DNA of 64,000 bases from Elusimicrobiota bacterium. GTDB taxonomy: Bacteria; Elusimicrobiota; Elusimicrobia; Elusimicrobiales; UBA9959. Below the pieces are notes generated by a model. It ran no database searches, was not told the origin of the DNA, and saw nothing but the letters and a program-made list of their open reading frames with translations. The stretch spans positions 40,404 to 104,403 of the forward strand of contig JACQYT010000092.1 of assembly GCA_016208085.1 (NCBI GenBank). Reading direction: 5' to 3'. A program made the position numbers and the translations under genes. This document shows positions 1-64,000 of the stretch, piece by piece. Numbering within the stretch: position 1 is the first letter of the stretch; each line of letters begins with the position of its first letter.

Positions 1-417
1 GTGAAGATGATAAAGGAATTTTACGGCCCGTTCGCGGCGAACCTCGAAGCCGCCAACCAGGACATGATCAAAACCAGGCCGAACGTGCTGAAGACCGACG
101 AAAAATGTCCGCTGTGCCTGAGCCCCATGGTCATGCGCGAGAGCCGCTACGGCAAGTATCTTTCCTGCTCCAGGTTCCCCAAGTGCAAGGGCAAGACCCC
201 GCTGGACAGGGAGGGCAATAAAGTGGACGTCTTCAGGCCGATCCCCACCGAAAAAATCTGCGCCAAGTGCAATAAGAACAAAATGCTGCTGCGCAGGAGC
301 GCGCGCGGCTATTTCCTGGCTTGCTCGGGCTTCCCCAAATGCCGGAACATAGACAGAGTCGCCGACCCCGAAGTGGAACAGATAATAAAAGGCGCGCGGC
401 CGAAGAACGGCAGTTGA
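1..417 (+). CDS. topA: DNA topoisomerase I, C-terminal zinc-finger part (gene probably starts upstream of the window)
   Basis: Two CPxC...SCSxFPKCKG / CxKC...ACSGFPKCRN topoisomerase zinc-ribbon motifs. Confidence 0.8.
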   Translation: MKMIKEFYGPFAANLEAANQDMIKTRPNVLKTDEKCPLCLSPMVMRESRYGKYLSCSRFPKCKGKTPLDREGNKVDVFRPIPTEKICAKCNKNKMLLRRSARGYFLACSGFPKCRNIDRVADPEVEQIIKGARPKNGS

Positions 418-500
418 TAAGTTGATAAGTAAGAAACAACAGTTGATAAGTGGGAAACAGCAGTTTTCACTTTATCAACTTATCAACTTATCAACTTTTT
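413..500. repeat. Inverted octamer tandem repeat: (GTTGATAA)n ... (TTATCAAC)n
   Basis: gttgataagttgataagt...gttgataag then ttatcaacttatcaacttatcaac; includes the topA stop codon. Confidence 0.85.
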
Positions 501-534
501 CTCCCGGCATACCCTCAGGGCTTATAAATTCGAC

Positions 535-1371
535 GTGCGCCAATTCGCGTCCTACGCTTCGGCGCATAACGCAGCTTCGCCGGGAGCGCTGGACAGGATG
601 CTGCTGCGCGGCTATATCGCCTTTATAAGCGGGCATAAGGTCTCCAGGAACACGCTGCTGCGAAAAATCTCGGCCGTCCATTCGTTCATAAGCTACCTTA
701 TAACCGAAAAAGTTATTGAAAACGATCCGTTTGACCTGATAACCGCGCCTAAAAAGGAAAAACGCCTGCCCAGGTTCATGAGCGAAGGCGAGGCGGGGAA
801 ACTGGCCGCCTATAATGATCCGGAAGAGGTCAGGATCAAAGAAGGGGATTATAAATTCGCCGAGCGGGACTTCGCCATCTTTGAGCTGCTCTACTCAACC
901 GGCATCCGCCGCTCGGAAGCCGCCGGCTTAAACATCGGCGACGTGGATTTCTACGGCGGTTTCGTGCGCGTTATAGGCAAAGGCTCCAGGGAGCGCCTGG
1001 CGCCGGTGGGGGATAAGGCATTAAACGCGTTGAGGAGCTATTTAAATACCAGGCCGCGTCCGCTCGCGCCGGCTATGCCGCTTTTCCTTAACCATCGTAA
1101 CGGGAGGCTGGCGGACAACGGCCTGGCTTTGATAATCAAAAAAATGGCGCGCCGCGCCAGGTTCGCGCGGCCCTTGAACCCGCACGCCATCAGGCACTCG
1201 TTCGCCACGCACCTGCTGGACAACGGCTGCGACCTAAAATCGGTGCAGGAGATGCTGGGCCATAAGAATCTCGAGACCACCGAGATCTACACCCATGTCT
1301 CGCTTGAGCGGCTTAAGGAAGTATATGATAAGACGCACCCAAGGGGGGACAAAAAACAGGGTAGAGGGTAG
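535..1371 (+). CDS. xerC: Tyrosine recombinase XerC/XerD
   Basis: YSTGIRRSE, HAIRHSFATHLLDNGCDLKSVQEMLGHKNLETTEIYTHV catalytic motifs; conserved N-terminal sequence continues upstream in frame without a start codon. Confidence 0.87.
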   Translation: MRQFASYASAHNAASPGALDRMLLRGYIAFISGHKVSRNTLLRKISAVHSFISYLITEKVIENDPFDLITAPKKEKRLPRFMSEGEAGKLAAYNDPEEVRIKEGDYKFAERDFAIFELLYSTGIRRSEAAGLNIGDVDFYGGFVRVIGKGSRERLAPVGDKALNALRSYLNTRPRPLAPAMPLFLNHRNGRLADNGLALIIKKMARRARFARPLNPHAIRHSFATHLLDNGCDLKSVQEMLGHKNLETTEIYTHVSLERLKEVYDKTHPRGDKKQGRG

Positions 1372-1507
1372 AGGGTATAGGGGGGGAGGGGATAGGGGAT
1401 GGCGCGCTGGAACGGCAGAAATTATGGAAAGAGCTAAAAAAAACAGGCTGAAGCTTTTTTTGACGTTTTTTTCTTTAACTCTAGCCTCTACCCTCTACCC
1501 TCTACCC
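1359..1507. repeat. Inverted heptamer repeat: (GGGTAGA)n left arm at 1359-1380, (CCCTCTA)n right arm at 1480-1507
   Basis: gggtagagggtagagggtatag ... cctctaccctctaccctctaccc. Confidence 0.8.
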
Positions 1508-3289
1508 TTTCTTCACGCCGCGCCGTGCAAATTCCAGAATAGGGCGAAAGGGCCGGGATTTAAAAATTCGGTCTGGGGACTGAGCGTCAGGTACGCCGAT
1601 ACCGGCAGGGAAGTCGTCTCCTGCAATAATACCAAGAGCCTGGTCCCGGCCAGCATCCTGAAACTTTTTGTGACCGCCGCCGCGCTTGAGGCGTTCGGTC
1701 CCGGCCATAAATTCAAGACCAAGGTCTATATCGACGGCGCTGTTTCAGACGGGACGCTGACCGGCTCGCTCTATATAAGGGGGGGCGGGGACCCGTCTTT
1801 CGGCTCCAACCTTATCGAAGGCGCGCCTCCGGCCCAGGCGGAGTTCGGCAAATGGTCGGAAGCGCTTGAAGCGGCCGGGATAAATAAAATAAGCGGTTCC
1901 GTGATAGCCGACGATTCGCTTTTTGAAGGGCCGGCGCTGCCGGGCTCCTGGGCGTGGGAGGATATAGGCAATTATTACGCCGCCCAGCCGACAGCCCTGG
2001 CCGTAAACGACAACCTCTATAAGCTTTATTTCAAGCCGGGAGCCAAAGTGGGCGCCCGGGCCGAAGTACTGCGCACGGAACCGAAAATAGAGGGCATTGA
2101 GTTCAATAATCTTATGCGCACGGGGCCGGAAGGCTCCGGAGATAACGGCTACATATTTAATTTCCCCGAGCAATACAGCGCCACTTTGCGCGGCACCATA
2201 CCGAAGGGTCCGGCTGAATTTGCCGTTAAAGGCTCCATCCCCGCTCCGGCGCTTTTTTTAGCGCGGGAATTTACGGCTTATCTGGAGATGTGCGGCATCA
2301 ATGTGGCGGGCAGCCCCGCCGGAATAAAGGACGGCAAAAATTACGGCGCGCTTAGATTTATAGCCGAAACCGAGGGGGCGCCTTTGAAAGATATCGTGTC
2401 CGTCACCAATAAGCGCAGTTTCAACCTGTACGCGGAGATGCTGCTCCGGCATCTGGCGCTGGCAAAAGGGAAACCCGGCACGGCCGATAACGGCATAAGC
2501 GCCCTCGGGGATTACTTGGCCGCCAACGGCGTAAACGTGTCGGAACTGAAACTCGCGGACGCTTCGGGCCTGTCGCGTCTGAACCTGGTGAACGCGGGCG
2601 ATTTTACGGTTTTTCTGAGCAAGCTCTCAAAGAAGAAGTTTTTCAGCGTTTACCTGGCTTCGCTGGCCTCGCCTGCGGATCCGGACGCGACCGGCCATAT
2701 CAAAAAAATGGGCGTGAATACGAAACTGGAGAAGGTCCTGAAAATAAAGTCGGGCTCGCTGAGCGGGGTAAGGGGTTACGCCGGTTACCTGAAGACAAAG
2801 AAAGGCAGGACTCTGGCTTTTACTTCCATTATAAACAATTATTCCGCTTCGGGCGCGGAAGTGGACGGCCTGCACGAAGCAGTCTCGACGGAGAGGCAAA
2901 AAGTCAAAAGTCGCCGCTACACTACATGCCTTTTTGACCGGCCGGGAAGAATTCTCCGTCGGAGAGAGAAAATCAGAATTCCCAAAAACAGGCAATTTCA
3001 GGGGCTTACTGCGGAAGTCGGGTTAACGTCAATATCGCGATATAGTCTTCGACGCTATCCGGGAACTTATGACCCCGCCGGAAAAGTCCGGGAAACGGAT
3101 CGGCTTCACGGCGAAGGAGAAGCGGGCGGCATATTTGAGCCCTGCGCGCTAAAGAGGCATAATATAGCCGGGAGGAAAATATCGCATAGGCAAAACAATG
3201 TCGGTCTGCGCTTCCCCGGGAGGGATAAGCGTGGCAAAACCCGCTGCCCCGCCTGTGGTCAGGTGGTAAGGGTAAAATCTGGATTGTAG
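1424..3289 (+). CDS. dacB: D-alanyl-D-alanine carboxypeptidase/endopeptidase (PBP4, DacB family) with an aberrant C-terminal extension
   Basis: VPASILKLFVTAAALEAFG (SxxK), SVTNKRSFNLYAEMLLRHL (SxN-like), IKSGSLSGVRGYAGYLKTKKGRTLAFTSIINNY (KSG); ATG at 1424 followed by a signal peptide. Confidence 0.82.
   Translation: MERAKKNRLKLFLTFFSLTLASTLYPLPFLHAAPCKFQNRAKGPGFKNSVWGLSVRYADTGREVVSCNNTKSLVPASILKLFVTAAALEAFGPGHKFKTKVYIDGAVSDGTLTGSLYIRGGGDPSFGSNLIEGAPPAQAEFGKWSEALEAAGINKISGSVIADDSLFEGPALPGSWAWEDIGNYYAAQPTALAVNDNLYKLYFKPGAKVGARAEVLRTEPKIEGIEFNNLMRTGPEGSGDNGYIFNFPEQYSATLRGTIPKGPAEFAVKGSIPAPALFLAREFTAYLEMCGINVAGSPAGIKDGKNYGALRFIAETEGAPLKDIVSVTNKRSFNLYAEMLLRHLALAKGKPGTADNGISALGDYLAANGVNVSELKLADASGLSRLNLVNAGDFTVFLSKLSKKKFFSVYLASLASPADPDATGHIKKMGVNTKLEKVLKIKSGSLSGVRGYAGYLKTKKGRTLAFTSIINNYSASGAEVDGLHEAVSTERQKVKSRRYTTCLFDRPGRILRRREKIRIPKNRQFQGLTAEVGLTSISRYSLRRYPGTYDPAGKVRETDRLHGEGEAGGIFEPCALKRHNIAGRKISHRQNNVGLRFPGRDKRGKTRCPACGQVVRVKSGL
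3030..3152 (+). pseudogene. Possible C-terminal remnant of an ORF6N-domain (phage antirepressor-type) protein
   Basis: Frame at 3030 reads QYRDIVFDAIRELMTPPEKSGKRIGFTAKEKRAAYLSPAR*, resembling the ORF6N-protein C-terminus (..FDAIRxLMxPPE..RIGF). Confidence 0.45.
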
Positions 3290-3368
3290 CCGAAAATCAA
3301 CGCGACATGACGCTGTCGGGGTGGTATGGTAGGATATTTATGTGGACTTGCGCCTGCGGCCGAAAACG

Positions 3369-6098
3369 ATGGTAAAAAAACATTGTGCGCACGCGAAAAA
3401 CAAACCGGACGGCATCCCCGCGCCTCAGAAAGCGTTGCAGCCGTTGGATGAGCATTTGCATAATATTTGGGCAAAGATTTCTAAAGACAGCTCTGCTTCC
3501 TGGCATCCGCTCATACTTCATATGCTGGACGTGGCGGCTGTTGCCGAAGCCGTTTCAATGCGGGAGCCTTCCGTTACTAGGGAAAATATTGCCGCGGCTT
3601 TTGGTATGAAATGGGCGGATGCCCGCCCATGGATATTATTGGCTGTTTCATGCCATGATCTTGGCAAAGCTTGCCCCGGCTTTCAGGCGAAATGGCCCGG
3701 TGCAATAAACAACGGCCTTGCCATGCCGCGTGTGCCGGATACCAGGATAAACCATGGTTTTGTCAGCCAGATAGCGCTTTCTGAATGGCTGCAACGGGAG
3801 AAAAACTGGCCGGCCGGTTTGGCTGATCTGCTTGGAGACGCTGTCGGTTGCCACCACGGGGAAAGAGCAAAGCCTTCCGCCTTGGCACTGTTGTCCGGAA
3901 ACAGGCACGCACTCGGAGGTAGTGATTGGACTCAGGCCCGAAATGCGCTTATTTCAGCGGCGCTTGATACCTTTAAACCGGACAATGCCGTGCCCTTGGT
4001 AACTAAACAAACCCTTTCCGGTCCTGAATTCATGCTGCTTGCCGGTCTTACCAGTTTTTCAGACTGGATAGGGTCGGATGAAAACCGTTTCCGTTTCGGG
4101 ACAATTGAGGACTGTTCCGACCTTCCGGCATGGTTCGCAAAGCGAAAGGTGATAGCTGAAAAAGCCCTGGATGAAATTGGCTGGCTGCCCCGCACGCCGC
4201 TTTCAACTGTGGCAAAAACTTTTGAACAGGCGCTGAATTTCGAGCCGCGTCCTTTGCAAAAAGCTGCCGCCAGGGCGGCAGGCAAACTGAAAGCTCCCGC
4301 TATCATCCTTATTGAAGCGCCGATGGGGGAGGGGAAAACCGAGGCGGGGTTTTATGCCTATTTAGAGTTGCAGCGCCGTTTCGGACACCGCGGGCTGTAC
4401 GTTGCCATGCCGACAAAAGCCACCGGGAACGCCATGTTCGCGCGGGCGCTGGAATTCCTGCGGCGACAGGCTCCGGGGCGCAGCCTTGACCTGCAATTAC
4501 TGCACGGCTCCGCGGCGCAGAATGAAACTTTCCGGAAACTTTGCTTTACGGCTATCGGTGAGCCGGGGGCCGAGGGGGAGGTTCGGGCGGCGGAATGGTT
4601 TACCTCCAGGAAAAAGGCGCTCCTCTCCGAATACGGCATCGGCACCGTGGACCAGGCGTTGATGCCGATTCTTCCGGTGCGCCACAACTTTATGCGTTTG
4701 TGGGGGCTTGCGAACCGTGTGGTTATTTTTGATGAAATCCACGCCTACGACGCATACACAGGAACGCTTCTTGTCCACTTGTTAAGATGGCTTATGGCAA
4801 TGGGTTCGTCAGCGGTGCTTCTTTCCGCCACGCTGCCGTCGTCCATACGGCGCAAGCTGGCCGAGGTCGTCGGGGCTGTCCCACCTAATAAGGAAGCGGA
4901 TTATCCGCGTCTGTCGCTTTTTTCCAAAGGAAAAGTATCGCAGACGCATTTTAAGGCTTCTTCTTCGCTTAGGCGGGCCGTCGCCGTTAATGAAATACCG
5001 GAGGCCCTCGGCAGTTTATATTCGGCTTTAACCGGTTGTTTGGAGAAAGGCGGGCTGGGGCTGGCGCTGTTAAATACAGTGCAGAGAGCCCAGGATTTAT
5101 ATCGCCGTTTCCCTCCCGGAACTCCCATCGAGCGCGATTCCATGCGCGTCGGAAAAAAGCTGCCCGATGGGACAGAGATTTATTTATTCCACGCACGGTT
5201 CCCGTCGAATTGTCGGCAAAAACGCGAGGAGCAGGCGCTCGAATTGTTCGGCAAGGCCGGCGCGCGGCAAGGGCGAAAAATCCTTATCGCCACTCAGGTG
5301 GCGGAACAAAGCCTGGACCTGGATTTTGACCTGATGATTACCGACCTCGCACCTATAGACCTTATTTTACAGAGAGCCGGGCGTTTGTGGCGGCGCCGGC
5401 GCGCCGCCAGGCCGCTGCCCGATCCGGCGCTGTTTGTGGCGGGGCTTGCCGGCAAAGAGCCGCCATCGTTTAAAAAACCATTGTGGTGGGGTAAGGTATA
5501 CAGGGAAGATATTTTATTGCGCACCTGGCTGTTGCTGAAAGGGCGGAAAACTTTTAATCTGCCGGACGACATAGACGCCTTTGTGCGTTCCGTTTATGAA
5601 GGGGAAGCGGACATCCCTGAATTCCTGCGGGAACGCATGGAAAACGCCGAGGCGCAGTACGGGAAGGTTCTGGCCGAGCAGCAACAGGCCAATCAGGCTA
5701 TTATCGGTTTGCCGGATGACGCCTCTTGGAACCAGCCGGAAAGATTTGTGCTTTACGATGAAGATGAACCCGGTGTGCATAGGACGCTGATGGCCAATAC
5801 GCGTCTGGGCAATAATTCAGTTCCAGCCATTCCGCTGTTCACGGATGATGGGTATGATCCCGGTGAACTGCCCGCTGCTAAAGAAACAGAATGGTTTGCG
5901 CGAACTGTGAGTTTATCGCGCAAAGGAATTGTTGCTAAGCTGCAAAACGCCGGCGTGCCGGAAAGCTGGAAGAAGTCACCGCTTTTGCGTAATTGCTTTC
6001 CGTTGATCCTGGATGCGGGCGGGAACTGGATTCTGGATAATTCCGTGAGTCTGGACGAAGACCTCGGCGTGGTTTATGGAACAAAGGAGACGGCATGA
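3369..6098 (+). CDS. cas3: CRISPR-associated helicase/nuclease Cas3 (type I-E)
   Basis: HD motif SCHDLGKACPGFQAKW, GCHHGE, Walker A APMGEGKTEA, DEIHAYD, LLSATLP, QRAGRLWRRRR; alternative GTG start at 3342. Confidence 0.95.
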   Translation: MVKKHCAHAKNKPDGIPAPQKALQPLDEHLHNIWAKISKDSSASWHPLILHMLDVAAVAEAVSMREPSVTRENIAAAFGMKWADARPWILLAVSCHDLGKACPGFQAKWPGAINNGLAMPRVPDTRINHGFVSQIALSEWLQREKNWPAGLADLLGDAVGCHHGERAKPSALALLSGNRHALGGSDWTQARNALISAALDTFKPDNAVPLVTKQTLSGPEFMLLAGLTSFSDWIGSDENRFRFGTIEDCSDLPAWFAKRKVIAEKALDEIGWLPRTPLSTVAKTFEQALNFEPRPLQKAAARAAGKLKAPAIILIEAPMGEGKTEAGFYAYLELQRRFGHRGLYVAMPTKATGNAMFARALEFLRRQAPGRSLDLQLLHGSAAQNETFRKLCFTAIGEPGAEGEVRAAEWFTSRKKALLSEYGIGTVDQALMPILPVRHNFMRLWGLANRVVIFDEIHAYDAYTGTLLVHLLRWLMAMGSSAVLLSATLPSSIRRKLAEVVGAVPPNKEADYPRLSLFSKGKVSQTHFKASSSLRRAVAVNEIPEALGSLYSALTGCLEKGGLGLALLNTVQRAQDLYRRFPPGTPIERDSMRVGKKLPDGTEIYLFHARFPSNCRQKREEQALELFGKAGARQGRKILIATQVAEQSLDLDFDLMITDLAPIDLILQRAGRLWRRRRAARPLPDPALFVAGLAGKEPPSFKKPLWWGKVYREDILLRTWLLLKGRKTFNLPDDIDAFVRSVYEGEADIPEFLRERMENAEAQYGKVLAEQQQANQAIIGLPDDASWNQPERFVLYDEDEPGVHRTLMANTRLGNNSVPAIPLFTDDGYDPGELPAAKETEWFARTVSLSRKGIVAKLQNAGVPESWKKSPLLRNCFPLILDAGGNWILDNSVSLDEDLGVVYGTKETA

Positions 6099-7696
6099 GC
6101 AAGTTTAACCTTATTGACGAAAAGTGGATCCCGGTGAGATTCCTGGACGGAACCAGGGATGAGTTGGGGATCAGCAATACGTTGTCGCGCGCCAAAGAAA
6201 TCGCCGCGATCGAAGATAATTCTCCGCTGGTGGTCGCGTCATTGCACCGCTTCCTGCTGGCCGTGCTCTACCGCGCCCTGCAGGGCCCTGCGGATATCGA
6301 GCAGGCTAAGTACCTGTTCAAGTCCGGCCTGCCGGACAAACCTATAAAAGACTATCTTGAAAAATGGCGTCCCAGGTTCTGGCTGTTTGATGAAAAGTAT
6401 CCTTTTTATCAGATCCCCTCATTTAAACCAAAAAAGTGGAGGGAGTGGACGGCTCTTGCGGTGGAATATAATGCTGATACCGCAAAAGTCCTTTTTGATC
6501 ACACACATGAAAGTGCTTCGGGTAGTATTAGCATGGCAGCGGCCAGTCGGTGGTTGCTTGCTAGTCAGGTTTTTGCCGTCTCGACCGGGAAAAGTGAAAT
6601 CTCTCATACTGGTACATCCCCATCTGCTAACTCAATAATGGCGATCCCTATTGGGTCAAATCTGCAAGATACCCTTATTTTTTGCTTGGTTCCACAGAAC
6701 CGGATAATTATGACAACTGATATCCCTGTATGGGAGCGTAAACCAGACACCATGGATTACCTTAAAACTAAAGTCAGAGTCACCAATAAGGAAAAGGGAG
6801 CTTCTTCAAAATATAGAACAGTAGAAAGAACGGCAACAGGAATAGTAGACCTTTATACATGGAGAACTCGTTCTGTTATTTTGAAAGAGCTGAACTCTGG
6901 GAATATTGAAAAACTTGGATTTGCATCTGGCATCGGCTATAAAGAATCCATTATGCCAGATCCAATGTTGGCATATACGATTAGAGAGGTGACGGATAAA
7001 GAATCAAGCACAAAACTAAAAAAAAGATTTTCCCTGAAATTTGAAGAAGAAGGGGCCTGGAAGGATTTTGATTCGCTTTTGCCGGATAGTGCGCAACTTG
7101 CCCCTCAAGTTATAGACAATGCTATAACACTAGCAAAGCAAGATGTAGAACGATTCCCCAGAGGGGTAATGGTGCTTGGGCAGCGGTATTTTCCGCCGAG
7201 ACCAAATATCGCTTTCTGGAGAAAAGAATACTTTGTGTTGCCAAGGGCAATACTCAGTAGAAATGATATGCGGTTTGAAATTCACGCTATTCTTGTTGAG
7301 GCCAAAAATGTAGCTGATAAATTATCTGATGTGTGTAAAATTTTTGCGAAAGGAATGCTTGGACATGGTGGGAGAAAAATAGAGGCTCTTGATGTCGAGA
7401 ACTTTGCTGCTCAATTGCCCGCTCTCCCTGGTTACTGGTCCGTTCTGGAAGCCAGGTTCCATGAGATCCTTGGTGAGTACTCGGCCAACCGCGATGCCGA
7501 TGATATTCGCTGCCAGTGGCTGGGGTATGTCCGGGACGCGCTTAAAAACGCCTGGGAACAGTTCTCCGCCTCGGTGGACGGCGGCGACGCCTGGGCGATA
7601 CGCGCGCTTGTGAAAGCGGAAGTTCCGGTACTGACTAAAATAAACGAACTGAACGAGGAAATCGCAAAATACGCAAAACAGGAGGTAAATCAATGA
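6095..7696 (+). CDS. casA: Cascade large subunit Cas8e (CasA/Cse1)
   Basis: N-terminal FNLIDEKWIPV; position between cas3 and cse2; 4-bp overlap with cas3. Confidence 0.93.
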   Translation: MSKFNLIDEKWIPVRFLDGTRDELGISNTLSRAKEIAAIEDNSPLVVASLHRFLLAVLYRALQGPADIEQAKYLFKSGLPDKPIKDYLEKWRPRFWLFDEKYPFYQIPSFKPKKWREWTALAVEYNADTAKVLFDHTHESASGSISMAAASRWLLASQVFAVSTGKSEISHTGTSPSANSIMAIPIGSNLQDTLIFCLVPQNRIIMTTDIPVWERKPDTMDYLKTKVRVTNKEKGASSKYRTVERTATGIVDLYTWRTRSVILKELNSGNIEKLGFASGIGYKESIMPDPMLAYTIREVTDKESSTKLKKRFSLKFEEEGAWKDFDSLLPDSAQLAPQVIDNAITLAKQDVERFPRGVMVLGQRYFPPRPNIAFWRKEYFVLPRAILSRNDMRFEIHAILVEAKNVADKLSDVCKIFAKGMLGHGGRKIEALDVENFAAQLPALPGYWSVLEARFHEILGEYSANRDADDIRCQWLGYVRDALKNAWEQFSASVDGGDAWAIRALVKAEVPVLTKINELNEEIAKYAKQEVNQ

Positions 7697-8190
7697 GCGG
7701 GTTTATGGCATGGCTGGAAAAAATCAATGCCGACGGCAGGAAGGCCAGGGCCGTATTGCGCCGCAGCCTGGCTTTTGAGCCCGGCGCATATGTTCCGGCA
7801 TATCCGTACGTGGAGCCGTTTTTGACCGGCGAGGAAAATCAGTGGAAACGGGAAATGCACTATCTTGTTGCGGGGCTCTGGGCTGCGCATTGGAGGGAAG
7901 AGCGCGCCGGCCCCCCGGTATCTATAGGCAAGGCTTGTGCGCTTTTGTATAAGGAGCAAAAGCGCCGCGCAAAAGATAATAAGGATGCCGTGTCTGGCCC
8001 GGAACGGCGGTTTATAACCATGCTGAATTCCGATACGGACCAGTTGCCGTACCGCCTGCGCCAACTGCTGGCCCTTCTGAAAGATCAGCCGGTTGACTGT
8101 GAAAATCTGCTGGCCGGGCTGCTGCGCTGGAATGATGACCGGAAACCCACCCAGAATTCCTGGGCCCGGGACTTCTACAGAGGTATATAA
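7693..8190 (+). CDS. casB: Cascade small subunit Cse2 (CasB)
   Basis: Position in operon, size, Cse2-like sequence (RRFITMLNSDTDQLPYRLRQLLALL). Confidence 0.88.
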   Translation: MSGFMAWLEKINADGRKARAVLRRSLAFEPGAYVPAYPYVEPFLTGEENQWKREMHYLVAGLWAAHWREERAGPPVSIGKACALLYKEQKRRAKDNKDAVSGPERRFITMLNSDTDQLPYRLRQLLALLKDQPVDCENLLAGLLRWNDDRKPTQNSWARDFYRGI

Positions 8191-8226
8191 CGCGGAAAGC
8201 GAACTTAATATACAGGAGAAAAACAA

Positions 8227-9372
8227 ATGAAAACCTTAATAGAAATACATGTCTTGCAGAACTTCGCCCCCTCAAACCTGAACAGGGACGATTCGGGAGC
8301 GCCGAAAGACGCTTTTTTCGGCGGCACCCGCCGCGCCCGCATCTCCAGCCAGTGCCTTAAGCGCGCGGTCAGGGGATATTTCGGCCAGAAAAAAACCGAC
8401 GGGTTCTTTTCTCCCGAGGAACTTGCAGTCAGGACAAAACGGGTCTATCAGGCCATCGCGGACTCGCTCAAGGGAAAGCGGGATGGCGCGGCAGCCGCCG
8501 CCAAGGCGGGAATCGCTTTGTCGTATGTTAAATTAAATGCCGCTGACGCCGGCAAAACTGAATATCTCCTTTTCCTTGGGCAGCGGGAAATAAAGGGATT
8601 GGCGGAAATAATCAATGAATTCTGGGAACAGATCGTTCCCGCAAAAGAAGAAACCACTGATGCCGGGAAAAAGAAAGACGCGGCAGGCGGGGCGCCCAAG
8701 GAAGTGCAGGAGCGGATAAAGGCAGTTTTCAATGGAGGAAAGGCCGTTGATGTCGCCCTCTTCGGCCGCATGCTTGCGGATATGCCAGAGAAGAACCAGA
8801 ATGCCGCGTGCCAGGTGGCGCATGCCATCTCAACCCATGCCGTTGAAAGGGAATTCGACTTTTATACCGCGGTAGACGACCTAAAGCCGGAAGACAACGC
8901 CGGTGCGGATATGATGGGGACCGTGGAGTTCAACTCCGCCTGTTTCTACCGCTACGCCGTTGTTGACTTGGCAACACTGTTAGAGAACCTGCAGGACGAC
9001 AGGGAACTGTCCGGAAAGGGACTGCGCGCTTTCCTTGAAGGGTTTGTCATCGCAGAGCCTACCGGCAAGCAGAACAGTTTCGCCGCGCATAATCCGCCGG
9101 AATTCGTCGCCATATCGGTGCGGCGCAATACCGCGCCTCGCAGCCTGGCCAACGCCTTTGAAAAATCTGTCTATATCCGCAAAGGCGATTCTGTTACTGC
9201 AAAATCGGCCGAAGAGCTTGTTAAAAAAGCCAAGGCTCTGCGGGATGTGTTCGGCGGCCAGGAGGAGACATTCCTTCTTAACCTTACCGAAGCCAAATCG
9301 GATGGGATGGGGATAAAAGTCAACTCTTTGCCTGAACTTCTTGATAAAGTCTGCGCTGCTGTTAAGGAGTGA
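8227..9372 (+). CDS. casC: Cascade backbone Cas7e (CasC/Cse4)
   Basis: IEIHVLQNFAPSNLNRDDSGAPKDAFFGGTRRARISSQCLKRAVR is diagnostic of Cas7e. Confidence 0.96.
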   Translation: MKTLIEIHVLQNFAPSNLNRDDSGAPKDAFFGGTRRARISSQCLKRAVRGYFGQKKTDGFFSPEELAVRTKRVYQAIADSLKGKRDGAAAAAKAGIALSYVKLNAADAGKTEYLLFLGQREIKGLAEIINEFWEQIVPAKEETTDAGKKKDAAGGAPKEVQERIKAVFNGGKAVDVALFGRMLADMPEKNQNAACQVAHAISTHAVEREFDFYTAVDDLKPEDNAGADMMGTVEFNSACFYRYAVVDLATLLENLQDDRELSGKGLRAFLEGFVIAEPTGKQNSFAAHNPPEFVAISVRRNTAPRSLANAFEKSVYIRKGDSVTAKSAEELVKKAKALRDVFGGQEETFLLNLTEAKSDGMGIKVNSLPELLDKVCAAVKE

Positions 9373-9375
9373 GAT

Positions 9376-10074
9376 ATGTCCACATTATTGCTCCGGCTGG
9401 CCGGCCCCATGCAGTCATGGGGTACCACCAGCCGGTTTGATCAGCGTGATACGGGAAAGGAGCCAAGCAAATCCGGAGTTATCGGACTTCTGGCTGCTGC
9501 TATGGGGATTGATCAGGAAAACTGGACGGACCTAAAGCCTTTGACGAATCTCGCTATGGGTGTACGACACGACCGGCCCGGCTTCCCGAAGTACGATTAC
9601 CAGACGGCAGGATGCGCAATGGCGGATTCCATTATCAAGGCGAACGGCGAGCTTTCCACGGCCGGCGGAGTGGTCTCGCGCCGTTTTTATCTCGCCGACG
9701 CCGTTTTCCTGGCGGGTTTGGAAAGCCAGGATGAATCCCTGCTTGTTCGCGCGGATGCCGCACTGCGAAATCCGAAATGGCAGCTTTCACTCGGACGCAA
9801 ATCCTATGTGCCTTCTGAGCCGGTCTGGCTCGAGAACGGAATACAGGACGCGCCGCTGCTGGAAGTTTTATCAAAATGGCCGTGGCTTGCCGTGGAGCGG
9901 AAATGGGAGAAACGCCCGGAAAAATTGCTGGTTTCATTTGAATCCAATGACGGTTCGGGAACGCTTAAAATGGACCAGCCGCTGGCGTCTTTCGCCGCGA
10001 GGCGCTTCGGCGCCAGATTCGTGCGTTCGGAATGGATAAAGTTCCCGCGGGAGGTGCTGAATGTTCCTGCATAA
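9376..10074 (+). CDS. casD: Cas5e (CasD)
   Basis: LLLRLAGPMQSWGTTSRFDQRDTGKEPSKSGVIGLLAAAMG. Confidence 0.95.
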   Translation: MSTLLLRLAGPMQSWGTTSRFDQRDTGKEPSKSGVIGLLAAAMGIDQENWTDLKPLTNLAMGVRHDRPGFPKYDYQTAGCAMADSIIKANGELSTAGGVVSRRFYLADAVFLAGLESQDESLLVRADAALRNPKWQLSLGRKSYVPSEPVWLENGIQDAPLLEVLSKWPWLAVERKWEKRPEKLLVSFESNDGSGTLKMDQPLASFAARRFGARFVRSEWIKFPREVLNVPA

Positions 10075-10753
10075 AATACATCTTAACCCGAAAAGCAGGG
10101 AAGTGCGGCGGGACCTCGCCGATCCCTATGAATTGCATTCCACGCTTTGCCGGGCTTTTTCCCCTTCGGACACAAAGTGTCCCGAAGGAGAATTTCTCTG
10201 GCGGCTTGAACCGGAAACAGATAAAGAGGGGAATCCGCGTGTAATAATACAAAGCCGTTCCTTTCCCGACTGGTCACGGATAAATATTAGAGATTGGCTG
10301 GTTAAGCCGCCATCCGGATCTGATGTGATCAATCTGCTTGAAAGCAGGCGGCTGAATCTTAAATCATTACAGCCTGGCGCAAAATTCCGTTTTCGCCTGA
10401 GGGCCAATCCCTCCGTGAAACGCGACGGCAAACGGCTGGGCTTGCTTAATACCCCCGGGCAGGAGTTATGGCTGGACCGTAAAGGGCGGGAGCAGCATGG
10501 ATTTACACTGCCGTACTTGGCCGGCCCTGAAACAAAGGAGGGGCAAATCCCGCGTGTTGCGGTCAGGATTTTCCAGGAGCAGATGTTGCGCGGACACAGA
10601 AGAAACAGGGCGGAAATCCGTGTTTTTTCGGCGTTGTACGATGGGGTGCTGACTGTCGCCGAACCGGGAAAATTCCTGGAGACTCTGCAGAAAGGTATCG
10701 GGCATGGGAAAACCATGGGTCTTGGCCTGCTTTCAATTGCGCCGGTTTCATAA
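10061..10753 (+). CDS. casE: Cas6e crRNA endoribonuclease (CasE/Cse3)
   Basis: DPYELHSTLCRAF, C-terminal GIGHGKTMGLGLLSIAP. Confidence 0.94.
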   Translation: MFLHKIHLNPKSREVRRDLADPYELHSTLCRAFSPSDTKCPEGEFLWRLEPETDKEGNPRVIIQSRSFPDWSRINIRDWLVKPPSGSDVINLLESRRLNLKSLQPGAKFRFRLRANPSVKRDGKRLGLLNTPGQELWLDRKGREQHGFTLPYLAGPETKEGQIPRVAVRIFQEQMLRGHRRNRAEIRVFSALYDGVLTVAEPGKFLETLQKGIGHGKTMGLGLLSIAPVS

Positions 10754-10776
10754 TAAAATATGCGGTAGGAGCCGTT

Positions 10777-11602
10777 ATGGACAATAAAATGGTCGTTTTC
10801 AGGGGCAAGGGAATAAGACGGACCTTGTATAAAAATGAGTGGTGGTTTGTTATTTCCGATGTTATAGCCGCGCTTACGGATTCTCTGGACCCGGCCGGAT
10901 ATATTAAGGATATGCGCCGCAGGGATGACGAGCTTTCCAAAGGGTGGGGGCAAATTGCCGCCCCCCTTGTAATCCAGACTGAAGGCGGGCCTCAAAAGAT
11001 CAATTGCGCCAATACGGAAGGGATATTCCGTATCATACAATCCATCCCTTCCCCCAAGGCCGAACCTTTTAAACGCTGGCTGGCTAAAGTCGGTTATGAG
11101 CGGGTGCAGGAGATAGAGGATCCCGAACTTGGCACAAAAAGAGCCCGCGTCCTGTTCAGGGCAAAAGGCTATTCCGATGAGTGGATTGAAAAGCGAATGC
11201 GCGGCATCGCCATCCGCGAAGAATTGACCGACGAGTGGAAAAAACGGGATGTTGAACAGCCCAAAGAGTATGAAATCCTGACCGCGGAAATAGCAAAGGC
11301 CGCGTTCGGAGTGACCCCGTCCGCTCACAAGAAAATCAAGGGGCTGGACCGCGAAAATCTGCGCGATCATATGACGGATATGGAACTGATCTTTACCATG
11401 TTGGGCGAGGCATCCACAACCGCGATCGCCAGGGCCGACGACGTGCGCGGCTTTCCGGAAAACCGCCGCGCCGCCGTCAAAGGCGGAGGCGTCGCGGGGA
11501 AGGCCAGGAAAGACCTGGAAAAAAAGACGGGGAAACGCGTTGTCTCCGCTGAAAATTACCTGACGGAGCCGGAAAGCCGCAAAAGGCTGGAACAAAAAAA
11601 TC

Positions 11603-11610
<8 letters not shown>
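10777..11610 (+). CDS. BRO-N domain protein, DinD-like (phage antirepressor family)
   Basis: N-term FRGKGIRRTLYKNEWWFVISDVIAALTDSLDPAGYIKDMRRRD; C-term KKIKGLDRENLRDHMTDMELIFTMLGEASTTAIAR...KGGGVAGKARKDLEKKTGKRVVSAENYL typical of Bro-N/DinD proteins; overlaps cas1 start by 8 bp. Confidence 0.88.
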
Positions 11611-12800
<1,190 letters not shown>

Positions 12801-12893
12801 GTTCTTTGACAATTTGGTGGGTCTTAAAATCGGTTACCGGACGATTTTCAGCCTACAAAATGTTTATAGGGCATTTTGAGCGCAAATAGAAGT

Positions 12894-12983
12894 ATGTTCC
12901 CCACGCGCGTGGGGATGAACCGAAAGGTGTTTACCCCCCCCACTATACAGGAAAATGTTCCCCACGCGCGTGGGGCTGAACCG
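12894..12983 (+). CRISPR. Minimal type I-E CRISPR array: two 29-bp repeats (12894-12922, 12955-12983), one 32-bp spacer (12923-12954)
   Basis: ATGTTCCCCACGCGCGTGGGGATGAACCG and a copy with one substitution (GGGGCTGAACCG), exactly 61 bp apart, directly downstream of cas2. Confidence 0.93.
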
Positions 12984-13008
12984 GGGTTATCCCGAAAGTT
13001 TCAGTTTT

Positions 13009-13058
13009 CCCTCACCCCTGCCCTCCCCCTCAAGGGGGGGTGAGGGAGAGGGTGGACA
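13009..13058. repeat. Dispersed GC-rich hairpin repeat (CCCTCACCCCTGCCCTCCCCCTC...GGGGGTGAGGGAGAGGG)
   Basis: Related sequence occurs inverted at about 63346-63392 inside the giant ORF. Confidence 0.65.
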
Positions 13059-13111
13059 AAAAAATCTGTATGGCTACGACGGTATAAGTGTGTCAACTGC
13101 AATTTTCAGGC

Positions 13112-15082
13112 TTACTCGTAGCGCAGCGCTTCTATCGGGTCCAGCAGGGCGGCGCGCAGGGCCGGCCAGAAGCCGAAGCTCACGCCGATGAGGGTGGAAA
13201 AACCGAAAGCGAAAGAAATGGTGCCAAACCCCAGCGCCGGCTTCACCTTAATAAAAAAGTAAGCCGCCCAGCCCAATCCGAACCCCAGGGCTACGCCCAG
13301 CGCCCCGCCTATGAGGCAAAGCGTGACCGCTTCAATAAGGAACTGGCCCAGAATGTCGGAGTTCTTGGCCCCCAGCGCTTTGCGCAGGCCTATTTCGCGT
13401 GTGCGCTCGGTGACGCTGACAAGCATGATATTCATGATTCCTATGCCGCCCACGAGAAGCGAAATGCCGGCTATCGCGTAGACCACCAGCGAGAGCTTGC
13501 CCATGCCGTCCTTAAAACTTGCTATCTGGGCCTCAAAAGTGCGCACGTCAAAGAAGTCTTCCTGGTCCTCTCTGGGGGGATGTTGTTTGCGCAGGGCCAG
13601 GATTATCTGCTTGCGGGTCTCGGGCGCGTCGGCCGGGGCGCGGGCCGTGACTTCTATGTAGTTCAGGCGGCTATGGCCGAAGACGCGTTTGGAGGCGGTA
13701 TTTAAGGGAATAATAGCCCCGGGCCGTCCGCCGAAAATCTGCTGCTCCTTGCCGTCCTCGATCACGCCCACCACGGTGAAAGTAATGTTCTTGAGACGTA
13801 TCTCGCTGTTGACCGCCGGTTCCGAGCCGAAAAGCTTGTTTGCCAGCGTCTTGTTGATGACGGCGACGCGGGCGCGGCCTGCGTTCTCGGCCGGGGTGAA
13901 AAAACGGCCTTCCACTTTGCGGTTCTCAAAGAGGTTTTTTTTTGCCTTCTGGACATCCAGCGTGATGCCTTCGTCGCTGTTGATGTAGGCGGCCAGGTGT
14001 CTGTTCCCGGCGGAAGCTTCGGCGTTGCCGGACACTATGGGCGTGATCTTTTCCGCAAGCGGGCAGCCGGCTTTTATGGCTTCCACATCGCCGTAGGTGA
14101 GCTGGCGGCTGATTTTCAGACGTTCCCAGCGCGGCGAGACCCATACTTTCTTGGCGTCGTCTTCGGTAGCGCCGCTAAGCAGGCTTTTCATGAAGCCTTC
14201 GCTTATGGTCATCAGCGAAATGATGGAGCCCACGCCTATCAGGATGCCCAGCACGGTCAGCGCGCTCCTCATCTTATGGCTCCAGATAGCCTTAAAGGCC
14301 GCCTTGAACTGCTCGCTTATCTCCGACGGCGTGAAGCCGAGCCTGGCTTTCGGAAGCCCTGCGGAGGGCCTAAGAGGCGCTGAAATCGTTGTGGACGCCT
14401 GGGCGCGGCGGGTATCGTCGGAAACTATCGCGCCGTCCTTCATGCGCACCACCCGGCGGGTCTGCGCCGAGACCTCTTCGTCGTGCGTGACTATTACCAC
14501 GGTAAGCCCCCGGTCGTTAAGGTCTTTTATCGCCCGCATCACTTCCTGGCGGCTTTTGGCGTCCAGATTCCCGGTGGGTTCGTCGGCAAGCAGGATAAGC
14601 GGGTCGTTCACAAGCGCGCGGGCTATGGCCACGCGCTGACACTCGCCGCCGGATAATTCATTGGATTTATGCTTCAACCGGTCCGAAAGGCCTACCAGAC
14701 GCAGACATTCAAGAGCTTTTTGAGAATCCGTTCCGAGGCCGCTGTATACCATGGGCAGAATAACATTGTCCTTTGCCGTCGTCTTTTTAAGCAGGTGGAA
14801 AGACTGGAAAATGAAGCCGACCATGCGGCTGCGGATGGCGGCCAGCCGGCCTTCGGCGAGGCTGGCCGTAGGGTGGCCGGCGAAATAGTATTCCCCGGCG
14901 TCGGGCCGGTCCAGTAACCCCAGTATATGCATCAAGGTGGATTTGCCGGACCCGGAGGGCCCGACCAGAGAAATCAACTCGCCGGCTTTTATGCTGAGGG
15001 AAACTTCTTTGAGCGCCTCCACCTTGAACAAACCGGTGACATAGGTTTTGCTGAGATTGCGGATATCTATCAGAATTTCCAT
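13112..15082 (-). CDS. macB: MacB-type ABC transporter, ATPase-permease fusion
   Basis: GPSGSGKSTLMHILG, LSGGECQRVAIARALVNDPLILLADEPTGNLD; C-terminal FtsX-like permease with MacB periplasmic domain. Confidence 0.92.
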   Translation of the reverse strand: MEILIDIRNLSKTYVTGLFKVEALKEVSLSIKAGELISLVGPSGSGKSTLMHILGLLDRPDAGEYYFAGHPTASLAEGRLAAIRSRMVGFIFQSFHLLKKTTAKDNVILPMVYSGLGTDSQKALECLRLVGLSDRLKHKSNELSGGECQRVAIARALVNDPLILLADEPTGNLDAKSRQEVMRAIKDLNDRGLTVVIVTHDEEVSAQTRRVVRMKDGAIVSDDTRRAQASTTISAPLRPSAGLPKARLGFTPSEISEQFKAAFKAIWSHKMRSALTVLGILIGVGSIISLMTISEGFMKSLLSGATEDDAKKVWVSPRWERLKISRQLTYGDVEAIKAGCPLAEKITPIVSGNAEASAGNRHLAAYINSDEGITLDVQKAKKNLFENRKVEGRFFTPAENAGRARVAVINKTLANKLFGSEPAVNSEIRLKNITFTVVGVIEDGKEQQIFGGRPGAIIPLNTASKRVFGHSRLNYIEVTARAPADAPETRKQIILALRKQHPPREDQEDFFDVRTFEAQIASFKDGMGKLSLVVYAIAGISLLVGGIGIMNIMLVSVTERTREIGLRKALGAKNSDILGQFLIEAVTLCLIGGALGVALGFGLGWAAYFFIKVKPALGFGTISFAFGFSTLIGVSFGFWPALRAALLDPIEALRYE

Positions 15083-15083
15083 G

Positions 15084-16040
15084 TCAGTTGATTTGGACCG
15101 TCATGCGTTCTTTGGCTATGCCGGTGGAGTAATAGACGACGTCATTTTCGCCAAGGCCTGAGATGATCTCTATCGCCTTTTCGTTGGCCGCGCCTACTTC
15201 CACCTTCTTATCGGTCACTTTTTTGCTCTTTTCGTCTTTTATGGTCACAAACGCATCGCCGTCCTTGTAGGCGATGGCTTTCTTGGGCAGGGAAAGAGCT
15301 TTCGGCTTCACGGCGGTTATCACGCGCACGTCGGCCGTCATGCCGGAACGCAGGACCGGGATGTTTTTGGCGGACAGGATCTTTACCTCGTAAACTGTCA
15401 CTCCTTCCCTGGAAATGGACTCCCTCGCGATAGACAGCACATTGCCCTCATGTCTGTCCTTGGGGAAAGAATCAAGGTAAAACTCGGCCTTCTGGCCTTC
15501 CTTCACGCTGCCGATGTCCGTCTCGTCCACAAAGGTCTTGATGATCAGCCGGTCGGAGATGACGGCTATTTCCTTGCCCGCGCTTACCGACTGGCCCGGC
15601 TCCACGGCGCGTTTGACAACCATGCCGTCTATCGGGGAGACCACGGGGGTCAGGTTATAGGCTTCTTCCACCATTTTTTTTTCTTCGGGCGTGGAATCTT
15701 TCATCTTCAGGGAATCCAGAAGCGCGGTGCGTTCGCTTGAGCTTATCCAGGCCAGTATCTGTCCTTTTTTCATCAGGTCGCCTTCGCGGAACAGGATTTC
15801 CTCGGCCCGGCCGTTGACCGACGGGGTGACCAGCACGCGGTTCTCCGGCTCAACTACGCCTATAGCCTGGGTCTTTATGACGAACAGCCCTTTGGAGACT
15901 TTCACCGGAGAGAGCTCTTCCAGTTTCTTGAGCTCTTTCTTGGCCTTGTAATGCCTGTAAGCCAGAGCGCCCCCGCTCGCAAGTGCCAGGATGACGACGC
16001 CGAATATGAATTTTTTGGTCTTAAAAAAACGTTTCTTCAT
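15084..16040 (-). CDS. macA: HlyD/MacA-family periplasmic adaptor
   Basis: VKVSKGLFVIKTQAIGVVEPENRVLVTPSVNGRAEEILFREGDLMKKGQ; upstream of macB on the same strand. Confidence 0.85.
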   Translation of the reverse strand: MKKRFFKTKKFIFGVVILALASGGALAYRHYKAKKELKKLEELSPVKVSKGLFVIKTQAIGVVEPENRVLVTPSVNGRAEEILFREGDLMKKGQILAWISSSERTALLDSLKMKDSTPEEKKMVEEAYNLTPVVSPIDGMVVKRAVEPGQSVSAGKEIAVISDRLIIKTFVDETDIGSVKEGQKAEFYLDSFPKDRHEGNVLSIARESISREGVTVYEVKILSAKNIPVLRSGMTADVRVITAVKPKALSLPKKAIAYKDGDAFVTIKDEKSKKVTDKKVEVGAANEKAIEIISGLGENDVVYYSTGIAKERMTVQIN

Positions 16041-16042
16041 CG

Positions 16043-17293
16043 TTATTCTCCCAGGGATTTGATAAAAGCCGCATAGTTGACAGCGAGGTTCCGCCTGGCC
16101 GTTAAAAGCTGGTTTTCCGCGCTGATGAGCTGGTCCTCTATATTACGCCACTCAAAATAGGACGCCTGGCCGGCTAGGTACTGCTTGCGCAATATCCACG
16201 CCCTGGCGTTGGCCGCCTCAAGCGAGCTTTTGACCACGTCCATGTAAAGCCGGGTCTCCCGCCACGTCAGAAAACTGTCTTCTGCATCCAGGTAGACTTC
16301 ATCGCGGGTGTTCTTTAACAAGGCCTCGGCGCGGGCCTTCTCGGACTTGACGGCGGAAAGGTCCGCGCTCAGGCGGCCGGAGGTGAAAAGCGGCAGGGAA
16401 AGTCTTGCGCCCAAAGACCAGCTCCTGCCGGTATCCGGCCAGTCGGTGCCGGCCCAGGTGTAGCCGCCGCTGGCCGAGAATTCGGGCAGAAAACCGCTTC
16501 TGGAGCGCTCTACGGCGGCCTGGCTTATTTCAACGCCGGCCCGGGCAGAACGCAAAGACGGGTGGCGCTCAAGCCGGCCGGAAAAAGAGCCGAAATCCTC
16601 CGGCGGCGCCGGAGGCTCGGACAGTTCTGCGACCTCGGCTTTGGCCGCGGGCGCTCGGCCAAGCAGGCGGTTTAATTTGCGCTCAAGGAGCCGCAGGTTT
16701 TTTTTATAGCGTTCGTGCTGCCACTGCGCGGTCGTATAAACCGAGCGGGTCTCAAGCAGCGCCGCTTTGTTCTCGCGGCCCGCCTCGTATTTAAGCCGGA
16801 TAATCTCCACGTTCTCGCTGCGGCGTTTCAGGGTCTCTTCGGAAAGCCGGAGCGTCTCCCGCGCGTTCATCAGGTCGGCAAAAACTGATTTCAGCTCATA
16901 GAGCAGGCCGATTTTTATCTGGTCGTAATCAGCCTCGGCTTTCCGGTAGGCGGCAATGACCGACTTCAAGCCGGCCCCAAGCGCGGGGGAAAACAGTATC
17001 TGGGACCCGCTCAAACCATATGAGTAGGAATTGCCCGCGTCGGCTGCGTCGCTGCCGGCGCGGCTGTATGCGGCGCCGACGGAAAAACCGGGGTATAAAG
17101 CCGAGCGGGAGACGGTTACGCGGCTTTCGGCGGCCTCAAGCAAGCTGGCAGCGGCCAGGCTCTGCGGATTGTTTGAAAGCAGGAGTCTGGCGGCCTCGTC
17201 AAAGGCAAGCGGCTCCCCGGTCTGGGCCGGCGCCTGTGCCGCCGTTAGAAGGCACAGAAATACAAGCAATATCGACGTCCGGAGCAACCCCAT
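16043..17293 (-). CDS. TolC-family outer membrane efflux protein
   Basis: ESRVTVSRSALYPGFSVGAAYSRAGS, YEAGRENKAALLETRS; signal peptide MGLLRTSILLVFLCLLTAAQAPAQ. Confidence 0.85.
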   Translation of the reverse strand: MGLLRTSILLVFLCLLTAAQAPAQTGEPLAFDEAARLLLSNNPQSLAAASLLEAAESRVTVSRSALYPGFSVGAAYSRAGSDAADAGNSYSYGLSGSQILFSPALGAGLKSVIAAYRKAEADYDQIKIGLLYELKSVFADLMNARETLRLSEETLKRRSENVEIIRLKYEAGRENKAALLETRSVYTTAQWQHERYKKNLRLLERKLNRLLGRAPAAKAEVAELSEPPAPPEDFGSFSGRLERHPSLRSARAGVEISQAAVERSRSGFLPEFSASGGYTWAGTDWPDTGRSWSLGARLSLPLFTSGRLSADLSAVKSEKARAEALLKNTRDEVYLDAEDSFLTWRETRLYMDVVKSSLEAANARAWILRKQYLAGQASYFEWRNIEDQLISAENQLLTARRNLAVNYAAFIKSLGE

Positions 17294-17418
17294 AATATCA
17301 ATTTTATCATAGAATTCACCGATGAACTTTCTGGGTGCGACAACGCAGCTCATACAAGCGCGGTATATAACATTTGTCATAAAACTACTTACGTTTGTAT
17401 GGGCTTAAAAGTTTCACT

Positions 17419-17514
17419 AAAAATTTTTGCGGCAAAAATTTTTACTATGCCCCGACCTTTGGTCGGGGTAACCTTGGGGAAAGAGGGATAAAATGTTGTC
17501 GGACAACATTTTAT
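17419..17514. repeat. Composite palindromic repeat: AAAAATTTTTGC-G-GCAAAAATTTTT (17419-17443) plus ATAAAATGTTGTC-G-GACAACATTTTAT (17488-17514)
   Basis: Perfect palindromes with single-nt centres; the first recurs at 40303 and 56407. Confidence 0.9.
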
Positions 17515-17519
17515 TTGGG

Positions 17520-18485
17520 CTAGAATTCCAGATTCGGCCGTATCATGATCTGGAAATTGCCGCGGCCGGAATCCTTCTCGGTAAGTTTCCCCGTGTATTT
17601 TTCCCCGGACGTCCAGATGAAACCCGTGCCCAGGCTGAACATCGTGCGCCTGCCCGCGAGAAATTTTTTCTCCACCAGAAAAAAATGCCGTATCGGCCCG
17701 AAGTTTTTCCGCGAGAAATCCGCCACGTACTCAAAACCGCTGTTATTGAGCCAGAAATTTTTTGAGGAGCCGAAATCCGTCCTGCTGCGGCGGCATCCGA
17801 GATAGAAAGAATCGGTAATGTTGCTGTTATCGTGGGTCTTCAACCCTGCGCGGAAGCTCCAGCGCAGCGTTCTGTCCTGGAGGTACTGCTCTCCCTTCAG
17901 CTTCCCTTCCACCTCAACCCAGGCGTCCTTTATCAGCTTGTTGTGCTGTATGTGGTAATTGCCGCCGCTTATCAGTATGCCGGAATAGCCGGTGCGCTTG
18001 CCCCGGTAAGATTTTTTTATGGAATCGAAATTGATGACGTTGCCGAAGAAAAGCGACAGCGCCCACGGTTCTTCAAAGCCGGCCGTGACCGCCTCCACCA
18101 GGTTGAGGTTGTCCGAGACTTTCGCGCTGCGGTAAAGACCCGGCTGATGAGCGCGGATAAGCGTGCCGGCGTAAGGAAGCGGGTTAATGCTCGCCTCAAG
18201 GACGGCGGTGCGGGGAAGATAGAATTTTTTTACCAGCTCCCGGTATATCTCAATTTCGGAGGCCGCGCTCAGATGGGGGATGGGCTTGCCGGTTAGGCTT
18301 TTATATAAGCCCGCGCTGGCGTAGTAGGGGTCCAGCTCAATTTCTATATGGGCCTCAGCCGCTTCCTTGACCGTCTCTGTGGCCGACTGCTGGGCCGTCG
18401 TGATACGCGGGAAAAAAAGGAATAAAAAAATTATTGCCGCCGACAGTCGCATAAGGCCAATTAGCCCGAAAATTTCGGTTGACAT
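17520..18485 (-). CDS. Hypothetical exported outer-membrane-like protein
   Basis: Signal peptide MSTEIFGLIGLMRLSAAIIFLFLFFPRITTAQQS, beta-rich sequence. Confidence 0.55.
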   Translation of the reverse strand: MSTEIFGLIGLMRLSAAIIFLFLFFPRITTAQQSATETVKEAAEAHIEIELDPYYASAGLYKSLTGKPIPHLSAASEIEIYRELVKKFYLPRTAVLEASINPLPYAGTLIRAHQPGLYRSAKVSDNLNLVEAVTAGFEEPWALSLFFGNVINFDSIKKSYRGKRTGYSGILISGGNYHIQHNKLIKDAWVEVEGKLKGEQYLQDRTLRWSFRAGLKTHDNSNITDSFYLGCRRSRTDFGSSKNFWLNNSGFEYVADFSRKNFGPIRHFFLVEKKFLAGRRTMFSLGTGFIWTSGEKYTGKLTEKDSGRGNFQIMIRPNLEF

Positions 18486-18590
18486 CTTTCCGTAAGTCCC
18501 CCTTTTAGCAAAGGGGGATGAAGGGGGATTTAATGAATAAAGAGTTGTAAAAATCTCCCCCGGCCCCTCTTCCAAAAAGAGGGGTAATTA
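18482..18590. repeat. Dispersed CCCCCTTTTAGCAAAGGGGG / CCCCTCTTTTTGGAAGAGGGG-type repeats
   Basis: Related copies at about 30268-30296 and 63625-63660. Confidence 0.7.
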
Positions 18591-18592
18591 CG

Positions 18593-19588
18593 TCAGTAAT
18601 ACGTGATCTCTCTCTTGACTATGCGGGGGGCCGCCGACTTGTCTTCAAGCCTCTTGTCGCCGTAGGTAAGGAACCTGGTTTTCCATTCCTCCGTCCAGTT
18701 GCCGTTCTTATCGGACTTGTAGGTATAGCGGTATTCATAGGCGGGATTTTCGCTTCCCTCGTACACCGACTCTCTCAGGGGCGCGCCCTTTTCATCGCAG
18801 TAGATTTCGGATTTGGAAAGCATCTGCTCGCCGGCGTTGTACTCCGTGCGGACCTCCCTGGAGAGTGTCCCGTCCTTGCGGTGTTCGTAGACGGTTTTTT
18901 CCGTCAGTTGGCCGTGTTCGTTGAAGACCGAAACCGACCGCGTGTTCGCTTTTTTGTCAAAAGAATAAACTTCCTGTTTCAGTTTGCCGCCGTCCGGGCC
19001 GTACTCCGTCTTTTCGGCCAATTCGTTCTTGCCGGAGTATTTATATTCTATCCTGGCTTCCAGCCCCATGTAGGCGTCGAACTGGCGGTCTTCCGCGGGG
19101 AGGCCTTTGGAATTGTAAAACCGGAAGACCTGTTTTATGAGGTTTTCGGCGCCGGAGGCGCCCGGAGCCGCAACGGCGTCATGGACCATAACGGCGTCAA
19201 AATCTTTTTTCAGGTTTTCCCGGCAGAAATCTTCAAACGCCGACCGCGAATCTTCGCCGAAAGAACTATCAACCTTTTCTTCCGATTTTATGTTTTTGCA
19301 TACGGTTTCGATCTCTTTCCTGGTCTTATGGACGAAGCGTTTTTTTGAAACCAGCGTTTTCTGCTGGTATTCGGCTTCCCCGGTTTTAAGGCCGTCAGAG
19401 TCGCAGGAGGTCTGAAAAACGGAGCCGGGTACGCCTTCAAGCCAGATCTTGTCGCGTTTGACCGGCAGCATGGTCATAACCTTCAGGCTTTTGATCTTCG
19501 GCTTAAGGTTCTCGCATTTAAGTTCCTGCGCCCCGGCCCGGGGAAAGGCCAGGCAGAGCAGTGAGAGAGAAAAAAAGATGTTTTTCAT
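18593..19588 (-). CDS. Hypothetical exported protein with YD/MORN-like repeats
   Basis: Signal peptide MKNIFFSLSLLCLAFPRAGAQ; repetitive KYSGKNELAEKTEYGPDGGKLKQEVYS. Confidence 0.5.
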   Translation of the reverse strand: MKNIFFSLSLLCLAFPRAGAQELKCENLKPKIKSLKVMTMLPVKRDKIWLEGVPGSVFQTSCDSDGLKTGEAEYQQKTLVSKKRFVHKTRKEIETVCKNIKSEEKVDSSFGEDSRSAFEDFCRENLKKDFDAVMVHDAVAAPGASGAENLIKQVFRFYNSKGLPAEDRQFDAYMGLEARIEYKYSGKNELAEKTEYGPDGGKLKQEVYSFDKKANTRSVSVFNEHGQLTEKTVYEHRKDGTLSREVRTEYNAGEQMLSKSEIYCDEKGAPLRESVYEGSENPAYEYRYTYKSDKNGNWTEEWKTRFLTYGDKRLEDKSAAPRIVKREITYY

Positions 19589-19724
19589 AGTATCATATTA
19601 TACTTTACTGGAACGCGCCGGTTAAACTGTCGGTCATATTCGGGTTATTGACAATGTGCCGTGGTAAGGATTACAATTTACTATAGAAGTGATATACCGA
19701 GCCGGCGCGCGCAAGAGCATAAAT

Positions 19725-19970
19725 ATGGCTAGATGGACTGATGGTAAAACTCTCGATAAGGTGGCGGACGGCCTCCTGAGGAAGAATCTGATACAATGCT
19801 ATCAGGCCATCAGCCAGGCTTACCCTGAGTTCGCAAACCTCGATCCCGCAACCGCCGCCGAATACCTGCTCCATCTGCGGAACACCGGCAGGATCCGCAT
19901 CGAACTCTTCAACGAGACCCCCGCGCTGATCGGCTGCCGGATCATAGACCTGGACACAGGAACCTCATAA
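19725..19970 (+). CDS. Small hypothetical protein
   Basis: ORF MARWTDGKTLDKVADGLLRKNLIQCYQAISQAYPEF; TTGACA (19648) N18 TACAAT (19672) upstream. Confidence 0.45.
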   Translation: MARWTDGKTLDKVADGLLRKNLIQCYQAISQAYPEFANLDPATAAEYLLHLRNTGRIRIELFNETPALIGCRIIDLDTGTS

Positions 19971-20061
19971 CAAGTTTATAAGAATAATTCTTTTGAATTG
20001 CCCCCGGGCCTTAACCCGGGGGGTTAAAGCATGGTCGCTAAATATCCTCTTTTTGTGTTGC

Positions 20062-20523
20062 CTATTCTTTGTTTTTATAGGTGTCAGTCTGAAATATCAA
20101 CGTTGCAAATTCAACTTGGGCCAATCGGACCTCAGTCCATTTTTTAACAACAGCGTCATATTCATTACTATAAACAGTCAGTAGCCACCTCTTATTGGCA
20201 TTGCTTGCGTGTTTTATCTCCATTTTGGTCAAGGCCCAGTGGTTTGCGGGCTCATGCCCGGCGGCAGAACTAAACAAGACATGGCCGACTTTACACAACT
20301 CCAGCGAAAACCGCATGGTTTTCCTGCCCGCATTTGGCAGATAATTGGAGTGATATAAAGTGAGAACAGCCTTGAATTGCCCTGTAATAGTAAGGGCCTG
20401 TTCCCTGCTCGAAACAAAGCCGTTTGAAGAAACCATTGCCGACTTAAGCAAGGCATCATGGAAACTGTTGTACTTCTTCAGAAATTCTTTTATCTCTGAA
20501 GCTGTCTTTAATTCTTGTCGCAT
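20062..20523 (-). CDS. Hypothetical protein
   Basis: ORF overlapping the end of the upstream gene; no recognised motif. Confidence 0.5.
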   Translation of the reverse strand: MRQELKTASEIKEFLKKYNSFHDALLKSAMVSSNGFVSSREQALTITGQFKAVLTLYHSNYLPNAGRKTMRFSLELCKVGHVLFSSAAGHEPANHWALTKMEIKHASNANKRWLLTVYSNEYDAVVKKWTEVRLAQVEFATLIFQTDTYKNKE

Positions 20524-21488
20524 GATGATGTACCGGTTGATTTGTCAAGACATTTGAGTAATCTTACAAGCCGGCAAATACAATCCGGAGGAGGCGACTG
20601 ATGATACACGAAGTAATGCATATGTGTGCCTTTACAAGGAAAATGAGGCGTAGAGGGCGGAACGTAATCAATCACCGGGGCTGGGGGTTCGGGACAGGGT
20701 TTGCAGGCATCCTGATTCGGATTTGACAAAAACGCTATAGCATTTTTAATAAAATTGGTAATATCGGCTTCCCAGTCCAGTATTCTCTGAGCCAGATCGA
20801 CCTTATGATAGGTTAGATCAGCATAACGTTGCTCTGATCTTTTAATATTGGCGTTATGATCGGCGATATCTTTTTCCAGCCTATCATGCCATTTAATAAG
20901 ATTGTTGTACGTAGCAAGACATTTTTCATTAACTGGTCCGTTGGGGCAATCTTTTTTATAAGCCTCGACGGCAGCATTATATTTATCCACTTCTTGACGC
21001 AATTCCACGGCGTGCTGATTTGCCGCTGCCACTTCGGAATACAACGTGCTATCCACGGGATTCAGAGCATATGCCGCAGCGAGTAACGAACCCCTGACGG
21101 TTTCCACATCGCCCCAGTTTGCCAACAATCGATATGCTGTTGGATTCTCATGCTGTTTAAGAAGGGGGGGATAGATTTGGCCGTTTTTATAAACCTGACT
21201 ATTCAAAATGCGTGGATGATATGGACCATAAAAATATCCCGCGGCAGGTTTTGAAAATACTTTATCGGTGTTTAGTGGAGCGCCTTTACTCGGATTGAAA
21301 CTTTTTATAATATCGCCGGCAATTTTAGGATATGGAACATATGGTTGAGGGAAATTTTTCTCCTGGGCGGCTTTCAAGAATTCTGTCGGATTCAGTCCCT
21401 GATCGAAATTGGGATTATACTTTTGCGCATAAACCCCGGCTGAAAAGAACGTTAAGATTACCGCAACAAACATTACACGTTTCATCAT
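20508..21488 (-). CDS. Hypothetical secreted protein
   Basis: Signal peptide MMKRVMFVAVILTFFSAGVYAQ; Cys/Pro-rich C-terminus. Confidence 0.6.
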   Translation of the reverse strand: MMKRVMFVAVILTFFSAGVYAQKYNPNFDQGLNPTEFLKAAQEKNFPQPYVPYPKIAGDIIKSFNPSKGAPLNTDKVFSKPAAGYFYGPYHPRILNSQVYKNGQIYPPLLKQHENPTAYRLLANWGDVETVRGSLLAAAYALNPVDSTLYSEVAAANQHAVELRQEVDKYNAAVEAYKKDCPNGPVNEKCLATYNNLIKWHDRLEKDIADHNANIKRSEQRYADLTYHKVDLAQRILDWEADITNFIKNAIAFLSNPNQDACKPCPEPPAPVIDYVPPSTPHFPCKGTHMHYFVYHQSPPPDCICRLVRLLKCLDKSTGTSSCDKN

Positions 21489-21787
21489 TTCCTCCGTACT
21501 ATCATTAATTCACTGCGTCGCTATTCCGTTGATTTCGGATAAACTTAAACTCTGCCGAGCTGGAACTTATTCCCATGGTGAAGCCGGATTAGGGTCCGAC
21601 GGTGGATACTCCCCGGCCCAAAAATTCCGGAGATTACATTGAGGGATAATATACTATAGCATCGGGGAATAAAACAGGCAAGGGTATTTAAGCCCGGACG
21701 CCCATAGGCCCAAAGACCCAGGCCTGGCAGCCGGACCGGGCGGGACCCTGTAGGCCGCGGGGAGAACGCGGGAAATCCGCGTTTTAT

Positions 21788-22687
21788 TCAGCCGAGGATG
21801 GGTTTCAGGAAGCCGTTGTGCTTTTTGATCAGGGCGCGGGCTTTTTTCAGGCCGAGCTTCATGCGGGCCATGACGATGGCGGTTTTCACGTCGTTGCGCG
21901 TCAGCTCCAGCAGCCTGCGCGCTTCCTTGAGGCGCGCCCTACCCACGGACGCCGTAATGCGTTCCGCCCTTAAGACCAGCTTGCGGGAGGTGGTCTTCAC
22001 ATCCACCATCCAGTTCCTGTAAACCTTCCCGCTTATCACCATCGCCGACGTGGAAAGCATATTCAAGGCCAGCTTGGTGGCTGTGCCCGACTTCATCCGT
22101 GTGGAACCCGAGATAGGTTCCGGGCCGACGTCCAGCGCCACGATAATGTCTGCCTCGGGCGGTCTTTCCTTCGGATTGCACGTTATAAGCGCCGTTCCCG
22201 CGCCCGCCTTTTTTCCCGCCCGCAGCCCGCCTTTAACGTAAGGCGTTACGCCGCTGGCGGCTATGCCTATGACCGCGTCGCCTTTATCAGCCAGCGCTGC
22301 TATCTCCCGCCGCCCGTTTTCAAAAACATCCTCCGCGCCTTCCTTTGAGCGGAACACCGCCGTTTTCCCGCCGGCCATCAGCGCCCGGAACCGGGAAGGC
22401 CCCACGCCGTAGGTGGGAGGGAGTTCCGCGGCTTCAAGCACTCCCAGACGGCCGCTCGTGCCGGCCCCGATGAAGAAAACGCTGCCGCCGCGCAAATAGA
22501 CTTTTGAGACGAGCCGGGCGGCTTTTTCTATGCTCGGTATGGCTTTTTTAACCGCTTTATGCACCAGGGCGTCCTCATAGTTCAGTTTTTCAAGGACCTT
22601 TCTTAACGGGATGCGATCGAAGTCGCGGGTGCGGGGGTTGTTAGCCTCGGTGGGCAGCCTGGAATAGGCGATGAATTTTTTATTCAT
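21788..22687 (-). CDS. murQ: N-acetylmuramic acid 6-phosphate etherase
   Basis: GGSVFFIGAGTSGRLGVLEAAELPPTYG; ALDVGPEPISGSTRMKSGTATKLALNMLSTSAMV. Confidence 0.93.
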   Translation of the reverse strand: MNKKFIAYSRLPTEANNPRTRDFDRIPLRKVLEKLNYEDALVHKAVKKAIPSIEKAARLVSKVYLRGGSVFFIGAGTSGRLGVLEAAELPPTYGVGPSRFRALMAGGKTAVFRSKEGAEDVFENGRREIAALADKGDAVIGIAASGVTPYVKGGLRAGKKAGAGTALITCNPKERPPEADIIVALDVGPEPISGSTRMKSGTATKLALNMLSTSAMVISGKVYRNWMVDVKTTSRKLVLRAERITASVGRARLKEARRLLELTRNDVKTAIVMARMKLGLKKARALIKKHNGFLKPILG

Positions 22688-23582
22688 AGACCGGAGCCGT
22701 CTCATAAACCGGAGCCGCTTCGTCGTCCGGCAGCTCTTCCGGCGGCCTGGGCTCTCCGTAGACCGGCGCGTCGGACGGTTCCTCCGTGACCGCGGCGGTG
22801 GAATGTTCCACTATGACCGGGAGCCTCGGGTTCTTGAACCAGTCGAATATTTTCCTTACGTTATACTTCGTGACTATCTCCGCGCCGAAGCCTTTGGCTT
22901 CCACCATGATGGTGACGTTGGCCTTGCCGCAGGCGCTTTTGGCTATGTCGTTCAATAACTGGAATTCCTTGTACTGCTTGGCGCGGTTGGCGCCGGCTAT
23001 CATCAGCAGCGGCCTTTTGCCGTAGGCGTAAAGCGGGTTGACCGACAGCACGTCGTTGACGTTCAGGACCGGAGAGATGGCCGCGGCCATGGAGATATCG
23101 GGATGGATGGCCGCCGCTTTTATGGCGAGATTGGCGCCCATAATGGAGCCGACAAGGATTATCCTGTCGCCGGTGACGCTGTTGGTGGACAGGTAGGCAA
23201 TCGCGGCTTCCACATCCCTTATCATCTTGTTGAATTCGTTATTGGAGCCGCTTATGGCGAAAGCTTTGTAGGTCGTGGTGGAACCGTTCGGCATCACGAA
23301 GCTCAAGCCGTGGCCCCTGAGGTCCATTGCAAGGTAGCCGTAGCCGTAGCGTTTCAGGTAATCGAACCAAAAGTTCCATTCGGTCAGATCGCTCTTCTGG
23401 CTGTGGATAAGCACTGCGGTCGGCGACGATTCTGCGGCCTTGAGGTAGCGGGCGTTCAGTTTCCAGCCGTCGTCGGCGGTGAGGGTTATGCGTTCTTCTA
23501 GGCGGGGCTCATGGGCGTTCTGTCCGTCTAAAGCGGACGCCGGCAAAAGAAGCGCAAGAAAAAGCAATGCGTGGGGTTTCAT
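22680..23582 (-). CDS. Alpha/beta hydrolase, exported
   Basis: TAVLIHSQKSDLTEW, MDLRGHGLS, GSIMGANLAIKAA. Confidence 0.75.
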   Translation of the reverse strand: MKPHALLFLALLLPASALDGQNAHEPRLEERITLTADDGWKLNARYLKAAESSPTAVLIHSQKSDLTEWNFWFDYLKRYGYGYLAMDLRGHGLSFVMPNGSTTTYKAFAISGSNNEFNKMIRDVEAAIAYLSTNSVTGDRIILVGSIMGANLAIKAAAIHPDISMAAAISPVLNVNDVLSVNPLYAYGKRPLLMIAGANRAKQYKEFQLLNDIAKSACGKANVTIMVEAKGFGAEIVTKYNVRKIFDWFKNPRLPVIVEHSTAAVTEEPSDAPVYGEPRPPEELPDDEAAPVYETAPVYE

Positions 23583-23593
23583 TATTTGATTAG

Positions 23594-23673
23594 AGGATAG
23601 CAGGTGGTAGATATTACGCAGCAGGCAGGGTTTTAAAGGAATATCGCCCCTACCTGCCACCTACTACCTACTT
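23594..23673. repeat. Inverted short-repeat element (GTAGGTAGTAGGTGGCAGGTAGG / CCTGCCTGCTG...CTACCACCTGC, minus-strand sense)
   Basis: Located between ndk stop and hydrolase start. Confidence 0.55.
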
Positions 23674-23680
23674 GCTTGCC

Positions 23681-24130
23681 CTATTCCACCAATTCCCCCG
23701 GCTCAAACCATAATTTTATTTCCCGCTCCGCATCCTCGGCGTTGCCGGAGGCGTGGACTACATTCTCGAATTGGCCGCGCGTAGTTATCCTGCCGAAAGT
23801 TCCCCTGATGGTGTCGGGGGCGGCTTGCTCCGGGTTGGTGGCCCCGACCACGCCTCTGACGGCTTTTATGGCGTCTTCGCCCCGGTAGACAAGGGCCAGC
23901 ACCCGGCGGTTGGATACGCCGTGAAAATCTCCGCGGATGTATTTTATCAGTTCTTCAAAAAAGGGCTGGTCTTTTAAAAGCGCGTAATGTTCCCTGGCCA
24001 GTTTTTCCGTGACCGAAACCACTTTCGCCCCGATAAGCTCAAAGCCGGCATTATCCAGCCGGTCTATGGAAAGGCCCGCGAGCCTTCTCCTCATGCCGTC
24101 GGGTTTTATGAGTATAAGCGTTTTTTCCAT
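23681..24130 (-). CDS. ndk: Nucleoside diphosphate kinase
   Basis: EKTLILIKPDGMRRRL; FFEELIKYI; RGVVGATNPEQAAPDTIRG; NVVHASGNAEDAEREI. Confidence 0.95.
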   Translation of the reverse strand: MEKTLILIKPDGMRRRLAGLSIDRLDNAGFELIGAKVVSVTEKLAREHYALLKDQPFFEELIKYIRGDFHGVSNRRVLALVYRGEDAIKAVRGVVGATNPEQAAPDTIRGTFGRITTRGQFENVVHASGNAEDAEREIKLWFEPGELVE

Positions 24131-24254
24131 TGTATTATTCTACATTTTTGGAAATAAATAAAAAAGCGGCCCTTGTTTTACCCGTCAATAATCTTGTAAA
24201 ATTTCAACTGCCGTGTTTATACCGTTTTAAGCGTATTAGTTTAACGGGGGATTT

Positions 24255-24641
24255 ATGCCCAGAGTAATGGTAGTTGACGACGAAAAAGACGTCGTGTTCC
24301 TGATAAAAGTGCTGATGGAGCGCGAGCAGTTTGAAGTGCTGGAGGCTTATAACGGGCTTGAAGCCTACAATAAGCTTACCTCTTCCGGCCCCGGCAAAAT
24401 AATCCCGGACGCTATTATCCTTGATATCATGATGCCGGAAATGGACGGCTACACCTTCCAGTCCAAGCTTCAGGAGCTGGACGAACTGCGCCATATTCCC
24501 ATCATCATCCTCACGGCCAAGGGACAGATGAAGGATCTTTTTGAACTGTCTTCCAATATCTTCGCTTTTGTTGAAAAACCGTTCGAGCCCAAAAACCTCG
24601 TAAAAATCGTAAAGGACGCCTTAGGAAGCGTAAAGAAATAA
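24255..24641 (+). CDS. Response regulator receiver protein
   Basis: MVVDDEKDVVFLIK; ILDIMMPEMDG; ILTAKG; KPFEPKNL. Confidence 0.92.
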   Translation: MPRVMVVDDEKDVVFLIKVLMEREQFEVLEAYNGLEAYNKLTSSGPGKIIPDAIILDIMMPEMDGYTFQSKLQELDELRHIPIIILTAKGQMKDLFELSSNIFAFVEKPFEPKNLVKIVKDALGSVKK

Positions 24642-24769
24642 CCGAAGCATTTGGAGGCACAGTAACGGGGACACACCTTGCTGCAAGGTGTGTCCCCTGC
24701 AAGGCGCGACGACGATGGTGTAGCTGTGCTACATTGAGGAGGAGCAACGCAGCAGCTTTACGCTTCCTT

Positions 24770-24931
24770 AGGGCTCGTTAAAAAATAACTGACCGTTTTT
24801 GGACGCTGATGCATCCCGTCTGTCTGCGTTGCTCGTCGCTTACATACTCTACGAGTATGCTCGCTCCTCGCGCCTTGCCAGTCGAGCGCCTCAGCGCCCA
24901 AAATTCGTTCATTTATTTCCTAACGAGCCCT
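24770..24931. repeat. MITE-like 162-bp element with inverted ends AGGGCTCGTTA...TAACGAGCCCT and an internal palindrome
   Basis: 11-bp perfect terminal inverted repeat extended imperfectly to about 40 bp; core CATACT-CTACG-AGTATG. Confidence 0.7.
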
Positions 24932-24944
24932 TAGCATCAAAAAA

Positions 24945-26429
24945 ATGAGTCAAACCGCGCTGACCGAAATAATAGCCCACAACTACTCAAAAATACAGAA
25001 TTTCAGGGACAGGGGCATAGACCCGTTCCCTCACCGTTTCACAATAACGCATAAGATAGCCCAGGCGCGCCGGCTTTCGGCGGACACGCAGGTCGTCTGC
25101 GCCGGCCGCATGATACTTATGCGCGTGATGGGCAAGGCCACTTTCGCCCATATCAAGGACGGCACCGGGAAGATACAGATCTATGTGAAAAAGGACGCCG
25201 TGGGCGAAGAAGCCTACGAAATGTTCAGAAAAAACAACCATGTGGGCGACTTCCTGGGCGTTGACGGCAAGCTGTTCCTGACCCACACCAACGAACTTAC
25301 GATAAACGCCGCGAAACTGACGGTCCTGTCCAAATCGGTAAGGCCGCTTCCGGAGAAGTGGCACGGCCTTACGGACCCGGAGACCCGCTACCGCGAAAGA
25401 TACCTGGACCTCATCTCCAACGACGAGGTCAGGGATATCTTCGTTAAAAGGTCGCGGATAATCTCAGGCTTACGCCAGGTACTGGACGCCGGCGGCTACC
25501 TTGAAGTGGAGACGCCCGTGCTGGGCGCCCAGGCCGGAGGCGCTGCGGCGCGGCCTTTTATCACTTTTCACAACATTTACAAAAGCGAACTCTACATGCG
25601 CATAGCATTGGAACTGCCGTTAAAAAAGCTGATTGTCGGCGGTTTTGACGGCGTATACGAGATAGGCAGGGTGTTCAGGAACGAGGGCATAGACACGCGC
25701 CATAATCCGGAGTTCACCATGCTTGAGGCTTACAGGGCCTATAGCGATTATAACGGCATGGCCGCCCTGGTGGAACAGATGTTTGCGCGCTGCTCCGAAC
25801 TCCTGGGGGTTGAAACCGTTGACTATAACGGCATGAAGATAAACGTAAAGCCTCCGTTCGCGCGGATATCGCTGCCGGACGCCTGGAAGGCCGGGACTGG
25901 GGAAGATTTACATAATATCCTTTCGGGCAAATCTTTCGACCGGGAAAATCTGCGCAGGCTGGCCGATAGACTGCATATTGAGCACGGCGGAGACACGCCC
26001 TCGGCCAAGATCTTCGAGCGCGTCTTTGATTTGAAGATACAGGCGGACCTCCAACAGCCCGCCTTTGTGATGGATTATCCGACCGCCGTCACGCCGCTGG
26101 CCAAATGCCGGGCCGGCGACCCGGCGATAGTGGAACGCTTTGAGTTCTTCGCCGGGCACGAGGAAATCGCGAACGCCTACACCGAGCTGAACGACCCCCA
26201 GGACCAGAAAGACAGGCTTCTTGAACAATTGCGCCAGCGCGACGAGGAAAAGAATTCCGAAACCGACGCGCTGGACAAGGATTTCATAGAAGCCATGGAA
26301 TACGGTATGCCGCCAATGGGTGGAATAGGGATAGGCATAGACCGCCTGGCGATGCTTTTTTCCGGCAAACCGTCCATAAGGGAAGTAATATTTTTCCCGC
26401 TGTTAAAGCCGGGAGACGATAGGGTATAG
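24945..26429 (+). CDS. lysS: Lysyl-tRNA synthetase (class II)
   Basis: RYLDLISND; EVETPVLGAQAGGAAARPF; FRNEGIDTRHNPEFTMLE; GMPPMGGIGIGIDRLAMLF. Confidence 0.96.
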   Translation: MSQTALTEIIAHNYSKIQNFRDRGIDPFPHRFTITHKIAQARRLSADTQVVCAGRMILMRVMGKATFAHIKDGTGKIQIYVKKDAVGEEAYEMFRKNNHVGDFLGVDGKLFLTHTNELTINAAKLTVLSKSVRPLPEKWHGLTDPETRYRERYLDLISNDEVRDIFVKRSRIISGLRQVLDAGGYLEVETPVLGAQAGGAAARPFITFHNIYKSELYMRIALELPLKKLIVGGFDGVYEIGRVFRNEGIDTRHNPEFTMLEAYRAYSDYNGMAALVEQMFARCSELLGVETVDYNGMKINVKPPFARISLPDAWKAGTGEDLHNILSGKSFDRENLRRLADRLHIEHGGDTPSAKIFERVFDLKIQADLQQPAFVMDYPTAVTPLAKCRAGDPAIVERFEFFAGHEEIANAYTELNDPQDQKDRLLEQLRQRDEEKNSETDALDKDFIEAMEYGMPPMGGIGIGIDRLAMLFSGKPSIREVIFFPLLKPGDDRV

Positions 26430-26505
26430 GGTAGAGGGTTTAGGGTATAGGGTAAGGAGTTCCTTATTTTTGTACCCTCTACCCTCTACCCTCTACCCTC
26501 TACCC
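26421..26505. repeat. Heptamer inverted repeat with TAAGGAGTTCCTTA core (forward copy)
   Basis: gggtatagggtagagggtttagggtatagggtaaggagttccttatttttgtaccctctaccctctaccctctaccctctaccc. Confidence 0.9.
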
Positions 26506-26511
26506 TTTTTT

Positions 26512-27738
26512 ATGTCCGCTGAATTTTTCATAGCCTACCGTTACCTGAAAGCCAAAAGAAAGGGCCTTTTTTCCATGGTCACCACCGTCATAGGCATAGC
26601 CGGCGTGGGGCTGGGCGTGGCCGCGCTTATAGTGACGCTTTCCATCATGAACGGCTTCCAGTCCGATATCAAAAAAAAGATAATAGACGCGCAGGCGCAT
26701 ATAGTCGTCTACGGTTCCGTAACAACGGATGATTACGCCGCCTTTTCGGCCCGCCTTAAAAAACAGGCCCATTTTGCTGCTTACGCCCCTTTCGTGCTGG
26801 GCCAGGGGATACTCACTTTTGACAACCGCTCCGCGGGCGTGGTGATGAAAGGCCTTGAGCCCGAGAGCGAATTTAAGATTAACAACCTTAAAAACTACCT
26901 GGTGGACGGGTCCTGGGCGGCTCTGGGGCAGGCTAAGCCCGGCGAGCCGCCGGCCCTGTTCCTGGGAGAGGAACTGGCCAAGAACCTGGGCGCCTGGACG
27001 GGGAACGAGGTTATACTGGTCTCGCCCAAACCGGCTCTCACCGGCATGGGCATCCTGCCCAGGATGAAAAAATTCAAGGTGGCCGGCATTATTCGCACCG
27101 GCTATTACGAGTTTGACAATACGATGGCTTACTGCGGACTCTCGGCCGCGTCCGATTTCTTCGGCTTGGCCGGCGGCATAAACGGCATGGGTGTAAAGCT
27201 TGACGACATAAACCGCGCGAAAGAAAGCGCCGGCGCCCTGAAAAAAGAGCTGGGTTTCGGCTATACGGTAAAGACCTACGCGGACATGAACCGGACGCTT
27301 TTTGCGGCGCTGCATCTTGAAAAATTCGTGATGTCGCTGGTGCTGGCGCTTATAATACTCGTGGCCACCTTCAATATAGCCTCCAACCTGCTGATGATGA
27401 GCGTTGAGAAGCTGCGCGACATAGGCGTTTTGCGCGCGATGGGCGCGGGGCCCGCTTTCGTGCGGAAAATATTTTTCTGGGAGGGGAACCTGATAGCCCT
27501 GAGCGGCATAACGCTGGGCGTTCTGCTCGGCGTCGGGCTGTCGGTGTTTATCGCCGCCTATCCGGTGGTGGAACTCCCGTCCGACATCTATTACGTGACC
27601 AGGGTGCCTGTGGAGCTGAAAATAAGGGACCTCCTGGCGACGGCGCTGGTCAGCTATCTCTTATGCATGCTGAGCGCCATCTATCCGGCCGTGCGCGCCT
27701 CAAAAATAAGCCCGGTGGACGCGATACGCTATGGATAA
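26512..27738 (+). CDS. Lipoprotein-releasing ABC transporter permease (LolC/LolE family)
   Basis: FFIAYRYLKAKRKGLFSMVTTVIGIAGVGLGVAALIVTLSIMNGFQ; alternative TTG start at 26470 inside the repeat. Confidence 0.92.
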   Translation: MSAEFFIAYRYLKAKRKGLFSMVTTVIGIAGVGLGVAALIVTLSIMNGFQSDIKKKIIDAQAHIVVYGSVTTDDYAAFSARLKKQAHFAAYAPFVLGQGILTFDNRSAGVVMKGLEPESEFKINNLKNYLVDGSWAALGQAKPGEPPALFLGEELAKNLGAWTGNEVILVSPKPALTGMGILPRMKKFKVAGIIRTGYYEFDNTMAYCGLSAASDFFGLAGGINGMGVKLDDINRAKESAGALKKELGFGYTVKTYADMNRTLFAALHLEKFVMSLVLALIILVATFNIASNLLMMSVEKLRDIGVLRAMGAGPAFVRKIFFWEGNLIALSGITLGVLLGVGLSVFIAAYPVVELPSDIYYVTRVPVELKIRDLLATALVSYLLCMLSAIYPAVRASKISPVDAIRYG

Positions 27739-27789
27739 GGCGCAGATGGTCACAGATGGGAAGACGCAGGTTAGGCTCTGTGACAGAAT

Positions 27790-27916
27790 AGGATGGACAT
27801 TTGGATGAGTCGATTTTGGAGCGAGCCGAAGCGGCGTGAAGCGACACGTACTATACGTACGTTAGCGGAATGCCGCAAAGGCGCAGCCCAAAAGCGGCCA
27901 GCCAAATGGCTATCCT
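27790..27916. repeat. MITE-like 127-bp element, imperfect inverted ends AGGATGGACATTTGG / CCAAATGGCTATCCT
   Basis: Inverted ends plus internal ACGTACTATACGT palindrome. Confidence 0.6.
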
Positions 27917-27928
27917 TAACACAGATTC

Positions 27929-28609
27929 ATGGATAAAATAGTTCATATAGAAGACCTGGGCAAGACTTACGTGCAGGGGCACGAGCAGATACTCGTGCTT
28001 GAAAATATAAATTTCGATATAAAAGCCGGGGAGTTCGTGGCGCTGCTCGGCCCTTCGGGTTCCGGTAAGTCCACTTTCCTGAACCTTGTCGGCGTCCTGG
28101 ACGACTGCTACAGCGGGTCCATAACTCTTTTCGGGTCCCGCCTTGAGCCTTTGAGCGAGGTGAAAAAAGCGGAGCTGCGGCGGCGCAACATCGGCTTTGT
28201 TTTTCAGTTCGATTCCCTGCTGCCGGAATTCACCGTGCTTGAAAATATAGACATGCCGGCGCGCATCATGGGCCGGAGCGACGCCGGCGCGGCCATGGCG
28301 CTTTTAAAGCGTTTCGGGCTTGAAATGATAGCGCATAAATTCCCGATGGATATCTCGGGCGGGGAAAAACAGCGCGCGGCGATCCTCAGAGCTCTGAGAA
28401 ATAAGCCCGGGCTTGTGATAGCCGACGAGCCTACGGGAAACCTGGACAAGCATAACGCCAGGATAGTCCTGGACGATCTTAAAAAGGTCAACGCGGCTGG
28501 CGCGGCCGTGCTTATGGTCACGCACAACGAGGAAGCCTCCGCCTACGCGGATAGGGTGTTCCACCTGTCGGGCGGCCGTATTGCGGAAACTAAAGTAGAT
28601 GGTAGGTAG
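27929..28609 (+). CDS. lolD: Lipoprotein-releasing ABC transporter ATPase (LolD)
   Basis: GPSGSGKSTFLNLVGVLD; ISGGEKQRAAILRALRNKPGLVIADEPTGNLD; follows the LolC/E permease. Confidence 0.9.
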   Translation: MDKIVHIEDLGKTYVQGHEQILVLENINFDIKAGEFVALLGPSGSGKSTFLNLVGVLDDCYSGSITLFGSRLEPLSEVKKAELRRRNIGFVFQFDSLLPEFTVLENIDMPARIMGRSDAGAAMALLKRFGLEMIAHKFPMDISGGEKQRAAILRALRNKPGLVIADEPTGNLDKHNARIVLDDLKKVNAAGAAVLMVTHNEEASAYADRVFHLSGGRIAETKVDGR

Positions 28610-28673
28610 TAGGACCCCAGTCCCACAGGGCCCTTGACAAAATTTATATATCTGGTAGAAATTAAGTAAGGCC

Positions 28674-29933
28674 ATGAAGACAAAAAGACTGTTAATTGCC
28701 GCGGTCTTTCTATTACCGCTTTCCGGCGGCCCGGCTTTTTGCGCTTCCGGTCATAACCCCGGTTCGGCCGCTTCAAGATTTGATTCCACCATCATGCTTC
28801 AGGGGTTCCACTGGATGTCCTGGAAGACCTCCCCCTGGTGGAGCACGGTGGCAAACAAGACCGGCGATATGTCCAGGGCTGGGATAGACCTGATCTGGCT
28901 GCCGCCTTCTTCCGATTCCGCCAGCGATGAAGGCTATTTGCCCAGAAGGCTGGAAATACAGAACTCTAGGTACGGCTCCTCGGTAGAACTGACCTCAGCC
29001 ATCTCCGCTTTGCACGCCGCCGGCGTGCGTGTCGTGGCCGATATAGTCGTCAACCACCGCGTGGGCACAAAGAACTGGGCCGACTTCACCGACCCGGCGT
29101 GGGGCCCGGATTCAATCTGTTCCGACGACGAGTGGGGCAAGGGCGTTGGCGCGCCGGACACCGGCAAGGGCGTAGCATTCGCGCGCGACATTGACCACAC
29201 CAGGCCGTATGTCCGCCAGAGCGTAACCGGCTGGATGAAATGGCTCAGGACTTCGGTAGGCTACGATGGCTGGCGCTACGATTTTGCCCGGGGCTACGAT
29301 TCCAAATATATGCTGATGTTCAACAGGGCCACAAAGCCGGTTTTCGCGGTGGCCGAGATCTGGGACGATCTGGACCTGAACAACACGGACCCGCACAGGC
29401 AGGCTTTGTGCAGCTGGATGGATTCGGTCAACGGTGAGATAAAAGTTTTTGATTTCACGACCAAGGGCATACTCCAGGCCGCCGTTTCTTCCGGTCAGTA
29501 CTGGCGGCTGAAGGACTCAAGCAACCGCCCTTCCGGCCTTATCGGCTGGTGGCCGGACAATGCCGTGACTTTCGTGGATAATCACGATACCACCGTCAGC
29601 GCGGGTTCCTCCAGGGGCTGGCCTTTCCCCTCCGACAAGATAATGCAGGGCTACGCCTATATCCTGACCCATCCCGGGATCCCGTGCCTCTTCTGGTCCC
29701 ATTTCTTCGACTGGGGCCTGAAAGACGAAATAACGAAGCTGTCCAAACTCAGGAAGTCCCTGAAAATCAATTCATCCAGCGCTGTGAACATTATACAGGC
29801 CTCGCAGAACATCTACACCGCCTCCATAGACAACAAGTTGGTCGTCAAACTCGGCTACCTGGACTGGGACCCCGGTTCCGCCTGGACCCTGGCCGCCCAG
29901 GGCAACGGCTACAAAGTCTGGACGAATAAATAA
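28674..29933 (+). CDS. Alpha-amylase (GH13), exported
   Basis: IMLQGFHWMSW; VRVVADIVVNHR; GYDGWRYDFARGY; FAVAEIW; AVTFVDNHDT. Confidence 0.93.
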   Translation: MKTKRLLIAAVFLLPLSGGPAFCASGHNPGSAASRFDSTIMLQGFHWMSWKTSPWWSTVANKTGDMSRAGIDLIWLPPSSDSASDEGYLPRRLEIQNSRYGSSVELTSAISALHAAGVRVVADIVVNHRVGTKNWADFTDPAWGPDSICSDDEWGKGVGAPDTGKGVAFARDIDHTRPYVRQSVTGWMKWLRTSVGYDGWRYDFARGYDSKYMLMFNRATKPVFAVAEIWDDLDLNNTDPHRQALCSWMDSVNGEIKVFDFTTKGILQAAVSSGQYWRLKDSSNRPSGLIGWWPDNAVTFVDNHDTTVSAGSSRGWPFPSDKIMQGYAYILTHPGIPCLFWSHFFDWGLKDEITKLSKLRKSLKINSSSAVNIIQASQNIYTASIDNKLVVKLGYLDWDPGSAWTLAAQGNGYKVWTNK

Positions 29934-30018
29934 CTCCCCTAAAATCCTCGGCTCTTTAAATCGGCGTCGCCGTGGGCTCGGCTTTACAGCTAAAAAATTA
30001 ATAGGACCCTGCCGGAGT

Positions 30019-30207
30019 CGAGGGTAAATTCCCTGTGCGCTCCAAGACCGGGTTTTGAGGAAGAAGCCCGTGGTCTTCCGCCGGCGTGCGAACTCGCCTC
30101 GCACATAGTGCGAGGCTCAAACATTCACCGCCGTTTCCTAATGATAGAAATCCGCTCCAGACCACAGGCTTAAACCCGGAAGGGAGCGCACAGGGAACCC
30201 ACCCTCG
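30019..30207. repeat. MITE-like 189-bp element with about 60-bp imperfect inverted ends and central GCCTCGCAC-ATA-GTGCGAGGC hairpin
   Basis: cgagggtaaattccctgtgcgctcc... vs reverse complement cgagggtgggttccctgtgcgctcc... Confidence 0.7.
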
Positions 30208-30297
30208 CCTCCAGCCCAAATAAAAATAAATGGCGATTTTCCGGCGGGGAATAAACTTCCGTATGCAAATCCCCCTTACTTTGCTAAAAGGGGGATA

Positions 30298-30326
30298 GTG
30301 TAAAAGGCGCCAGGCGCCTTTTACAC
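30298..30326. repeat. Perfect palindrome GTGTAAAAGGCGCC-A-GGCGCCTTTTACAC
   Basis: 14-bp arms, 1-nt centre. Confidence 0.9.
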
Positions 30327-30368
30327 TGCTTGCTTTGCCCACGGCTTATATATTTAAATATCTGAACT

Positions 30369-31166
30369 ATGTATCAGAAACACTGGGACCTTAAGAAACT
30401 GCCTTTTGAAAATACACCTGACACCGAATTTTTCTTTGAATCGGAAAAGCATAAGGAGGCTTTTTCAAGGCTCGCTTATGTCATAGAAGAAAAAAAATCG
30501 TGCGCGGCCCTGACCGGAGCTTACGGCACCGGCAAGACGCTGGTGCTGAAGGCTCTGGAACTGGAATTCAAAAAAAAGGGGTATGTCTTTTCCTTTGTGA
30601 ATAATCCGCGCCTGGACGACCTGGGGCTTTTAAAAATGATCCTGCATAATTTCACCGGCTACAACGTGCCGCCGCGCAAGGAAGACGTGCTGATGGGGAT
30701 AGAAAAATTCCTGCGCGACACCTACCAGGACGGCAAGCATGTGGTGGCGGCCATAGACGAGGCGCAGCTTATAGACGACATTTCGGTGTTCGAGGAACTG
30801 CGGCTTTTGCTTAATTTCCAGACCGAAACCCGCTTCCTGATAACGCTTTTGCTGGCGGGCCAGCCGGAACTTAACGGGAAGCTCGACGCCAATAAGCAGT
30901 TCAGCCAGCGCATAGTCTTAAGCTATAACCTGGCTCCGCTGGATTTTGAAGAGACAAAAGAATACATGGACCACCGCCTGAAGATTGCCGGGCTTAAGGA
31001 AAACATATTTGATGCCGAGGCGCTTGAAACGGTCTTTGAGCGCTCGGGCGGCATACCCAGGTGGATAAACAATATCTCGAATATGAGCATGCTGACGGCT
31101 TTTTCAAAAGGCGAACAGCGCATCGGCGCAGAAATAGTCATCGAGGCGATAGAGAGCAGCAAATAA
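30369..31166 (+). CDS. ExeA/GspA-like AAA ATPase
   Basis: LTGAYGTGKTLVLKALE; VAAIDEAQLIDD; LAGQPELNGKL. Confidence 0.88.
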   Translation: MYQKHWDLKKLPFENTPDTEFFFESEKHKEAFSRLAYVIEEKKSCAALTGAYGTGKTLVLKALELEFKKKGYVFSFVNNPRLDDLGLLKMILHNFTGYNVPPRKEDVLMGIEKFLRDTYQDGKHVVAAIDEAQLIDDISVFEELRLLLNFQTETRFLITLLLAGQPELNGKLDANKQFSQRIVLSYNLAPLDFEETKEYMDHRLKIAGLKENIFDAEALETVFERSGGIPRWINNISNMSMLTAFSKGEQRIGAEIVIEAIESSK

Positions 31167-31196
31167 GGCGGGGTATAGGGTAAGGAGTTTCTGAAT

Positions 31197-31820
31197 ATGA
31201 ACATCCTGGGCATTGGCGCTCACCCGGACGATCTTGAATTCGGCTGCGGCGGGCTGTTTTATAAATTATCCGCCAGAGGCCATAAAATAAACATGCTGGT
31301 TATGACAGGCGGCGATATAGGCGGCAACCCCGGCGCGCGCAAGGTCGAACAGGAAAAAGCCGCCGGCCTGCTTAAAGCGGAGTTGTTCTGGGGGGGGTTC
31401 AGAGATACGGAGGTTCCGATGAGCCGGGAAATCATCCAGACCGCGGAGCGCCACATAGCGCTTGTGAAACCGGATCTCATCCTGGTCAACTACGGCGACG
31501 ACACGCACCAGGACCACCGCAATGTTTCAAGAGCGGTTGTAACGGCGGCCCGCTATAGGAAGAATATCCTCTTCTATGAAGTGCCTACCACCATGAATTT
31601 CGTGCCGACCATCTTCTCCGATATCGGCGGCGTGATAAACAAAAAAGTGCGGCTTTTAAAATGCCACTGTTCACAGATCTACAGGACCAGGGTCAAAAAT
31701 CTCTCCATCATAGAGAGCGCCAGGAGCGCGGCGGTATTCAGAGGCTATCAGGACCGGCTGAAATACGCCGAAGGATTCGTGCCGCAGCGCCTGTTGCTGG
31801 ACTTCATACTTAAACGCTGA
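31197..31820 (+). CDS. PIG-L/LmbE family deacetylase (BshB1-like)
   Basis: ILGIGAHPDDLEFGCGGLFYKL; DDTHQDHRNVSRAVVTAARY. Confidence 0.9.
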   Translation: MNILGIGAHPDDLEFGCGGLFYKLSARGHKINMLVMTGGDIGGNPGARKVEQEKAAGLLKAELFWGGFRDTEVPMSREIIQTAERHIALVKPDLILVNYGDDTHQDHRNVSRAVVTAARYRKNILFYEVPTTMNFVPTIFSDIGGVINKKVRLLKCHCSQIYRTRVKNLSIIESARSAAVFRGYQDRLKYAEGFVPQRLLLDFILKR

Positions 31821-32965
31821 TGAGCAAAAAGGGAAAATCGGTCGCCTTTTTAAGCCTGGCGGCGCTGCTGGTCATGCTGCCGCCCGGCGGTTTTTCCGCC
31901 TGGACCTGGGTGGAGGGCCTGCGCTGGTTCTACCTTTTCCTTATCGCTTCGCTGATCGCGCTTGTGTTCTCCCCGCTGACCTCCCTGCTTGCGTGGCGCA
32001 TAGGCGCCGTGGACCTGCCGGGCGAACGAAAAATCCATACGGAACCGGTGCCGCGCGTAGGAGGGCTCGCCGTCTACGCCGCTTTTATCTGTACGGTGTT
32101 CAGAAACCAGCAGTTTTCAGAGGAGGTCCTGGGCATAATGCTGGGCGGTTCGGTGATATTCGCTCTCGGCTTCATGGACGACTGGAAACAGCTGTCCGCG
32201 AAGACCAGACTGGTATGGCAGGCGGCGGCTTCGGTTATAGTGGTGCTTTTCGGCTTGCGTCTCAGCTTCGCGCTGCAACTCCCGTTCGGTTACTGGATCT
32301 CCTGCGTCCTTTCCGTTCTATGGCTGGTGGGCATAACCAACGCGTTCAATTTCATGGACGGCATAGACGGCCTCGCCTCCAGCATGGGCGCGGTCTGCGC
32401 GCTTTTGTTCCTGGGTATAGGCTGGAATTCCAGCCAGTATCCGCTGTCTTTCATGTCGGCGGCGCTGGCCGGCGCCTGCGCGGGTTTTTTGAGGATCAAC
32501 TGGCGGCCGGCCCGGGCTTTCCTGGGCGACTGCGGCTCCACCTTCATAGGTTTCATGCTCGGCTGCCTGGCCCTTTACGGCAGCTGGGCCACCAATAACC
32601 CGGTCGTGGCGTTTTCAACCCCGCTGCTGGTGCTGGGTATACCGATCTTTGACCTCATCTATACCACGGTCTCAAGAATAAGGAACGGACAGGTAAACAA
32701 TATCGGGGAATGGCTGGAATACACCGGCAAGGACCATTTCCATCACAGGCTGATGAAGCTGGGCCTGAGCGTGGGGGGCACGGTCGGTTTTATAACGCTT
32801 TTAAATATCTGCCTGGGCTTGAGCGCCTGGACCATGCGGCATACGGCCTCCACGCTGGGCACCTGGTTCTTAATGGCCCAGAGCCTGATAATCTTCGCCA
32901 TAGTGGTGGCGCTGATGCTTCTGGGCAGGGAGAGGACAAAAGAAAGGGTAGAGGGGAGAGGGTAG
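31820..32965 (+). CDS. MraY/WecA-family glycosyl-1-phosphate transferase
   Basis: GERKIHTEPVPRVGGLAVY; GFMDDWKQLSAKTRLVWQ; AFNFMDGIDGLASS; FLGDCGSTFIGFMLG. Confidence 0.92.
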   Translation: MSKKGKSVAFLSLAALLVMLPPGGFSAWTWVEGLRWFYLFLIASLIALVFSPLTSLLAWRIGAVDLPGERKIHTEPVPRVGGLAVYAAFICTVFRNQQFSEEVLGIMLGGSVIFALGFMDDWKQLSAKTRLVWQAAASVIVVLFGLRLSFALQLPFGYWISCVLSVLWLVGITNAFNFMDGIDGLASSMGAVCALLFLGIGWNSSQYPLSFMSAALAGACAGFLRINWRPARAFLGDCGSTFIGFMLGCLALYGSWATNNPVVAFSTPLLVLGIPIFDLIYTTVSRIRNGQVNNIGEWLEYTGKDHFHHRLMKLGLSVGGTVGFITLLNICLGLSAWTMRHTASTLGTWFLMAQSLIIFAIVVALMLLGRERTKERVEGRG

Positions 32966-33086
32966 AAGGTGTGGAAAAGATAAGAAACTATTTATCTTTC
33001 GGCTTCTTCCCTGACCGGCGTAGCGCAATTTTAAGGCGTTCATTTGCAAAATACACAGCTATAGTTGTTTGACAGGCGAACGAACG

Positions 33087-33111
33087 CCCGAAAATTGCTG
33101 CAATTTTCGGG
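33087..33111. repeat. Perfect palindrome CCCGAAAATTGC-T-GCAATTTTCGGG
   Basis: Identical copy at 55652-55676. Confidence 0.92.
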
Positions 33112-33114
33112 TTT

Positions 33115-34206
33115 ATGAAAGAAACAGTTATAGTGAAAACAGCCGTTCGCATGCTGGACGCGGAGCTTTTCCAGCCGTTCACCATCTCAAGCGGAAGCCA
33201 TAAGACGCTTGAAAACGCGCTTTTGGGCGTACGGACCCGGGAGGGGATATGGGGCTGGGGCGAAGCCGCGGTGGCGCCGCATATCACGGGGGAAACCCAG
33301 AAAACCACTTATCTGAACCTGGCAAGGACCGCCGAATGGCTTAAGGGCAGGGACATAGCGGATTACATGAAGCTTTTTGTCCGGCTTGAAGATGCTCTGG
33401 AATCAAACCGCGCGGCTTTGGCCGCTTCCCAGATGGCGCTTTTGGACGCCCTGGCCCGGACGCTTAAGAGGCCGCTGTGGCGGCTTTACGGCGTAAAGCC
33501 GGTTCCAGTGCGGACTGATATAACCGTCGTCATAGGCGCCGAAGCCCGGGCTTATGAGTTCGCCGCGCGCTGGCGCAAGCGGGGATTTTCAATATTCAAG
33601 ATAAAGACCGGCGCAGACACGGATTCGGACCTTGCGCGGATCCTGGCGGTCAAAAAAGCCGCGCCCGGCGCCCGTGTATACCTGGACTTCAACGGCGCTT
33701 ATGACGCCCGCACCGCCGAGCGTTTCGTAAAACGGCTTGAGCAGAAAGGCGTCAGGCCGTGCGTCATAGAGCAGCCTGTGGCGAAGGGTGATGATGAGGG
33801 GCTGGGTTATCTCTCAAGGCGGCTTAATATCCCGGTCTGCGCCGATGAGAGCGTCTATTCGGTGTCCGACGCGGTGCGCCTGATCAAAAAAAAGCGGGTC
33901 ACCGCCGTTAATATAAAACTTGCCAAACTGGGGCTGCTGCGCGCCAGGGAGGTCTGGGCGCTTGCCAGGGCTGCAAGCGTAAAACTCATGATGGGCGAAA
34001 TGCTTGAGACGGAACTGGCTTCGACCTGCGCGGCGCAATTCGCGTCGGGGCTTGGCGGCTTTGACTTTGTTGATCTTGACGCGCCGTTCTTTATAAAACA
34101 AAAAGCGATGAAAGGGGGGCGGCATATCTTATCAAACGGCGTCTATGACATAAAAAGCATAAAGGCCGGCATAGGCTATACGCCGTTACAGAAGGATAAA
34201 GGATGA
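33115..34206 (+). CDS. Enolase-superfamily dipeptide epimerase-like protein
   Basis: FSIFKIKTG; VYLDFNGAY; CVIEQPVAKGD; VCADESVYS; VNIKLAKLGLLRA. Confidence 0.85.
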   Translation: MKETVIVKTAVRMLDAELFQPFTISSGSHKTLENALLGVRTREGIWGWGEAAVAPHITGETQKTTYLNLARTAEWLKGRDIADYMKLFVRLEDALESNRAALAASQMALLDALARTLKRPLWRLYGVKPVPVRTDITVVIGAEARAYEFAARWRKRGFSIFKIKTGADTDSDLARILAVKKAAPGARVYLDFNGAYDARTAERFVKRLEQKGVRPCVIEQPVAKGDDEGLGYLSRRLNIPVCADESVYSVSDAVRLIKKKRVTAVNIKLAKLGLLRAREVWALARAASVKLMMGEMLETELASTCAAQFASGLGGFDFVDLDAPFFIKQKAMKGGRHILSNGVYDIKSIKAGIGYTPLQKDKG

Positions 34207-34262
34207 AGGCTTAAGGGCTTTTTTCCACTCTTTTGAATTTTTCGGGATAGCAACCAGCGTTC

Positions 34263-34922
34263 ATGAAAAGCAAGATTTTATTGTTTGTCTGCGCGTTTCT
34301 ATTTTCCGCCGGCGCGCGGGCGCAGTACAATTATTCCTTCCCGGAGGAGATGGAGCCGCTTGAGGAAGCGCCCAAGAAGGCGGCTCTTCCCCGCTTTTAC
34401 CGCTACTATTACGCCGTCGGCGGCGGGGTTTCCGCGCCGGTCGGCGGGCGCTGGGGGGATAAAGACGCGGGGTTCAAATCATCCCCGGCCTGGTCTTTCG
34501 CAGCCGCCAAAAAAGTTGACGATCTCCTGAGTTACGGGATTGAATCCTCATACGACACGGGATACAGACACAGGACGCTTCCGGAGATGAGCGTGCGTCT
34601 GTTTTCCTTTACGCCGTTCATCAGGGCCGCTCGCCGCTACGGGGGCAGCGCTTATTATGCGGTCCTGGGCGCGGGAATTTATCACTGGAGCCAGCCCGCA
34701 TTCGGTTCCGCCGGGACCGGGCGTCCCTCGGGTTCCGGTTCAAGCCTCGGCGTCAATATAGGCGGCGGCGCCCTCTACCCTTTCGGCGGCGGCCTGAAGG
34801 TCGGTTTCGATCTGCGCTGGCACCACCTCTTTTCGGTCAACAGCGGTAATTTTGAAGCGGACCTGATTAATAATATCGTTGGGACCATCGTGTTCTGTTA
34901 CGGGTTTATAAACAGCCCTTGA
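34263..34922 (+). CDS. Hypothetical outer-membrane beta-barrel protein
   Basis: Signal peptide MKSKILLFVCAFLFSAGARAQ; alternating beta pattern. Confidence 0.6.
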   Translation: MKSKILLFVCAFLFSAGARAQYNYSFPEEMEPLEEAPKKAALPRFYRYYYAVGGGVSAPVGGRWGDKDAGFKSSPAWSFAAAKKVDDLLSYGIESSYDTGYRHRTLPEMSVRLFSFTPFIRAARRYGGSAYYAVLGAGIYHWSQPAFGSAGTGRPSGSGSSLGVNIGGGALYPFGGGLKVGFDLRWHHLFSVNSGNFEADLINNIVGTIVFCYGFINSP

Positions 34923-35212
34923 CAAGTCATCTAAGAATATTACCAAAGGAATGATGTCATCATCGGCAGTTTCTTTTTCTTTTTTGCTTCTTTTTTCTTT
35001 TTGTGAATTCATGTGGATAAGGTTTGAATGACAAAGGGGAACTGGTCCTGCGGGTCAACCGCCGCATCTACAGTGTCAGCAGGGAAGGGACGCCGCGCCT
35101 GGAAGCCGAACTGCCCGTCTACAAAGGCCGGCACCGCAGCGTAGAGACCATACGCCCCGACATTCATTTAAATATCAGGATGCCGGACCCCGGCAAGATA
35201 AAATAAACCAAT

Positions 35213-35758
35213 ATGAAATCTAATACCGGGCAAATGATCTTGTTGTTTGCGTGTTTTTGGCTGTTGGCCGGCTGTGAAAAGACCGCGCAGCGCATGCAAC
35301 CGGAGATCAAGCGGCTTGACGAGTCGGTAAAGTATTCAATCCCAGACAGATGGCAGGTAATGAAACAGCAGAACACCGCTGATATAAAAAAAGCGCTTTA
35401 TTTTATACCTTATCCGCCCGCTGACGGTACCCGGCATAGCGCCAACGCATTTATTATTATCCGGCATTGTCCGGTTGAACTGAAGGTCAGGGAGCTGGAT
35501 GTCGGCGCTTACCATAACGCCGCGGAGGGATATATAATCGTTAACGATGTAATGGACAGCGATAAATGGCGAACGGTCCTGTCTGAAGCGCATGATGAGG
35601 TGCCATATATGTTTATGGAGCGATTCGGCAGTTGGCAGGGTGTAAGCGTTTATTTCAATATAACATTTCCATTGATGAAGGAAAAAGACGCAGATTGGCA
35701 CAAAAAAATAGCAGATGAGTTCAACCAGACAGTTAAATCGCTGGAAATTCTAAAATGA
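35213..35758 (+). CDS. Hypothetical lipoprotein
   Basis: Lipobox-like ILLFACFWLLAGCEK. Confidence 0.6.
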   Translation: MKSNTGQMILLFACFWLLAGCEKTAQRMQPEIKRLDESVKYSIPDRWQVMKQQNTADIKKALYFIPYPPADGTRHSANAFIIIRHCPVELKVRELDVGAYHNAAEGYIIVNDVMDSDKWRTVLSEAHDEVPYMFMERFGSWQGVSVYFNITFPLMKEKDADWHKKIADEFNQTVKSLEILK

Positions 35759-35880
35759 CATCCAAAAGAGGGGACAGGGGACGCTGATGAAAGTATGAAT
35801 GTTTCGCAATGACACGCTTAGAAGGAGAGCGGCGGCCGGGCGGTGGAAAAGCCAGGGAAAACGCGGGTTGTCAGGGGATG

Positions 35881-37521
35881 TCAGTCGGCCGGGGCGGGGG
35901 GATCAATGAATTTTCGTGCAATGTAAATTAACAGCCTGTTGGCCCCTACCCCGACCGGATAGCATATAAGCATTGCTTGAATGAATACAGTCAATCCCAC
36001 CATCAGATAGGAAGTAAAAAAAGCCGGCAGATTGGCGGCAAAGTTCGAAAAAAATTCAAAATGACCGTTCAGCAAGCCGTCTATCTGGTTGTCCACGAGA
36101 TAATGCATCGTCAAGCCAAGCAATATTGGCGCGGCGATCTCCAATAACCTGTGCAGAAGAGCAGAATGCCGTCGCTGCGCCATCACACTGATAGCGACGA
36201 TAAGTATCGGGGCGCAAATATACGCAATGGAATAGAGATACATATGATCGGTCATTGCGGAGATCCATGGTGTATCGCCAGGGCTGCTCAAGACCGAAAA
36301 TGGATGAAGCCCCATCATATCCACAACAAATACCAGCATGAAGGCTGTAACCAACTGAAGAAACCGGATGGCAAGCTTCAATGCCGAAATTCGCTCCGGT
36401 ATTACTGGGCGTGTCTCCGGAATATGCGCGGCCAAATCAGCGGCCTGCCGCTTTTTCCGCCGCCATAATCGCCATACGCTGACAAGCCATGGAATGCAGC
36501 CTAAGATCGTTGTGGTGAGCAACAGAAGCGAAAGGGATCTTCTGGAAGTCGATTCCAAAAGCCCGTATTTTCTTGCCGCAAATATGTGAGCGCCGGCCGC
36601 ATATGCCCAGCCAAGCATCGGTATAACAAGAGGGCGGTAAATTATCCTACCGCCGTTATTGGCCTGAACGCTGCTCCACCAGATAAAATATGCGAAGTAA
36701 AGGCTTGCCGCCAGGGGAAATATAGGATAAGCCAATATGTAGATAAACGCCCAGTATATTGCGTCCGCCAATCCCTGCATTATTTTCAGCGGTTTAATGG
36801 TGGCAAGGGATTCCGGCGTGCCGATTTTATCCAAAACCCATTCATATTCGGAAGAAGGATAATAATCCCGGAAAGATATGCCCTTTTTTCGCATCAGGGC
36901 AATCAATAGAGAAACTGCACCTTTTGCCTCCGGGCCGAAATAGCGCAGCGCGTTTGCGGCCTTTACAGGATTTACGGCCTTATCATTATCCTTTAGTTCC
37001 TCTATCAAGACCGGCAGGGCCTCCTTTTTGGCGCCGATATCCTTCTCAGCCAGGAGCTCTGCCCCCATATGTCGTTGAAATGCGTCCTTATTGCAAAGCC
37101 ATGTCCTCAAGTCCGCCAAAACCGCATTGTGAAGTTCGGCCTCAAATTCCGCAGCGCGGCTGGGTTTCCGGCCCGTGGGGGACAGTTTCGCTTTAAAGAA
37201 AACGTTCGTCCTTGCCAGAGCCTCCGCCGCGCTGTACCGCACGAACTTGTCCGGGTCATAAAGGCGTTTCTTCAATGCCTTGATGATCGCTTTCCGCTCG
37301 TCTTCGGTACAGAGGCATTGTCTGCCATAATTGCCAAGATATTCCGCGGCAAATTTGCGGACCTCCGGATTTTTATCCTCCACCTGTTTTAATGACAGGG
37401 CTATATGTTCGTGAGTGTACCAGTCATCCGCATAAAGCGAAGCAGGGGCGGTTGTCAGGATAAGAAATCCGCAAACAATTATTCGTTGAATGGCGAATGG
37501 CATATTGCTGCGCCTTGTCAT
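35881..37521 (-). CDS. HEAT-repeat N-terminal, multi-span membrane protein
   Basis: NPEVRKFAAEYLGNYG, DPDKFVRYSAAEALART then multiple hydrophobic segments. Confidence 0.65.
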   Translation of the reverse strand: MTRRSNMPFAIQRIIVCGFLILTTAPASLYADDWYTHEHIALSLKQVEDKNPEVRKFAAEYLGNYGRQCLCTEDERKAIIKALKKRLYDPDKFVRYSAAEALARTNVFFKAKLSPTGRKPSRAAEFEAELHNAVLADLRTWLCNKDAFQRHMGAELLAEKDIGAKKEALPVLIEELKDNDKAVNPVKAANALRYFGPEAKGAVSLLIALMRKKGISFRDYYPSSEYEWVLDKIGTPESLATIKPLKIMQGLADAIYWAFIYILAYPIFPLAASLYFAYFIWWSSVQANNGGRIIYRPLVIPMLGWAYAAGAHIFAARKYGLLESTSRRSLSLLLLTTTILGCIPWLVSVWRLWRRKKRQAADLAAHIPETRPVIPERISALKLAIRFLQLVTAFMLVFVVDMMGLHPFSVLSSPGDTPWISAMTDHMYLYSIAYICAPILIVAISVMAQRRHSALLHRLLEIAAPILLGLTMHYLVDNQIDGLLNGHFEFFSNFAANLPAFFTSYLMVGLTVFIQAMLICYPVGVGANRLLIYIARKFIDPPAPAD

Positions 37522-37693
37522 AGCGTCAACGGCAGGTATGGCTACAGGAAACTTTGGAAAGTCGGATAAATTGACGCATAAGTCTCCCGTGTTAGAATAT
37601 TATGCACAATTCACTATTGTAGTGCAAATGTTTTAACGCTGAAGCAGCAATTCCGCGGTCGTTTGCGGAATTGCTGTATCCCGCTGTTGCCCC

Positions 37694-37722
37694 TTGACTA
37701 TATACCATATATGTGATATACT
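37694..37722 (+). promoter_or_regulatory. Sigma70-like promoter of the TA locus: TTGACT N17 TATACT
   Basis: ttgactatataccatatatgtgatatact. Confidence 0.75.
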
Positions 37723-37765
37723 ATAAATGTAATATTTCTCACGGGCTGCAAGTAAGGAAGGAATA

Positions 37766-38044
37766 ATGGGTAATCAGCTAAATTATGAAATCGAGTTTTA
37801 TAAAAAAGCGGGCGCTGAACGATCGCCAGTGGATGATTACCTTGATACAATGCCGGAGAAACACCGGCAAAAAGCTATGGCTATCATGGCCAGGCTTGAG
37901 GAAGAAGGGCCAAATTTGAAACGTCCGCATGCCGATGTTCTGCGGGGGAAGATCCGGGAACTGCGTTGTGGATTCTATACTTTTGAACACGGATTTTTAT
38001 ATTTCTTCTGGAATAAGACTATTGTAATTACCAGGGATTTTTAA
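37766..38044 (+). CDS. higB: RelE/HigB-type toxin, reading frame broken near the C-terminus (continues in -1 frame to 38127)
   Basis: MARLEEEGPNLKRPHADVLRGKIRELRCGFYTFEHGFLYFFWNKTIVIT; -1 frame continues QGFLKKTRAVPGGEITSAEQAMSEWTKRNKV*. Confidence 0.8.
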   Translation: MGNQLNYEIEFYKKAGAERSPVDDYLDTMPEKHRQKAMAIMARLEEEGPNLKRPHADVLRGKIRELRCGFYTFEHGFLYFFWNKTIVITRDF

Positions 38045-38143
38045 AAAAGACGCGGGCTGTCCCGGGAGGCGAGATTACAAGCGCGGAACAAGCAATGAGT
38101 GAATGGACCAAACGAAACAAAGTTTAGATCTGAGGGGAATATT

Positions 38144-38440
38144 ATGAAAATGACAAATAAGAAAAGAACTTTCCGTGACAGGCTCCATGAGGAAATGAAG
38201 AAGCCTGGATTTAAAGAGGGTTTTGAGCAGTATTACCTGGAAGCGGTTATTGCGGAAAAGATCGTAGAGATGCGGGAACATCAGCATATGACCCAGGTTC
38301 AATTGGCTAAAGCAATTGGAACGGGACAGGGCGCAATTTCGCGTATTGAGAGCGGAGAGCAAAATCTTACCTTTGGTATGCTTAAAAAGATTGCCGGCGT
38401 TTTAAAGTGTCGGGTAATTGTGGATTTAAGACCAGCTTAA
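38144..38440 (+). CDS. higA: XRE-family HigA-type antitoxin
   Basis: MREHQHMTQVQLAKAIGTGQGAISRIESGEQNLTFGMLKKIAGVL HTH. Confidence 0.87.
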   Translation: MKMTNKKRTFRDRLHEEMKKPGFKEGFEQYYLEAVIAEKIVEMREHQHMTQVQLAKAIGTGQGAISRIESGEQNLTFGMLKKIAGVLKCRVIVDLRPA

Positions 38441-38884
38441 CCTAATGAGCGCGAAGCCCCGCCCGGCCGGACCCGCGCCGGCGGCGGCTCCTGGAGCAAA
38501 GGGCAGCAGCTACCTTTTAGGCACGGCGGCGACACCGACTGGGCTACCTTGCGGTCCTAAGCCCAAAGTCTGTCAGCCCGGCGTTATTATCACACATCGG
38601 GCTGCCGCCGCGGACGCCTTCGCCGCGGGTGGCGGCGAGTTGAGCGTCTTAGTAACCACAGTGATAAAGCCGGTTCAGTCGTCCTTCGGATCCCACCAGT
38701 CTATAACAATATCCAGCGACAGCATCATGTCGGAACATAAAAGACGGTTTTGCTTTTTGATACCGAACTTGAGTATCCCTCATGTACTGCCCTCCTTGCC
38801 GATGATGTCATGTTTAAACCTCCCAAACATGCCCTTTTTGCAGGTGTCCGTTCGGTAACATTTTAGATGACTTGATTCGAGCCC

Positions 38885-38913
38885 TTGACAAGTCAAGGGG
38901 GGTCTGCTATACT
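38885..38913 (+). promoter_or_regulatory. Sigma70-like promoter TTGACA N17 TATACT
   Basis: ttgacaagtcaaggggggtctgctatact. Confidence 0.8.
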
Positions 38914-38968
38914 ATGCTAAAGCCGCCCCATTGGAGCCGCTAAATGTGAACTCCCCTGAAACGGGAGA

Positions 38969-38997
38969 GCGAAAACCCGCCAAAAGCGGGTTTTCGC
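38969..38997 (+). terminator. Strong hairpin GCGAAAACCCGC-CAAAA-GCGGGTTTTCGC
   Basis: 12-bp perfect stem about 60 nt downstream of the promoter, followed by atttctacgccttttt. Confidence 0.65.
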
Positions 38998-39050
38998 ATT
39001 TCTACGCCTTTTTAAATTGGTATACTTTGTAAAGAGGAGGGAGATTTTAT

Positions 39051-40304
39051 ATGAACATTCTTGTTTTGAATTGCGGTTCTTCCTCGGTCAGATTTCAGAT
39101 AATTTCAACCGAGCCCGAACTCTTTGACGCGGACGGCGACAAATGTCTGGTTCGCGGTTATCTTGAACGCATAGGCAGCCAGGCAATCATAACCTTTAAC
39201 ATCCAGGACAAACCGAAACTGAAAATGGCCGCTCCTTTGCGGGACCACAAAGCGGCTCTGGATTATATTCTCCGGTGGCTTGTGTCTCCCGAGGCCGAGA
39301 TTGAGGCAATAAGCTCTCTTTCCGAGATCCACGCTGTGGGACACAGGGTCGTGCATGGCGGGGAAAAATTCAAAAAAGCCGTTTTAATCGACAAAGCCGT
39401 GATAGAGCAGATTCAGGACACCATTGACCTGGCTCCCCTTCACAATCCCGCAAATCTAAAAGGCATACTGGCCGCCAGGGAGCTTCTGGGACACGGAGTG
39501 CCGCAGGTGGCCGTTTTTGACACCGCTTTTCACACTACCATGCCGGAAACAGCTTATCTTTATGCGATTCCATACCAGCTTTACCGCAGACACGGATTAA
39601 GACGTTACGGCTTTCACGGCACTTCCCATCGTTATGTCGCCTACAAATACAGAAAGATGCTGAAACTTCCGCCTGGAAAAATGAATATCATTACCCTGCA
39701 TCTGGGCAACGGCTGTTCAGCCTGCGCCATAAAAGCGGGAAAATCCATTGATACTTCAATGGGGCTTACTCCGCTTGAGGGATTGGTGATGGGCACAAGA
39801 GCGGGAGACGTGGATCCTTCCCTGATTGAGTTCCTGCATAACAAGGAAGGTCTCACGGTTTCCGAGATAGACACCCTGCTGAATAAACAATCAGGACTTC
39901 TCGGCATCTCCGGTCTGACTCACGATATGAGGGACCTTCTCGCCGAGGACAGGGAAAATAACGACAGGCGGGCGCATTTAGCCATTGAAATCTTTTGCCT
40001 GAGGGTCCGCAAATACATCGGCGCGTATCTTGCTGAAATGGCCGGGGCGGACGCAGTGATTTTTACGGGCGGAATCGGCGAGAACGCTCCCGAAGTGCGC
40101 GAGCGCATATTGAAGGGCCTGGAATATTTCGGACTTAAAATAGATAAGGCAAAAAATGAAGCGATGATTAACGGCGCAACAGGCCTGATCTCCACGGATG
40201 ATTCTGCGCTGAAGGCTTTTGTGATAATCACTAATGAAGAGCTTTTAATTGCAAGGGACACTCTCAGAACTATAAGAGGTTTATCGCCGAAATTTATGGC
40301 ATAA
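39051..40304 (+). CDS. ackA: Acetate kinase
   Basis: ILVLNCGSSSVRFQI; AVFDTAFHTTMP; YGFHGTSHRYV; LHLGNGCSACAI; DVDPSLIEFL; IFTGGIGENA. Confidence 0.96.
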   Translation: MNILVLNCGSSSVRFQIISTEPELFDADGDKCLVRGYLERIGSQAIITFNIQDKPKLKMAAPLRDHKAALDYILRWLVSPEAEIEAISSLSEIHAVGHRVVHGGEKFKKAVLIDKAVIEQIQDTIDLAPLHNPANLKGILAARELLGHGVPQVAVFDTAFHTTMPETAYLYAIPYQLYRRHGLRRYGFHGTSHRYVAYKYRKMLKLPPGKMNIITLHLGNGCSACAIKAGKSIDTSMGLTPLEGLVMGTRAGDVDPSLIEFLHNKEGLTVSEIDTLLNKQSGLLGISGLTHDMRDLLAEDRENNDRRAHLAIEIFCLRVRKYIGAYLAEMAGADAVIFTGGIGENAPEVRERILKGLEYFGLKIDKAKNEAMINGATGLISTDDSALKAFVIITNEELLIARDTLRTIRGLSPKFMA

Positions 40305-40581
40305 AAATTTTTGCGGCAAAAATTTTTAATATACCCCGCCTTAAAGAAAGGATAAAGGATCAGGGATAAAGGCTAAAGGCCGGAATAATCTCTTTGTTTT
40401 TCCTTCATCCTTCAGCTTTTATCCTTTAGCCTTTCTTAGGGTGGGGTAACCTTGGGGCAAGGGGGGAGTTTGAGGGGGAAAGAAATTTCCCCCTCATCTC
40501 CCTGCCTGCCGGCAGGCAGGCGGCAAGGTGTTGAAGAAAACCCCGTGCCGGGCAGGATAAAATGTTGCTTCAACATTTTAT
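40303..40581. repeat. Composite repeat block: AAAAATTTTTGC-G-GCAAAAATTTTT, inverted GGATAAA/TTTATCC heptamers (40345-40436), CCTGCCTGCCGGCAGGCAGG (40501-40520), ATAAAATGTTG-CTT-CAACATTTTAT (40557-40581)
   Basis: Read directly; modules shared with 17419-17514 and 42056-42192. Confidence 0.85.
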
Positions 40582-40720
40582 GTTGACTAATGGACATGCG
40601 ATTGTTAAAATAGACAATATAAACGCAACGATGACAACGAGCAGTCGCGGTGATACAACAGGCTATTGCTGCAATCAAGTGTCTGCTTGCGGATACTAAA
40701 TTAAATAAGGAGGAAGTGCA

Positions 40721-42016
40721 ATGACGCTCAAAGAAAAACTTGCAGGAAAAATCGCGGCCATGCGGGAAGATCTGAAGAAACTCGCAAAAGACCACGCCGC
40801 CAGGGTGATTTCAGAGGTGACGGTCGAACAGGCATACGGAGGGATGAGAGGAATAAAATCTCTTGTCTGCGACACTTCTGAAGTGGACAACAACCGCGGT
40901 CTGATTATCAGGGAAAGGCACATAAGCGAACTTACGGAAAAAACTCCGGAAGAAATCCTCTGGCTGCTTTTAACCGGCGAGCTGCCGGATTCAGAAGAGC
41001 TGAAATCCCTCAAAGCGGACATGGCCGATCGCTCCGCCGTTCCCCGGTATGTATGGGATGTGCTGAAAGCCATGCCGAAGGATTCGCATCCGATGACCAT
41101 GCTCAGCGCAGCGATACTTTGCATGGACAAGGATTCGGTCTTCAAGAAACGCTACGACGAGGGAATGAAAAAAGATGTTTACTGGGAGCCGATGCTTGAG
41201 GATACGCTTAATCTGGTGGCGCGCACGCCCGTGATAGCGGCGGGGATTTACAGAATGCGCTACGGCAAAGGCCCGCTGATAGAGTCCGACAACAGCCTTG
41301 ATATGAGCGCAAATTTTGCCAGGATGCACGGCATAAGCGATCCTGACGGCAAATTTGCGGATTTAATGAGGCTTTACCTTGTGCTTCACTCGGACCATGA
41401 GAGCGGCAATGTCAGCGCTTTCACCACGCATACCGTGGCGTCGGCCCTGTCGAATCTCTATTACGCGGTTTCCGCCGGTCTCAACGGCCTTGCAGGGCCT
41501 CTTCACGGGCTTGCCAATCAGGAATGCCTGAAATGGGTTCTGATGGTCAAAGACATGTTCAAGGGTGTGCCTTCCGACGAACAACTGCACAAATTCGCGT
41601 GGGACACTCTGCAAAGCGGGAAAGTTATACCGGGTTACGGACATGCTGTTCTGCGCCAGACGGACCCGCGCTTCACCGCATTTATGGAGTTCGGAAAGAA
41701 AATATGCCCGGACGACCAGGTCTTTCAAATCGCCGAGAAGACTTTCAAGGTGGTTCCGCCGATCCTGGTGCAGCAGGGAAAGGCAAAGGATCCGTGGCCG
41801 AATGTGGATGCGGCTTCGGGCTGTCTCCTGTGGCATTTCGGAATGAACGAGTTTGACTACTACACCGTGCTTTTCGGAGTTTCCAGGATAATGGGGATAA
41901 GCGCGCAGGCGGTCATTTCAAGGGCGATCGGTTCCCCGATTGTGAGGCCCAAATCAGTAACCACCAGGTGGATAAAAGGATTCGTCACAAAAGAAGCGGT
42001 TACGGCAAAAGCATAA
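40721..42016 (+). CDS. gltA: Citrate synthase
   Basis: RGIKSLVCDTSEVD; DHESGNVSAFTTHTVASALSNLYYAVSAGLNGLAGPLHGLANQECLKW; IPGYGHAVLRQTDPR. Confidence 0.95.
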   Translation: MTLKEKLAGKIAAMREDLKKLAKDHAARVISEVTVEQAYGGMRGIKSLVCDTSEVDNNRGLIIRERHISELTEKTPEEILWLLLTGELPDSEELKSLKADMADRSAVPRYVWDVLKAMPKDSHPMTMLSAAILCMDKDSVFKKRYDEGMKKDVYWEPMLEDTLNLVARTPVIAAGIYRMRYGKGPLIESDNSLDMSANFARMHGISDPDGKFADLMRLYLVLHSDHESGNVSAFTTHTVASALSNLYYAVSAGLNGLAGPLHGLANQECLKWVLMVKDMFKGVPSDEQLHKFAWDTLQSGKVIPGYGHAVLRQTDPRFTAFMEFGKKICPDDQVFQIAEKTFKVVPPILVQQGKAKDPWPNVDAASGCLLWHFGMNEFDYYTVLFGVSRIMGISAQAVISRAIGSPIVRPKSVTTRWIKGFVTKEAVTAKA

Positions 42017-42017
42017 T

Positions 42018-42055
42018 AAAATGCCCGTCCGCCTCAAGGCGCGGACGGGCATTTT
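42018..42055 (+). terminator. Hairpin terminator AAAATGCCCGTCCG...CGGACGGGCATTTT
   Basis: 14-bp perfect stem ending in ATTTT just after the gltA stop. Confidence 0.75.
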
Positions 42056-42192
42056 GTCCTACCCGGCACGGGGTTTTCTTTATCCCCGTGCCGGAGATGG
42101 GGGAGAAATTTTTTTCTCCCTCATCTCTCTTTTCCCCGTCCGCGCCTTGAGGCGGACGGGGAATGGTAAAAATTTTCTCGGCAAAAATTTTT
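42056..42192. repeat. Nested hairpin cassette ending in AAAAATTTTCTCGGCAAAAATTTTT abutting the aconitase ATG
   Basis: CCCGTCCGCCTCAAGGCGCGGACGGG at 42024 has an exact inverted copy at 42135-42160; modules shared with 40440-40560. Confidence 0.75.
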
Positions 42193-44148
42193 ATGGGACT
42201 AAACCTGACTCAAAAAATAATCGGAAAACATCTGGTCGGCGGCGAGCCGACCCCCGGCTCTGAAATAGCCGTCAAAATAGACCAGACGCTTACGCAGGAT
42301 GCGACAGGCACAATGGCATACCTGCAGTTTGAATCAATAGGCCTTGACAGAATCCGGACGGAACTGTCGGTGAGTTATGTCGACCACAACATGCTTCAGG
42401 ATGATTTCAAGAATCCTGACGACCACAGATACCTCCAGTCAACGGCCGCCAGATATGGCCTCTATTTTTCAAGACCCGGGAACGGAATCTGCCATCAGGT
42501 TCATCTGGAGAGGTTCGCCGTACCCGGAAAAACGCTTCTCGGCTCCGATTCCCATACCCCGACTTCAAGCGGAATAGGAATGCTGGCTATCGGCGCCGGC
42601 GGAATGGACGTGGCCCTCAGTATGGCGGGAGTTCCGTTTACTCTTAAAATGCCGAAAGTAATCGGCGTAAAACTTACAGGCAGACTCAAACCTTTTGTCT
42701 CGGCCAAGGATATTATCCTTGAAATCCTGAGAATTAAAACCGTAAAAGGCGGGGTCGGCGCGGTATTTGAATATTGGGGTCCGGGCGTAAAAACCCTGGG
42801 CGTTCCTGAACGCGCCACCATCACGAACATGGGAGCCGAACTCGGAGCCACGACCTCTATTTTCCCTTCGGATGAAATAACCGGGGCCTTCCTCCGGGCG
42901 CAGGACAGGTTCAAAGCTTACCGGAAACTCAAAGCCGACCCCGACGCGCTTTATGACGAAATTCTTGAAATAGACCTTTCCCAAATAGAGCCGATGATTG
43001 CTCTGCCGCATTCGCCCGACAATGTAAAAAAAGTAAGGGAGGTGCGGGGCGTGAAGGTCCAGCAGGTGGCGATAGGTTCATGCACCAATTCTTCATACAG
43101 GGATTTGATGACGGTCGCACATATGGTCAAAGGCCGCGTTGTGGCTGAAAATCTTTCGGCCGGGATAGCTCCGGGCTCAAGACAGGTGCTTGAAATGATA
43201 GCGCGGGACGGCGGGCTTAAAGCGCTTATTTCAGCGGGACTGCGCATTTTTGAGACAGGCTGCGGCTCCTGCATAGGAATGGGATTCGCTCCTTCAAGTT
43301 CCGGCGTAACCGTTCGGTCCTTTAACCGCAATTTTGAAGGCCGCACAGGCACAAAAGATGCGCAGGTTTATCTGGCTTCTCCCCAAACCTGCGTCGCAGC
43401 CGCCCTCAAAGGCGAGATAACCGATCCGCGCGATCTCAAAATCCCCGCGCCCAGAATAAAAGTTCCCTGGAAATTTATAATAGACGACAGGATGATTCTT
43501 GCGCCGCTCCCTGAAAAAAAGGCAAAACAGGTTCAGATCCTGAGAGGTCCCAACATTGCCCCTCTTCCACAAACCGCTCCTTTGCAGGGAGCGCTTAAAG
43601 GCGAGGTTCTTCTGAAGCTCTCCGACAACATTACAACCGACCACATAATGCCTGCCGGCGCCAAAATTCTCCCGCTACGTTCCAATGTGCCCGCTATTTC
43701 CGAATACGTATTTGAAAGAGTTGACAAGACCTTTCCAAAACGGGCGCTCCAGGCAAAAGCGGACGGAAAGGCGGGCTTTGTAGTGGGGGGGATCAATTAT
43801 GGGCAGGGCTCAAGCAGGGAACATGCCGCTCTGGCGCCGATGTATTTGGGCGTGAAAGCGATAATTACAAAAGCGTTCGCAAGAATACATCTGGCAAATC
43901 TGATTAACTTCGGCATTCTTGGGCTTACCTTCAAGAACGAATCGGATTATGACCTGGTAAGCCAGGGAGATGAAGTGGAGCTTGACACTTCCGGGCTTGA
44001 AAAAGGCGTTCTTAGCTTTAAGGATAAAACCGCATGCGTGGAGATCCCGCTCGTCTGCAAATTGAGTGAAAGAGAAATACGGATACTTCGCGCAGGCGGC
44101 GCTCTTGCTCATGTAAAAATGAAAAGCAAAGAAAAAGTAAATAGTTGA
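42193..44148 (+). CDS. Aconitate hydratase
   Basis: [65 protein letters not shown]. Confidence 0.95.
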
Positions 44149-44173
44149 ATTCTCAAAAAAAGGGGTAAAAAAT

Positions 44174-45439
44174 ATGAATATAACCACGGGAAAAATCAAG
44201 ATTCCGGCGACAGGCTCAAAGATAACGATGGGCGCATACGGGAAACTCCAGGTGCCGGACAATCCCATAATTCCGTTTATCGAGGGAGACGGGACAGGTC
44301 CTGATATCTGGCGCGCCTCGGTTGAGGTTCTTAATGCGGCGGTTAAAAAAGCGTATAAAGGAAAAAGAAAAATTTCATGGTTTGAAATTTACGCCGGGGA
44401 AAAGGCGCAAAAAACTTATGGAGCGGATTGCCCCGTGAACCTGCTGCCGGAGGAGACTGTCGGAGTCATCAAGGAGTATCTGGTTGCAATCAAAGGTCCT
44501 CTCACCACCCCTGTCGGAAAAGGCATCCGGTCCCTTAATGTCTCTCTGCGCCAGCAGCTGGATTTATATGTGTGCCTGAGGCCGGTGAAGTATCTCAAGG
44601 GAACTCCGTCTCCCGTGAAACAGCCTGAACTGGTTGACATGGTGATTTTCAGGGAAAACACCGAGGACATCTACGCCGGAGTTGAATGGGAGGCGGGGAC
44701 TCCTGAAGCGAAGAAAGTGGTTGATTGGCTCATCAAAGAGATGCAGGTCAAAAAAATACGGTTTCCTGAAACCTCGGGCATAGGCATAAAGCCGGTTTCA
44801 GCGGAAGGCTCCAAAAGGCTTATCAGGGCGGCAATCAACTATGCCCTCGCAAACAAACGCAAGAGCGTAACCTTTGTTCATAAAGGCAACATAATGAAAT
44901 TCACCGAAGGCGCTTTTATGCGCTGGGGCTACGAACTTGCCAAAGAAGAATTCGGCGCGAAAGAAATTGACGCCGGTCCCTGGTGCAGACTTCCAGACGG
45001 GATAATAATAAAAGACTGCATTGCCGACGCTTTCTTGCAGCAGATTCTCACAAGATCCGCCGAGTACGACGTAATCGCCACGACGAACTTAAACGGCGAC
45101 TACATCTCGGACGCGCTGGCGGCCCAGGTGGGCGGGATAGGAATCGCGCCGGGCGGCAACATCAATTACATAAGCGGGCACGCGCTTTTTGAAGCCACGC
45201 ACGGCACGGCTCCCAAGTACGCGGGGCTTGACAAGGTCAATCCGGGCTCGCTGATTCTGTCGGGAGAAATGATGCTCAGATACCTGGGCTGGACTTCGGC
45301 CGCGGATAAGATTATCCAGGGCCTTGAAAAAGCGATTCAAAGCAGAGTCGTCACCTATGATTTCGCGCGTCTCATGGAAGGGGCAAAGGAAGTCAAATGC
45401 TCCGAATTCGGAAAAACCATAATTCAAAACATGAAATAA
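44174..45439 (+). CDS. icd: Isocitrate dehydrogenase (NADP)
   Basis: [20 protein letters not shown]-like [50 protein letters not shown]. Confidence 0.95.
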
Positions 45440-45452
45440 GGAGAAATAGATT

Positions 45453-47780
45453 ATGAGAAAAGAGGATGCGCTTGAGTATCATGAGTTTCCAAAACCGGGA
45501 AAAATTGAAGTAGTCTCAACCAAACCCTGCTATACGCAGAGGGACTTAAGCCTGGCCTACACCCCGGGAGTGGCCGTGCCGTGCCTTGCCATAAAAGACA
45601 ATCCCCAGGATATTTATAAATACACGTCAAAGGGAAATCTCGTCGCCGTGATTTCAAACGGAACGGCGGTGCTTGGACTCGGCAACATAGGAGCCGGCGC
45701 GGGCAAACCGGTCATGGAGGGCAAGGGCGTTTTATTCAAGAGATTCGCGGATATCGACGTTTTTGACATTGAAATCGCCAGCGAGAATCCCGACGAGGTG
45801 ATAAAAGTCTGCCAGCTTCTTGAACCGACTTTCGGCGGCATCAATCTGGAGGACATAAAAGCCCCCGAATGCTTTTACATAGAGGAAACGCTTAAAAAAA
45901 CGATGAAGATACCGGTGTTTCACGACGACCAGCACGGCACCGCGATTATCTCCGGCGCGGCGCTTTTAAACGCTCTTGAGGTTGTCGCCAAAAACATAAA
46001 AGATGTAAAAATGGTATTAAACGGAGCGGGGGCGGCCGGAATCGCATGCGCAAAACATTATATGGCTCTCGGAGTGAAAAAGGAAAACATCATTTTCTGC
46101 GATACTACAGGCGTAATATACAAAGGCCGCGCAAAGGGAATGAACAAGTACAAGGAGGAGTTTGCCGCAGACACCGGCGCAAGAACGCTCTCTGATGCCC
46201 TGAGAGGGACGGACGTTTTCGTCGGACTTTCCTCCGAGGACATTTTGACGCCTGAAATGCTTCTGTCAATGGCGAAAAATCCGATAGTTTTCGCGATGGC
46301 AAATCCCAATCCCGAAATAAAATACGACCTTGCGGTAGCCACGAGAAAAGATATCATAATAGCGACCGGCCGCTCGGATTATCCGAATCAGGTCAACAAT
46401 GTTCTCGGCTTTCCGTTTATCTTCCGCGGAGCGCTGGATGTGGGCGCAAGATGCATAAACGACGAGATGAAACTGGCGGCCACTTATGCCCTTGCAAAAC
46501 TCGCGAAGGAAGACGTGCCTGATTCGGTGAGAAAAGCTTACGGCGGGGAAAAATTGAAGTTCGGAAGAAATTACATTATTCCGAAGCCTTTTGACCCGAG
46601 GGTCCTGATCTGGGAGAGCTCCGCAGTCGCCCAAGCCGCGATAAAAACCGGAGTTGCGCAGAAGCGCGTTGATATTGGGGCCTACCGCATAGAACTGGAA
46701 AAACGGCTGGGCAGGGCGCAGGAAATAATGAGGACGGTCATAGAAAAGGCAAAGCGAAATCCCAAACGAATCGTGTTCCCCGAGGGGGAAGAAGAAAAGA
46801 TTCTCAGGGCTGCCCAGCTGCTTGTGGACGAAAAAATAGCTTCTCCGATAGTTCTCGGCAACGTTGAAAAAATATGCCGCCTCATGGCTGAAGCTTCCAT
46901 AGACCCCTCAGGCATCGCTGTCGTCGATCCGGGGTGTTCCAAAAAATTCCCCGAATATACGGAGGAATATTTCAAAATACGTCAGAGAAAGGGCGTGACA
47001 AAACAAAGAGCGACGGAGCTTGTAAGCACGCCCGTTGTTTTCGGCACGATGATGCTTCACACGGGAGACGCGGACGCGCTGCTCTCCGGGCTGACGCATC
47101 ATTATCCCGAGGTGATGAGGCCGGCGCTGAGAATCATAAAAGTCGCTTCCGGCGTGAAAAAGGTTTCGGGTCTTTATATGCTCGTCACCAAGAAAGACCT
47201 TTACTTTGTCGCCGATGCCACGGTAAATATAGAACCGAGCGCGGAGGACCTCGCCGAGATCGCCATGCTTGCGGCAAAAACGGCGCGGCGTTTTGACGTG
47301 GAGCCGAGGATAGCGATGCTGTCTTTCTCCAATTTCGGCAGCACCCTGCATCCGCTTTCGGACAAAGTCAGACGCGCCGTTGAAATCGTCAAGAGCCTTG
47401 CGCCTGAAATAATGATTGACGGCGAAATGCAGGCGGACACGGCTGTAACGCCTGAAATCATAGAGCACACCTATCCTTTCAGCACGCTCAAAGGCGGGGC
47501 GAATATCCTGATTTTCCCGAATCTGGAATCCGGAAACATCGCTTACAAACTCCTCAGCCGCATAGGCGGCGCCGCCGCAATAGGTCCGATCTTAATGGGA
47601 ATGAGCAAGCCGGTTCATGTCCTGCAGCGCGAAGGCGAAGTGAATGATATAGTCAACATGGCCGCCATAGCCGTGGTTGACGTGCAGGAGATGGAAAAGG
47701 AAAAAAAGGCCAATTCCAAAAGAACTTCCGTAAAAACCGGAAAAGACGCCGTAGAAGCGGAGAACATAAAGCAAAAATAG
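45453..47780 (+). CDS. maeB: Malic enzyme with C-terminal phosphotransacetylase-like domain (MaeB type)
   Basis: [33 protein letters not shown]-terminal [19 protein letters not shown]...[10 protein letters not shown]...SKPVHVLQR. Confidence 0.94.
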
Positions 47781-47950
47781 CAGGTTTAATCGCAGGCTCC
47801 GGCGCCGCTCCACCAGCACGGGTACGACTGGAAGCGGCTGGGGGCCGCTTGCTTTTGCGGGCATAATTTTAAAGAATATATATAATATGCTCCGAATTCC
47901 GGGCTTTTTCGGCAGCCCCTGGGCAGCTATCACCCGGAAATGGAGGCTTT

Positions 47951-49444
47951 ATGGGTAAATTCGTGGAATGCGTCCCCAATTTCAGCGAGGGCAGGGACAG
48001 GGCCAAAATAGATGCGATAGTCGCCGCCGCGGCCGCTGTCGGGGGCGTAATGGTTCTGGATGTGGAAAAAGACGCCGACCATAACAGGACGGTGCTCACT
48101 TTTATCGCTCCTTTAGAGACCGCCGTAGAGGGGATGTTTGCGGTTGCAAGGAAGGCCGCTGAACTTATAGACCTTAATTATCACAAGGGCGAACACCCGC
48201 GCATGGGGGCGCTGGACGTGGCCCCCTTCATTCCCATAATGGACACTCCGGTCCAGGACTGCGTAAAGCTGGCGGAAACTTTGGGCGAACGCATAGGCCG
48301 CGAACTCAATATCCCCGTATATCTCTACGATCTCGCCGCCAGAAGGGACGACCGCAGGGACCTCGCCAGGGTCAGAAAAGGCCAGTTTGAAGGATTGAAG
48401 GGTGAGATAGGCCCAAATCCCGACCGCGTTCCGGATTTCGGGCCGAATAAAATACATCCGACTGCCGGCGCCATAGCCGTCGGCGCCAGGCGGCAGATAG
48501 TCAATTTCAACGTCAATCTCGACACCGCCGACATGGAATTCGCAAAGGTCCTGGCCAAAAAGATCCGGACTTCCGGCGGCGGCCTTCCCAACCTCCGGGC
48601 CAAGGAGATCTTCCTTGAATCAAAGAACCAGGCGCAGCTCTCCACCGTCCTGACCGATCATAAGACCACCTCCATAAAGCGCGCGATGGACGAGATAGAG
48701 AAAGAAATAAAACCGCGCAATATCAGGGTCGCCAATACCGAGCTGATCGGCCTTACTACGCAGGAAGCTCTTACGAATTACGCGATAGAAGCGCTGAACG
48801 TAAAGGATTTTAATCCCGAAACGCAGGTGCTTGAGACAAAACTTCTAAAACTCCTGGGCGCCTGGCAGACCGGCGCAAATTTTTTCGTAGACGCCCTTTC
48901 AAATACCGGGCCGACGCCCGGCGGCGGCAGTGCGGCCGCCATAAGCGGGGCCATGGGCTGCGCCCTGGGCCAGATGGCCATAGGCATCTCTCTCAGAAGC
49001 AAAAAGCTCGACGAGGCTAAAAAACCGGCGCTTAAAGCCCTGAACGAAAAACTGGGCATCCTTAAAAGCGCCATGCAGAACTGCGTCAGCGAAGACGCTT
49101 CCTCATACGACGCTTTCATGGCGGCCGCAAAAACGCCCAAAGACGATCCCGCCAGAAAGCCGAAGATGCAGGGTGCGCTGCGGTACGCCGCAGAAGTGCC
49201 GCTGCGGACCGCGAGCCTGGCCGCCGGCGCGATGGAAGAGCTTGAGAGGGCCGACGGCATAACGGCGCATGTGGCCTCAGACTATAAAAGCGCCAAATAT
49301 CTGCTGGAGGCGGCCATGAAATGCGCCGCTGAAAACGTATTTATCAACGCTGAAGGCATAGAGGACAAGGTTTTCGCCGCCAGGCTGCTCGGCGAAGTGA
49401 AAACGTATCTGAAGGCAGGGGAGAGGGTGGAGGGTAGAGGGTAG
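47951..49444 (+). CDS. ftcD: Glutamate formimidoyltransferase / formimidoyltetrahydrofolate cyclodeaminase fusion
   Basis: VECVPNFSEGRD; HPRMGALDVAPFIP; C-terminal TPGGGSAAAISGAMGCAL. Confidence 0.93.
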   Translation: MGKFVECVPNFSEGRDRAKIDAIVAAAAAVGGVMVLDVEKDADHNRTVLTFIAPLETAVEGMFAVARKAAELIDLNYHKGEHPRMGALDVAPFIPIMDTPVQDCVKLAETLGERIGRELNIPVYLYDLAARRDDRRDLARVRKGQFEGLKGEIGPNPDRVPDFGPNKIHPTAGAIAVGARRQIVNFNVNLDTADMEFAKVLAKKIRTSGGGLPNLRAKEIFLESKNQAQLSTVLTDHKTTSIKRAMDEIEKEIKPRNIRVANTELIGLTTQEALTNYAIEALNVKDFNPETQVLETKLLKLLGAWQTGANFFVDALSNTGPTPGGGSAAAISGAMGCALGQMAIGISLRSKKLDEAKKPALKALNEKLGILKSAMQNCVSEDASSYDAFMAAAKTPKDDPARKPKMQGALRYAAEVPLRTASLAAGAMEELERADGITAHVASDYKSAKYLLEAAMKCAAENVFINAEGIEDKVFAARLLGEVKTYLKAGERVEGRG

Positions 49445-49501
49445 AGGGTGCAGAAATAAGGAACTCCTTACCCTAAACCCTAAACCCTCTACCCTATACC
49501 C
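49424..49501. repeat. Heptamer inverted repeat with TAAGGAACTCCTTA core (reverse copy)
   Basis: ggtagagggtagagggtgcagaaataaggaactccttaccctaaaccctaaaccctctaccctataccc. Confidence 0.9.
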
Positions 49502-49522
49502 TGCTGTTACGAGGAGATCATT

Positions 49523-51163
49523 ATGCCCAGTATGGACGCCGGATCGCGGAACTTGATGCTGGATAGTTTGAGAAATTATGCCAAAAAGAACATTACCCAG
49601 GACTTTATAAGGGAAAAAGACCAGGCCAACGAATTCCCGGCCGGGATAATCAAGGACATGCACGACCATTCCAAACTGGGCTTGCATCTTCTTATGATAC
49701 CCGAAGAGTACGGCGGGCTTTCCGGCGGAACGTTTGATCTGTACCGCGTATGCGAGCTTCTGGCTCACATAGAACTCGGCATCGCCACCTCGGTGTTTGC
49801 CACGTTCCTCGGCACCGACCCGCTCAATGTGGGCGGAACCGTTGACCAGAAAAAGAAGTGGCTGGAGCGCGTAGCCGGGCAAAACCTGCTGGTGGCCTAC
49901 GCCGCCACCGAACCCGAAGCAGGCTCCGACCTGGTGAGTTTAAAGACCCGGGCGGAGCATGTTCTTAAAAACGGCCGGTTGGCGGGTTACCGCATCACCG
50001 GCAGCAAGCAGTGGATATCCAACGGCGGCGTGGCGGACATCTACACGGTGCTGGCCATAGCCCCCGGCGGGCCTTCCTGGTTTATAGTGGAGCGCGGCAT
50101 GGAGGGTTTTTCTCCGAATAAGCATGAGGATAAGCATGGTATAAGGCTTTCAAATACCGCCGGCCTTTCGCTGAACAATGTATATGTTCCCAGGGAAAAT
50201 CTGATCGGCATGACCGAAGGGCAGGGTCTTGTGCAGGCGCAGGCGGTGTTCGGCTATACCAGGCTTATGGTGGCGGCGTTCGGCATCGGCGCCGGCTGGG
50301 AAGCGCTTGAACACGCCATAAGATACAGCCAGGCCAGGATACAGGCCGGCGGGCCTTTGTCGGATAAACAGGGCTATACCCATAAGCTCATTGTGCCGCA
50401 CGCTGTGGCGCTTGAAGCGGCCAGGGCCTATGCAGAAAAGACGGCTTTCAGGCTGGACGGCGGCGAATGCGGCCTTCAGACGGAAGGCGCAATAGCCAAA
50501 TATTCGGCCACCGAGGCCGGCAATAAAGCGGCCGAAGACGCGATACAAGCGCTTGGCGGCTACGGTTATACGCGCGATTTCCCGGTGGAAAAGATAAAGC
50601 GGGACGTAAGGATAACCTGCATTTATGAAGGCACCAGCGAGATAATGGAAATGACCATCTACCGCGGACGCTGGCAGGAGCATTTAAAGACGCGGGGCGC
50701 CTATTACGCCGATCTCGCCGGCGAGCTGGACGCGCTGCACGAGGAAAAACCTGGAACGGGGGCCGATGTCGCCGCTCTTGCCTTAAGGGCGCTGGCGGCC
50801 GTGATGGAAGAATGCAGGGTTCATAAACTGACCCGGCACCAACACGTGATTTTTAAGCTCGGCAGCCTTATAGCCATGGGCGAGCTGGCTTATGTATTTT
50901 CAAGAGCCGCAGCGCAGGACAAATACAGCGAAGCCGTGAAATTCGACGTTCCGGCCTGGCAGGCCATGGCCCGCATATATGCCAGGAACGCGGGCTTGAG
51001 GATAGCCGCGGAAGGCCAGGCTCTGGTGACCGGCGCGGCTGAAAATCCGGGGAATCTTACCGAAGCCGTAAACCTTGACGCCATACTGGCCGCTCAAAAG
51101 GGCATTATAGCCGATATGGACCTTGTGGCCGTGAAGCTGAAGGAAACATTTAAAGTACAGTAG
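49523..51163 (+). CDS. Acyl-CoA dehydrogenase family protein
   Basis: YAATEPEAGSDLVSLKTRAE; ITGSKQWISNGGVADIYTV; GGYGYTRDFPVEKIKRDVRITCIYEGTSEI. Confidence 0.93.
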   Translation: MPSMDAGSRNLMLDSLRNYAKKNITQDFIREKDQANEFPAGIIKDMHDHSKLGLHLLMIPEEYGGLSGGTFDLYRVCELLAHIELGIATSVFATFLGTDPLNVGGTVDQKKKWLERVAGQNLLVAYAATEPEAGSDLVSLKTRAEHVLKNGRLAGYRITGSKQWISNGGVADIYTVLAIAPGGPSWFIVERGMEGFSPNKHEDKHGIRLSNTAGLSLNNVYVPRENLIGMTEGQGLVQAQAVFGYTRLMVAAFGIGAGWEALEHAIRYSQARIQAGGPLSDKQGYTHKLIVPHAVALEAARAYAEKTAFRLDGGECGLQTEGAIAKYSATEAGNKAAEDAIQALGGYGYTRDFPVEKIKRDVRITCIYEGTSEIMEMTIYRGRWQEHLKTRGAYYADLAGELDALHEEKPGTGADVAALALRALAAVMEECRVHKLTRHQHVIFKLGSLIAMGELAYVFSRAAAQDKYSEAVKFDVPAWQAMARIYARNAGLRIAAEGQALVTGAAENPGNLTEAVNLDAILAAQKGIIADMDLVAVKLKETFKVQ

Positions 51164-51232
51164 GGTAGAGGGTAGAGGGTGCAGAAATAAGGAACTCCTT
51201 ATCCTACACCCTAAACCCTCTACCCTATACCC
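51162..51232. repeat. Heptamer inverted repeat (second reverse copy)
   Basis: gggtagagggtagagggtgcagaaataaggaactccttatcctacaccctaaaccctctaccctataccc. Confidence 0.9.
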
Positions 51233-51238
51233 TGATTT

Positions 51239-53281
51239 ATGACCTTATTTAACCGGTTGCTGCTCACCATATTCGGCATGGGGCTTATCCCCATAATTCC
51301 GACCGCCTTTTTTCTTTTCTATTATCAGTCCGTCGCCAAAAATAACATACAGACCCTGCACGAGAATATAGCCCAGATGGCCTCGGTGATGATAAGCCAC
51401 AAGACGGATGAGCTTAACCGCCGCATGTACACCATGTGGGAGCCGGGGGCGGACTATATCAGCCAGGCGGCCCTAAAAAAAACGCTGGACCACAACCCCG
51501 AGTTTCTTTTTATGGCTTTCACCGGCCCGGACGGCAGGGAAATATTAAGCGCCGGCGCGCCTGAAATAAAAAGGATCTTCGGCTATCTGGACATTTCAAG
51601 GAACGAGCTGTTTAAAAAAGCCGTAAAGACCGGCCGGCCCGCGCTCGGAGAATTCGAGCTGCTTTATAACCTGCCCATCTGCAGGCTTATCTATCCGCTT
51701 GAAAGCGGGTATTACGCTTTCACCGTCGTAAACCTGAGGGACCTGTTCATAAAACTCGCTATGCGCAAGATGGGTTCTACCGGCGGCGTGTTCGTGGCCG
51801 ACCCGGACGGCCGTGTGTTCATGCTTGGCGGTGACCCCAAGCCGGTTGACCAGAACGAGCTAAAAAATTTTTTTTTGAGCCGGTCCAGGAGTTCAAGAAA
51901 ACTTTCGGGCCGCGTCGCGGATTACATAGGCTCTTATTCAAAAGTTCCCGGTTTTGAGCTTTACGCCCTCACTTTGCAGGCCCGCCGGGAGGCGTTCCGC
52001 GGCATCAACCTGCTCACCTCGCTGATAATGTTCTTTCTGCTGGGCATCTCGACGGTGTTTTATTTTTCAGCCCTTATACTGAGCCGCCGCCTGATCAACC
52101 CGGTCGGCGAACTGATAGAGGGCGCCAAGCGGGTCTCGGAGCGGAATTTTAAGGTGCCGGTGGGGGAAAAAGCCGATATCACCGAGATAGCCGCGCTTTT
52201 AAAGGCTTTTAACGCTATGATGCGGGAAGTGGACCGCTACCACGGCCTGCAGGTGGAGAAGATGCTGGAGGAGAAACAGAAGGTGGAGCTTCTTATAGGC
52301 CTTATACATGACGCCATAATTCTGAGCGATTTCAGGGGTGAACTCATGTACGCCAACGCCGCGGCCCGCTCCCTTCTGGGTTTAAAAGACGGGGAAACGC
52401 CGGTCCCGGAGAACGAGCGCCTGAGACGCAGAGTCTGCGCGCTGGTCAATCTGAAGGCCAAAGCCAAAGGCGAGGTTATGGAAATGCCCGGCCCGGACGG
52501 GCGGGAAAAAAAAGTTTACCGCGTAAGCATGCAGGTGCTTTCCTCAAAGACCAGCCGGCCGGGGGTCTTTATGGTGCTGCGGGACATAACCCTGGAGGCG
52601 GAGATACAGCGCATGAAAGAGGAGCTTTTCCACTCCGTCGCCCACGACCTCAGGGCCCCGCTTTTGACCATGCAGGGCTACATCAAGCTGCTCGAAAATT
52701 CCTGCGCCGCGACGGAAAAGTCAGCCGGCTACCTCGCCAATATAAAAAGTTCCAGCTCGCGGCTTTTTGAGATGCTGGAGAATATCCTTGATATCGCGAA
52801 GCTGGATGCCGGCAACGTAAAGCCGCGCCTGGCCCAGATAAGAACGGTGGAGTTCCTTGAGGGGGTCTTTAAAAATTTTAAGGCCCTGTTCGCGGAAAAA
52901 AATGTAGAATTTGTATTTGAGCCGGGTCCCGTTCCGGCCGTCTTCAGGGGCGATGAGCGGCTCCTGAAGCGCGTGTTTGAAAACCTGCTTTCAAACGCGT
53001 ATAAATTCACTCCGGCCGGCGGAACGGTGCGTCTGGGCGCGAAGCCTGAAAAAGGCGCTGTATCGTTTTATGTCCTGGACACGGGCCCCGGCATACCCGG
53101 GGGCCTGCTGAAGACGGTTTTTGAAAAATACAGGCAGCTCGGGGGTCCGGAGGAAGAACCCCAGGGTTTCGGCCTGGGCCTTGCCATAGCGAAGAAGATA
53201 GTGGAGATACATAACGGGACGATACGCGCCGAAGCGGAACAGGGCGGCGGGAGCAGGTTTGTGTTTGAATTGCCGCTATAG
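51239..53281 (+). CDS. Sensor histidine kinase with HAMP and PAS domains
   Basis: LFHSVAHDLRAPLLTMQGYIKLL (HisKA); ENLLSNAYKFTPAGGTV; DTGPGIPGGL; GFGLGLAIAKKIVEIHNGTIRAE. Confidence 0.93.
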   Translation: MTLFNRLLLTIFGMGLIPIIPTAFFLFYYQSVAKNNIQTLHENIAQMASVMISHKTDELNRRMYTMWEPGADYISQAALKKTLDHNPEFLFMAFTGPDGREILSAGAPEIKRIFGYLDISRNELFKKAVKTGRPALGEFELLYNLPICRLIYPLESGYYAFTVVNLRDLFIKLAMRKMGSTGGVFVADPDGRVFMLGGDPKPVDQNELKNFFLSRSRSSRKLSGRVADYIGSYSKVPGFELYALTLQARREAFRGINLLTSLIMFFLLGISTVFYFSALILSRRLINPVGELIEGAKRVSERNFKVPVGEKADITEIAALLKAFNAMMREVDRYHGLQVEKMLEEKQKVELLIGLIHDAIILSDFRGELMYANAAARSLLGLKDGETPVPENERLRRRVCALVNLKAKAKGEVMEMPGPDGREKKVYRVSMQVLSSKTSRPGVFMVLRDITLEAEIQRMKEELFHSVAHDLRAPLLTMQGYIKLLENSCAATEKSAGYLANIKSSSSRLFEMLENILDIAKLDAGNVKPRLAQIRTVEFLEGVFKNFKALFAEKNVEFVFEPGPVPAVFRGDERLLKRVFENLLSNAYKFTPAGGTVRLGAKPEKGAVSFYVLDTGPGIPGGLLKTVFEKYRQLGGPEEEPQGFGLGLAIAKKIVEIHNGTIRAEAEQGGGSRFVFELPL

Positions 53282-53351
53282 CAGTTGAAGCCGGGTTTCA
53301 TTGAAAGATTGCACGAATAAAAATATCCATGGCAATTTACGGGAGAACGAT

Positions 53352-55535
53352 ATGAAAAAAAGCGCCGTAAAAAATACCGGAAAAAAGACGCTGCTGATCT
53401 TCAACACCGTTTTCATGATCTTTATGCTGTTCAGCTTTCTGCTGGACGGGATTCTTTCCAAGGGCTGGTGGATAAGGTCCATAGAAAATCAATGGACGGA
53501 CGCCAGGATCTATCTGCCCAAGTTCGTTTCAGTGTTCTTTACCACCGGCGCCGGCGATTATAGATACGGGATAGGCAAAACCTATAATAAAGAAGCCGAT
53601 CCGAAAATAAGCATTATCGCGATAGACGGCCACACCGTGAAAAAGTACGGCTACCCTTTCAAGAGGAAATATTACGCCCGGCTTATAGAAAAACTGACCG
53701 GGCTCGGCGCCGGCTCCATAGGCTTTGACGTCATGTTTTTTGACAAGGACAGGGAAGACCCCGCCAGCGACAGGCTGTTCGTGGAGGCGGTAAAAAAGGC
53801 GGGCAACGTGGCGGCGCTCGTGGCCATGGACGCCGAAAGCGGCCAACTGCTCTATCCGATAACGGGCCTCGGGGAAGCCTCTAGGTACATTTCGTATCCC
53901 AACGTCGACAACACCCTTGAGTCCAACGGGCAGGTCCGGAAAGTGACGCTGTTCAATCCTGAAATCGCCTATAAAAACCTGAGAATAAAAAGCAGGTGCA
54001 CAAGCGAGTGCGAAAGCATAAACCTGCCGCTGCTCGCGGTCGCAACTTATGCGATGCACGCCAAAAAACCGCTTCCCGAAATTGAAAAGGAGCGCGGAAC
54101 AGACCCGGTTTTCATAAATTTCAGGGTGCCGGTGGACAGGCCGTCCCATCCGGGCTGGCCGGAGAGCGAGCGCGCCGGCAAAAAGAGCGAAATGCAGACG
54201 ACCAATTCGGTTTACAGATACGTGTCGGTGGCGGATATACTGGAAAACAGGCTTTCAAAGGATGAAAAAGCCGCCATAAAGGACGGCGTCATGCTGGTCG
54301 GTTCCACGGCCCTGGGAGCTTTTGACCATTATCCGTCGGTCTTTTTCCCGACCTGGCCCGGCGTGGAAGTCCATGCCAACACCATTGACAACCTCCGGAA
54401 CGGCGATTTTCTCAAACCGGTAAGCAGCTGGCTCATATTTGCGATCTGCCTGTTGCTGATGTGGCTACCCGCGTTCATGTCCAGATACTCGATAAAAACG
54501 ACCTCGTTCATAATGGCGGGCATCGTCATCCTGCTCGCGGTCGTTAATTTCGCGCTTTACCTCAGGTTGTATAACATGGCGTATCTGACGATAGTTATTT
54601 CGTTGATGATCCCTTTCCTTTTTATGACGGTCCATAAAGCCATAGTCGAAGGCCGCGAAAAGAAGTGGATAAAGAACACGTTCGGCCAGTACCTGTCGCC
54701 CAAGATTGTGGAAGTCATAACCAGGGATCCGTCCAAGCTGACTTTGGGCGGCGAGAAGCGCGACATGACGGCGTTCTTCCTGGATATAGCGGGTTTTACC
54801 ACGATGTCCGAAAAGATGACGCCTGAGCAGCTTACCCAGATGCTGAACAATTATCTTTCCGGCTTTACCGACGTAATATTGAAGCACGACGGGGTGGTGG
54901 ATAAATACATAGGCGACTGCATCATGGCTTTCTGGAACGCCCCGCTGGACCAGAAGGACCACCGCAAACTTGCCTGCCTGGCGGCGGTGGACTGCATGGG
55001 TGAAATAACCCGCCTGAACGCCGAGCTTACGCAGTTCAATGTAAAACCCTCGGCGCGCATCGGCTTAAATTCCGGGCCGATGGTCGTGGGCAACATGGGC
55101 TCCAAGATGCGGCTGTCCTATACGGTCATGGGAGACTCGGTGAATCTGGCTTCCAGGCTTGAGGGCGCCAATAAATTCTTTCACTCCAGGATAATGGCCA
55201 GCGAATACACTTACGACGAAGCCAAAGACTTCGTGGAGGCCAGAAGTCTCGGCCAGATAAGAGTTGTCGGCAAAGCTATACCGGTCAAGGTTTATGAACT
55301 GCTCGCCAGGAAAGGCGGGCTTGACGCCAAAACGGCGGGGCTTGCGGCCGCCTATAACGAAGGCCTGGAACATTTCTATAAAAGCGCGTATGAAAAAGCT
55401 CAAAAGGCCTTTAAAGCCGCTCTCGCCGTGGAACCGAAGGACGGCCCCAGCGCTTTTTATCTTGAGCTGGCGGAAAAATACTCAGAGGCCGCGCCCGGGG
55501 ACTGGGACGGGACATTTAATCTTACTTCGAAATAA
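53352..55535 (+). CDS. CHASE2-domain class III adenylate/guanylate cyclase
   Basis: N-terminal CHASE2 (ISIIAIDGHTVKKYGYPFKRKYYARLIEKL); three TM helices; AFFLDIAGFTTMSEKM...DKYIGDCIMAFWNAP; GLNSGPMVVGNMGSKMRLSYTVMGDSVNLASRLE. Confidence 0.92.
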   Translation: MKKSAVKNTGKKTLLIFNTVFMIFMLFSFLLDGILSKGWWIRSIENQWTDARIYLPKFVSVFFTTGAGDYRYGIGKTYNKEADPKISIIAIDGHTVKKYGYPFKRKYYARLIEKLTGLGAGSIGFDVMFFDKDREDPASDRLFVEAVKKAGNVAALVAMDAESGQLLYPITGLGEASRYISYPNVDNTLESNGQVRKVTLFNPEIAYKNLRIKSRCTSECESINLPLLAVATYAMHAKKPLPEIEKERGTDPVFINFRVPVDRPSHPGWPESERAGKKSEMQTTNSVYRYVSVADILENRLSKDEKAAIKDGVMLVGSTALGAFDHYPSVFFPTWPGVEVHANTIDNLRNGDFLKPVSSWLIFAICLLLMWLPAFMSRYSIKTTSFIMAGIVILLAVVNFALYLRLYNMAYLTIVISLMIPFLFMTVHKAIVEGREKKWIKNTFGQYLSPKIVEVITRDPSKLTLGGEKRDMTAFFLDIAGFTTMSEKMTPEQLTQMLNNYLSGFTDVILKHDGVVDKYIGDCIMAFWNAPLDQKDHRKLACLAAVDCMGEITRLNAELTQFNVKPSARIGLNSGPMVVGNMGSKMRLSYTVMGDSVNLASRLEGANKFFHSRIMASEYTYDEAKDFVEARSLGQIRVVGKAIPVKVYELLARKGGLDAKTAGLAAAYNEGLEHFYKSAYEKAQKAFKAALAVEPKDGPSAFYLELAEKYSEAAPGDWDGTFNLTSK

Positions 55536-55568
55536 CCCGAAAAACCCGGAGACCGGGTTTTTCGGGTT
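55534..55568 (+). terminator. Hairpin AACCCGAAAAACCCGG-AGA-CCGGGTTTTTCGGGTT overlapping the cyclase stop
   Basis: 16-bp perfect stem; cyclase TAA at 55533-55535. Confidence 0.7.
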
Positions 55569-55651
55569 CCAACTGACCGGTAGACCATAAACACATCGGC
55601 GTTGATTGGTAGAACCAACCGGTTGGATGGTTTTAAAAAAGCGAACGAGGA

Positions 55652-55676
55652 CCCGAAAATTGCTGCAATTTTCGGG
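55652..55676. repeat. Perfect palindrome CCCGAAAATTGC-T-GCAATTTTCGGG (second copy)
   Basis: Identical to 33087-33111. Confidence 0.92.
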
Positions 55677-55691
55677 ATAGAGGAGTAACGC

Positions 55692-56408
55692 ATGGAAATA
55701 TTCTGGAGATTTTTTCTTTCGCATCTTCTGGCCGATTTCACGCTGCAGTTCAATATCGTCAACAGACTCAAACGGCAGAACGTTTATGGGATGCTGCTGC
55801 ATTGCCTGACGCATTTAATCATTGCGGTCGCGCTGCTGTACAGGTATATGGGCGAGATCTGGCTCAATTTCGGCTTCTTAAAGCTGAACGGCTGGTGCGC
55901 TGTGGGGCTTATGCTGGCAGTTCATTTCATCATAGACGAACTGCGCGTCTACAGCATGAAAAAACTGGAATTCAGCGACGGCACACTGAGCTTTCTGGCC
56001 GACCAGTTCCTGCACATCTACGTGTTGTTCATGCTTTCGCCGATAACGGTTCTGGACAGGGGATTCTTCCTGCCGGAAAAATGGGTGGGCATCATCTGCA
56101 TGTTCACTCTTGTTACCCATGTGACTACCGTGCTCATTTATTTCGTGGAAAAAGACCTCTCCGGCAAGGCGTTCCCCGGTTTTGACGAAAAGTATTTCCT
56201 GATCTTTGAGCGCATAGTGCTGTGGGCTTTCTTTTTCGTCGCGGGCTGGTGGTGGCTGCCTTTTGCCCTGGCCTGGATCCTGCAGCTGTTTTATATCAAG
56301 AAGAAGAGGATCCTGGACCTGTCCCCGGCCAATATCATTATAAGCCTGGCGGTCACGGTAATGTGCGGCCTGTGGGCGCGGCATATGTACCACGGTTCCA
56401 TCTTGTAA
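55692..56408 (+). CDS. DUF3307-type membrane protein
   Basis: FFLSHLLADFTLQFNIVNRLKRQNVYGMLLHCLTHLI; HFIIDELRVY. Confidence 0.75.
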   Translation: MEIFWRFFLSHLLADFTLQFNIVNRLKRQNVYGMLLHCLTHLIIAVALLYRYMGEIWLNFGFLKLNGWCAVGLMLAVHFIIDELRVYSMKKLEFSDGTLSFLADQFLHIYVLFMLSPITVLDRGFFLPEKWVGIICMFTLVTHVTTVLIYFVEKDLSGKAFPGFDEKYFLIFERIVLWAFFFVAGWWWLPFALAWILQLFYIKKKRILDLSPANIIISLAVTVMCGLWARHMYHGSIL

Positions 56409-56431
56409 AAATTTTTGCCGCAAAAATTTTT
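56407..56431. repeat. Perfect palindrome AAAAATTTTTGC-C-GCAAAAATTTTT
   Basis: Same element as 17419 and 40303, opposite centre base. Confidence 0.92.
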
Positions 56432-56463
56432 ACCATACCCCCAGGCTTGGGGCAGGAGGGAGC

Positions 56464-57012
56464 ATGAACAACTGCGCGGCAAGGCTCCGGCTGGAAAAAG
56501 GCGATATAACTTTTGAAAAAACGGACGCCGTCGTGAACGCCGCCAACTGCCGCCTGGCGGGAGGCGGGGGAGTGGACGGCGCCATTCACAGGGCCGCGGG
56601 CCCTGCGTTGGCCGCGGAATGCGCCGCTATAATAAAGCGCATAGGTCGTCTTGAAACCGGAAAAGCCGTCATTACCGCCGCCGGCGGCATGAAATCCCGG
56701 TTCGTGATACATACTCCCGGCCCCGTCTGGAAGGGCGGCGGCGCCGGCGAAGAGACGCTGCTGAGAAGCTGCTACAGAGAATCTCTGGCTTTGGCCCTGA
56801 GCAGCGGTTTAAAGACCCTGGCTTTCCCGTCCATCAGTACGGGCGTTTACGGGTATCCGACAGAACTGGCCGCGCCGGCGGCGCTGGACGAAGTGTTGAG
56901 ATTTTTAAACAAGAACGCCGGGATAGAGTTGGTGCGCTTCGTGCTTTACGACGAAGACACTTTCATGACTTATGAAAAAGCCCTGAAAGCAAATGTAAAT
57001 ACAATAGCTTAA
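56464..57012 (+). CDS. Macro-domain (ADP-ribose-binding/deacetylase) protein
   Basis: TDAVVNAANCRLAGGGGVDGAIHRAAGPAL; CYRESLALALSSGLKTLAFPSISTGVYGYP. Confidence 0.94.
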   Translation: MNNCAARLRLEKGDITFEKTDAVVNAANCRLAGGGGVDGAIHRAAGPALAAECAAIIKRIGRLETGKAVITAAGGMKSRFVIHTPGPVWKGGGAGEETLLRSCYRESLALALSSGLKTLAFPSISTGVYGYPTELAAPAALDEVLRFLNKNAGIELVRFVLYDEDTFMTYEKALKANVNTIA

Positions 57013-57032
57013 CTAGACTCAGGCTATACAGC

Positions 57033-57680
57033 ATGGATCCGCTTACGACTGCTATAGACGACGCGGTATTTGCTTTCATCGATGTCGAAACCACGGGCCT
57101 CTCACCCCAGACCTCGAGAGTGTGCGAAGTGGCCCTGATCTGCTTTAAGGGCAATACCAGGGTCAATCATTTCAGTTCGCTGGTCAATCCCGGACTCCCT
57201 ATTCCACCCGAGGTGTCTAAAATACACGGCATTACCGGCGAGATGGTGCGCGGCAGCCCCTCCTTCGGAGCGCTGGCGCCCAGGCTACTGGACGCTCTGG
57301 AAGGCTCGGTTATAGTGGCGCATAACGCCGATTTCGACCTATCCTTTCTAAAGATGGAATTCGCCAGAGCGGGCTTGAGGCTCCCGGAACTGCCTATTAT
57401 AGACACGCTTCATATGGCGCGCGGCTTCGGCGCTTTTTCAAATAACCGGCTGGGAACGATAGCCAAAGAGCTGGCTCTCCCGGCCGGGAACCGGCACCGG
57501 GCGCTGAGCGACGTGGAAACGACGCGCAAGATCTTTGAGCATTTTATGGTGCTGTTTAAAAAGGACGGCGCGGCCACCGTGGCCGATATAATCAGGAAAA
57601 TAGCTCCGCCGCCCGGTTATTGCTATAACAGCGATCCGAAAAACAGGCCGGCGAGTGGTCCGGGATCTCCGGGAGCTTGA
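57033..57680 (+). CDS. DnaQ-like 3'-5' exonuclease (DEDDh)
   Basis: AFIDVETTGLSPQTSRVCEVALI; IVAHNADFDLSFL; GNRHRALSDVETTRKIFEHF. Confidence 0.92.
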   Translation: MDPLTTAIDDAVFAFIDVETTGLSPQTSRVCEVALICFKGNTRVNHFSSLVNPGLPIPPEVSKIHGITGEMVRGSPSFGALAPRLLDALEGSVIVAHNADFDLSFLKMEFARAGLRLPELPIIDTLHMARGFGAFSNNRLGTIAKELALPAGNRHRALSDVETTRKIFEHFMVLFKKDGAATVADIIRKIAPPPGYCYNSDPKNRPASGPGSPGA

Positions 57681-57795
57681 AGAATACAAGTGGTGCGGGC
57701 ACGGAGCCTTAACAGGAAGGCATAAAGCCGGTTTTCTGGAAAGAGACTATATCTTGGGTCATTTCGGAGAGAACGGAAAAAGGGGCCATTCGTAA
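57637..57795 (+). pseudogene. C-terminal remnant of a REP-associated tyrosine transposase (Y1/IS200-like, RAYT)
   Basis: Frame at 57637 reads RKTGRRVVRDLRELEEYKWCGHGALTGRHKAGFLERDYILGHFGENGKRGHS*, matching the RAYT C-terminal EYxWCGHxALxGxxxxxxxxxDYxLxxFG pattern. Confidence 0.72.
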
Positions 57796-57883
57796 CCTAA
57801 TTATTATAACACTCCTTAGAAGCTTGCGAATTTGCAAATGGACGCCAGAATTTTACCGTTAGAAAATAAATTGCGAAAATGCC

Positions 57884-57912
57884 TTGACAGCCGGCTGAAG
57901 GCTTCTTATACT
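57884..57912 (+). promoter_or_regulatory. Sigma70-like promoter TTGACA N17 TATACT upstream of the giant ORF
   Basis: ttgacagccggctgaaggcttcttatact. Confidence 0.8.
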
Positions 57913-57994
57913 ATTCTTCTAAACACGGGACTTCCGCCGTTGATTTTTAAATGTCGGCGTTTGGGATAATCAATTTTCCGAGTTCGGGGGCTGA

Positions 57995-60900
57995 ATGCTT
58001 TTCAAACCGGAGAGTGTAAGCCATGAACGCTTACGCGCTCCGGTATTTATTTTGCTTTTGTGCTGTTTATCCGTCCGGGTGAACGCACAGTCCGATACTA
58101 CCCCTCCGGTGAGCGTGCTGGAACTGGGCGGGGCGCGTTACCATGACGGCGGCAAGGATTTTATATCGGTTTCAAGCGGCTATGTGAAGCTGATTTCCAC
58201 CGACGACTTGTCGGGAGTGAGCGCGGTCTATTATAAAATAGACCCCTCCACGGCTATTCTCTCAGCCGGGCTTAAACCGAATACCACGGCGTTATTCAAT
58301 GTCTACACAGACCCGTTCTCCCTGCAGGAAGGCTCACGAACGGTGGCATTCGGCGCAATGGACAATGCCGGCAATTATGAGCAGTTGAAATCCAGCACAA
58401 TTTATGCCGACGGCGCTCCGCCTGATACGCAGGCCTCGGTCCTGGGCCTGGGACTGGTAGACGGAACTACTGCATATATGGCCGCCGGGGATTCCATAAC
58501 GCTGACGGCTTTCGACCCCGTTTCCAGCGGCGTGGCCTCCGGTGTGGCCGATATCCATTATATTATGGATCCGCTGCCGGGAGGATGCACGGCGCAGCCG
58601 ACATTTACCGGCCCGCCCGGAACCTGCGATAATCCGCGCTATTCCGGACCCTTCAGCGTCGGCCCCGGAACCCATACCATTCTTTACACCTCCATTGACC
58701 ATGTAGGCAATAAAAAGCCGATGGATATTTTATACGCCGGGCCGCCCCAAGCCGGTTCTATTTCGGGGAATATTTTATATGATAGTACTCCGCCCCCTAC
58801 TGTAAAATATATAGTCGCTGTTTCTACCGACCCGCATTTTCAGGGGATAGCGTCTTCCGGCGTATACACCTCCTCCGGCGCTTATACTCTTCCCAATCTG
58901 CCTGCCCTGACCACAGGGTATGTTATGGCATCTCTTGATGTTAATAAAAACAAACGTGTGGATTTCGACAGCATGGAACCTATGGGCGGGTGGCAGCTGC
59001 CCAATACAGTCTATCCCGAAACCAGCGCAAGCGAGCCTTTATTTCTGCACTCCAAAGAATCCGCAGACGGCATAGATGTCCACATCTACGACAGGGGAAC
59101 CTTCATCGGCACGGTCACCGTGATAAGCGCGGTATCCGGCCCTTTGATAATAACGGCGCAGTCCACCCCGTCCGCCTCCGGCTACGGCGCCTTCAGATAC
59201 GAGCACCGGTTCAACGGAGAGATATCCAGCGCAGCTTACAGGTTTTATCCGGCTGTGACAGGCAATTCGTACGCTATCAAAGCCTGCCTCGACCTTGACC
59301 TTGACGGGAACTGCGGCGCCGGCGACATCTCCGGCGAATACGCAAATCCGGTCTTCCCGATAGCCGTCTCTACAATCCCGGACCTGAACATAACCATCAT
59401 CGGCGTTCCCCATGCTCCCGCCTGGCTGACCGGAACGGCTGTATCCGTCTCCAGCATAAGCTGGACCTGGCAGATCATACCCGAAGCGACCGGCTACGCC
59501 GTTTATTCCGTTGCCGATGGGTTTATATCTTCCGCTACATCCGCTGCGTATGAACTTTCCGGCCTTGGAACCAATTCCCAAAATTCCGTATGCGTCAAAG
59601 CGTACAACAACGTGGGCGCAAGCACGGCAACCTGTTCCATGCCGGTCTACACGCTTGCGGCAGTTCCCGGCGTTCCCGAAATAGTTTCAGTCTCCTCATA
59701 TAGTCTCACCGTAAAATGGAGCGCCGAGGGCAACCCGGCCGGAACGCTCTACGAGTTGAACAGTTCCACCACCGATAATTTCCAAAGTGGCAGTTCCACC
59801 TCCGTAATAGTCGGCTCGGGAATGGGTACAAACCTCCCTGACCTTTCCGCCGCGACGACTTATTACATGCGGGTACGGGCCATAAACGGCGATTCCATAC
59901 CGTCTGTATATTCCGCTTCCGCGTCCACAAGAACTTTCGCCGCGCCGCCGGGTGCGCCCATAAACCCGGCCGCCGTATTCAGCGCGGCCTCAAAAAAAGT
60001 ATCGCTTTTCTGGTCCGCCGCGCTTTCCGGGACCCCGGCTGTTTCCTTCCGCATTTACAGGGCGGCCGAGCCTGACCCGGGCTCATTTCTCTCCGTAGGG
60101 ACCGTGGCGGAGACCTGGTTTGAGGATAGTATTCCACTACAATACTCCTCCACTTATTATTACCGCGTTACGGCCCTCAATTCCGACGGCCTTGAAAGCG
60201 GTTTTTCGCAGACCGTCTCCACCGCCGCCGACGTAATTGCGCCGGGGAACATGACCGACCTTAAAGTGATTTCAACGGATTCAGCCACAGGTAAAATCAC
60301 CCTTTCCTGGACTGCGCCGTGGGAGGACTGGGGACTGGACCGCTATATCATCAAAGCCGCGACGAACGTCTGGAGCGATGCCTATTGGGACAAGGCGCAG
60401 CCGCTTGCGGAAGTCGCCGCCTCCACCGGCTCCGGCGGGAGGGAAACCTTTGTCCTAACGCTGGCCTCCACGGACGTCGTCCGATATGTGGCCCTGAAAG
60501 CCGTTGACAATTTCGGCAACCAGTCCGTAATGTCCAACCTGGCCGTGGCCGACTTTGAGCCGCCCGCCCTTGACGTGACTTGCGCTGTCCCGGCGGATTC
60601 CATAGTGGGCAGGCCTTTCGGCGTCACCATCGCCGCGCAGGACAATTATTCTCTGTCCCGCGTGCAATATCTGGCTGACGGCTTAACGGTGAGCACGGGT
60701 TTCCCGCAGACCCCTTCTCTGAACGTTTATTACACCTGGGATATAACCGATTATTCGGACGGCTATCATGTTTTTTCCGTAAGGGTTGAGGATTACAGCG
60801 GCAATACAAAGCAGTGGGACCTGCCCGTTACCGTCAATTATGTCCCTCCAGCCGCGCCTGTAATAACTTCCCCGGCCGACGGAACCCATATATCCACTAC

Positions 60901-63900
60901 GACGATTTTTATTTCCGGCAGCGCTGAGCCGGAAACTTATGTCGTTATATTCGCCGGCGACGTTTTCATGGCCTCTCTGGATGCGTATTCGGGTTCCTTC
61001 GAAACGCAAATAACGCTGTCCGGCGACGGGACTTTCCCCATAACCGCCCAGGCTGCGGACAAAAAAGGCGCAAGCCCGCGCTCAAAGCCCGTTTCAGTCA
61101 TTGTGGACACCGGCGCGCCCAATCCGCCACGGAACCTTTCCGCCGGCTCGGCTGCGGGCGGCGCGGTCGCGCTTCTGTGGTCCCTGCCGGAGGGGGAAAC
61201 GCCCGTTTCATACAATATATACCGTTCCACGGCTGAGACCGGACTTTCCGTCATGGTGGATTCCGCCTCCCTCAGGACGGCCCTCGGCATAACCGCTCTT
61301 AAATACACCGATTATCCGCCCTCAGACGGCATATACTATTACGGCGCAGCCTCGGTGGACGCGGCGGGCAACGAAAGCGGGCTCTCAAACATCTCCGCCG
61401 CTGTTTCCGACAGGGTCCCTCCTTCAGCCTCGGTGGCCGTTTCCTCAGTCCCGCCGCTCGGCGCGGGCTCATACGGCGTGACGGCGACCGTATCGGAGAC
61501 CCTCGCCTACGCGCCCTATCTGACCTTCACGCCTTACGGCCAGTCCCCGGTCCAGGTATATCTGACGCCGGAAAGCGCGCTTGTCTGGCACGGAACTTTC
61601 ACTGTTACGGCCGACATGGCCTCCGGCGCGGGCAGATTCTCGTTCGGCGGGACGGACCTTTCCGGCAATACCGGCGGGCCGGTTACGTCCGGCCAAACGC
61701 TTGACCTTGAAACCGACGGCCCGACGGCGCGCTTGAGCCTTGCCTCCGCAAAACCCGCGCTTAAAACCGGAACCTACGCGCTAAACCTGAGTCTGAACAA
61801 GCCCGCGCGTGAAACGCCCGCTCTTTCATATCTAACCCAATCCGGCTCAACCGAAACAATCTCCCTTTCCTCTTCAACGGACGCCGCGGCGTGGACCGGC
61901 GCGATAAGCATAGATACGGCCGCCGGCGAAGGCACCCATAATTTCAGTTATCGGGCCTACGACAGGCTGGGCAATAAGGGGGAACTGCTTTCGGGGACGA
62001 CGTATTTCATTGTGGACACCATAGCGCCGGACAAGCCTCTCTCGCTTAACGGCCTGCCGGGCGCAGGCGGCGCGGTCAATTTAAGCTGGTCCGCCCCGGC
62101 GGGCGAAAAACCCTCGGCTTATTGCCTCTACAGGGATTCCCAGCCGGTGACATGCGACATTGTTCCCAATCCGGCCGATTTCACCGGCTTTTATGCTGAC
62201 ACGCCTTCTGAAGGCTCATATACTTACGCTGTTACGGCTCTTGACGCGGCGGGCAATGAAAGCGCCCTCTCGGACGCCTTTAATATCACTTCCGATTCCA
62301 CTCCGCCTGCCCCTGCTGTAATAACAGCATACAACGCGCTTGTTGAATTAACATGGGAGCCCGGCCCCGGCGAAATACCGGCCAGATACAGGCTTTACCG
62401 CTCCACTTACGTGTTGACAAGCGCAATCGGGATTCCTTACAGGGTTATAATTGGAACCTCTGCGCAGGATTCTCCTGAATCAGACGGCATATATTACTAC
62501 CATGTCGTTGCTCTTGATTCAGCCGGAAATGAAAGCGGTCTTTCCAATCCGGCGGAAATTCAGTATGACGGAGCCGCTCCCGTCATAACCATCTCAGGCG
62601 TTGAAAATAACGCATATTATAATTCAAGCGCGCGTCCGGATATAAACATAATGGATTTATCCCTCTCAGTTTCAACCATAACCCTCAATGCTTCCCCGTT
62701 TGTTTCAGGCTCAACCGTCAGCGCTGAAGGCAGTTATACTCTGGCGGTTGCAGCCTCGGATATTTCCGGCCATTCCTTGCAGAAAAGCCTCGCATTTACC
62801 ATAGATAAAACCAGTCCGGCCTTAGCCGTTTCCGGCATCCAAAACAATGGCTATTATGAGGCTGCCGTCGTCCCCGTCATAAACGTCTCCGACCTGAATC
62901 TCTCCACCGTGACTGCCGCGCTCAACGGCTTGCCGTTCGTCTCCGGCAGTTCCGTATCCGCCGGCGGCTCATATGAACTGGCGGCGCTGGCGCGGGACAA
63001 GGCCGGAAACGTCTCAACCCTGTCAATTTCCTTTACCGTAAATCCTCCGCCCGCAAAACCGAAGAATCTTTCGGTAACGATAGAGGACGGCAAAACAGCC
63101 GTTCTCAAATGGGAAAGTCCGGCCGACGGCCTGCTCCTTTATAAGGTATATAAAGACGGCCTTTATATAGGCCCGGCGCAGACAACGGATCTTTCATTCA
63201 GGGACACGGGCTATTGCGCTTCCGGGCTGCGGGTCTATGAGGTGTCGGCTATAGACTCCAAAGGACGGGAGGGTGAAAAGGCTCGCGCCGAGATTCCGCA
63301 GGTTTCCGTTGAATTGTCAGGCTACGGCACCATCGGCTCCCTGCCTTCTTCACCCTCTCCCTTGACGGGGGAGGGCGGGGGTGGGGGTGCGGAAGCGTTA
63401 AACAGAGGTTTTTTTGATTTCATACGCCTGAAAATAACCAACAACGGCGCGCAGGCAGTTTCGGCGGGGCCGCTCGCGGTCTATCTGGCCGGGAATATTT
63501 CCGGTGAAGCCCCGGCCGTTGATATCCCGGCCGGTTCGTTTGCCGAGGTCTCAGCCGCTGTTTATATTAGCGCCTCTTTGCCAGCCTCTATTTCTGCCCG
63601 GGCCGTTTTGACATTTCCGCCGGACTCCCCTCTTTTTGAAAGAGGGGCAGGGGGAGATTTGAACATAGTCCAAAACTTGATGCTCAATGTCCGCGATCCA
63701 AAGGAGCCCATTGTTGAGGTTTACCCGGAAGCGTTGGTGCGCGGCGCGTATTCAAACGTGCGGCTTAAATTCAACAACCGGGGCTCGGCCTCGCTGGATG
63801 TAATTACAGCGCGTTTGTCCGGTTCAAAGCAGATTCCATCAAAAGCCGTTGCGGTGGAACTTAAAACTCAGGCCGGGTTGCTGCTTTCACGGGCGGAACT

Positions 63901-64000
63901 TACGCAGACTGTCGGCGCGAATATAGCGCTTGTGAACGGCGAGCAGCTTTATTTCGTAAGCATCCCCGGCGGCGGCAGTTTCACCTTCGACCCGGTCAGG
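57995..64000 (+). CDS. Giant exported protein with fibronectin type III / Ig-like repeats; open at window end
   Basis: Signal peptide MLFKPESVSHERLRAPVFILLLCCLSVRVNAQ; repeated DGIYYYGAASVDAAGNESGLSN / EGSYTYAVTALDAAGNESALSD / DGIYYYHVVALDSAGNESGLSN; missing from the ORF track presumably because there is no stop before 64000. Confidence 0.85.
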   Translation, partial: MLFKPESVSHERLRAPVFILLLCCLSVRVNAQSDTTPPVSVLELGGARYHDGGKDFISVSSGYVKLISTDDLSGVSAVYYKIDPSTAILSAGLKPNTTALFNVYTDPFSLQEGSRTVAFGAMDNAGNYEQLKSSTIYADGAPPDTQASVLGLGLVDGTTAYMAAGDSITLTAFDPVSSGVASGVADIHYIMDPLPGGCTAQPTFTGPPGTCDNPRYSGPFSVGPGTHTILYTSIDHVGNKKPMDILYAGPPQAGSISGNILYDSTPPPTVKYIVAVSTDPHFQGIASSGVYTSSGAYTLPNLPALTTGYVMASLDVNKNKRVDFDSMEPMGGWQLPNTVYPETSASEPLFLHSKESADGIDVHIYDRGTFIGTVTVISAVSGPLIITAQSTPSASGYGAFRYEHRFNGEISSAAYRFYPAVTGNSYAIKACLDLDLDGNCGAGDISGEYANPVFPIAVSTIPDLNITIIGVPHAPAWLTGTAVSVSSISWTWQIIPEATGYAVYSVADGFISSATSAAYELSGLGTNSQNSVCVKAYNNVGASTATCSMPVYTLAAVPGVPEIVSVSSYSLTVKWSAEGNPAGTLYELNSSTTDNFQSGSSTSVIVGSGMGTNLPDLSAATTYYMRVRAINGDSIPSVYSASASTRTFAAPPGAPINPAAVFSAASKKVSLFWSAALSGTPAVSFRIYRAAEPDPGSFLSVGTVAETWFEDSIPLQYSSTYYYRVTALNSDGLESGFSQTVSTAADVIAPGNMTDLKVISTDSATGKITLSWTAPWEDWGLDRYIIKAATNVWSDAYWDKAQPLAEVAASTGSGGRETFVLTLASTDVVRYVALKAVDNFGNQSVMSNLAVADFEPPALDVTCAVPADSIVGRPFGVTIAAQDNYSLSRVQYLADGLTVSTGFPQTPSLNVYYTWDITDYSDGYHVFSVRVEDYSGNTKQWDLPVTVNYVPPAAPVITSPADGTHISTTTIFISGSAEPETYVVIFAGDVFMASLDAYSGSFETQITLSGDGTFPITAQAADKKGASPRSKPVSVIVDTGAPNPPRNLSAGSAAGGAVALLWSLPEGETPVSYNIYRSTAETGLSVMVDSASLRTALGITALKYTDYPPSDGIYYYGAASVDAAGNESGLSNISAAVSDRVPPSASVAVSSVPPLGAGSYGVTATVSETLAYAPYLTFTPYGQSPVQVYLTPESALVWHGTFTVTADMASGAGRFSFGGTDLSGNTGGPVTSGQTLDLETDGPTARLSLASAKPALKTGTYALNLSLNKPARETPALSYLTQSGSTETISLSSSTDAAAWTGAISIDTAAGEGTHNFSYRAYDRLGNKGELLSGTTYFIVDTIAPDKPLSLNGLPGAGGAVNLSWSAPAGEKPSAYCLYRDSQPVTCDIVPNPADFTGFYADTPSEGSYTYAVTALDAAGNESALSDAFNITSDSTPPAPAVITAYNALVELTWEPGPGEIPARYRLYRSTYVLTSAIGIPYRVIIGTSAQDSPESDGIYYYHVVALDSAGNESGLSNPAEIQYDGAAPVITISGVENNAYYNSSARPDINIMDLSLSVSTITLNASPFVSGSTVSAEGSYTLAVAASDISGHSLQKSLAFTIDKTSPALAVSGIQNNGYYEAAVVPVINVSDLNLSTVTAALNGLPFVSGSSVSAGGSYELAALARDKAGNVSTLSISFTVNPPPAKPKNLSVTIEDGKTAVLKWESPADGLLLYKVYKDGLYIGPAQTTDLSFRDTGYCASGLRVYEVSAIDSKGREGEKARAEIPQVSVELSGYGTIGSLPSSPSPLTGEGGGGGAEALNRGFFDFIRLKITNNGAQAVSAGPLAVYLAGNISGEAPAVDIPAGSFAEVSAAVYISASLPASISARAVLTFPPDSPLFERGAGGDLNIVQNLMLNVRDPKEPIVEVYPEALVRGAYSNVRLKFNNRGSASLDVITARLSGSKQIPSKAVAVELKTQAGLLLSRAELTQTVGANIALVNGEQLYFVSIPGGGSFTFDPVR

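What the first reader, a model, noticed from the sequence alone, without database searches (positions are those of the whole stretch)
10777..11610. Bro-N/DinD-like antirepressor gene embedded and translationally coupled in a type I-E cas operon
Seen: an intact 277-codon Bro-N ORF lies between cas6e (ends 10753) and cas1 (starts 11603) on the same strand, with its own RBS (ggtaggagccgtt). Its TGA overlaps the cas1 ATG (aatcATGACTGA), so cas1-cas2 translation is probably coupled to it. Established: the canonical I-E order is cas3-cas8e-cse2-cas7-cas5-cas6-cas1-cas2 with nothing between cas6e and cas1; Bro-N proteins are phage/prophage antirepressor-type DNA-binding proteins and DinD is SOS-induced. 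Inference: it could regulate the adaptation module or link it to phage or DNA-damage signals. It could equally be a captured phage gene. This is the best candidate here for an undescribed system.
Basis: partly seen in the sequence, partly recalled or inferred. Interest (0 to 1): 0.72.

Follow-up and report, generated by a model that had tools for sequence, protein, structure and literature searches.

The report
DNA-damage-type gene inside CRISPR operon
A gene for a DNA-binding protein of the DNA-damage-response type really does sit inside this bacterium's CRISPR immunity operon, directly before the genes that record new viruses; the same kind of gene recurs at equivalent places in type I-E and I-C CRISPR operons of at least six bacterial phyla, and here the whole operon carries the same DNA-damage switch as the repair gene recA.

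Summary
An intact 277-aa Bro-N protein lies between cas6e and cas1 of a complete type I-E operon (Elusimicrobiota) and overlaps cas1 by 8 nt. It is not a one-off insertion. Related genes occupy the same slot in four other genera of the family and in six loci of other phyla (a further locus keeps only a cas1 fragment). Sixteen type I-C operons carry one too, mostly at the cas7/cas4 or cas4/cas1 junction. Linked copies cluster on the tree, but I-E and I-C copies are fully intermixed. Within one Cas1 lineage the slot's allele has been replaced at least once (AU p about 1e-6). The damage link is real at sequence level: the palindrome CGACA-N6-TGTCG precedes recA in 25 of 30 family genomes, and the identical 16-mer precedes cas3 here. 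The predicted fold matches Deinococcus DdrC, a damage-induced DNA-binding protein. The family is not undescribed: PADLOC lists it as phage-defence candidate PDC-S13, together with E. coli DinD, to which BLAST finds no similarity. Best reading: a damage-induced DNA-end-binding accessory expressed with the adaptation module. An independent embedded defence gene is almost as likely. The effect on spacer acquisition is untested. Novelty: new variant of a known kind.

The parts
3303..3318 (.). SOS-like operator CGACATGACGCTGTCG upstream of cas3
   Evidence: Identical 16-mer lies upstream of recA in the same genome; exact motif upstream of recA in 25 of 30 family genomes.
3327..3335 (+). extended -10-like element TGGTAGGAT
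   Evidence: Read directly; the same spacing and a similar element follow the palindrome at other sites.
3342..6098 (+). cas3 (GTG at 3342; an ATG at 3371 is an alternative start); residues about 13-47 resemble a type I-C Cas3 N-terminus
6095..7696 (+). cas8e (cse1/casA)
   Evidence: TIGR02547 2.9e-34.
7693..8190 (+). cse2 (casB)
   Evidence: TIGR02548 4.3e-21.
8227..9372 (+). cas7e
   Evidence: TIGR01869 1.3e-99.
9376..10074 (+). cas5e
   Evidence: TIGR01868 8e-47.
10061..10753 (+). cas6e
   Evidence: TIGR01907 5.8e-22 and PF08798 2.1e-47.
10777..11610 (+). Bro-N / PDC-S13 (DinD-like) embedded gene, 277 aa
   Evidence: PF02498 3.1e-12; phrog_15286 3.8e-81; PADLOC PDC-S13 3.6e-109; DdrC-like predicted fold.
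10882..11016 (+). residues 36-80 of the Bro-N domain: exchangeable, hypervariable segment
   Evidence: 22% identity to L032 over residues 36-80 against 91-92% over 81-277.
11603..12526 (+). cas1e; its start overlaps the end of the Bro-N gene
   Evidence: TIGR03638 2.1e-110; overlap read.
12504..12800 (+). cas2e
   Evidence: TIGR01873 7.3e-33.
12894..12983 (+). CRISPR array: two 29-nt repeats, one 32-nt spacer
   Evidence: no other copy in the genome.

Best explanation
The gene is a CRISPR-associated lineage of the PDC-S13 (DinD-like, Bro-N) family that lives at the boundary between the effector and adaptation modules of type I-E and I-C operons. In this Elusimicrobiota family the operon start carries the SOS operator that also precedes recA. 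DNA damage or phage replication would therefore induce Cascade, Cas3, the Bro-N protein and Cas1-Cas2 together. The protein is predicted to have a DdrC-like fold, and I propose that it binds DNA ends, nicks or single strands made by Cas3, by infection or by host breaks. It would protect or hold them, favouring survival and supplying substrate to Cas1-Cas2. Shown: gene, position, overlap, recurrence, operator match, allele exchange and predicted fold. Inferred: induction by damage, DNA-end binding, and any effect on spacer acquisition.
For: Position: all 12 type I-E cases lie on the cas1 side of the effector genes, 10 of them directly next to cas1 (one of these is only a cas1 fragment). In 11 of 16 type I-C cases the gene lies in the cas7/cas4/cas1 region, and it was never seen inside the effector gene block. 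Junction gaps are mostly -8 to +16 nt. In the family the gene and Cas1 (85-92% identical) stay together while effectors differ greatly: cas7 31-33%, cas3 about 30% in two of five loci. Cas-linked copies cluster on the tree: 13 changes against a shuffled mean of 26.8, and 7 against 16.5 versus copies beside other defence genes; I-E and I-C labels are intermixed, 9 against 9.7. Operator: exact palindrome upstream of recA in 25 of 30 genomes against 2.5% of background windows; identical 16-mer upstream of cas3 here; exact boxes in front of cas3, or of the ORF6N gene ahead of it, in 4 further I-E loci. Fold: only DdrC structures are significant in the PDB, E 1.6e-6; DdrC binds ss/dsDNA, protects it from nucleases and is induced by irradiation (PMC5436757). 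Several I-E loci with the gene carry long arrays, 40-94 repeats in five of the ten checked, so the gene does not disable acquisition.
Against: Of the 121 loci surveyed, 68 have no cas or recognised defence gene near the Bro-N gene, and 27 have other defence-type genes, so the protein does not need CRISPR. In 5 type I-C loci it lies upstream of cas3, away from cas1. RhuM fills the same I-E slot in G176, and ORF6N, Fic and YhcG genes occur beside cas genes too, which suggests a generic slot. No LexA was detected in the window's genome, and only one weak S24 match, so the repressor is unidentified. The DdrC match has moderate TM-scores (0.43/0.52) and 13% identity. The window's own array has one spacer.
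Confidence: 0.42

Rival explanations
1. It is an independent anti-phage or damage-response gene that merely rides in CRISPR and restriction operons, benefiting from their promoters. The module boundary is a tolerant insertion slot that DinD-like, RhuM, ORF6N, Fic and YhcG genes fill interchangeably.
For: PADLOC lists it as single-gene candidate PDC-S13. PDC families were found by guilt-by-embedding (Payne et al. 2024 preprint, as cited in PMC12988326). RhuM and ORF6N match PDC-S05, and PDC-S02 models match two of the neighbour proteins, the same number as the YhcG family. The same family lies next to type III Mod/Res genes and often stands alone with its own SOS-type operator.
Against: Cas-linked copies form clustered parts of the tree rather than being scattered, and the gene stays with Cas1-Cas2 across effector swaps.
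Confidence: 0.38
2. It is a transcriptional regulator (repressor or antirepressor) of the cas operon or leader, as Bro-N phage proteins are of prophage operons.
For: Bro-N domain; viral structure matches include phage proteins annotated as repressor-domain, antirepressor and Bro-N proteins.
Against: The C-terminal two thirds are conserved and match DdrC in fold, a DNA-binding protein reported without sequence specificity. The Bro-N segment most likely to read sequence is hypervariable between alleles in the same slot. The conserved operator is shared with recA, so it belongs to a general damage regulon.
Confidence: 0.1
3. It is a passenger: a mobile stand-alone gene inserted by chance, with no function in the operon.
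For: The family moves widely between phyla and often lies in unrelated contexts.
Against: Recurrence in 28 operons of two subtypes and six phyla, always on the same strand, with overlapping or near-touching junctions, intact frames and repeated allele exchange in one slot.
Confidence: 0.05

Closest known systems
PADLOC phage-defence candidate PDC-S13 (guilt-by-embedding; Payne et al. 2024 preprint, doi 10.1101/2024.01.29.577857, not readable here)
   Same: Full-length profile match 3.6e-109; embedded in a defence operon.
   Different: I found no held paper describing the CRISPR effector/adaptation junction position, the shared recA operator, the subtype mixing or the mosaic alleles; the preprint itself could not be read.
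E. coli DinD
   Same: Bro-N domain plus a helical C-terminus; the K-12 protein also matches the window-type PDC-S13 model (2.2e-16 over residues 122-250).
   Different: No significant BLASTP similarity (E 0.28); K-12 dinD lies outside any cas locus; the reported RecA-filament effect cannot be transferred.
Deinococcus radiodurans DdrC
   Same: Only significant PDB fold match (E 1.6e-6, probability 1.00); damage-induced DNA-binding protein.
   Different: 13% identity; DdrC is controlled by DdrO/IrrE and I know of no CRISPR link for it.
RhuM and ORF6N proteins (PDC-S05)
   Same: RhuM occupies the identical cas6e/cas1 slot in G176; ORF6N precedes cas3 under an SOS-type box in G012, G019 and G020.
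   Different: Different protein families by Pfam.
Canonical type I-E CRISPR-Cas
   Same: All eight cas genes in order, with an I-E-type repeat.
   Different: Extra gene between cas6e and cas1; SOS-type operator; almost empty array.

Membership tests
Type I-E CRISPR-Cas | cas3, cas8e, cse2, cas7, cas5, cas6e, cas1 and cas2 of subtype I-E | tested here: met
Bro-N domain proteins | PF02498 over gathering score | tested here: met
   47.4 bits against a 25.6 cut-off.
PADLOC PDC-S13 | Full-length match to a PDC-S13 model | tested here: met
   3.6e-109, residues 2-273.
PADLOC PDC-S13 | Demonstrated anti-phage activity | not testable with these tools
   PDCs are described as largely unvalidated in PMC12988326.
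DinD (E. coli) | Full-length homology to DinD | tested here: inconclusive
   BLASTP E 0.28; hhalign probability 2%; shared Bro-N and a shared PDC-S13 model.
DinD (E. coli) | SOS-regulated expression | tested here: inconclusive
   recA-type operator in front of the operon; expression was not measured.
DinD (E. coli) | Acts on RecA filaments (Uranga et al. 2011, as cited in PMC4786428) | not testable with these tools
   Needs biochemistry.
DdrC | DdrC fold | tested here: met
   Foldseek E 1.6e-6, probability 1.00, TM 0.43/0.52; model pLDDT 87. This is a fold match, not proof of membership.
DdrC | DNA binding and protection from nucleases | not testable with these tools
   Shown for DdrC in PMC5436757, not for this protein.
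SOS regulon | Operator shared with recA | tested here: met
   Identical 16-mer; 25 of 30 recA upstream regions.
SOS regulon | LexA-type repressor in the genome | tested here: inconclusive
   No TIGR00498 match and one weak S24 match in a 90% complete genome; several relatives have S24 proteins.

The most novel reading that the evidence does not exclude
The cas-linked Bro-N/PDC-S13 lineage is a dedicated accessory factor of type I-E and I-C adaptation: a damage-induced DNA-end-capturing protein that delivers or protects prespacer DNA for Cas1-Cas2 and so couples spacer acquisition to the SOS response.
Probability: 0.25. Interest if true: 0.85.

Novelty: new variant of a known kind. Interest (0 to 1): 0.6.

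Why it matters
How cells decide when to record new spacers is open. A cas operon with a recA-type damage operator and a DdrC-fold protein next to cas1 makes 'damage-induced adaptation' directly testable. It would also give a function to a widespread embedded candidate family (PDC-S13) for which I found only a name.

Tried and rejected
Recent random insertion: rejected, since there is no second copy in the genome and the gene recurs at the slot. Captured phage gene: best phage record 43% identity, against up to 88% in bacteria. Transfer of the E. coli DinD function: rejected for lack of BLAST similarity. The 'cas3 N-terminal' fragment next to Bro-N genes in G028 and G001 first looked like part of the module; G149 shows it to be a remnant of a type I-C operon led by the Bro-N gene. 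One origin for the five I-E copies of the family: rejected by AU tests, also on parts outside the variable segment. The first AU run on the 121-row tree did not finish. PDB sequence search gave nothing useful. Of 40 plasmid records with cas1e, none is among the 19 plasmid records with this Bro-N family, so the link is not universal. Literature searches for DinD or Bro-N with CRISPR, and for an SOS box before cas3, found no prior description in the held papers; the embedding preprint is not held.

Full report
What is there. The ORF at 10777-11610 is an intact 277-aa Bro-N protein between cas6e and cas1 of a complete type I-E operon. Its stop codon overlaps the cas1 start. The CRISPR array behind cas2 has two repeats and one spacer, and no other copy of the repeat was found in the genome. 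The genome holds no second copy of the gene. Relatives are named Elusimicrobia (the contig length of L121 equals that of G008:C30).

The position is conserved in the family. In a search of the window's genome and 60 relatives, 18 of the 61 have a match. In four other genera of the family (G004, G020, G005, G019) the homologue sits directly before cas1e-cas2e, as here. Cas1 is 85-92% identical among the five, but the effector genes of G004 and G005 share only about 30% with the window. In a Cas1-centred survey of 342 genomes of the phylum, seven have a close cas1e: five carry the Bro-N gene in the slot, one (G176) carries a RhuM gene there, and one (G281) has nothing between cas6e and cas1. An eighth locus (G012) is broken by an insertion-sequence-like stretch and keeps an ORF6N gene ahead of cas3. 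Three more genomes have only distant cas1 genes (32-37%).

Together with the Elusimicrobiota loci, 121 loci plus the window were mapped. Twelve type I-E loci, window included, have the gene between the effector genes and cas1; in L194 a RhuM gene and in L175 another short ORF stand between it and cas1, and in L164 only a cas1 fragment remains. Sixteen type I-C loci have it: cas7/cas4 or cas4/cas1 junction or nearby in 11, upstream of cas3 in five. Two more (G028, G001) keep a remnant of a type I-C cas3. L119 was counted as cas by the script only because of a Cas4-like protein and is excluded here. Record titles give six phyla: Elusimicrobiota, Thermodesulfobacteriota, Myxococcota, Bacteroidota, Nitrospirota and Ignavibacteriota. 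I-E loci with the gene carry arrays of up to 94 repeats.

Tree. On a quick tree of 121 rows (moderate support, many weak forks) cas-linked copies are clustered: 13 changes against a shuffled mean of 26.8, minimum 21. I-E and I-C labels are mixed as if shuffled, 9 against 9.7. The five family I-E copies are not one clade (AU p 4.75e-6), also for residues 81-200 and 201-270 alone, although their Cas1 proteins are close kin. Alleles are mosaic: against L032 the window has 22% identity over residues 36-80 but 91-92% after that; against L034 it has 91% there and 49% over 201-277. Recombination therefore adds to, or replaces, whole-gene exchange. The sampling favours relatives of the window protein, and MAG mis-binning is possible.

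Damage operator. The palindrome CGACA-N6-TGTCG occurs 14 times in the genome against 3 for the reversed control. One copy lies just upstream of recA; the identical 16-mer lies at 3303-3318 before cas3. It occurs exactly within 400 bp upstream of recA in 25 of 30 family genomes, against 2.5% of background windows. Other sites precede genes that I read as an ERCC4-type nuclease with RecQ, DNA methyltransferases and an HsdM-like gene (assigned by reading the translations, not by a family search). The motif also precedes many stand-alone Bro-N genes, 10 of 43 loci exactly, and the I-E operons of G005, G019, G020 and G012, in the last two ahead of an ORF6N gene; in G004 it is degraded. I infer that it is the SOS box of this family. 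The repressor is unidentified: no LexA, and one weak S24 match, in the window's genome.

What the protein is. It matches PADLOC PDC-S13 over its full length. PDCs come from a guilt-by-embedding study cited in PMC12988326 and PMC12255303; the preprint is not held. E. coli DinD matches PDC-S13 models too and shares Bro-N, but BLASTP and hhalign find no significant full-length similarity. The AlphaFold model (pLDDT 87, pTM 0.66) matches only DdrC significantly among solved structures and Bro-N or antirepressor proteins among viral ones. DdrC binds and protects DNA, anneals strands and is damage-induced (PMC5436757).

Other company. Recurrent non-cas neighbours are type III Mod methylases, RhuM, YhcG nucleases and Fic proteins; 68 of 121 loci have neither cas nor these. 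This keeps the independent-defence reading almost level with the adaptation reading. Functional linkage to CRISPR rests on recurrence, junction position, tree clustering and the shared operator; no functional step is shown.

Noticed in passing
window 3342-3480: The cas3 N-terminal extension (residues about 13-47) resembles the N-terminus of type I-C Cas3; similar fragments lie next to Bro-N genes or SOS-type boxes in G028, G001 and G005, suggesting I-C/I-E exchange at the operon start.
   Followed up: partly
L092:1533-2507: A RhuM gene (PF13310, 1.4e-92) sits between cas6e and cas1 of a type I-E locus in another Elusimicrobiota family (G176).
   Followed up: partly
L094:7048-7638; L029, L034, L038: An ORF6N protein gene precedes cas3; in G012, G019 and G020 it has an SOS-type box directly upstream.
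   Followed up: partly
L194:3351-6367: Desulfocapsa I-E locus with both the Bro-N gene and a RhuM gene in a row between effector genes and cas1-cas2.
   Followed up: partly
L046 (G044:C3) and G041:C19: In the sister family f2 an S24 peptidase gene lies directly beside the Bro-N gene, a possible LexA- or UmuD-like partner.
   Followed up: no
window 10882-11016 (residues 36-80): The Bro-N segment is exchangeable and hypervariable between alleles while the rest can stay above 90% identical.
   Followed up: partly
window 38717-38732: A second exact CGACA-N6-TGTCG palindrome in the window; its downstream gene was not identified.
   Followed up: no
PADLOC model PDLC03083 against L241:5761-6585: The model named type I specificity subunit matches E. 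coli DinD at 3e-114 over its first 267 positions, suggesting DinD-HsdS fusions in that model.
   Followed up: no
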